A DNA stretch of 32,118 bases from Spirochaetales bacterium (lineage in GTDB: Bacteria; Spirochaetota; Spirochaetia; SZUA-6; JAFGRV01). The notes under the pieces were generated by a model. That model ran no database searches. It saw only the letters and a program-made list of their open reading frames with translations, and was not told the origin of the DNA. Shown here piece after piece: positions 1 to 32,118 of the stretch. The stretch spans positions 1 through 32,118 of the forward strand of contig JAFGWI010000017.1 in the NCBI GenBank assembly GCA_016937215.1, in the 5' to 3' direction. Positions within the stretch are counted from its first letter, which is position 1, and every line of letters begins with the position of its first letter. The position numbers and the translations under genes are program-made.

Positions 1-361
1 AATCCGCCTCGTTCAAATCCAGTTTAAAGGTTCCGTTGGTCACCACAACCACATCCAGAAAACCCATGTCCTTGGCTTCACAAACCAGGTCTCTTATGTT
101 TTTGCCACTGTCGCTCCAAAGAAAAGTTTCACCGCCACAGAAAAAAAGTATGCGCACACCCATTGAATAAAGCGTCTCCATTTCCTGCAGGATATTTTTA
201 TAAGGATAAATGATTCCATTAATATTATTAACCGCGCAATGTTTACATGCGAGATTACATTTATCGGTTACAATAATGGTTCCGAGAATCGGCTTATTTT
301 GCCTTAAAACCATTGTTTTAAGGGCAAATTTGAAAAAATACCAGAAAGTTGATGCTTTCAT
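1..361 (-). CDS. Radical SAM protein, N-terminal part (cut by window edge)
   Basis: About 120 residues of the N-terminus are visible; the gene runs off the left edge. The start ATG (complement of 359-361) has a GGAG ribosome-binding site about 8 nt upstream. Near residue 36 there is CNLACKHC, the CX3CX2C motif that binds the 4Fe-4S cluster cleaving S-adenosylmethionine. It is followed around residues 70-76 by CGGETFL, the GGE segment that contacts the methionine amino group, and by a VVVVTNGT strand typical of the radical SAM barrel. The N-terminal stretch before the motif (FWYFFKFALKTMVL) is hydrophobic and aromatic, as in lipid-modifying HpnH-like or similar radical SAM proteins, but the substrate cannot be told from this fragment. 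It is divergent from the sugar/XDH operon and separated from it by repeat copy A. Confidence 0.85.
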   Translation of the reverse strand, partial: MKASTFWYFFKFALKTMVLRQNKPILGTIIVTDKCNLACKHCAVNNINGIIYPYKNILQEMETLYSMGVRILFFCGGETFLWSDSGKNIRDLVCEAKDMGFLDVVVVTNGTFKLDLNEAD

Positions 362-555
362 AAACAAATCTCCAGCAGAAAGTATGCCACAATCGATTAT
401 TATCGTCAAATGAAGGTTGTGAATGGTTATGTTAATGTGATGCGTTTTTCAGAGAATGTTTTGCCATAATAACAGCAGTATGATCCACGACGATGGAGCA
501 GTGATTCCCGGCAACAGGCTTATTGCTTTATAATACAAGGGCCCTTTGTCCCGTG

Positions 556-671
556 TTAGGGATAGGAGGCATGGCAGACCATTTTTTCAAAAATGGTCTG
601 CCAAAGCGTTTTTGCCGGGACTTTTTCCCGGCAAAAACCTTCGGAGGCCATAGCCGGAGTGCCGGGCCTGG
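556..671 (+). repeat. Two-hairpin dispersed repeat, copy A
   Basis: This is a member of the repeat family described in the findings. It begins TTAGGGATAGGAGGCAT. Hairpin 1 is a perfect 14-bp palindrome with arms 573-586 (GGCAGACCATTTTT) and 589-602. A spacer AAAGCG follows, then hairpin 2 with 11-bp arms 609-619 (TTTTTGCCGGG) and 627-637 around a 7-nt loop. The tail is CCTTCGGAGGC and then a GCCGGGCCTGG box. The tail is more diverged than in copies B, C and D, which share GCAAAGCCCGGCC or a close variant. It lies between the divergent radical SAM gene and the sugar operon. The rest of 362-886 contains no gene; a TATAAT at 529-534 lacks a convincing -35. Confidence 0.85.
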
Positions 672-718
672 TCACAAATCTTCGATTTGCTGCTCGGCCA
701 TGCAGCCTAATAGCCCGG

Positions 719-802
719 CCCCTGGAATGGTTTTGGAATCGGGCCCATAAGCCGGGGTTTTACCGGCTTCACGACTCCCCTATTCCCGGCTCATTCCAGG
801 GG
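719..802. repeat. Extra inverted repeat next to repeat copy A
   Basis: CCCCTGGAATG at 719-729 is the exact reverse complement of CATTCCAGGGG at 792-802. Inside it sits a second inverted repeat, AAGCCGG at 749-755 with CCGGCTT at 763-769. The other four copies of the dispersed repeat do not have this module, so it may be a separate element or an extended end of copy A. It ends about 85 bp before the ATG of the dehydratase gene. Confidence 0.55.
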
Positions 803-886
803 TAACACCCAAAAATTGAAAAAAAATTCAAATCATCTTGTCTATCGTTGACAGCTGGCCATGGTCAGAGTACAATATCTGGAACT

Positions 887-2365
887 ATGGGTTGGCATGA
901 AAGACATCGGATTTATATTATTGGCGCCGGTATTGCCGGGGTTTCCATTTGCAAGGAGCTGAAGTCCAAGGGGATTTTCGGGAAGGTGGTGGCCTTTCTT
1001 GATGATGACCCTGCCAAGATAGGTAAGCTCATCGATTCGGTTCCTGTGATCGGGCCTCTGGACCATATTTCAGGGCTCATTAACCCCAATCCCGATGATG
1101 AGGCGGTGATTGCCATTCCGTCGGGTACCAAGGATCAGCTGAAGCGCATCTATTCCTACCTGAAACAGGCTCGTTTTTCCCGTATCAAGATTATTCCCCG
1201 GATTTCGCAAATTCTTGAAGATGAAGCCCATTTGATTCAGACCCGCGAGGTAAACCCCCAGGACCTTCTGATCAGAACGCCGCACAAGGTTAATCTGAAG
1301 CAAAGCATCAGTTATCTTCGAAACAAACGCGTGCTCATTACCGGCGCGGGGGGCAGCATTGGCAGTGAATTGTCACGGCAGTTGCTTTCAGCCGGGGCCC
1401 AGAGGCTTTATCTTTTTGGCCATGGTGAAAACTCGATTTACGAGATCACCCGGGAACTCAAGCTGCTTCAGGAAGAGGGCGTGGGCGAAAAAGCAACCAT
1501 TGTTCCGGTTTTAGGCGAGCTTCAGGATAGTGATTTCGTGAGTTTTATCATCAATCGCCTTAAGGCCGACGCGGTGTTTCATACAGCGGCACACAAGCAT
1601 GTACCCTTGCTGGAAGAAAACCCTGTTGAGGCCATCAAAAACAATGTCTTTGGCACCCGGAATCTGGTACTGGCCTGTCTAAAGGCCGAGATTTCCCGTT
1701 TTGTGCTGATTTCCACTGACAAGGCGGTTGAGCCCTGTAATGTTTACGGGGTATCTAAGTTTCTGGCCGAGGAGATTGTGCTTGAGCAGAACAAAAGGGG
1801 CCGCCATTTCATGATTGTCCGTTTTGGTAATGTTCTGGGTTCCCGGGGCAGTATTGTGCCTCTTTTCCAGGACCAGATCAAAAAGGGCGGCCCGGTTACG
1901 GTGACTTCACCGGAAATCGCCCGCTATTTTATGACTATTCCCGAGGCCGCATCCCTGGTGCTCAAGGCTGCTGGCCTGGATTTGCCCACCGACCTTCTGG
2001 TTCTGGACATGGGGCAACCGGTGAACATCAAGGAACTGGCTGAGAAAATCATCACCTTTTACGGATTTGAGCCGGAAAGGGACATTAAAATCGATATTGT
2101 GGGTCTGCGCCCGGGCGAAAAAATGCATGAAAAGCTTTTTGCCGAATATGAGGAAGCCAGCCCCAGCCCCTTTGAAAACATCATGCAGATACGGCGCAGC
2201 GAGGTGCTCAAGGTTTCCCTTGATGATTTACTTACCCAGCTCAGGCCGATTTGCTTTCTTGATAAGGCGAATCCCGAGGCTTTCCGTAACCGCCAGCTGT
2301 TGAAAAATGTTCTGAGCCAGACCATCCCTTATTACAAAGCAGGTAATTATGAGCCGCCATACTGA
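887..2365 (+). CDS. Nucleotide-sugar 4,6-dehydratase, FlaA1/CapD-like, lacking membrane domain
   Basis: This is predicted to be an SDR enzyme converting a UDP-N-acetylhexosamine into its 4-keto-6-deoxy form, the first step to amino-deoxy sugars of glycans. The first ~130 residues form the Rossmann-like domain found in the large FlaA1/CapD/WbpM family (IIGAGIAG, then FLDDDP). The SDR domain starts near residue 147 with the NAD-binding GAGGSIGSE (153-161 in this numbering). The active-site segment is STDKAVEPCNVYGVSK, giving Y287 and K291. Large membrane members of the family (PglF, WbpM, CapD) usually have Met where this protein has Tyr; small inverting enzymes such as PseB have Tyr. No transmembrane helices are present, unlike those large relatives. 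An in-frame TTG at 848 would add 13 residues, but ATG 887 has the better context. The next gene overlaps its end by 17 nt. Confidence 0.85.
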   Translation: MGWHERHRIYIIGAGIAGVSICKELKSKGIFGKVVAFLDDDPAKIGKLIDSVPVIGPLDHISGLINPNPDDEAVIAIPSGTKDQLKRIYSYLKQARFSRIKIIPRISQILEDEAHLIQTREVNPQDLLIRTPHKVNLKQSISYLRNKRVLITGAGGSIGSELSRQLLSAGAQRLYLFGHGENSIYEITRELKLLQEEGVGEKATIVPVLGELQDSDFVSFIINRLKADAVFHTAAHKHVPLLEENPVEAIKNNVFGTRNLVLACLKAEISRFVLISTDKAVEPCNVYGVSKFLAEEIVLEQNKRGRHFMIVRFGNVLGSRGSIVPLFQDQIKKGGPVTVTSPEIARYFMTIPEAASLVLKAAGLDLPTDLLVLDMGQPVNIKELAEKIITFYGFEPERDIKIDIVGLRPGEKMHEKLFAEYEEASPSPFENIMQIRRSEVLKVSLDDLLTQLRPICFLDKANPEAFRNRQLLKNVLSQTIPYYKAGNYEPPY

Positions 2366-3554
2366 TTTTATTCCCTTTTCACGTCCCCGCATTAGTCACG
2401 AGGAAGAAGCCGCTGTGCTTCGTGTTTTACGAAGCGGCTGGGTCACCACTGGCCAGGAATGCCTGGGTTTTGAAAGGGATTTGGCCGAAATGGTCGGAGT
2501 AAAGCATGCCCTGGCCATGAATTCCGGCACAGCCTGCCTGCATTTGGGGCTCGAAGCCATGGGTATTAAAAAAGATGATTATGTGATCACCACGCCCTAC
2601 TCTTTTACTGCCTCAAGTGAAATCATCCGTTATCTGGGTGCCCATCCCTATTTTGTGGATATTGATAAAGGTAATTTTCATATCTCCTCTGAAGGGATAG
2701 ATAAATGTCTTCATTCGGAAAAGAAAAACTTTAAGGCCATTTTACCGGTGCATATTGCCGGTGAATCCTGCGACATGAGTGCTATTCTGGAATTGGCGCA
2801 AAAGCATGGGCTTAAGGTGCTGGAAGACGGGGCCCACAGTTTTCCAGCCAAAGATAAAGAAGGGTATTTTCAGGGCACCCGGGGTGACGCGGGGATTTAT
2901 TCCTTTTACGCCAATAAAACCATCACCACCGGCGAGGGGGGCATGCTGGTCACCAATGATTCAACTATCGCCGAACGGGTGAAAATCATGCGGCTTCACG
3001 GCATTGACAGGGAGTCCTGGGACCGCTACACCAGCACAAAGCCCAAGTGGTTTTACCAGGTAGTGGAGGCAGGCTATAAATACAATCTCAGCGATATTCT
3101 GGCAGCCATTGGCCGGGTACAGCTGACCAAGGCCATGGAATTTCTGGAGTTCCGCGCGGCCATTGCCAGGCGTTACACCGAAGAGCTCAAGGAGCTGGAT
3201 TGTCTGGTTTTACCGGCTTTCAGCAAATATCATTCCTGGCACTTGTTTGTTGTTTCAATTGTTTCTGAAAAACTGACCATTAACCGTGACCGCTTTATCG
3301 AAGTGTTGGCGGAAAAGGGAATCGGGACTTCGGTTCATTTTATTCCCCTACACATCATGCCCTATTATCAGAAAACCTACGGTTTTAAGCCTGAAGATTT
3401 CCCCCATGCCCTGGATAAATACCAACGCTCTTTCAGCCTTCCGATTTATCCGGATCTGGGAATAAATGAGCAAGAAAAAATAATCGATGCGATTAAAGGG
3501 ATTTGCAAAAATCATTATAAAAAATCCCTTGCAGTACAAAAGGCACTGCAATGA
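2349..3554 (+). CDS. DegT/DnrJ/EryC1/StrS-family PLP aminotransferase (nucleotide-sugar)
   Basis: This is a 401-residue PLP-dependent aminotransferase of the family that aminates keto sugars (PglE, PseC, ArnB). The opening SRPRISHEEEAAVLRVLRSGW is a family hallmark. MNSGTACLHLGL near residue 57 fits the PLP phosphate-binding loop. D160 in VLEDGAHSFP should pair with the pyridine nitrogen. K190 in SFYANKTITTGEGG should be the Schiff-base lysine. It is translationally coupled on both sides, with a 17-nt overlap upstream and an ATGA overlap downstream. The upstream 4,6-dehydratase would make the 4-keto substrate, so the pair probably makes a UDP-4-amino-4,6-dideoxy-hexosamine; whether at C4 of the gluco or altro series cannot be told. 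Confidence 0.9.
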   Translation: MSRHTDFIPFSRPRISHEEEAAVLRVLRSGWVTTGQECLGFERDLAEMVGVKHALAMNSGTACLHLGLEAMGIKKDDYVITTPYSFTASSEIIRYLGAHPYFVDIDKGNFHISSEGIDKCLHSEKKNFKAILPVHIAGESCDMSAILELAQKHGLKVLEDGAHSFPAKDKEGYFQGTRGDAGIYSFYANKTITTGEGGMLVTNDSTIAERVKIMRLHGIDRESWDRYTSTKPKWFYQVVEAGYKYNLSDILAAIGRVQLTKAMEFLEFRAAIARRYTEELKELDCLVLPAFSKYHSWHLFVVSIVSEKLTINRDRFIEVLAEKGIGTSVHFIPLHIMPYYQKTYGFKPEDFPHALDKYQRSFSLPIYPDLGINEQEKIIDAIKGICKNHYKKSLAVQKALQ

Positions 3555-5629
3555 GTGTTCGTGAAAAGGAACACCAAAAGCTTCATGGTGAGGCGATTTT
3601 TACCAATGATATTCACCCCGATAATCTACTTAATGCAATCATTGTTCGTTCCACTGTAAAAGAAGGCAGCGTAAAAGAAATCAAATTACCCAAATTACCG
3701 ACTGGCTACTTTATATTTACTGAAGAAAATATACCGGGTGATAAATTCATTAATTTCGGAGCCTATAATATGCCCTTTTTCGGCAGCAAGAACATCTCCT
3801 ATATCGGGGAGGGGATTTGCCTTTTAGCAGGTCCTGATGTTAAAACCTGCCGAAAACTCTCCAGCGAGATAGAAATTATTTATCAGAAAAAACCCGAAAA
3901 AAACCCTGATGAGAAAACAGAAAAGTCTGTTAGCAGCAGATATGAGCTGAATCTTCAGAAAGAATGGCCCAAAAGCATGAAAAAAACAGCGCTGAGCTAT
4001 AATGGCACTGTTAAATTCAGAAGACCCATGATCCTTGAACCAGAAACCATTACAACCTTGAAAAACAAGGATGATCTTATTCTTTACGCTCCTGCTCAAA
4101 ACCCTTATATTCTTAAAAACCTGCTCACATCGGTCCTGAAAATCTCCCCGAACCGGATAAAAATTATTGTTCCATTTATATGCGACCCCTTTTATCAAAA
4201 AACCGCCTCAGTTTACTTAAACACTGTTTATTGCTCTATCATTACCATGAACACAGGCCGCCCTTGCAAACTGACCCTCGGTAAGGAAGCACAATACCTT
4301 TATTCGCCTGGTTCGCCTGATCTTGATTACAAATTTTACGCGAAAATAGATGAAGATAACAAATTATCGGCTATAGAAATGAATCTGGATTTTCACACAG
4401 GGGCTTATCCGGTTTTTTCTCATAGCTGTAATGATTATTCAGCCATTGCTGCCAAGGGTTTATACCAGATCGATTCATTTGTGCTAAATGTGAATCTTCA
4501 AAAGGACAATAAAGCCCCGACCCAAATCGGGAGGGGCTATTGTGAGCCGCAGGTCCATCATGCAATCGAAAGTTTTCTTAACCATTTTGCCCAGGATCAG
4601 GAACAAAATCCACTGGAAACCAGACTGGATTTACTGATTTCTTCACACCAGCAGAAAACAAAACGAAATTACGCGCCAGACTATCATGAATTCCTGCAAA
4701 GCGCCGCTTTAAAGGCAGACTTTTCACGAAAATGGACATCCTATCAACGGCTTCATAACAAAAACAGCTACGCCACCATGCCCACAGCCAGACGCGGGAT
4801 AGGCATGGCTTTTTGCCCCCATTATATTTATCCCTGCACTGATTATGAAAACCAGAATTATAAAATCACCTGTACATTTGATAAAAATAAAAAGCTTCGA
4901 ATTCAGAGTTCCCTTGTGGATATCAATCAAAGTCGCTCCTACACCCTGTCAATTGCCGCAGCCAAGGTCCTGAATCTTCATATATCGGAAATCATTTTCG
5001 AAGCACCTAAGCTTGAGAACACTCGCAAACCCGAACCTCTTGAACACCTTCGAACCATGACATTGGTTAAAATGGTGGAAGATGCCTGCCGGCAAATAAA
5101 AAGCAAATTAAAACGTCTGAAACCGCCGATCTCTGTGGCCAAACGAATCATCTGGCCCAAAATCAATGTGGCCCCTTTTGATGATTTGTTGCCGGAATCC
5201 CTGGAAGCAACATTCATTGAAGTTGAAATCGACCCTATATTTCTTCAACCCCAAATTCGCGGGGTTTGGGTGGATTATTATATTGGTCCGCGAATACATG
5301 AAGATAAAATCAGGCCACAAATCCAGAGCGCCCTTAATTTTAATCTGTCCCAGGTTTATAAAATGCCGAAATTAAAAGCCTTGGCCAGTAAAACCGAAAT
5401 AGAACCCGATTACGGCTTTATTACAGCCAGAAACCAGCCGGGAAGTGTTATTGATTTCAACACAAGTGGAGATTCCCACGACCGCTCCCGGAGCCTGGGT
5501 CATCTTCCTGTAACAGGCGCGGCGCCTGCCTTTAAGGCAGCAGTCGAACAAGCCATGGGGATAAAAATCCTGAATACCCCTTTTTCAGCCCAGGACCTTT
5601 ACAAGGAGACCACAAGCATTGACCATTGA
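3551..5629 (+). CDS. Xanthine-dehydrogenase-like large (molybdopterin) subunit, degenerate active site
   Basis: This 692-residue protein resembles the molybdenum subunit of the xanthine dehydrogenase/aldehyde oxidase family. Family landmarks are KLHGEAIFTND at the N-terminus, TGRPCKLTLGKEAQ near 235-247, GRGYCEPQ at 327-334 (the RG-x-G-xP region), VDINQS near 456-461 and GPRIHEDKIRPQIQ near 579-592. Two expected elements are altered. The glycine-rich GGGFGGK loop aligns with VPFICDPFYQK (207-217). The GEPP motif carrying the catalytic glutamate aligns with GAAP (656-659), so the glutamate appears to be alanine. At 692 residues it is slightly shorter than usual (about 750). It overlaps the preceding aminotransferase by 4 nt and the following iron-sulfur subunit by 11 nt. 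The fold assignment is firm; molybdenum hydroxylase activity is doubtful. Confidence 0.8.
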   Translation: MSVREKEHQKLHGEAIFTNDIHPDNLLNAIIVRSTVKEGSVKEIKLPKLPTGYFIFTEENIPGDKFINFGAYNMPFFGSKNISYIGEGICLLAGPDVKTCRKLSSEIEIIYQKKPEKNPDEKTEKSVSSRYELNLQKEWPKSMKKTALSYNGTVKFRRPMILEPETITTLKNKDDLILYAPAQNPYILKNLLTSVLKISPNRIKIIVPFICDPFYQKTASVYLNTVYCSIITMNTGRPCKLTLGKEAQYLYSPGSPDLDYKFYAKIDEDNKLSAIEMNLDFHTGAYPVFSHSCNDYSAIAAKGLYQIDSFVLNVNLQKDNKAPTQIGRGYCEPQVHHAIESFLNHFAQDQEQNPLETRLDLLISSHQQKTKRNYAPDYHEFLQSAALKADFSRKWTSYQRLHNKNSYATMPTARRGIGMAFCPHYIYPCTDYENQNYKITCTFDKNKKLRIQSSLVDINQSRSYTLSIAAAKVLNLHISEIIFEAPKLENTRKPEPLEHLRTMTLVKMVEDACRQIKSKLKRLKPPISVAKRIIWPKINVAPFDDLLPESLEATFIEVEIDPIFLQPQIRGVWVDYYIGPRIHEDKIRPQIQSALNFNLSQVYKMPKLKALASKTEIEPDYGFITARNQPGSVIDFNTSGDSHDRSRSLGHLPVTGAAPAFKAAVEQAMGIKILNTPFSAQDLYKETTSIDH

Positions 5630-6098
5630 ATTTATTCTAAACAACAAAAAAGTCAAAATTGAAAGCCCGGCTTACCAGTCATTACTGGATATTTTACGTA
5701 TTGATTTTAATTTAATGGGCACAAAATCGAGCTGCCGAAGCGGTGAATGCGGTGCCTGTCTGGTGTTGGTTAACCGCGACCTTGTGAACAGCTGCCTCTA
5801 TCCTGCATTCAAGGTTCACAATAAGGAAGTTCTTACCATCGAAGGGCTGGCGTCGCTTAAGGAATATCAAATCTATGAAAATGCCTTTACTGAACTGGAA
5901 GCCACCAACTGCGGTTTTTGCACCCCCGCCCTTATAATGGCAACCGAGGGGCTGCTTTCCCACAACAACAATCCCAGCGACGAAGAAATCAAGGACGCCT
6001 TATCGGGCAACATTTGCCTATGCACAGGCTATGATAAAATTTTACTGGCTGTGAAAGAGGCGGCAAAACTGAAAAGGAAGAAAAAAAATGTCCGATGA
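5619..6098 (+). CDS. 2Fe-2S subunit of xanthine-dehydrogenase-like complex
   Basis: This is a small two-domain iron-sulfur electron carrier of the XdhC/CoxS/HcrC type. The N-terminal plant-ferredoxin-like domain has C39, C44, C47 and C59 (SCRSGECGAC plus NSC). The C-terminal four-helix domain has C98, C101, C133 and C135 (CGFC and CLC). All eight cysteine ligands are intact, so both clusters should form and electron transfer is probably retained even though the large subunit looks unusual. At 159 residues the length is normal for the family. The start overlaps the large-subunit gene by 11 nt and the end overlaps the FAD-subunit gene by 11 nt, so the three are translationally coupled and probably made in equal amounts. 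Confidence 0.95.
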   Translation: MTIEFILNNKKVKIESPAYQSLLDILRIDFNLMGTKSSCRSGECGACLVLVNRDLVNSCLYPAFKVHNKEVLTIEGLASLKEYQIYENAFTELEATNCGFCTPALIMATEGLLSHNNNPSDEEIKDALSGNICLCTGYDKILLAVKEAAKLKRKKKNVR

Positions 6099-6963
6099 TT
6101 CCATCATCCTTCGGCCTCAAAACATCCATGAACTGCTGGTTATGGCCAACGAATATCCTTTGGCTGTGATTTATGCCGGCGGAACCAGTTTGTTTCCGCA
6201 GATTTCATCGGGCCTTAAAGAAATACCCAGTCACACCATATCCCTGGAGCATGTTCAGGAAATGAACCATATTTCACGCACAGAAAAATACCTTGAAATA
6301 GGGGCCAGGGCGAATCTGGAAAAAATATATTCTATTGGCCCGCCAGTCATACCCGACACCTTGCTCAAGGCCATACGCGAAACAGCGAGCCCCTCGATAC
6401 GCAATATTTCAAGCATAGGCGGTATTATCTGCAGCGGGAAAGGAAGTTCTTCCATTCTTGCCCCCCTTTATCTCTTTGACACCCTGTTGGAAATCCGTAG
6501 TTTAAGCCGCTCCCGCTGGATTCCCATTTCTCGATTTATCAGTGAAAAGGGAAGCATACAATTGCGTGAAAAGGAAGTACTCACACGCATACGTATTCCT
6601 TTTGGTGAATGGAATTACCAGAATTACAGAAAAAGTCTTTACAATTCTAAGAGCCGTGATGAAAGTCTCAGTTTTTGCGCGTGCATAAGGCTTTCGAAAA
6701 ACATCATTCTGGATTTACGATTCGCCTTTGGAGGTGTTTCCAAACGACCCTTTCGAAACAGAGAATTTGAAATATTATTTCTCGGTAAAAAAATTCCCTT
6801 TCGGACAGAAGAGCTGAATGCCCTTATTTCAGAATTACAATTCTATCTTTCACCCAAGGATGAAAAAGAAAAGCCCATTGCTTATCAAACACGATGCGCC
6901 CTTGAATATTGCCGTTACTTTTTTGAGGAAATCAACCTGGGCATTCATCATATTCCCGGTTAA
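6088..6963 (+). CDS. FAD-binding subunit of xanthine-dehydrogenase-like complex
   Basis: This is the flavin subunit of the same complex (CoxM/HcrB/XdhB type), 291 residues, normal length. Two FAD-binding motifs are visible: AGGTSLFP at 30-37, matching the family AGGTDL-P loop, and SIRNISSIGG at 103-112, matching the IRN-GTIGGN loop. The usual asparagine and acidic positions are partly replaced (GGIICSG instead of GGN), a milder version of the divergence seen in the large subunit. The C-terminal domain is the typical CO dehydrogenase flavoprotein C-terminal fold (LDLRFAFGGVSKRPF). It is the last gene of the operon. The rSAM/RiPP locus begins about 300 bp downstream. Confidence 0.9.
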   Translation: MSDDSIILRPQNIHELLVMANEYPLAVIYAGGTSLFPQISSGLKEIPSHTISLEHVQEMNHISRTEKYLEIGARANLEKIYSIGPPVIPDTLLKAIRETASPSIRNISSIGGIICSGKGSSSILAPLYLFDTLLEIRSLSRSRWIPISRFISEKGSIQLREKEVLTRIRIPFGEWNYQNYRKSLYNSKSRDESLSFCACIRLSKNIILDLRFAFGGVSKRPFRNREFEILFLGKKIPFRTEELNALISELQFYLSPKDEKEKPIAYQTRCALEYCRYFFEEINLGIHHIPG

Positions 6964-7262
6964 CCCCCTCTCTTTTATCAAAAGCACCCAGCTGTTTTTC
7001 TTTATTCATGAGCACAAAATTGAAACAAAGTGTCACCGCTCCTGCTTTCTTGCATGGCCTCAGAAATAGCAATGCCCACTTTCCGCATCCGAATTCAAGT
7101 CTGAAAAGCAACACTTTTAAGGCTAGCAAGCCTTAGGTAATGAAAGTTTGTAAGCGCCCCGAATCACAGGCGAGTTCATTATTTTGGCTTTAAATATTAA
7201 AATCCAGGGCCATCAATCCGTAAATATCAAAAAAATACTAGAAATATCATGCGAAAGTATTA
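6964..7262. other. Intergenic stretch between FAD-subunit gene and RiPP promoter
   Basis: No gene is convincing here. A small hairpin, AAGGCT at 7119-7124 with AGCCTT at 7129-7134, has no clear T-tract and is only a weak candidate end for the operon. Base composition shifts to AT-rich after about 7180, consistent with the promoter region that follows. Confidence 0.4.
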
Positions 7263-7291
7263 TTGATAATTGGGTTATAGGGGAATATAAT
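7263..7291 (+). promoter_or_regulatory. Sigma-70-type promoter of the RiPP precursor gene
   Basis: TTGATA at 7263-7268 and TATAAT at 7286-7291 are separated by exactly 17 bp, a nearly consensus housekeeping promoter. Transcription would start near 7298 and leave a leader of about 78 nt before the precursor ATG. Confidence 0.65.
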
Positions 7292-7308
7292 GTACCTCGA
7301 AGAATAAA

Positions 7309-7330
7309 TAATGTTAAGAAATTAACATTA
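7309..7330. promoter_or_regulatory. Inverted repeat in the precursor leader, possible operator or RNA hairpin
   Basis: TAATGTTAA at 7309-7317 and TTAACATTA at 7322-7330 form a perfect 9-bp palindrome around GAAA. The position, just downstream of the predicted start of transcription and 30 nt before the ribosome-binding site, suits either a repressor site or a GNRA-like tetraloop hairpin in the mRNA leader. Confidence 0.4.
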
Positions 7331-7375
7331 CAAGAATTAATTGTAAGGATATTATAAAAAAGGAGGTAAAAACTT

Positions 7376-7552
7376 ATGTATAAAAAAGCCTATTCAAAAC
7401 CACAGATTATCAGTGAAAAGCTAAACGCAGGCGTTTTTGGAAGCTATGGCAGCGGCGGAGGCGGCAGTATCAGCATGTTGAAATCTAAAAGAACAGATGC
7501 TGTGTTAAATTTCGGTCCATTTTGTTGTGAAAAAAATATCTGGCCTTTTTAA
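7376..7552 (+). CDS. Putative RiPP precursor peptide, 58 residues
   Basis: A perfect AGGAGGT ribosome-binding site at 7361-7367 sits 8 nt before ATG 7376. The product opens MYKKAYSKPQIISEKLNAG, the polar, KPxI-containing type of leader often seen on substrates of PqqD-like recognition domains, followed by VFGSYG. A Gly/Ser linker (GSGGGGS, residues 25-31) comes next, then a tail rich in residues used by radical SAM maturases: F46, F49, C50, C51, W56 and F58, with NFGPFCC and IWPF. It has no membrane segment or known domain. The gene is followed at once by a terminator and faces the maturase genes. The precursor role is inferred from size, layout and neighbours; the leader/core boundary, perhaps around the Gly stretch, is not known. 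Confidence 0.75.
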   Translation: MYKKAYSKPQIISEKLNAGVFGSYGSGGGGSISMLKSKRTDAVLNFGPFCCEKNIWPF

Positions 7553-7599
7553 GAGATGAACAGAATTTTTTAAACATCTCAACATACAAAACAATCACT

Positions 7600-7630
7600 A
7601 GAGCGGATAATAACCGCTCTATTTTTTTTG
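7600..7630 (+). terminator. Rho-independent terminator after the precursor gene
   Basis: AGAGCGG at 7600-7606 and CCGCTCT at 7614-7620 form a 7-bp stem with a 7-nt loop, followed by a run of T from 7622. The right arm overlaps the stop codon of the convergent radical SAM gene (7619-7621), so the two transcription units meet here with no spare sequence. Confidence 0.75.
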
Positions 7631-8641
7631 CTTCCTGATTTTCATGATTTCAGCCAAATGGCAGCATGACACGGGAACTCCATTCACATCACCTGTTTCC
7701 AGAAAAGCAGTAGCCGGACAGCGCTGACAATAGGACTTGAGCGCGCAATCAAAACAGGGTTTTACATCTTGAGGTTTTTGATTTCGAAAATCGTCAATGA
7801 ATTTATCCTGAGAGGAATGCCAGATTTCCTTAATGGATTTTTCCCGGATATTGCCCATTTTATAACGGAAAAGCAAACAAGGGAAAACATCTCCATAAGG
7901 AGATATAGCCGCCGCCACATCCCCGGCAGTACAGGCCATAATGGCTCCTGTGGAAAAATCCTCATTGGGAAGCGCGCCGCCTGTCAGGTTCATTAAGGGA
8001 AGGCCGAGTATCTCGTCCTTTGAGAGCATTAAACGCTGGGGTGAATTATCCCCATTTATTCGGGGAAGAATGAAAAGCTGGGCAACAAATACCGCGCCAA
8101 ATGATTCGGCAAGCTTCTTTATTTCTTCCAACTGCCTGTAATTATTCTTCATGATAACACATTTTACCACCACTTTGATTTTGGTTTTCTGAAGCAGTTT
8201 AAGTGCGTTAAGAGTTCGATCGAAGGCACCTGGCAATTGCATAATTTCATCATGGGTTTTGGCATCACTGCCATGCAGAGAAATATCAATCGACTCTATT
8301 TTATTTTCTTCCAGAAATTTTACTTTAGTTTCATCAAGTAAAATTCCGGTGGTTAACAATCCTGTATTGAAATGAAGTTCCCGCGCTTTGAGCAAAATCT
8401 GATCAAAATCGTTGCGTAAAAAAGGCTCCCCTCCGGTAAAAGACAAATTAATGGTGCCTTCATCTTTCAACTGCTCCAGCAAATCAAAAACTTCTTCTGT
8501 GCTGAGTTCTTTCTTTTTTTCTTTGTCTAAATAACAGTGCAGGCAGTCACAGGGACATTTGTATGTAAGCTCTATCATGACTGTCAGGATGATATGATTT
8601 TCCAGACTCTTTTTTTGTATTTTTTCAATAAGATTGCCCAT
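7619..8641 (-). CDS. Radical SAM/SPASM peptide maturase
   Basis: This 340-residue enzyme has the SAM-cleaving cluster motif CX3CX2C (C29, C33, C36 in KCPCDCLHCY), FTGGEPFLR at 68-76, and a cysteine-rich C-terminal SPASM domain. The visible SPASM cysteines are in ACTAG, FPCLL, KPCFDC, SYCQRC and SCCH, enough for two auxiliary 4Fe-4S clusters. SPASM proteins of this size modify ribosomal peptides, making thioether or carbon-carbon crosslinks, or act like PqqE, AlbA or anSME. Just upstream are the PqqD-like and kinase-like genes, and the 58-residue candidate substrate converges on it. The extra cysteine in CPCDCLHC makes the motif look dense but the canonical spacing is intact. The exact bond it makes cannot be predicted from sequence alone. 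Confidence 0.92.
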   Translation of the reverse strand: MGNLIEKIQKKSLENHIILTVMIELTYKCPCDCLHCYLDKEKKKELSTEEVFDLLEQLKDEGTINLSFTGGEPFLRNDFDQILLKARELHFNTGLLTTGILLDETKVKFLEENKIESIDISLHGSDAKTHDEIMQLPGAFDRTLNALKLLQKTKIKVVVKCVIMKNNYRQLEEIKKLAESFGAVFVAQLFILPRINGDNSPQRLMLSKDEILGLPLMNLTGGALPNEDFSTGAIMACTAGDVAAAISPYGDVFPCLLFRYKMGNIREKSIKEIWHSSQDKFIDDFRNQKPQDVKPCFDCALKSYCQRCPATAFLETGDVNGVPVSCCHLAEIMKIRKQKK

Positions 8642-8649
8642 GGATGCGC

Positions 8650-8922
8650 CTAAATTTCTTCAACAATATCTTTATCCTGAAGTTCCTGGATAAAGGATAA
8701 CAAATCAGCCTTCGCGATTTCATAATCAACAGCATAATCATTACAAAGCACGGTCAAAATATCATCCAGGCTATTCTTGCCGTCGATCAACCTGAAGATA
8801 AAGGTACCCATTTCATCAAGATTATGAATATGATCTGTTGTCTCCGATAGAAGTACTGTTTCCCTGGCAATTTCCCGAACGCAAAAATCATCTTTTACTA
8901 TAAAAACAGAATTAATATCCAT
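8650..8922 (-). CDS. PqqD-like peptide-recognition protein (RRE)
   Basis: This 90-residue protein fits the PqqD family: short beta strands at the start (VFIVKDDFCVREIARETVLLS), then LDEMGTFIFRLIDG, the helix-turn that in PqqD proteins reads LNxTAxxIWxLLDG, followed by SLDDILTVLCNDYAVD and a C-terminal helix ending LQDKDIVEE. PqqD proteins are winged-helix domains that bind the leader of a RiPP precursor and present it to the radical SAM enzyme. Here it lies 8 bp upstream of the SPASM gene and 17 bp downstream of the kinase-like gene, so it is almost surely cotranscribed with both. Confidence 0.88.
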   Translation of the reverse strand: MDINSVFIVKDDFCVREIARETVLLSETTDHIHNLDEMGTFIFRLIDGKNSLDDILTVLCNDYAVDYEIAKADLLSFIQELQDKDIVEEI

Positions 8923-8939
8923 TTGCCCACCTTTTCTAA

Positions 8940-9788
8940 CTATAGTTTATCTATCTGTTCCCAAAATCCGCTGTTTTTCTGAAAATAAAGATTAAACACC
9001 CGGGTTTTCTGTATAATTTTAAAACTCAAGTCCAACATGGAATGGTGCACCGCTGGTTCCAGCAACTCTCCTACCCCGAGAGGAGGAACAATTTCACACA
9101 TGATTGTGGTGCTTGCTTTGCCAAGGCTTACTGGTTCAATTCTGTGTTCCGGGGCTTTGTTTAGCAGAAAAAGGGCTTTCAAAGGAGCTTCGCCTTTATT
9201 CTTATCCCTGTAAAAACCATTAAAGGGGGTGCCTCGTAAAATAATATGATCATCCTGAAATTCCAGTAAGCAAATTTCATCGTTGACAATGGTGTATTCA
9301 CGGCTTAATTCAGCGGCCGTGGATTTTCCTGCTTCGGAGGGTCCCAAAAACAAATAACCCTTTTGATTTTTAATGACCCCCGAAGAATGGACAAGGCAGG
9401 CATCGTATTTCTTGAGCCGGGCCAGATCATAAAAAAACTGATAAAACAATTGTTCATAGACTCGGGTATTGGGTGCATGGCTGATATATTTCTCAACCTG
9501 CATTCGGCCACGCCGATTCGCCCAATCCATTTCCAGAATAATGGCTTTATCACCAAAAATAATACGATTTTCCTCAAGGGATTTGTCCCTGAATAGGGAT
9601 GATGGAATTGTAAAATCGACATCATGAAAAACGATATCAACAAAAAATGTGAAATCAGCTTCTGTGATGGAACCATCATCCTGAAAATACCAGCGAAATG
9701 AGTCTGCGTATTCTCTATCTGAAAACTCCAATGCAATGGATAATTTCCCTATTTGAAGATAACTTGTATAAACCTTGGTTTCAGCCAT
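8940..9788 (-). CDS. HPr-kinase-like P-loop protein of RiPP cluster (ScmC-like)
   Basis: This 282-residue protein has a C-terminal HPr kinase/phosphorylase-like domain. LVHSSGV (132-138) precedes a Walker A motif FLGPSEAGKST (147-157), followed by VNDEICLL (168-175), the acidic strand that matches the catalytic region of HPr kinase. The N-terminal ~130 residues have no recognisable domain. Stand-alone HPrK-like proteins accompany PqqD and radical SAM genes in cassettes such as SynChlorMet (ScmC), and some lasso-peptide clusters use one to phosphorylate the precursor, so serine phosphorylation of the Gly/Ser-rich precursor is possible. It is the first gene of a three-gene minus-strand operon; ATG 9788 has a GAGGAG site about 10 nt upstream. 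Confidence 0.82.
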   Translation of the reverse strand: MAETKVYTSYLQIGKLSIALEFSDREYADSFRWYFQDDGSITEADFTFFVDIVFHDVDFTIPSSLFRDKSLEENRIIFGDKAIILEMDWANRRGRMQVEKYISHAPNTRVYEQLFYQFFYDLARLKKYDACLVHSSGVIKNQKGYLFLGPSEAGKSTAAELSREYTIVNDEICLLEFQDDHIILRGTPFNGFYRDKNKGEAPLKALFLLNKAPEHRIEPVSLGKASTTIMCEIVPPLGVGELLEPAVHHSMLDLSFKIIQKTRVFNLYFQKNSGFWEQIDKL

Positions 9789-9811
9789 GGGCCATTGCTC
9801 CTCATTAACGA

Positions 9812-9829
9812 ACTATTTTTGCAAATAGT
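9812..9829. promoter_or_regulatory. Palindrome upstream of the maturase operon
   Basis: ACTATTT at 9812-9818 and AAATAGT at 9823-9829 form a perfect 7-bp inverted repeat around TTGC, about 24 bp before the kinase-like start codon. It could be an operator or leader hairpin. The rest of 9789-10029 is AT-rich with no gene. Confidence 0.35.
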
Positions 9830-10029
9830 AAAAAGACCGGGCAATCTGCTTTTTTCTCATCACTTTCGAAAAAAACAAATAGAAAGGTGTACTACTAATA
9901 ATTGTAAGTTAATTTGAGACGACTTTCAAGAAAACCTGAAGTGTCAGAAATAAAAATAAACCAAACAATTTATTGCGTTTTTTCACAAAACTAATGTTCT
10001 TTATTATAATTAACATCAATAATCTTATT

Positions 10030-10057
10030 TTGCAATCACCCGAATTCATGATATAAT
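10030..10057 (+). promoter_or_regulatory. Promoter of the GH5-dockerin gene
   Basis: TTGCAA at 10030-10035 and TATAAT at 10052-10057 are separated by 16 bp. The predicted transcript would start near 10064, with a GGAG ribosome-binding site at 10076-10079 before ATG 10087. Confidence 0.6.
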
Positions 10058-10086
10058 GACAAAAATAAAATAAACGGAGCCAAATT

Positions 10087-11454
10087 ATGATGAAAAAGCT
10101 GATTTTATGTATAATATTATTTCTTATGACAGCAGGGCTATTTGCCATGAACACCCCCTGGCTGCACACCGAAGGCAACAAAATCAAGGACCCAGGCGGC
10201 AAGGATGTGATTCTAAGGGGGATTTCCTGGATTTCACTCTATGTAACAGCCTATCGCATTGGTCCGCGTGTTAATTATTTTCCCCATGAAGATGAAAGCG
10301 ATGAACAAAAGGCCAATCTCAAGGCCATGATCGATCTGATGACCAGTGAAGGCGAAGACGGCTGGAACGCGAGGATCATCCGTATGCCTGTTTACCCAAA
10401 GCAAATTGATGATGATCCCGGCTGGCTCACGCTTTCGACTCGCGAGCGCTACAATGAATTAATCACCACGGCTGTTGATTACGCAACAGAAAAAGGCATT
10501 TATGTGATTCTGGACTGGCATTATGTGGATGATTACGGCGACAAAGTCGATAAAACCCGGGAATTCTGGGATTGGGCCGTTCCTCAATTCAAAGATTATT
10601 CCAATGTGCTCTTTGAAATCTATAATGAACCCATCGACTTTGAATACATCCATGATCCGGCAGCCCGTAGCTACTCATGGTCCACCTGGAAAAATACATT
10701 GGCCCAACCTATTGTTGACAGAATCCGCGGTCACCATGGGGCCGCTAACCTGATTCTGGTAGGCGGACCAGCCTGGTGCCAACGCATGTATGGCGCCAAT
10801 GCCGACCCCATTTCAGCTGAAAATATAGTCTATGTGACACACATCTATCCCTATCACTGGGACCATCCCGGAGACGGCCTTGTTCACGGTGACATGACCA
10901 ATTATCTGGGCAACCTGGCAGAGAATTATCCTGTGTTTTTCTCGGAATGGGGTTTTCAGGATGGAGGCGCCATTCCCTGCGATGGGGAGGATGAAGATGA
11001 ATACGCGGCCGGCATGATGGATTTGCTGAATAAAGGCGGGCATTCCTGGACCATGTGGTGCTTTGACCCCTGGTGGGAACCCATTGCCTGGGGAAACTGG
11101 CAATATACCGATTTGCTCGGTTCATCCCTGCCAAATACCGGCGGCTATCACGGACAATTCATGAAGGATTTTCTATTCGAAAAACGGAACAGCGATTTAC
11201 CCGGTAACTCAGAACCAAGCGTAACTCCTGAGATAACACCAACACACGCGCCAGGAGTAAAGGGAGATGTTAATGGCGACAACAATGTCAACATCGTGGA
11301 CGCCCTTTTAATCGCGCAATTCTATGTAAAAATCATTCCCCAGGGCTTTGTTGAATCCCAGGCTGATGTTGACTGTTCCGGTAAAATCGATATTGTTGAC
11401 GCGCTACAGGTCGCTCGTTTTTATGTGAAGCTGATTGACACTCTGGATTGCTGA
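10087..11454 (+). CDS. Secreted GH5 glycoside hydrolase with C-terminal dockerin
   Basis: This 455-residue protein starts with a signal peptide (MMKKLILCIILFLMTAGLFA). The GH5 catalytic domain runs from about 23 to 375: RGISW at 44-48, IRMPVYP near 98-104, the general acid/base E181 in FEIYNEP, HIYPYHW at 252-258, and the nucleophile E287 in FFSEWGF. A Thr/Pro/Ser linker (380-393) leads to a dockerin type I module with two calcium-binding F-hand repeats, GDVNGDNNVNIVDALLIAQF and ADVDCSGKIDIVDALQVARF. GH5 enzymes of this form are mostly endo-beta-1,4-glucanases or mannanases acting outside the cell. The dockerin would bind a cohesin on a scaffold or surface protein; none is in the window. It is a single-gene unit, divergent from the RiPP maturase operon. 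Confidence 0.93.
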   Translation: MMKKLILCIILFLMTAGLFAMNTPWLHTEGNKIKDPGGKDVILRGISWISLYVTAYRIGPRVNYFPHEDESDEQKANLKAMIDLMTSEGEDGWNARIIRMPVYPKQIDDDPGWLTLSTRERYNELITTAVDYATEKGIYVILDWHYVDDYGDKVDKTREFWDWAVPQFKDYSNVLFEIYNEPIDFEYIHDPAARSYSWSTWKNTLAQPIVDRIRGHHGAANLILVGGPAWCQRMYGANADPISAENIVYVTHIYPYHWDHPGDGLVHGDMTNYLGNLAENYPVFFSEWGFQDGGAIPCDGEDEDEYAAGMMDLLNKGGHSWTMWCFDPWWEPIAWGNWQYTDLLGSSLPNTGGYHGQFMKDFLFEKRNSDLPGNSEPSVTPEITPTHAPGVKGDVNGDNNVNIVDALLIAQFYVKIIPQGFVESQADVDCSGKIDIVDALQVARFYVKLIDTLDC

Positions 11455-11482
11455 TTATCCCTTCTTGAATAACAAGACAAAA

Positions 11483-11514
11483 CATCAGGGCAGCCCCAGT
11501 GAAATGCCCTGATG
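11483..11514 (+). terminator. Hairpin after the GH5 gene, possible terminator
   Basis: CATCAGGGCA at 11483-11492 is exactly complementary to TGCCCTGATG at 11505-11514, with a 12-nt loop. No T-run follows, so it may act as a 3' stabilising hairpin rather than as an intrinsic terminator. The remaining sequence to 11717 has no gene. Confidence 0.45.
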
Positions 11515-11717
11515 AGTTTGAATTGAGCTATAATGCTTTTTATTCTCTGGCTTTGCCGGGGAGCGCTGAAAATCGTGATCTTGAGTTTTTACAGGCACAA
11601 AAAAAATGCTTGCGCCCCAGGTAATGCCCAGTTTAATTCACATGAATTTTTCATTTCAAAGACAAACCGCTCAAGGGCCGCATCAGCGATTGTTCAAAGA
11701 ATAAGCCAAAGGGAATA

Positions 11718-14177
11718 TCAAGCCATGGATAAGGATATTTCACTGATTTTTTTCAAAAGCAGGTATTTTGTAACCGGTTTGGTAAGAACATGGTCAAAAC
11801 CGCTCTCCAGAAAAACACGCACATCCTCTTCCATACCAAAACCGCTCAAAGCAATAGCCGGAGAACTTATTTTCAAGTTGTTTCTTATTTCTTGAATACA
11901 CTCAAGGCCGCTTTTTCCCGGCATCTGAATGTCCAGCAAAAACACATCAAAGGAATTATTTTTCAGCGCGGCCATCACTTCATTTCCGTTCTTCACTGAC
12001 ATGACATCATAACCAGCATCGCTCAATAATTTCGAAACATAAATTTGATTCACCAAATCATCTTCAGCAAAGAGGATTCTAAGGCGACCTTTATTTTTTT
12101 CAGCTAAAGGACTCTCAACATGCACATGGTCCTCCGTTTCAAGTTGTGACTGGTTTTCAAAAGACAACAGAACAGTAAAGGTTGAGCCTTTGTTTACTTC
12201 ACTTTGCACCTCGATGCTGCCCTCAAGCATATCGACTAATGACTTGACAATATTCAACCCCAACCCGGTTCCGGCAAAGCGCTTGGTATAGGTGCTTTCA
12301 AGCTGACTGAAACGCTCGAAAATCTGTTCCAGCTGGGTCTTGTCAATGCCAATTCCCGTATCCTTGACCAGAAATTTCACCATGAGATGATCAGCCTCCT
12401 GACCCGCGAAATAGGCTCCGAGAAAAACCTCCCCTTTATCACAGAACTTCGCGGCATTGCTGAGCAAATTTCCGATGATTTGCTTGATAGTGATTTCATC
12501 CTGAACCAGAATTTCAGGTAAGCCAGGGTCAATATAGGTGAAAAAGTCCAGTTTTTTCTTCGTCAATTCATGGTTAATATCCTGTTGTAAAAGAGTAAAA
12601 AGATTGGTGAGATTAATTTGGTCTTTTTTGAATTTTCTTTTGCCCGACTCAATTTTCGCAATATCAAGAACATCATTTACAATATGTTGAAGCATTTTTG
12701 CCGACTTTTCGAGCATCTCAAGATATTCTCTTTGTTCCAAGTTTGAAGCCGTTGGCTTAAGCAAATCAACCATTCCGATAATTCCGTGAAGGGGGTTACG
12801 AATTTCATGGCTGATGTTGGCCAGAAAATCGGTTTTAATATTGGCTGCCTTCTCAGCCTCGGAACGGGCTTCCTGCAATTGGGCGATATATTTTTTTCTG
12901 TCAGTAATATCATTAATTATTGTCGCGAATTGCCCATGCTGGGGCGAATAGGCCAGAACCTCGTAGTGGCGGTTTAAAGAAATGGCAAAATTTTCAAAAA
13001 AGGCCGGTTCGCCGCTAATGGCCACCTTTCCATAGGTCCGTATCCAGGATTTTTCCGTTTCAGGCACGACCTCCAAAAGAGTCTTACCAATGATTTCGCT
13101 TTTAACAAGGCCTGTCATTTTTTCAAAGGCATTATTCACTTCAAGAAAACGGTAATCCACCGCTTGCCCGGTGTCATCAAGAATGATTTCATGAAGGGCA
13201 AAGCCGGAACTTAATGTGGAAAAAAGCAAGCGGTACTGGCGCTCGCTTTCCATAAAAGCTTCAGTGCGCTTATAAACCTCAGATTCAAGCTCCTTGGTAT
13301 AATTTTTTAAACGCAGTGACATTTTGCTAAAGGCATTGGAAAAATCACTCATTTCCCTGCCAACCTTGATGCTTACGATTGCCCCCAAATAGGATTGATC
13401 TTTGGCAATACGCAATGCTTCGGAAGAAAGGCTCTTTAAGGGCCGGTAAAAAACCTTGATGTAGGCATAGGCAAAAAGAAAAACCGCGAATATAAAACCG
13501 GCAAAAAGCAGAAAAGACATCATGGTAGTATAGGATTCCGCCTTTTTCAACATGCTCACCATTGGAATGCGTATGGAAACCACAGAAACATAATCACCAA
13601 CAACACGGTTAAAACTGCGTTGATTCCCGTAAATAGAAGTAAGCCCCTTGGGCGCTTTTTCAGGCAGGGAATGACATTCCATGCATTGGGTTTCTAACCT
13701 CTCACCTGCCTGAAGACGAAAATAATAGGGAACATTATTTATTTTGTAAATACCATGTTCGGGAGCAAGGCTTTTTTCCTGATTCAGTTTCAAAAGATAG
13801 GACCTTTCACGTTCATCAGCCTCGTTATTTATTGATCTGGCATCAATGGCCGCGTCCTTGAAATAATAATTAAACTGATTATCCTCCCGCATATATTGGT
13901 TCATCACAGTGATGGCGTGGGTGGAGGACATCCAAATAGGATCATAATCGCTTTCCGGCAGCCTGGACAAGAGGTTTGGCTTCAATTGCTCGGTAAAATA
14001 TCGATGAACAGCCAGATTCTTATTCAGGATGATTTCAGCTTTTTCCGATGCCTCATCTTCAGCATACTGCCATAGGAGATTCCTTAAATTCACCAAAACC
14101 AGGGCAGACAAAAGAATGTAAACCGCGACAAATAGAATGAGAAAGAAAATCCCCAGAGGATATTTTGACAAGTCCAT
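11718..14177 (-). CDS. Hybrid histidine kinase with external c-type haem sensor domain (Tll0287-like)
   Basis: This is a membrane hybrid kinase of 819 residues. In order: TM1 (about 8-30); an external domain (about 31-215) with CMECH at 165-169, a CXXCH covalent haem site of the DUF3365/Tll0287-like sensor type; TM2 (220-243); a HAMP-like linker (243-295); a coiled coil and PAS domain (about 305-425); HisKA with H457 in NISHEIRNPLHG; HATPase with NAAKF, DTGIGI and GTGLGLNIVK; and a C-terminal receiver with phospho-acceptor D749 and K800. It should sense redox state, a gas or a small ligand through the haem and relay phosphate internally, but no output regulator or phosphotransfer protein is adjacent. 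It is convergent with the GH5 gene and divergent from trmH. Confidence 0.93.
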   Translation of the reverse strand: MDLSKYPLGIFFLILFVAVYILLSALVLVNLRNLLWQYAEDEASEKAEIILNKNLAVHRYFTEQLKPNLLSRLPESDYDPIWMSSTHAITVMNQYMREDNQFNYYFKDAAIDARSINNEADERERSYLLKLNQEKSLAPEHGIYKINNVPYYFRLQAGERLETQCMECHSLPEKAPKGLTSIYGNQRSFNRVVGDYVSVVSIRIPMVSMLKKAESYTTMMSFLLFAGFIFAVFLFAYAYIKVFYRPLKSLSSEALRIAKDQSYLGAIVSIKVGREMSDFSNAFSKMSLRLKNYTKELESEVYKRTEAFMESERQYRLLFSTLSSGFALHEIILDDTGQAVDYRFLEVNNAFEKMTGLVKSEIIGKTLLEVVPETEKSWIRTYGKVAISGEPAFFENFAISLNRHYEVLAYSPQHGQFATIINDITDRKKYIAQLQEARSEAEKAANIKTDFLANISHEIRNPLHGIIGMVDLLKPTASNLEQREYLEMLEKSAKMLQHIVNDVLDIAKIESGKRKFKKDQINLTNLFTLLQQDINHELTKKKLDFFTYIDPGLPEILVQDEITIKQIIGNLLSNAAKFCDKGEVFLGAYFAGQEADHLMVKFLVKDTGIGIDKTQLEQIFERFSQLESTYTKRFAGTGLGLNIVKSLVDMLEGSIEVQSEVNKGSTFTVLLSFENQSQLETEDHVHVESPLAEKNKGRLRILFAEDDLVNQIYVSKLLSDAGYDVMSVKNGNEVMAALKNNSFDVFLLDIQMPGKSGLECIQEIRNNLKISSPAIALSGFGMEEDVRVFLESGFDHVLTKPVTKYLLLKKISEISLSMA

Positions 14178-14326
14178 AACTTGTATAAAAGTATTTACAT
14201 TCTGCGAAAAAAATCAAGGCTTTAACGCTGACCATGGCACTTAAAAGGAAAAGACCTTTACAAAACCCCCTTTTAATGCGTATAACCTTTCCATACAAAG
14301 GGTCATGTTTTTGATAAGGAGCAGAT

Positions 14327-15007
14327 ATGGATTACAAGCTATTATATGAAAAAACAAAACACAGCATTTCCACCGAGCGACTTGCGAAAATCCATGATGT
14401 TTCTCGAAAACGGACGCGTCACATCTCGGTTATTCTTGAAGATATTCACTATACCCAGAATATAAGCGCCGTGATTCGAAGTTGCGACTGCTTTGGCGTT
14501 CAGGATCTCACCATTATGGGGCAATCTTCCCAGAGGGTAAATAAACATGTGTCTCTTGGCGCCAGTCAATGGGTAGATTTACACCGCCGGGCCTTTGAAA
14601 AAAAGGAAAATGTGCTAAAGGATTTCCAAAAGCGGGGTTACCTGATTTATGCTGCTTGTCTGGATGACAAAGCCCAGGACCTGAACCAGATACAGCCAGG
14701 CAACGAAAAAATCGCCCTGGTCATGGGAAACGAAGCAGAAGGCATCAGCCCTGTTACCCGGGACCTGGCTGACCACTTTATCAAAATACCCATGTACGGC
14801 TTCAGCAATTCCTTTAATATTTCCGTTTCCGCGGCCATTATTCTCAATCACTTAGTGACGAAATTACGGGAGTCCGAAATCAGCTGGCAACTCAGCGACG
14901 ATGAACTTGTGGAACTCCGCTACCGCTGGATCAAATCGACCCTGCGCCAGGGCGACCGTATCGAACGCATTCTTGAGCGGGAATTGGCCCATCCCAATGA
15001 TCAGTAA
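14327..15007 (+). CDS. trmH: tRNA (guanosine-18 2'-O)-methyltransferase, TrmH/SpoU family
   Basis: This 226-residue protein is close to E. coli TrmH in length and carries the three SPOUT motifs: NISAVIRSCDCFG (45-57), LVMGNEAEGIS (131-141) and IPMYGFSNSFNISVSAAIIL (154-173). These form the trefoil knot that binds S-adenosylmethionine. The short C-terminal helix (YRWIKSTLRQGDRIERILER) is typical of TrmH rather than of rRNA-specific RlmB, which has an extra N-terminal domain. The expected product is Gm18 in tRNA. A good ribosome-binding site (AAGGAG) precedes ATG 14327. The nth gene starts 34 bp downstream, so the two are probably cotranscribed. Confidence 0.9.
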   Translation: MDYKLLYEKTKHSISTERLAKIHDVSRKRTRHISVILEDIHYTQNISAVIRSCDCFGVQDLTIMGQSSQRVNKHVSLGASQWVDLHRRAFEKKENVLKDFQKRGYLIYAACLDDKAQDLNQIQPGNEKIALVMGNEAEGISPVTRDLADHFIKIPMYGFSNSFNISVSAAIILNHLVTKLRESEISWQLSDDELVELRYRWIKSTLRQGDRIERILERELAHPNDQ

Positions 15008-15041
15008 ATCCATCCCGGGCTATGAAGAAGGAGGGAGAAGG

Positions 15042-15707
15042 ATGACACCTTTAAAACAGCAACAGAACCTGCGCGCCGGAAAAATAATCCGAAAATTGAA
15101 AACACACTATCCTGATCCCAAACCCCTGCTCCACTTTAAAAACGGTTTTGAATTGATTGTCGCGACTATACTTGCAGCCCAGTGCACTGACGAAAGGGTG
15201 AACCAGATAAGCCCTGAGCTTTTTGAAGCCTACCCCACTCCCGAAAAAATGGCCATGGCGCCTTTAGCTGAACTGGAAAGATTGATTCACTCTACCGGAT
15301 TTTTCCGCAACAAGGCCCGCAATCTGAAAAATCTGGCCATTCGGCTATGTGAAATTCCTGGCCAAGGGCTTCCTCAGGAGGCAGACGAACTGGCAAAGCT
15401 CCCAGGTGTGGGGCGAAAAACCGCTAATGTCATTACGGCTCATCTTTTTAACAAGCCTTCGGTTATTGTTGATACCCACTTTAAGCGGGTTACAAGGCGC
15501 CTTGGTTTTGTAACCGAGGAGGACCCCGGAAAAATCGAAAAAGAAGTCAAAGCCTTTCTGGACCAAGAACTCTGGACACCCTTTTCATCGCTTTTAAATT
15601 ATCACGGCCGTTATTATTGCAAAGCGAGAAAACCTCTGTGCTTGAGCTGCCCCTTAGAGGAGCTCTGTCCCTTTATCGATAAAAATAGTCAACCACCACC
15701 TGCATAG
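15042..15707 (+). CDS. nth: Endonuclease III (DNA glycosylase/AP lyase)
   Basis: This base-excision repair enzyme removes oxidised pyrimidines and nicks abasic sites. With start ATG 15042, preceded by a strong GGAGGGAGAAGG purine run, it has 221 residues. The helix-hairpin-helix LPGVGRKTANV (120-130) holds the catalytic K126, and VDTHFKRV has the catalytic D144. The C-terminal 4Fe-4S ligands are complete with canonical CX6CX2CX5C spacing (C193, C200, C203, C209). An upstream in-frame start at 14901 would lie inside trmH and add 47 residues unlike the family, so it is rejected. The rest of the intergenic stretch to 15879 has no gene. Confidence 0.95.
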   Translation: MTPLKQQQNLRAGKIIRKLKTHYPDPKPLLHFKNGFELIVATILAAQCTDERVNQISPELFEAYPTPEKMAMAPLAELERLIHSTGFFRNKARNLKNLAIRLCEIPGQGLPQEADELAKLPGVGRKTANVITAHLFNKPSVIVDTHFKRVTRRLGFVTEEDPGKIEKEVKAFLDQELWTPFSSLLNYHGRYYCKARKPLCLSCPLEELCPFIDKNSQPPPA

Positions 15708-15879
15708 CATATGGCTTTTTTTCAGTTAAAAATAGGGATTCACCATGATCTGATGCTAAAAATCCTAAGCCCTATTAGGGGGGAGGCCAGAGCCTGAGTC
15801 AAAGCCAACCGGGTTTCATATAAACAGGGGTTTTAACGGTGTCGGTTAATATGAAGCCGGCTTTCACGATTTTCATGCG

Positions 15880-16000
15880 TTAGGGATTGGAGGGGAGGAC
15901 AAGGCTTTTTTAAAAGCCGCAGGCCGAAGTTTTTGGCCGCGTTTTCAGCGGCCAAAAACTTTGAAGCCGGGAGGCGGAACCCCATAAAGCCCGGCCTGCC
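15880..16000 (+). repeat. Two-hairpin dispersed repeat, copy B
   Basis: This copy begins TTAGGGATTGGAG. Hairpin 2 is perfect: 11-bp arms TTTTTGGCCGC (930-940 of the 15 kb block, i.e. 15930-15940) and 15948-15958, loop 7 nt. Hairpin 1 (15897-15925) is partly decayed: only GGCTTTT/AAAAGCC and the outer GG/CC remain paired. The tail ends ATAAAGCCCGGCCTGCC, close to the tails of copies C and D. It lies between the convergent nth and the cyclic-nucleotide-domain gene. Confidence 0.8.
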
Positions 16001-16101
16001 AAAGCTGCTTGAGACAACAAATGGCTGACTTCCAAGGGCCAAAGCCTTATTCAAGCCTTTGGCAGGCAACGCCCAAATATCCCTTAAATGGCGGCATTCT
16101 G

Positions 16102-18606
16102 CTATTTTTGCAGAAAATCGTAATAATCGCTCAGTTCCTTGGGCACCTCTTCGCTGGATTTCTCGTATTTACGGATCCGGCCCTCGATCTTTAAAAGATT
16201 GCGGCGGGTGATGTTCATGTATTTCATTTCAAGGTTGCCGAACACAGGGCGTTGGCAAAGCCTTTCCCGCTCGGCCTTGGGAAAGGGCCGGAATTTATAA
16301 AAAATTTCCCTGGCCACATTATTGAGCTTGGGTATGCCTTCGTATTCGTTGAGCACCCAGTTCATGTAGTCGGAAGTAAAGCGGTCGCGGTCTGAGCGGT
16401 GTTTTCGCACAAATTCCTTGAGCCTGTCCTTTACTGCCGGGGTAAGGTTGGGGTTTTTTTTGTAAAAGGTGATGTAGTCGTAATAGGCGCCGGTTATGCC
16501 GCCGTCCACAGGGCTCATCCAGTTGGCTCCGGCGATCACACGATGAAGTTCCCAGATAAAATGGCCTACCGCGGAAAGCAGGGCCTTTTGCTTGTCACCG
16601 CTGAAAAAAGTGGGTAAAAAACAACGCCCCACGGAATCGCGTTTAGGGCCGTCCAGCTCCTGCCACATGATCATTTTGGTTCCGTAAACCGGAAACAGGA
16701 TGAAATTGGGAACCACTTCCTTCAAAATAATGTCTGTGCCGTATTTCAGGTGCACCACGTTTTCACGAAAAAACATGGAAAAATCACGTTGTTTCAGAAA
16801 ATTCACAATATCCGCCACTTCCTGGGGATCGAGAAACAGCTCTTCGGGCCGACCCATAAGGGCCTCGGAACAGAGTATGGGAAAGGCTGTGTGAATGGAA
16901 CCAAAAACCATACGATAGGCTGATGAAACCATTTTGCGGATTTCGAATTTGACTCTGTCTTCAGGACGGTCCTCAAAGAACTCTTCCTTGTTTTTCTTGC
17001 TGTGCTTCTCCCTTTCCTGGCGTTTTAAAACATCGCGAAAGGATTCGCCCATATCAGTGAGCGAGGGGTTGACCTCGCCGCGGTGAATCTTGTCCAGAAA
17101 ATAGGGCAAGGTCATGACAGGCACAGAAGAATCAACATAGAGGTTTTTGGTAAAGGATTTATCCAGAAGCTCCATGTGTTTGGGCTGGATCAGACTTTCA
17201 TCAAGAGCTCCAAAATGAAGCATGATTCCGGGAATGAAATTCTTGGGGTTTGTGTCGATCATCTTGATAAAGCATTTTTCATAGAGCTGGAAATACTTTT
17301 CAGCGATGCGGCGTTTCAGGGAGTTCAGCTTGGGAACATTCTCGAATTTGCTGTCAATTTTTTTAAATTGCCCCAGTAATTGCTGAAACTCCTTGCCAAA
17401 GGGCCCTGGCATTTCAGCAAAATCGAGAATACGCTTGAAAAGGTTTTTAAACTTGGCCACAATGCCTGGATCAACCTGTATTTCTTCAGTTGGCTGAGGA
17501 ATATTCAGGGCCTTGGCCTGCATATCCGCGGCCACGACCTTGTCCATCTGTTCCGGGTCCATTCGCAAATATGCTTCAAGGTTTGAATACACGGTGAAGC
17601 GTTTTTTTAAGTCTACCCCAATGAGCTGATGAACCTCTTTCCGGATTTTCCAGCAGAATTTACTCAGATAATGATGAAACTCCACAGCGCGCTTGTTTTT
17701 ACCATTTTCACCGGTAATAATATCCTTTACCCAGCCATTGTCTGAAAAAAGCTGCTCCACCATGCCAAAAATGCTGTTGGCGTATTTTTCATTGGCCGCC
17801 AGAATTGGCTCAAGAGCTTGGTAGAGAAAGCGGTAAATATACTGGGTGTTGGGTTCATCGCGCTGAAAAAGGGGTTTTAACACATCAGAGGGTAAACGCA
17901 AAAGCCGTTTAAAAAACAGAAACTGCTTGAAATCGATCAATTCTTCAAAATCAACCGCTTCATTATTCTGGATCAAACCCAGTTGTTTTTGTACTGTACC
18001 GATGAAAAGATTTTTGTCCCAGGCAGCTGGCACAGCCACGTTTTTTTCAAGGCACAGGCTTTTGAGGTATTTGGAATAATCCTCCAACTTTGCTTTGGCC
18101 CTTTCCTGAGGGGGAACATTTTTCACCGGGTTGGTGGATTCCAGGGCCAGGGCAATGCTGTCAGCAGCACTGTTCAGACTGGCGCATAAATCACGATAGG
18201 ATTCATAGAGAAATTGGCCTGAATCAATTCTCTGGATTAAGGCAGCCAGGACCTTTAAGTTCAAATTGATTTTGCCCTTTAAATTGTTGAAAAGATCCAT
18301 ATCCGAAGCCGGGACAATGGATACCACGCAATCGCTAAGGGCTCTTACTGATTTATCATAGGGATTGTCACTTCCGAACCTCATAAGACCGAAAACCGAA
18401 TCGCCCTTGATAAGCCCCACACGATGGGATTTCTCGATGATTTCATCAGGACTCATGCCATCCACCGGCCCGCTGGAAGCCAGAAGCTCGGCCATGCCTT
18501 TATGTAAAAAATTGATGGAGCGAAGGCTCTCACCCTGTAACAATAATATGGTGCCCTTTGACACCTGCTGATTTTTAACTGTTTTCGACCGGTCAAATTT
18601 TTCCAT
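16102..18606 (-). CDS. Large protein with N-terminal cyclic-nucleotide-binding domain, unknown function
   Basis: The 834-residue product has an N-terminal Crp-like beta-roll of about 120 residues (VSKGTILLLQGESLRSINFLHKG... then GDSVFGLMRFG, which fits the strand and turn pattern of CNBD proteins). The remaining ~700 residues are not recognised. They look alpha-helical and soluble, with no transmembrane segment, DNA-binding helix-turn-helix, GGDEF, kinase or hydrolase motif that I can see. Proteins of this size with only an N-terminal CNBD occur in spirochaetes, where their role is unclear. ATG 18606 is chosen over an in-frame GTG at 18633 because a possible promoter covers the latter. It is a single-gene unit. 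Confidence 0.8.
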   Translation of the reverse strand: MEKFDRSKTVKNQQVSKGTILLLQGESLRSINFLHKGMAELLASSGPVDGMSPDEIIEKSHRVGLIKGDSVFGLMRFGSDNPYDKSVRALSDCVVSIVPASDMDLFNNLKGKINLNLKVLAALIQRIDSGQFLYESYRDLCASLNSAADSIALALESTNPVKNVPPQERAKAKLEDYSKYLKSLCLEKNVAVPAAWDKNLFIGTVQKQLGLIQNNEAVDFEELIDFKQFLFFKRLLRLPSDVLKPLFQRDEPNTQYIYRFLYQALEPILAANEKYANSIFGMVEQLFSDNGWVKDIITGENGKNKRAVEFHHYLSKFCWKIRKEVHQLIGVDLKKRFTVYSNLEAYLRMDPEQMDKVVAADMQAKALNIPQPTEEIQVDPGIVAKFKNLFKRILDFAEMPGPFGKEFQQLLGQFKKIDSKFENVPKLNSLKRRIAEKYFQLYEKCFIKMIDTNPKNFIPGIMLHFGALDESLIQPKHMELLDKSFTKNLYVDSSVPVMTLPYFLDKIHRGEVNPSLTDMGESFRDVLKRQEREKHSKKNKEEFFEDRPEDRVKFEIRKMVSSAYRMVFGSIHTAFPILCSEALMGRPEELFLDPQEVADIVNFLKQRDFSMFFRENVVHLKYGTDIILKEVVPNFILFPVYGTKMIMWQELDGPKRDSVGRCFLPTFFSGDKQKALLSAVGHFIWELHRVIAGANWMSPVDGGITGAYYDYITFYKKNPNLTPAVKDRLKEFVRKHRSDRDRFTSDYMNWVLNEYEGIPKLNNVAREIFYKFRPFPKAERERLCQRPVFGNLEMKYMNITRRNLLKIEGRIRKYEKSSEEVPKELSDYYDFLQK

Positions 18607-18618
18607 ACGATAGATATA

Positions 18619-18649
18619 ATAATACCAAAACACTAAAATAACAAGTCAA
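18619..18649 (-). promoter_or_regulatory. Possible promoter of the cyclic-nucleotide-domain gene
   Basis: On the minus strand TTGACT (18644-18649) and TATTAT (18619-18624) are 19 bp apart, longer than ideal. Transcription would start only a few bases before ATG 18606, and no Shine-Dalgarno sequence is visible, so a leaderless or nearly leaderless mRNA is possible. Confidence 0.35.
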
Positions 18650-18835
18650 TAGTCGCTTCCAATAAGCTGAAACAGAAAAACAGCTCTGATTAAGATGAGT
18701 ATAATTTATATTCAGAGCACAAATTAGAAATAAGTCGCCCCGCCGGGTACACAGGGCAAGTCAAAAAAACAGGGATTGATAAAAAAAAGTCTCCCTACCT
18801 GGCAAATTACCCGAATGAAAACTTAACATAATGGT

Positions 18836-21553
18836 TCAGCAGCTATGTTTCACAGAGCTTGTTAAGCTGACCTCACAGGATATTTCCACTCCCTGATTTT
18901 TGGCCGATTTGATCAAAAGCTTTCCTCCTAAAAGTTTAGCTCTGTACTTCATGCTTCTGAGCCCCAGCCCCTGACGAGTACCTTCAGTCAAATCAAAACC
19001 CAGTCCGTCATCCTTTACCCGTAGGCCGACTTTATCCTCGGAAGAAAAAAAGGAGATGGAAATATTCCGGGCTTTTCCATGCCTCAAGGCATTACTGGCC
19101 GATTCCTGGGCGATGCGGTATAAATGATATAAAACATCGGAATCCTTGCTTTTATGACTCACATCGCTTGTAAACCTGCAATTCACATGAAAAAGCTCCT
19201 GAACCCGCTGTGAAAAAACTTCGAGCATGCGGGATAATTCATAGGCATCAATCTCGGTGAGAAAAAGATCACGCGACAGGCTCTGGGTTTTTTGATTGGT
19301 TTGATTAATCAAATCAGCCACAGAGGAGGCCCGGTTGGAAAGCCCCTGATCGATGGATTTCAGCTTAATGGCAAGGGATTCACTTAAAGCCGACAGGCCG
19401 CTCAAATCCTGGCAAATATCATCGTGCAGCTCCTGGGCGATACGCCTCTGCTCACGGCTTGAAATTTCCAGCACCTCTTTTTCAAGTTCCCGGCGTTCAG
19501 AAATATCATAAAAGCTGAAAATGTAGCAATCCCTTTCCTCAAAAACAAGGGTTTCATAAGAGGTAATGGCCCAAAAAACACCCCCCTTTTTAGGGCGCAC
19601 AGGTATTTCCAGGGTTCTGGAATCATCAAGCTGGCAATCCATAACCCAGCGTGAGAGGAAATCCTGATCCTGAAAAAAACAATTCAAATCCAGCCCCTTT
19701 TCCAGAGTCTCCTGCTCAAGCAAATTCTGAAGAAAGCTCCGGTTGGCGTAGAGAATGCGGAAATCCATATCCGTTATGGCCAGAGGCAAAGGAGTCGCGT
19801 CGGTAATGGCTTTGAGGTTCTTTTCATTATTTTCAAGAATGCGGGTTTTTTCCCGAATATCATTATTAAGAATGGAATTCTCGATTGTTCTGCAAATAAG
19901 GCGTCGTAATTCATTGAAAATATATTTTTTAGACAAAGGGCAATCGGACAACAAAAAACCGAATACCTCACCACCGAAATTCAGCACCTGCTTGATCAGG
20001 AAAAAGGGCTTTTCCAGGTCCATAACCTCCTGTTCAGGCAGCATTTGCTCCGGGGCCAGGTAAAAATCACTGCTGTTTAGAACTTTATTGCTCATGGACA
20101 TTAAAATCCGGCTTTCCTGCTGAGGCTCAAAACCCTTGTAAAGGCATAAAAAGAAATGCTCTATATTAATACGCGGCAAATGTTCGGTAAGAACCAAGAC
20201 CATATCGGAAAGGGAGTTTGTATCCAGAAGCTGCTCGCGGATAGTATAAATTTCGCTTTGCTCTTCCTGTTCCAGCAAGTCTGAATACTGAACCCTCTGC
20301 AATGCTTTTTTGGTGATCAGGCTTTCAGCATCAATTAAGGGCTGAAACAATTTCAAAGGGGGCTCTTTACGGGACATGACAAATTCCTTAAGGGGCGCGA
20401 GCAAAAGGTGGCAGAAATCCACATCAAACTGGTTCCAGAGAACCAGATAAAGTAGCTGATGCCACTGTGAAAGAAAATCACGGGACTCGCCAGTATGAAA
20501 AAGCAGGCTGAAACTTTCGAGCCAATTACGGACCGACGAACGAATCCTCTCCTGAATGGAATCGGGTGATGAGTCGATAATCGGAAGATAACGAAGCCAT
20601 AGACATTCAGAAAGCGCGCGGCTCTCATGGCTTTGAAATTCAGGAAACAGAGCCACCGGCTTTTTATCCTTTAAAGAGCAACCGCAAGATTCCCTTACAG
20701 TCAGCCTGGTGCTGAGCTGAACCTGAGGCGCGGCACCTTTGCCTCGAATCTCGGCAATCAGCATCTCGGCGCTGGTCATACCCAGACGCTCAAGGGGCTG
20801 GTTTACCGTGGTCAAAGGCGGAGTGGCGCTGATGGCCACATCAGTATTATCATAACCCACAATGGCCAAATCCCAGGGCACATGAATCCCCCGTGCCTCA
20901 CACTCCTTTTGGGCACCTATGGCCATCTCATCGTTGGCACAAACAAGCACCTCAAAAGGCAATCCCTTGTCCAGAAGCCGGGCACAAGCCTCGCTTCCAC
21001 CGGAAGTAAGGAGCTTCCCTTCCACAACCAGATTGGGGTCAAAAGGAACATGAAGCTCTTCCATGGTTTCGCGAAAAACCTTGTAGCGCCCCTGAACCTC
21101 GTCAAAACCAGGCGGCCCGTTCAAAAAGGCAAAACGGCGGTAACCATGGTCCACAATCAAATGATAAGCCAACTCCCTTACACCCGGATGATTATCCACC
21201 CACACGCAAGGAATCGATGGAATCGAAAAATTCACCCCAACCATAGGCAAAGGCCGCAAAAGCTCCGCCAAACGGGACATGACATCAAGGTTGCCGTAAA
21301 TTCCGGCATTGGCCAGAAGAATCAGCCCCTCAAGGCTCTTATAGGGAATAAAATCAAATAATTGTTTTTCAATACTGTCATAAATACTCTCCTCCTGAAA
21401 CAAACCGCTTTCAAGACAAAGCAGATTGATCTCGCGCTCATGAAAAAAGCTTTTGATACCTGACAATATTTTCTTGTTGTAATCGCTGGTAATCCAGTCA
21501 ATCAGAATTCCCACAGTGAGCGGGCGTTTTTTATTTTTTGTTGTGGTCATCAT
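18836..21553 (-). CDS. LacI-type sugar-binding domain fused to PAS and histidine kinase
   Basis: This 905-residue protein begins with a LacI/PurR-type periplasmic-binding-like domain (about 11-290: TVGILIDWI, FAFLNGPPGF, VCANDEMAIGA, IVGYDNTDVAISATPPLTTVNQP). The middle (300-570) has no clear family and may be a GAF-like region. A PAS domain follows (575-690, ending FSFYDISERRELEKE), then HisKA_3 with H710 in RRIAQELHDDICQDLSG, and a HATPase with QESASNALRHGK, DDGLGFD and GLGLRSMKYRAK. There is no signal peptide or membrane helix and no helix-turn-helix, so the sugar-binding fold works inside the cell as a sensor. The NarL-type output regulator is not adjacent. This architecture is common in spirochaetes. 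Confidence 0.9.
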   Translation of the reverse strand: MMTTTKNKKRPLTVGILIDWITSDYNKKILSGIKSFFHEREINLLCLESGLFQEESIYDSIEKQLFDFIPYKSLEGLILLANAGIYGNLDVMSRLAELLRPLPMVGVNFSIPSIPCVWVDNHPGVRELAYHLIVDHGYRRFAFLNGPPGFDEVQGRYKVFRETMEELHVPFDPNLVVEGKLLTSGGSEACARLLDKGLPFEVLVCANDEMAIGAQKECEARGIHVPWDLAIVGYDNTDVAISATPPLTTVNQPLERLGMTSAEMLIAEIRGKGAAPQVQLSTRLTVRESCGCSLKDKKPVALFPEFQSHESRALSECLWLRYLPIIDSSPDSIQERIRSSVRNWLESFSLLFHTGESRDFLSQWHQLLYLVLWNQFDVDFCHLLLAPLKEFVMSRKEPPLKLFQPLIDAESLITKKALQRVQYSDLLEQEEQSEIYTIREQLLDTNSLSDMVLVLTEHLPRINIEHFFLCLYKGFEPQQESRILMSMSNKVLNSSDFYLAPEQMLPEQEVMDLEKPFFLIKQVLNFGGEVFGFLLSDCPLSKKYIFNELRRLICRTIENSILNNDIREKTRILENNEKNLKAITDATPLPLAITDMDFRILYANRSFLQNLLEQETLEKGLDLNCFFQDQDFLSRWVMDCQLDDSRTLEIPVRPKKGGVFWAITSYETLVFEERDCYIFSFYDISERRELEKEVLEISSREQRRIAQELHDDICQDLSGLSALSESLAIKLKSIDQGLSNRASSVADLINQTNQKTQSLSRDLFLTEIDAYELSRMLEVFSQRVQELFHVNCRFTSDVSHKSKDSDVLYHLYRIAQESASNALRHGKARNISISFFSSEDKVGLRVKDDGLGFDLTEGTRQGLGLRSMKYRAKLLGGKLLIKSAKNQGVEISCEVSLTSSVKHSC

Positions 21554-21593
21554 TTTCTAACTTTACGTTGGTTTTATTTTGTCACCTGTTTTA

Positions 21594-21622
21594 ATAATAC
21601 TTATAATAGAAAAGAAAGTCAA
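21594..21622 (-). promoter_or_regulatory. Promoter of the LacI-domain histidine kinase
   Basis: On the minus strand TTGACT (21617-21622) and TATTAT (21594-21599) are separated by 17 bp. The start of transcription would fall near 21587, giving a leader of about 34 nt. Confidence 0.6.
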
Positions 21623-21795
21623 TTAAATCAGGTTTATCAAGGATAATAAAGAATTGAAATACTCCTATGAGTGCTTACTAAAATTTGCCTAGAAAAGATG
21701 TGGGCGTTGCCTGCCTCCGCTTCATTTAAAACAGCTATTCTCCGATTAAGCGTGAATAAAGAATAACCTCCACCTACCAAACATGGCCATGGGTC

Positions 21796-21918
21796 GGCAG
21801 GCCGGGCTTTGCGCCCCTCCGCTCGCGCTTCGAAGCTTTTTTCCGGGAAACTATCCCGGAAAAAAGGCTTTGGCAACCAGGTTTTGAAAAACCTGGTTGC
21901 CAGGGCTCCAATCCCTAA
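21796..21918 (-). repeat. Two-hairpin dispersed repeat, copy C
   Basis: This copy is on the minus strand: TTAGGGATTGGAG starts at 21918 and reads leftward. Hairpin 1 has perfect 14-bp arms 21872-21885 (GGCAACCAGGTTTT as written) and 21888-21901. Hairpin 2 has 12-bp arms 21837-21848 (TTTTTTCCGGGA) and 21854-21865 with a 5-nt loop. The tail carries GGCGCAAAGCCCGGCCTGCC in repeat orientation. It lies just upstream of the small gene at 21932 and is read through in that gene's frame. The remainder of 21623-21795 holds no gene. Confidence 0.85.
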
Positions 21919-21931
21919 CGCGAAAATACAG

Positions 21932-22249
21932 ATGAGTCTGAAACAACACATGATAGCTGTTGAAAAATTCAAGGCCATGGCTATGGAAGGCAGCGCAAAA
22001 AGCATCGATTTTCTGATTTCCTGTCTGGACAAAAACACAGACTTACCCACAACCAAAAGGCTCGACTATGCCCTGAGTTTTGTAACTAGCCAGGAAGGCA
22101 TTGGGCAACTGGAACATTATCTGTTTAATGGCACACAAATACAGAGAAATTACATCACCCTGTTTTTTGCCCGACGAAATGAGTGGCCACTTGTAAACCG
22201 GGCCTATGCCATGAAGCTCATCGACTATCGCCAGGCTTATTCACGATAG
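21932..22249 (+). CDS. Small unknown protein, 105 residues
   Basis: I do not recognise this protein. It starts MSLKQHMIAVEKFKAMAMEG and is mostly amphipathic helix, with FVTSQEGIGQLEHYLFNGTQ and a terminal YAMKLIDYRQAYSR. It resembles short HEAT-like helical-repeat proteins in texture, but that is an impression, not a match. No Shine-Dalgarno site precedes ATG 21932, which falls 13 bp after the end of repeat copy C. The frame stays open back to 21809 through the repeat, so an extended form translated from the repeat is formally possible. Codon use and residue composition look natural, unlike the shadow frames around it. Confidence 0.55.
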   Translation: MSLKQHMIAVEKFKAMAMEGSAKSIDFLISCLDKNTDLPTTKRLDYALSFVTSQEGIGQLEHYLFNGTQIQRNYITLFFARRNEWPLVNRAYAMKLIDYRQAYSR

Positions 22250-22375
22250 GCAATGGGTGAAGTTTATCTTCATTTTGACTACAGATAATCTTCACTTATT
22301 CTTCACAATAAAGCTATTGTTGAAAATAAAATTTCTGTCATAATTAAAAAAGAACATCTAGAAAACGAGGTATAT

Positions 22376-23506
22376 ATGGCTGCTAAAAAAAATCCATTAT
22401 TCAAAATCATCCGCTTTAGCATTTTAGGTTTAATGCTCATCGGCTCCATGGTGATTCACTATCTTCACATTTACGGCGGGGCGATCTACCCCTCGGTCCA
22501 TTCAATCTGCCCCTTTGGCGGGCTTGAAAATCTTTGGTCCTTTGTCGCGGGACACAGCAATATATCAAAAATTTTTTCCGGGACCATGGTGCTCTTTTTT
22601 CTGACAGCCTTGATCGCTGTATTTTTCAGACGCAGCTTTTGTGGAAATATTTGCCCCTTTGGAGCAATCCAGGAATTTCTCGGCAAAATCTTTCCCAAAA
22701 AAATCAAAGTTCCGCCTGCAATAGATAAGGTGCTAAAATACCTTAAATATGTTTTATTGTTGCTTTCAATTATCATGGCCTGGGCGACCATGAGTCTATG
22801 GATTTCGCCTTACGACCCCTGGGCTGCTTTTGGCCATCTCTTTACCGGCTCAGAGGTTTTCACCGAATTCCTCATCGGTACCATTATTCTAATAGTGATC
22901 ACTCTGGCTTCTTTTGTGATTAACCGGCCCTTTTGCCGTTATTTGTGCCCTGCCGGCGCTTTTTACGCCCTTGTGGGTAAAATCAGCCCTTCCTATGTGG
23001 AGAGAAACCCTCAGACCTGTATTAACTGTAAACTGTGTACCAAAAACTGCCCCGTGGATCTGGAAGTTCATAAAATGGAGAAAGTAAAAAGCGGCGAATG
23101 CATTTCCTGCGGTATTTGCGTGGATGTTTGTCCCCAGCCGGAACCAGGCACCATGATCGCCTCAAAATTCGGCAGCAAGAAAATAAAGCCCCTGGTTTTT
23201 CTGTTGGTAAGTGTGGGCATTTTCTTTGGCGCGCTATTTATTCTTGACGCGGCCGGTCTTTACAAGGTCTCCATTCCGCCTGTTGAGGAGATTCTGGAAA
23301 AACAGGATTTCATATCCGTCGGCGATCTTCGCGGCTCCATGACCATTGAACAAGGGGCCTTTTATTCAGGCAAGAGCCTGGATCAATTTTATGAAATCAT
23401 GGAAATTCCCAAAGAGGTTCCCAAGGATACCTTGATGAAATATCTGTCATCTTACATCAAAGGCTATGATTTTCATGTGATGAAGGCCAAAAAAGCACTG
23501 GAATAA
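22376..23506 (+). CDS. Membrane polyferredoxin, NapH/CcoG-like 4Fe-4S protein
   Basis: This 376-residue membrane protein has hydrophobic helices at about 13-30, 66-84, 122-141, 163-183 and 270-290. Two CX3CP motifs of the NapH/YccM type lie at the membrane face: C89-x3-C93 (CGNICPFG) and C187-x3-C191 (CRYLCPAG). A soluble double-cluster ferredoxin follows: C215, C218, C221, C225 and C242, C245, C248, C252. The C-terminal ~85 residues (GSMTIEQGAFYSGKSLDQFYEIMEIPKEVPKDT) form a small domain often found at the end of these proteins. Such proteins pass electrons between the quinone pool and periplasmic or cytoplasmic partners. GAGG at 22367-22370 is a short-spaced ribosome-binding site. The partner is not identified; the sulfur flavoprotein downstream is a candidate neighbour but has its own leader. 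Confidence 0.88.
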   Translation: MAAKKNPLFKIIRFSILGLMLIGSMVIHYLHIYGGAIYPSVHSICPFGGLENLWSFVAGHSNISKIFSGTMVLFFLTALIAVFFRRSFCGNICPFGAIQEFLGKIFPKKIKVPPAIDKVLKYLKYVLLLLSIIMAWATMSLWISPYDPWAAFGHLFTGSEVFTEFLIGTIILIVITLASFVINRPFCRYLCPAGAFYALVGKISPSYVERNPQTCINCKLCTKNCPVDLEVHKMEKVKSGECISCGICVDVCPQPEPGTMIASKFGSKKIKPLVFLLVSVGIFFGALFILDAAGLYKVSIPPVEEILEKQDFISVGDLRGSMTIEQGAFYSGKSLDQFYEIMEIPKEVPKDTLMKYLSSYIKGYDFHVMKAKKALE

Positions 23507-23568
23507 AAATGGGGTTAGTTTTTAACTCAATCACAATTCAGCCATCAACGGGATTAGTTAAATGAGTC

Positions 23569-23602
23569 ATGGCTTGCAATTTTTATGTAAATCGCAAGCC
23601 AT
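23569..23602. repeat. Stem-loop resembling hairpin 1 of the dispersed repeat
   Basis: ATGGCTTGC at 23569-23577 and GCAAGCCAT at 23594-23602 form a perfect 9-bp stem, extendable past one mismatch. GGCTTGC with a CAT in front is exactly the outer arm of copy E at 32049, so this may be a decayed hairpin 1. It might instead serve as a terminator of the polyferredoxin gene, though no T-run follows. The rest of 23507-23872 has no gene. Confidence 0.35.
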
Positions 23603-23792
23603 ATCTCCCACATTCCGCAGTGAATTTAGGTAATTTCTTATATTATTTAGAATTGAGGCTCTTTAAACCTGATTCCAAGCACTAGAAGCATATTTTTACT
23701 TTCAAACGTGCTTTTTTCTTTTCAACTATTGGGGAAGAAGCTTACCATCCTTTAAGAATCATGACCAGGCTCCATTGTTTTATCAAATCATC

Positions 23793-23821
23793 TTGACCCT
23801 GACCCTTGTTTTTAGAATACT
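23793..23821 (+). promoter_or_regulatory. Possible promoter of the sulfur flavoprotein gene
   Basis: TTGACC at 23793-23798 and AATACT at 23816-23821 are separated by 17 bp. The -10 is imperfect. Good purine-rich ribosome-binding sequence (AGGAAGGA) precedes ATG 23873. Confidence 0.35.
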
Positions 23822-23872
23822 TAATATGTAGAAGATTTTTATCGACGATTTTTTTAGGAAGGAAAACTAAGG

Positions 23873-26320
23873 ATGAAACTATTAATAGTGGGAGGAGTTG
23901 CCGGTGGAGCCAGCACGGCAGCCCGATTAAGAAGGCTCGATGAAAAGGCTGAAATCATTATATTCGAACGGGGAGAATACATATCATTCGCCAATTGCGG
24001 CCTTCCCTATTATATTGGGGGTGTGATTTCAGAAAGAAACAATCTTCTGGTGGTTGAACCTTCTTTGATGAAAAGTCGTTTTAATATTGATGTGCGTGTG
24101 TTTAACGAAGTAGTGAAGATAGACAGGGATAAAAAGATTCTGACCATTGTTGATCTTCAAAAGGATATAAAATACACCGAGACCTATGACAAACTTGTTT
24201 TGTCTCCTGGCGCGACACCTCTGGTTCCTCCTATTCCGGGAATCCATTCAAAAAAAATCTTTACACTGCGAAACATTCCCGATACTGACGCGATTGTTGA
24301 AGCGATTAATGATGAGTCTGTAAAAAGGGCTGTTGTGGTTGGAGGGGGTTTTATAGGCCTTGAGATGGTTGAAAACCTGACTGAAAAGGGAATTAAGGTA
24401 TCTCTTGTGGAAATGGCTCCTCAAGTTATGGCACCCCTGGATTTTGAAATGGCTGCCATTGTTCATCAGCATTTACAGGTCAAGAACATTGAATTTTACT
24501 TGAACGATGGTGTTCAGGCTTTTCAGGATACAGAAAAGGGAATCAATGTTATTCTTTCCAGCAGAAGAACCATAGAGGCAGATTTGGTGATACTGGCGAT
24601 CGGAGTCAAACCCGAAACATCATTGGCCCTGGAAGCCGGTATTGAATGCAATAGGGGCATCGTGGTTAATAAAAACATGAGAACCTCTGATGAAAACATT
24701 TTCGCCGTGGGTGATGCTGTTGAAGTAAGAGATTTTATCTCCGGCAAGCCTACCCTCATTCCCCTGGCCTGGCCTGCCAACAAACAAGGAAGGATAGCCG
24801 CCGACAACATCGCCGGCATACCGAGCGAATACAAAGGCACACAAGGAACCGCCATTGCCAAGTTATTTGATTTAACCATCGCGTCAACCGGGTTAAATGA
24901 AAAACAGCTCAAAGCCCAGAGTATTTCCTATCTCAAATCCTTTACCCATTCAGCTAATCACGCGGGCTATTATCCCGGGGCCATACCCATGTCCATCAAA
25001 ATCATATTCGCGCCTGACACAGGTAAATTATTGGGCGGCCAGATCGTGGGGATCAAAGGTGTTGATAAAAGAATCGATGTTCTGGCCACAGCCATCCGGG
25101 CAGGAATGACGGTTTATGACCTTGAAGAACTTGAACTCGCCTACGCGCCGCCCTACTCTTCCGCCAAAGATCCGGTTATTATGGCTGGTTTTGTGGCAGT
25201 TAATATTCTGAACAAGCAGGTTAAGATTATTCATTGGGATGAGATCAGCGATTCACAAAATAATGGGAATATTATTATTGATGTACGTACTGAAGAAGAA
25301 TACAGCCTCGGGGCCATGCCCGGGGCTATTAACATTCCCCTGGATGAGCTTAGAAACAGAAGCACTGAATTATCCAAAGATAAAAAGCTTTATGTTTATT
25401 GCCAGATGGGCTTACGGGGTTATGTGGCCGCGAGAATTCTTTCCCAATGGGGCTATGATGTTTATAATTTGAGCGGAGGCTACATAACCTGGCATTTTAC
25501 AACATTAAAACAAGCCAATGAAGATATTTACGATTCCAACAAAATCACTTTGAATGACGAAATTGTAGCAGTGGGAGAACATGAATCTCATGGTCAGGCT
25601 GATCTCAAGATTGACGCCTGCGGCCTTCAATGCCCTGGGCCGATTATGCAGCTGCATAAGGGAATAAAAAAGCTGAACCCAAACCAGCATCTTGATATTG
25701 AGGCCACTGATCCCGGATTCTGGAATGATATCAGCACCTGGTGTGAACGAACGGGAAACACCCTTGTTTCACGAAAAAGTGATGGGGGTGTCATCAAAGT
25801 CCGTATCAAAAAAGCGGCTTATGAAAAATCGCCCCAAGGAACACCATCATCAAACGGGAAAACACTGGTTCTTTTTAGCGGTGATTTTGACAAAGCCATG
25901 GCCGCCATGATTATTGCCAACACAGCCGCCAGCATGGGAAAAGAGGTTAGTATTTTCTTCACCTTCTGGGGGTTGAACCTTTTAAGAAAGAATTCATCCA
26001 GCAAGGTCAAGAAAAATATCGTGGAAAAGCTTTTTGGAATCATGATGCCCCGGGGAGCTGAAAACTTTAAGCTGTCCAAAATGAACATGATGGGAATGGG
26101 AACAGCCATGATGAAAGGAATCATGAACAAAAAAAATGTGACCTCCTTGAAGGAATTGCTCGCGGCTGCATTGGCCAATGGGGTCAAATTCATCGCCTGT
26201 CAAATGACCATGGATATTATGGGTATCAAGAAAGAAGAACTCATCGATGGCATTGAAATCGGCGGAGCCGCGACTTATGTGGGAACCACTGACCACGCGG
26301 GAACGAATTTGTTTATTTAG
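23873..26320 (+). CDS. CoA-disulfide-reductase-like flavoprotein fused to rhodanese, TusA and DsrE modules
   Basis: This 815-residue protein joins four modules. Residues 1-445 are an FAD/NAD(P)H disulfide reductase of the CoADR/NADH-oxidase type: GGVAGGAS (7-14), the redox cysteine C42 in SFANCGLPYYIGG, VVVGGGFIGLE (154-164), FAVGDAVE, and the dimerisation domain. Residues 455-545 are a rhodanese with the persulfide cysteine C510 in YVYCQMGLRG. Residues 577-647 are TusA-like with C583 and C587 (DACGLQCPGP). Residues 663-815 are a DsrE/DsrF-like domain with C776 in FIACQMTMDIMG. All predicted sulfur-carrying cysteines are present. It should reduce a disulfide, persulfide or polysulfide and hand sulfane sulfur along the chain of modules in the cytoplasm. 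Similar fusions are known in firmicutes and spirochaetes. Confidence 0.92.
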   Translation: MKLLIVGGVAGGASTAARLRRLDEKAEIIIFERGEYISFANCGLPYYIGGVISERNNLLVVEPSLMKSRFNIDVRVFNEVVKIDRDKKILTIVDLQKDIKYTETYDKLVLSPGATPLVPPIPGIHSKKIFTLRNIPDTDAIVEAINDESVKRAVVVGGGFIGLEMVENLTEKGIKVSLVEMAPQVMAPLDFEMAAIVHQHLQVKNIEFYLNDGVQAFQDTEKGINVILSSRRTIEADLVILAIGVKPETSLALEAGIECNRGIVVNKNMRTSDENIFAVGDAVEVRDFISGKPTLIPLAWPANKQGRIAADNIAGIPSEYKGTQGTAIAKLFDLTIASTGLNEKQLKAQSISYLKSFTHSANHAGYYPGAIPMSIKIIFAPDTGKLLGGQIVGIKGVDKRIDVLATAIRAGMTVYDLEELELAYAPPYSSAKDPVIMAGFVAVNILNKQVKIIHWDEISDSQNNGNIIIDVRTEEEYSLGAMPGAINIPLDELRNRSTELSKDKKLYVYCQMGLRGYVAARILSQWGYDVYNLSGGYITWHFTTLKQANEDIYDSNKITLNDEIVAVGEHESHGQADLKIDACGLQCPGPIMQLHKGIKKLNPNQHLDIEATDPGFWNDISTWCERTGNTLVSRKSDGGVIKVRIKKAAYEKSPQGTPSSNGKTLVLFSGDFDKAMAAMIIANTAASMGKEVSIFFTFWGLNLLRKNSSSKVKKNIVEKLFGIMMPRGAENFKLSKMNMMGMGTAMMKGIMNKKNVTSLKELLAAALANGVKFIACQMTMDIMGIKKEELIDGIEIGGAATYVGTTDHAGTNLFI

Positions 26321-26532
26321 TAGAAATTTTACTATCATTACAGGCTTTACTTGATTTCTTCGTAATCAACAGTATCAAGTTCGCCTCTCTCATAGGCATT
26401 CTGAACGCAGCAAAGCGAAGTGAAAAATCTCAGTTGATTATGGGCATGTTGATTTTCTAATAGAGTGTTTGCGAGTATGAAGGAGGCAATGCAGGATTAG
26501 ACAGGGCAGATTTTTCAAGGTTGCAGGAATAA

Positions 26533-26586
26533 AGTGAATGCCAATGAGCATTCACGACAAATAGTGAATGCCAATGAGCATTCACG
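26533..26586. repeat. Tandem pair of identical hairpins
   Basis: The 24-nt unit AGTGAATGCCAATGAGCATT plus CACG occurs at 26533-26556 and again at 26563-26586, a period of 30 bp. Each unit holds a perfect 8-bp stem, GTGAATGC with GCATTCAC, around CAATGA. A third, shorter stem AAATGC/GCATTT (26600-26605 and 26609-26614) follows. These sit between the flavoprotein gene and the convergent P83/100 gene. Two units are too few for a CRISPR array. Confidence 0.7.
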
Positions 26587-26610
26587 CCACCGAGCAGTAA
26601 ATGCGGAGCA

Positions 26611-26670
26611 TTTTTGACCAGCACAAAAAACCTTTGAAGGCAGGAGCCGGAGCAAGGAAAATCCGGCCTG
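26611..26670 (+). repeat. Possible decayed copy (F) of the two-hairpin repeat
   Basis: TTTTTG at 26611-26616 and CAAAAA at 26624-26629 form a short stem with the family's usual 7-nt loop, followed by ACCTTTGAAGGC and then a GC-rich AGGAGCCGGAGC...ATCCGGCCTGAAAGC stretch like the tail of copies A and B. The TTAGGGAT box and hairpin 1 are missing, so the assignment is tentative. Confidence 0.35.
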
Positions 26671-26697
26671 AAAGCCCCAGGCTTATCAAGCAAGGCC

Positions 26698-26733
26698 AAA
26701 AAAAAGGGCGTCCCGGAAAAATCCGAGCAGCCC
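26698..26733 (-). terminator. Rho-independent terminator of the P83/100 gene
   Basis: On the minus strand GGGC (from 26733) and CGGA pair with TCCG and GCCC (to 26706) in an interrupted stem, followed directly by eight T. It lies 29 bp past the stop codon at 26762. Confidence 0.6.
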
Positions 26734-26761
26734 TGTGTTTTGATAATTACACCGGCTCGTT

Positions 26762-28414
26762 TTATGGCCGGATAGTTTCCTGAAGGCTAAGATCCTTGGT
26801 ACTGAGCTGCATGATCTCCTTGGTGTAGGAATTAACATAAATGCGGTCGCCGTAGAAACTGATAAAACTATCCTTGTGAACCTTTTCCTTGGAAATGGCC
26901 AGGGGTGTCATGGTATAGTCAAATTTGGCCAGATAAAAATCGGTACCCACATGGGCGATCACATAGATATTTGTTTCATAAACCTCGATAAAAGTGCGGT
27001 AAAAAACAGCCTGTTCGCTGACCGCCAGTGGGTCAAGGGTTAGCCGATCCAGCAGGGTCAGGTAGGAATCCTCCATACCCGTGCCTTTATGAGTAACCAC
27101 CACCACCCCATCTGTGTTCACCTGGTATTCGCGGCCGGAAATATTAGATTGAGGCGATTTGACCTCCAGCTCTCCTGTAGCCGCGTTGATAATGTACATG
27201 GTGTTGTTAAAATGGCCGCCGTCGAGAAAATCGGAGGTTTTCAGGTAGTAGAGTTTACCCGCAAAGGTCTTTTCATCAGTTTTGGCGTCCTTGAGGTTTT
27301 GTTCCAGTTCAGCCAGGTCCTTTTCCTTCTGGGCCAGTTCCTCAGCCACTTTTTCAGGATTTTCCTTAATCTCATCCACACGTTTATCTGTAGCCAGGTC
27401 TTCCTTGTCCCTGGCAATTTCCTTTTCTTTTTCAACGATCGCGCTTTCCTTGTCGCTGATAGCTGTTTCCGTGTCTGTGATCTCTTTTTCCTTTTCAGCT
27501 ATGGCTGTTTCCTTGTCGCTAATTTCCTTTTCTTTGTCAGCTATCTCGGCCTCTTTTTCAGCCTTGACGGTTTCATCGCTAATGGTTTTGACTTCCTCTT
27601 TATCAGCGGCCAGCTCTTCCTTTTCCTTTTCAAGGTCCTGTTTTTCCTTTTCAAGATCTTCCTTGACCTGGGTCACCTCTTCCTTGTCCTGGGCCACTTC
27701 TTCCTTGTCCTGAATCACCTCACGTTCCTTCAGGTCAACCATATTTTCGCGCTCTTCGTAGCCCCTGTCCTCCTGGTCACGCACCGAATCAATAACTTCG
27801 TCCTTGGTGATTTCCGTGGTGTCTAATGTTGAAAGATCGCCTGCCTTAGCCTCGGCTGTCAAGGGAATGACGATTTTGGTGGCTCCCGGCCATTGATCAT
27901 AGCGCGTTGACATACCCACATCAGCGGCACTCAAATAGCCCATGACCTTGGCCTTGTAGCGTTCAGCATAATAATTAATATCACCCCGATGCACGGCATT
28001 ATAAATGGTGACAAAAAAAGCCAGGGTATCGGCATCACTTGCCGAATAGCCGTAGAGGTCCTGCAAATATCCTGAAATAATCAGCCGCACCGTGGCAATA
28101 TGGCGAACCCCGCCTTTGGGCGAAATGGAGATGATGTCAGCATCGTACTTGCCGCTTTCACCCGGGTCCTCCACATGGACCGCTGAAAAAACATCGGAAA
28201 ACCAGCCCTCAGCCTTTCCGGCCTTGATGCCCGTGGACATGGACTTGCCCCATCCGTAAATCACGCTAACCGGGTAAATCCTGACCGTGCCTGTATAATC
28301 AATAAAATTGATGGTTTTATCGCTCTTGATCTCGTTAACATCCACCCCAAGCGAAAAAAGGCTGGCAGTTAAAAAGACCAGACTAACAAAAATAAAAAGA
28401 TTCCTCTTCATCAT
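26762..28414 (-). CDS. P83/100-type secreted spirochaetal protein with charged coiled-coil repeat
   Basis: This 550-residue protein has a signal peptide (about 1-21, MMKRNLFIFVSLVFLTASLF). The N-terminal domain (22-215) carries a globular fold that matches my memory of the Borrelia P83/100 and Treponema homologues (IYGWGKSMSTGIKAG, DADTLAFFVTIYNAVHRGD). From about 218 to 385 it is almost entirely Glu, Lys, Asp and Gln in heptad-like, repeated KEKEIxDKExAI units, a long coiled coil. The C-terminal domain (390-550) reads like a beta-propeller-like repeat (TLLDRLTLDPLAVSEQAVFYRTF). The family is an antigen in pathogens, but its cell function is not established. It is a single-gene unit with an AAGGAG ribosome-binding site 5 nt before ATG 28414 and its own terminator. 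Confidence 0.85.
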   Translation of the reverse strand: MMKRNLFIFVSLVFLTASLFSLGVDVNEIKSDKTINFIDYTGTVRIYPVSVIYGWGKSMSTGIKAGKAEGWFSDVFSAVHVEDPGESGKYDADIISISPKGGVRHIATVRLIISGYLQDLYGYSASDADTLAFFVTIYNAVHRGDINYYAERYKAKVMGYLSAADVGMSTRYDQWPGATKIVIPLTAEAKAGDLSTLDTTEITKDEVIDSVRDQEDRGYEERENMVDLKEREVIQDKEEVAQDKEEVTQVKEDLEKEKQDLEKEKEELAADKEEVKTISDETVKAEKEAEIADKEKEISDKETAIAEKEKEITDTETAISDKESAIVEKEKEIARDKEDLATDKRVDEIKENPEKVAEELAQKEKDLAELEQNLKDAKTDEKTFAGKLYYLKTSDFLDGGHFNNTMYIINAATGELEVKSPQSNISGREYQVNTDGVVVVTHKGTGMEDSYLTLLDRLTLDPLAVSEQAVFYRTFIEVYETNIYVIAHVGTDFYLAKFDYTMTPLAISKEKVHKDSFISFYGDRIYVNSYTKEIMQLSTKDLSLQETIRP

Positions 28415-28479
28415 CAGCTCCTTTATATACCCTGATAATTAATAGTCGACACAATAGGGAAAAATATACAGGATAACTA

Positions 28480-28502
28480 AGTTTAGCATAAACTAGTTTA
28501 GC
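28480..28502. promoter_or_regulatory. Operator-like repeats upstream of the P83/100 gene
   Basis: AGTTTAGC occurs at 28480-28487 and 28495-28502, 15 bp apart, and the stretch 28489-28500 (TAAACTAGTTTA) is a perfect 12-bp palindrome. The three half-sites of AGTTTA/TAAACT suggest a dimeric regulator site about 70-90 bp before the start codon. Further upstream, TTTCCTGAAAAA (28525-28536) and its exact complement at 28575-28586 form a second inverted repeat. The remainder of 28415-28685 has no gene. Confidence 0.35.
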
Positions 28503-28685
28503 TCAGGGGTCAAGTTTTCGACCATTTCCTGAAAAAAAACTTGTATCTTGTCCCTGCTAATAAGATAGCCAAGGTTTTTCAGGAAACTATCACAGAAAAG
28601 TAAAAGAAATGTAAAATTATTTTGACAAGTGGAAACGAGGATTCAATAATGAAAATTTTGGCTGTTGCCCCCTCCGCTTCGCTCC

Positions 28686-28808
28686 GGCGGGCCGGGCTTT
28701 GCGCCACGCCGCTTACGCTCTGAAGGTTTTTGGGCTGAAATTGTCAGCCCAAAAACGCTTTGGAACCCTGTTTTTGAAAAAACAGGGTTCCATGGCTCCA
28801 ATCCCTAA
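28686..28808 (-). repeat. Two-hairpin dispersed repeat, copy D
   Basis: This copy is on the minus strand and starts TTAGGGATTGGAG at 28808. Hairpin 1 has perfect 14-bp arms 28762-28775 (GGAACCCTGTTTTT) and 28778-28791. Hairpin 2 has 12-bp arms 28727-28738 (TTTTTGGGCTGA) and 28744-28755 with a 5-nt loop. The tail in repeat orientation contains GGCGCAAAGCCCGGCC. It lies between the trpB stop and the P83/100 leader, both on the minus strand. Confidence 0.85.
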
Positions 28809-28881
28809 CAGGGTATAAAACCCTGGACCGAATCACCATTTTTCATTTTATCAGGTCATTTGAAATCAAAGCTTATTACCA

Positions 28882-30087
28882 TCAAGCTTCGGGTATTTTG
28901 TAATTTTCCACAATAAAATCAATATCCTTGTCACCACGGCCGGAAAGGTTTACCAGGATTGACTGGCGCGGATTTTCCCGGGCAAACTTCTGGGCATAGG
29001 CAACAGCATGGGAGCTTTCAAGTGCCGGAATAATTCCCTCGATACGGGACAAGGTAAAAAAAGCCTCAAGACATTCATCATCACTTGCCATGACATACTC
29101 AACCCTGCCCTTATCCTTAAGCATACAATGTTCAGGCCCGGAACCTGGGTAATCAAGACCGCTTGCAATGGAATACACCGGCTCTGGTTCACCCTTGTCG
29201 TTCTGGAGCAAATAGGAGCGAAAACCATGGAGCACACCGGGCTTGCCATAGGAAAGACTGGCCGCGTGATCCCCTATTTTCAAGGAACGTCCTGAAGGTT
29301 CCACACCCACAAGTCGAACATCCTCATCATCCAGAAAACCGGAAAAAATACCCATGGCATTTGATCCACCCCCCACACAGGCTGTGACCACATCGGGAAG
29401 CTCCCCTGTCATCTCAAGAAACTGTTCGCGTGCTTCTATGCCCACAACATGCTGAAAATCACGTACCATCATGGGAAAGGGATGAGGGCCTACTACAGAA
29501 CCAATACAATAAATACTGGTCACCGGATCTATCAGATAGGCTTGAAAAGCGGAATCCACCGCTTCTTTCAGAGTTTTCAGGCCATGAGTAACCGGAACAA
29601 CCTTGGCCCCAAGAAGCTGCATACGCACAACATTGGGATGCTCCTTGGCAATATCCACCTCGCCCATATGAATTTCACATTCAAGACCAAAATAGGCCGC
29701 GGCTGTAGCCAAAGCGACTCCATGCTGGCCGGCTCCGGTCTCGGCAATCAGGCGTTTTTTGCCAAGATACTTGGCAAGCAAGCCCTCACCCATGCAGTGA
29801 TTGAGTTTATGGGCCCCGGTGTGATTAAGGTCTTCGCGCTTCAGGTAGATTCGTCCGCCCGTTTTATTCGAAAGGTTCCGGCAAAAATAAGTAGGGGTAG
29901 GACGCCCCTGAAAATGCTTCCGAATGGCCCGTAACTCGGTAATGAAATCATGGGATTTGCTGATTGAAAAATAAGCATCGGTAATTGCGTCCATCTCTTT
30001 TTGTAATTCCGGAGGAATAAAGGATCCGCCAAATTCACCAAAAAAGCCTTTTACGTCTGGTTGTGTCTTAAGATACTGATGTGCCAT
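28882..30087 (-). CDS. trpB: Tryptophan synthase beta-chain (TrpB), orphan
   Basis: This 401-residue PLP enzyme catalyses the beta-replacement of serine by indole to give tryptophan. [12 protein letters not shown] and GRPTPTYFC open the fold. The Schiff-base lysine K94 is in HTGAHKLNH, the catalytic glutamate E116 in AETGAGQHG, the phosphate-binding loop is GGGSNAMG, and LNHTGAHK and SGRGDKD complete the site. ATG 30087 has AAGGAG 6 nt upstream; the in-frame start at 30114 lies in the promoter and is rejected. No trpA or other trp gene is present. Two stretches differ from usual TrpB1 ([18 protein letters not shown] where YMGxxDxxRQxxNVxRM is common), so it may salvage free indole alone or pair with a distant TrpA. 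Confidence 0.92.
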
Positions 30088-30104
30088 AAAATCTCCTTTA
30101 TACC

Positions 30105-30133
30105 ATACTAGCATCGAGCCGTGATACTGTCAA
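30105..30133 (-). promoter_or_regulatory. Promoter of trpB
   Basis: On the minus strand a perfect TTGACA (30128-30133) is followed after 17 bp by TAGTAT (30105-30110). The leader would be only about 12-15 nt, leaving no room for a trp attenuator, T-box or other leader control. Confidence 0.65.
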
Positions 30134-30311
30134 TAGAAAGGCATGGAATTCCTGTCCGGAAAACTGGTTAGAAAAGCACCCATCACTGGGATTTCACGGC
30201 TTCTGAAAACAAGGTAATGACTTGGGCTATTTTTTACCCCAAAACTTACAGATGGATGGTTTAAACATTTCTGGCTGCCGGCTTTGTTACAGCCTATCCG
30301 TGATTCACCGC

Positions 30312-31850
30312 TCAATTAGTAAAGCAGGGGAATTCCTGAAAAAACAGGCGCTCACCTATACGGCGTTTGACTGCTTCGTAATAGAGGCTCTGGTATTCAC
30401 GGGCAGACTCTTCCCAGGAAAAACGCAGTTTCATCACTCTTTGTTTCATTTTCCTGATGAGTTCGGGTGAATTGTAATAATGATGCACGGCCCAGCCTAT
30501 GGTGTTGTAAAGAGCCTCGGGTGTGAGATCGAACATCTTGAAACCCGTGCCCTGGCCGGTCCGCTCATCAAGATTGATCACCGTATCGTTCAAACCGCCA
30601 CGGGCGGAAACAATGGGCAGGGTACCGTAACTGAATGAATAAAGCTGGTTCAGACCGCAGGGTTCAAAGCGCGAGGGCATAAGGAAAAAATCACTGCCAG
30701 CCTCGATTTTATGTGCCAGCTGATCGTTGTAACCAATAAAAACACCCAGTTTACCAGGGTGCCTTTCAGCCGCGTCGGAAAAATAAAAATGGGACCAGAC
30801 CTCGCCAGTGCCGAGAAGCACTATCTGTATGTCCATGTCCTCCAGGAGTTTATCGATGATGGTGGCCAATAAATCGATACCCTTCTGGAAAACCAGACGA
30901 GTGACAATACCTATGACCGGTACATGGGGCCGCAGAGACAAGCCCATGGCCCTTTGAAGATCAGCCTTGCACACATCCTTGCCCTCGAGATTATCCGATG
31001 AAAAATTGGCAGCTATCAATTTATCGGTCTCGGGATTCCAGATGTCATAATCAATACCATTGATGATGCCATAAAGATCAGCGCCCCGGTCGCGAATAAC
31101 ACCTTCAAGGCCCCAGCCGAACTCAGGTGTTTTTATTTCTTCAGCATAACTCGGACTCACTGTATTAACCAAGGTGGAATGGTAAATTCCGCCCTTGAGC
31201 AGATTCACCTTGCCGTTTTTCTCAAGACCCTGGGGATGAAAATGGTCCCAGCTCACTTCAAGCACATCCATGAGGCCTTCGTAAAAATCACCCTGATGCT
31301 GCATATTATGAATGGTGAAAAGCGAGGCGCATCGGGCCAGTGGTGTTTCGGCGTAAACAGTGTTCAGAAATACAGGCACAGCCGCGCTTTGCCAGTCATG
31401 GGAATGAATCACATGGGGTATGAAATCAAGATACAAAGAGAGCTCCATGGCTGCACGGGAAAGAAAGGCAAAGCGGTTGTCATTATCAAGAAAACCGTTT
31501 CCTGTCTCGTCAAAATACAAACCCTTACGGCCAAAGAAATGTTCATACTCAATAAAATAAACTTTTACATTTGAATCAGGAATAAACCCTTCATATACCG
31601 CGGCCCAGCAAGTACCGATACGCCCCAAAGGAACACCCAGGGGAGCATCATGCTTTTTCAGCTTCCAATGATCCTTGTCAATAATATAATAACGAGGCAT
31701 AATGATGCGTACATCGTGGCCAATAGATGAAAGTTCCTTGGCCAGGGCGCCGGTTACATCGGCCAGGCCGCCGGTTTTGGCAAAGGGAACGGCTTCGGGT
31801 GTGACAAAAAGGATTTTCAGAAAATCCTGCTTCAGGCTTGGTGTTTTCAT
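30312..31850 (-). CDS. glgA: Glycogen synthase (ADP-glucose), GT5
   Basis: This enzyme extends alpha-1,4-glucan from ADP-glucose. The N-terminal GT-B domain starts ILFVTPEAVPFAKTGGLADV, with the KTGGL motif that binds ADP-glucose. HSHDWQSA, TIHNMQHQG, NGIDYDIWNP, GIVTRLVFQKGIDLL, MPSRFEPCGLNQLYS (the C-terminal nucleotide-binding and catalytic EPCGL) and TGFKMFDLTPE follow in the order expected for bacterial GlgA. ATG 31850 gives 512 residues. The frame is open upstream to 31982, and ATGs there would add an unusual 17-44 residue head, but none has a good ribosome-binding site. No other glycogen genes (glgB, glgC, glgP) are in the window. Sequence downstream to 30134 holds no gene. Confidence 0.93.
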   Translation of the reverse strand: MKTPSLKQDFLKILFVTPEAVPFAKTGGLADVTGALAKELSSIGHDVRIIMPRYYIIDKDHWKLKKHDAPLGVPLGRIGTCWAAVYEGFIPDSNVKVYFIEYEHFFGRKGLYFDETGNGFLDNDNRFAFLSRAAMELSLYLDFIPHVIHSHDWQSAAVPVFLNTVYAETPLARCASLFTIHNMQHQGDFYEGLMDVLEVSWDHFHPQGLEKNGKVNLLKGGIYHSTLVNTVSPSYAEEIKTPEFGWGLEGVIRDRGADLYGIINGIDYDIWNPETDKLIAANFSSDNLEGKDVCKADLQRAMGLSLRPHVPVIGIVTRLVFQKGIDLLATIIDKLLEDMDIQIVLLGTGEVWSHFYFSDAAERHPGKLGVFIGYNDQLAHKIEAGSDFFLMPSRFEPCGLNQLYSFSYGTLPIVSARGGLNDTVINLDERTGQGTGFKMFDLTPEALYNTIGWAVHHYYNSPELIRKMKQRVMKLRFSWEESAREYQSLYYEAVKRRIGERLFFQEFPCFTN

Positions 31851-32031
31851 AAATGCTAATTTATCCAAAGTTTGGTAAAAATTCAAGCTGGCAAAGAGGC
31901 ATTTCTCGGCAATCTTCTGAAAATTTTCCATGAACCTCACACATGTCATAAAGCGAGATTCCCAGGGAGAGGGCTTTAACAAGCTGAAAAATCGTACTTG
32001 TTTAGATAAATTTCAATTCGCGATAAAGGCC

Positions 32032-32118
32032 TTAGGGATAGGAGGCATGGCTTGCCATTTTTTCAAAAATGGCAAGCCAAAGCGTTTTTTACCGGATTAT
32101 TTCCGGTAAAAAACCTTC
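32032..32118 (+). repeat. Two-hairpin dispersed repeat, copy E (cut by window edge)
   Basis: This copy begins TTAGGGATAGGAGGCATGG, the same box as copy A. Hairpin 1 has perfect 14-bp arms 32049-32062 (GGCTTGCCATTTTT) and 32065-32078, then AAAGCG. Hairpin 2 has 11-bp arms 32085-32095 (TTTTTTACCGG) and 32103-32113, 7-nt loop. The tail CCTTC continues past the window. Against copy A, both arms of each stem have changed together, keeping all pairs. Confidence 0.85.

Follow-up and report, generated by a model that had tools for sequence, protein, structure and literature searches.

The window analysed here is the whole 32,118-nt stretch of contig JAFGWI010000017.1 from a Spirochaetales bacterium, and it carries several copies of one dispersed repeat. 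The first-pass annotation had listed five copies, in both orientations and all starting with TTAGGGAT(A/T)GGAG, and each of these was found at the position given; a probable, degenerate sixth half-copy had been overlooked. The features are listed below with their scores against models R1, which was built from this genome's copies, and R2, a second spirochaete model.

About 553..808, plus strand: copy A, complete, GTG-TTAGGG ... GGTAACAC-CC, with a long fourth arm and paired ends (R1 97.9 bits; R2 551-812)
669-697: insert in copy A, the small repeat TGGTCACAAATCTTCGATTTGCTGCTCGG, separating hairpin 3 from the closing stem (from the sequence)
15877..16072, plus strand: copy B, complete, imperfect hairpin-1 subtype, ends GCG / CGC (R1 74.3 bits; R2 60.7 bits)
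21704..21921, minus strand: copy C, complete, long fourth arm, ends GCG / CGC (R1 128.7 bits; R2 74.9 bits)
About 26537..26697, plus strand: probable remnant, the 3' half of a sixth copy (weak: R1 9.9 bits, E 0.43; from the sequence)
28662..28811, minus strand: copy D, complete and uninterrupted, ends CTG / CAG (R1 157.4 bits; a DNA-parameter fold pairs the ends)
28666..28695, minus strand: variable fourth arm in copy D, flanked by CCC and AAN'N'N' (read off the sequence)
31994: degenerate 5' shell end GTACTTGTTTAGA, by copy E
32029..32118, plus strand: copy E, of which the contig end leaves just the 5' part (R1 95.7 bits, 3' truncated)

The probable remnant holds two GAATGCCAATGAGCATTC palindromes, a hairpin-3-like AAGGCAGGAGCCGGAG and a fourth-arm-like tail. 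Copy B belongs to the same family, as had been proposed, but its hairpin subtype differs and is less perfect (74 bits, against 96-157 in the others). Among its genes, the window has a family-5 cellulase that bears a type I dockerin domain (10087-11454), which suggests a cellulosome-like system in a spirochaete, and a Borrelia P83/100 gene, which together with the relatives described below points to a spirochaete.

The repeat is present in about 260 copies in the genome, beyond the extent first described. This was seen with the 13-mer TTAGGGATWGGAG, which has 260 occurrences in the draft (5.09 Mb in 335 contigs) as compared with one for its reversed control. Eighty-four stretches were fetched around the listed sites and 86 distinct copies were compared. 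The 5' boundary of the element lies 3 nt before TTAGGG, and at its 3' boundary stand AA and the reverse complement of the first three bases, with CC next; with these bounds it measures about 135-260 nt, and the unit of 115-120 nt described earlier was too small. Many contigs of this genome, the 3' end of the window included, terminate within an element. The element thus breaks the draft assembly, and the real copy number is probably above the count. The arm tips of some copies hold other small dispersed repeats. One of these, GTGAATGCCAATGAGCATTCAC with its variants, is palindromic, often tandem and sits within arms of the element (five loci); in the window it lies at 26536-26583 and belongs to the remnant. 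A third repeat, TGGTCACAAATCTTCGATTTGCTGCTCGG, separates hairpin 3 from the closing stem in copy A and in copies at other loci, four of which we recorded.

Our comparison has shown that a conserved branched fold defines the element, with paired ends NNNTT/AAN'N'N', a GGG/CCC stem, single pairs amid conserved G-A mismatches, and variable arms. Read along the top strand, the 5' part is N1N2N3-TT-A-GGG-A-T-W-GGA-G-xxx, followed by hairpin 1 (14 pairs, TTCA loop); the middle consists of AAGC, hairpin 2 (13 pairs), CTT and hairpin 3 (C-GRA-GC-loop-GC-GRA-G); and the 3' part is x'x'x'-C-GNA-W'-A-G-CCC, hairpin 4, whose length is very variable, and AA-N3'N2'N1'-CC. The two-hairpin unit of the first-pass annotation is instead a closed four-arm fold in which hairpins 1 and 2 are only two of the arms: GGAGxxx forms a stem with x'x'x'C close to the 3' end, GGG pairs with CCC, and a small third hairpin and the variable fourth arm complete it. 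The shared start TTAGGGAT(A/T) was read correctly, except that its A/T is not free variation but one side of the base pair W-W' (TA in 56 copies, AT in 20, CG in 2, with one exception).

The earlier claim that pairing rather than sequence is maintained has held up well. Among 26 uninterrupted copies, 96.6% of cells were paired, compared with 77.4% after shuffling, a percentage biased towards a single copy because the structure was drawn from that copy; double changes are much less affected. Both sides had changed in 33 of 49 pairs, the covariation score was 0.503 versus 0.133, and none of 500 shuffles reached the observed values. Shifting one arm by 1-3 bases abolished the covariation signal. 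The three terminal bases of each element end also pair and covary; copy D, for example, has CTG / CAG as a compensated variant of GCG / CGC. When the 3' end was located without reference to N1-N3, it complemented them exactly in 32 of 42 copies, where shuffling gave 15.9 on average and 22 at most. Among 42 copies preselected for complementary ends, folding without constraints under DNA parameters paired the ends of 41, with a mean z of -6.5. The top strand folded better than the bottom strand in 40 of the 42, and the G-A and GNNA loops are present on the top strand only.

Relatives were sought by running R1 on 393 Spirochaetota genomes, and matches were obtained in 80 of them, from 27 genera but mostly from one family, probably the Treponemataceae. 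Copy number among relatives spans a few to hundreds; in six single-contig genomes it is far lower than here (6-25), and 42 copies from these genomes, aligned by their fit to R1, have double changes in 45 of the 49 pairs. In another spirochaete class, genome G029 carries the element in minimal form, as TTAGGGATTGAAGCG...AGCGAAAAGCCCGACC...GGAACGC. In loci of two T. denticola-like genomes (L091, L092), copies are clustered on one strand beside fragments of RHS-repeat protein genes, and there the GGG/CCC stem has become GCG/CGC and TT/AA has become AC/GT.

A family already catalogued as RNA shares part of this fold. Flavo-1 (Rfam RF01705) was described as a candidate RNA (Weinberg et al. 2010, PMC2864571) and has the Rfam type sRNA gene. 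The window copies had no Rfam match at the gathering score nor up to an E of 10, RF01705 included, and R2 did not match ordinary Flavo-1 sites when run on 40 Flavobacteriia loci. The motif TTAGCCCCGATNGAAGCGGCATC, a Bacteroidetes repeat, is assigned by Rfam to Flavo-1; it was found in at least 116 stretches from Flavobacterium, Chryseobacterium, Kaistella, Pedobacter and others. At the position equivalent to W-W', the Flavo-1 pair N-N' covaries four ways (AT 35, TA 35, GC 29 and CG 7 of 113). Matches to RF01705 numbered 86 in G029 and 36-103 in each of four Bacteroidota genomes, with none in 14 control genomes. Two copies bridge the families: L148, from G029, scored 30.8 bits with R1 and 58.1 bits with RF01705, and a Flavobacterium copy (L197:3600-3700) scored 38.9 bits with R2 and 52.0 bits with RF01705. 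A match to a known Rfam family, which had been named as evidence against the original description, is therefore absent from the window copies and present in bridging copies of other genomes.

The likeness to Flavo-1 consists of a GATNG(A/G)AG...N'AG core that holds the same base pair, a central hairpin, dispersed copies that number tens to hundreds and lie on both strands, and bridging copies that fit both models; this fold core is common to two phyla, Spirochaetota and Bacteroidota. In contrast, the window copies have hairpins 1-3 where Flavo-1 has one central hairpin, GGG/CCC in place of CCC/GGG in the stem, and additional paired, covarying ends and a fourth arm that are left out of the Rfam model. 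The bridging copies show the repeat to be a new, expanded branch related to the Flavo-1 family; since the window copies lack an RF01705 match and R2 lacks matches to ordinary Flavo-1 sites, we do not class it as a member of RF01705.

Part of the copies have moved inside a transposon-like shell. The outer motif GTATTTGTTTAGC (213 occurrences in the genome, none for its control) is found in some copies as inverted ends, at a distance of roughly 25-40 nt from the core. Both of these shell ends are present in 21 of 87 testable copies, and neither is present in 44. Duplications of 8 bp, matching at 6/8 or better, flank 11 of the 21 both-ended copies, five of them exactly (shuffled mean 2.3, maximum 8 in 2000), and no target duplication was found at copies without shell ends. 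This shows that a subset was transposed inside a MITE shell. The earlier suggestion of a non-autonomous REP/MITE-like element fits this subset, with its GTATTTGTTTAGC ends and 8-bp duplications, but the shell is incomplete or missing in most of the tested copies, and classical REPs are a different kind of repeat. No autonomous parent with GTATTTGTTTAGC ends was seen in the fetched loci of this draft assembly, which breaks at repeats. For IS66, considered as a candidate parent of the shell, only one end fragment was present and by eye no end matched.

Orthologous sites in Flavobacterium show that the copies are not only many and dispersed but are gained or lost. One site, not picked for conservation, was followed in 61 genomes of the genus, with 30 loci fetched. 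It is occupied in many species, by elements whose hairpins are quite different yet paired. Six loci have no recognisable element there, one has an inverted element, another an inverted and degraded one, and three have remnants. At other orthologous sites both bases of the N-N' pair change together from one species to another, and two loci (L237, L221) show mismatched states; the loci at these sites were all found via the motif and so show persistence but not its rate.

With respect to the working form of the element, G-T makes up 1.3-2% of its paired cells, and outside arm 4 the ratio of G-T to A-C is 14:6 (alignment A1). In 19 tRNAs of the same loci G-T amounted to 8.9%, of which only the share is comparable because the program brackets standard pairs only. 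There is one G-U in the 113 N-N' cells of Flavobacteriia. GNRA loops of RNA require a purine at the third position. In the GNNA loops of hairpin 3 this position is a pyrimidine 36 times and a purine 10 times, counts that are not independent since the copies share descent. In DNA, d(cGNNAg) is reportedly a stable tetraloop class, and d(GCGAAGC) is a very stable mini-hairpin. Relative to codirectional genes, 21 copies are sense and 19 antisense in this genome, and the ratio is 25:46 in Flavobacteriia. Taken together, the few G-U pairs, the pyrimidine-containing GNNA loops, the confinement of the loops to the better-folding top strand, the lack of a sense excess and the published transcriptome discussed below suggest a better fit to folded DNA than to RNA, with none of them decisive alone; the low G-T can also stem from exchange between copies.

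With this in mind, the explanation that we favour, at a probability of about 0.4, is a dispersed element on an expanded Flavo-1 branch whose top strand folds as single-stranded DNA and is recognised by its shape by a putative trans-acting enzyme. The top strand would become single-stranded during replication, repair or DNA uptake and would then fold. A protein provided in trans would recognise the folded strand by shape, by analogy with integron attC sites and the ends of IS200/IS605, and this recognition would serve to copy, move or maintain the element. Pairing would therefore be under selection, leaving the arm sequences free to change by mutation and inter-copy exchange. In this genome the subset in MITE shells has additionally been moved, with 8-bp target duplications, by a putative transposase. 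A lagging-strand mechanism would predict a replication-strand bias; GC skew in four Treponema-like and two Flavobacteriia genomes gave opposite tendencies and none that was consistent, which weakens the DNA reading. The absence of Y1/RAYT from many element-bearing genomes and of target duplications at shell-less copies also counts against it. It is a more tentative proposal, possible but doubtful, that Flavo-1 is not an RNA but the first recognised member of a class of structure-addressed single-stranded DNA elements, present in Bacteroidota and Spirochaetota at tens to hundreds of copies per genome and maintained or moved by a putative enzyme that reads fold rather than sequence.

Several rival explanations must be weighed against folded DNA. 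A structured non-coding RNA, as in Rfam, would be transcribed and act through its RNA fold, be it in regulation, in 3'-end protection or as a dispersed sRNA. The first-pass annotation had named a family of structured RNAs among its possibilities, and this is upheld insofar as the relatives are filed as Flavo-1 RNA. Strong covariation also speaks for it. Further, the copies lie about 40 nt past stop codons, which makes read-through transcription likely for many of them. Some Flavo-1 copies also overlap 5' transcribed regions in a published transcriptome, but the same data placed Flavo-1 sense or antisense alike and often outside transcripts (PMC9723704). The scarcity of G-U, loops that are not of the GNRA kind, the lack of sense bias towards neighbouring genes, and the lack of a conserved promoter-like sequence upstream of copies without a shell likewise argue against RNA as the working form, and we regard this explanation as unlikely, though it is a serious contender. 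Marginally less likely is passive cargo, a functionless MITE/REP-like repeat that transposases spread in trans, with template switching at hairpins and inter-copy exchange keeping its arms paired. It would account for the shell and duplications of the subset, for central hairpins that are wholly different yet paired at one orthologous site, for other repeats nested in arm tips, and for the few G-T or A-C intermediates. Template switching gives no account, however, of the isolated W-W' and N-N' pairs that covary between conserved mismatches, nor of the mismatch intermediates at L237 and L221; moreover, shell-less copies retain the fold and its core is common to two phyla. On balance we consider cargo improbable.

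The remaining candidates are weaker still. A host architectural site would be a cruciform or hairpin landmark to which a factor for nucleoid structure, supercoiling or transcription boundaries binds. Intergenic placement near stop codons, in either orientation, and persistence at orthologous places across species would suit such a site, but the gene-pair context of the copies is the same as the background, relatives have anywhere between a few copies and hundreds, and sites are freely lost. We judge it quite improbable, and its variant as a transcription insulator, raised earlier, finds no support in the background-like context or in the orientations of the copies, which follow no rule in this genome. 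The least probable explanation in our estimate is a REP-type system mobilised by Y1 proteins of the RAYT kind. The search for a RAYT that had been recommended did reveal two related genes with RAYT-like motifs in this genome, each encoding 159 aa and starting MRKPRQKG (L115 1471-1950 and L116 1387-1866). One has an element copy 300 bp downstream, on one side only, and the GGAG/GTAG/GAAG before the hairpin is REP-like. The second has no copy within 1.4 kb, however, and REP arms are conserved in sequence where those of the element are not. The presence of Y1/RAYT also fails to track the element, as neither is found in many element-bearing genomes: among 393 Spirochaetota genomes 80 have the element, 164 have Y1 and 19 have both (odds ratio 0.36, a statistic that ignores phylogeny), and one genome (G276) has 25 copies and no Y1. 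Dependence on a RAYT is thus not supported.

The element was also compared with known systems. It resembles MITEs of bacterial DDE transposons in the GTATTTGTTTAGC inverted ends and 8-bp target duplications of a subset, but both ends are missing from 44 of the 87 testable copies, and nothing in a MITE calls for a conserved fold. High copy number, intergenic location and hairpins after GGAG/GTAG recall REP/BIME with RAYT, whereas the element has no RAYT association, its arms vary with compensation, and its size is five to ten times greater. Integron attC sites share a terminal stem and variable loop, and they too are recognised by single-strand fold and not by sequence. They carry R'' RYYYAAC at the 5' end and R' GTTRRRY at the 3' end in a head-to-tail array (PMC3607928), in contrast to the GTT 5' and AAC 3' of the element. 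An attC identity was rejected on this reversed box order and on the occurrence of copies in both orientations, with kilobases of ordinary genes between them and no cassette array. HEARO / IscB omega-RNA is similar in having many dispersed copies of a structured element per genome, but no such Rfam match was obtained and the copies inspected showed no nuclease ORF.

Flavo-1 was catalogued as an RNA in 2010 and no function has since been found, nor did a 2021 F. psychrophilum transcriptome give any clue to one. The spirochaete branch reveals the complete element, with paired ends and four arms, links two phyla and offers a large set of copies, accompanied by orthologous sites in Flavobacterium, some occupied, some empty and some with the element inverted. 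Should the DNA reading be true, a family in an RNA database has been misfiled and an enzyme that reads DNA shape is left to find; if it is false, the covariation set makes the RNA hypothesis directly testable.

A literature search with the repeat sequences returned only unrelated primers. Phage and plasmid homologues of one window copy and one Flavobacterium copy were sought, and none was found except for one short, weak plasmid match. Among viral contigs, one match (L424) lies inside a coding sequence and is due to chance, and another (L425:10850-10933) is a real-looking element of the same family on an IMG/VR contig that is filed as viral and may be prophage or host DNA.
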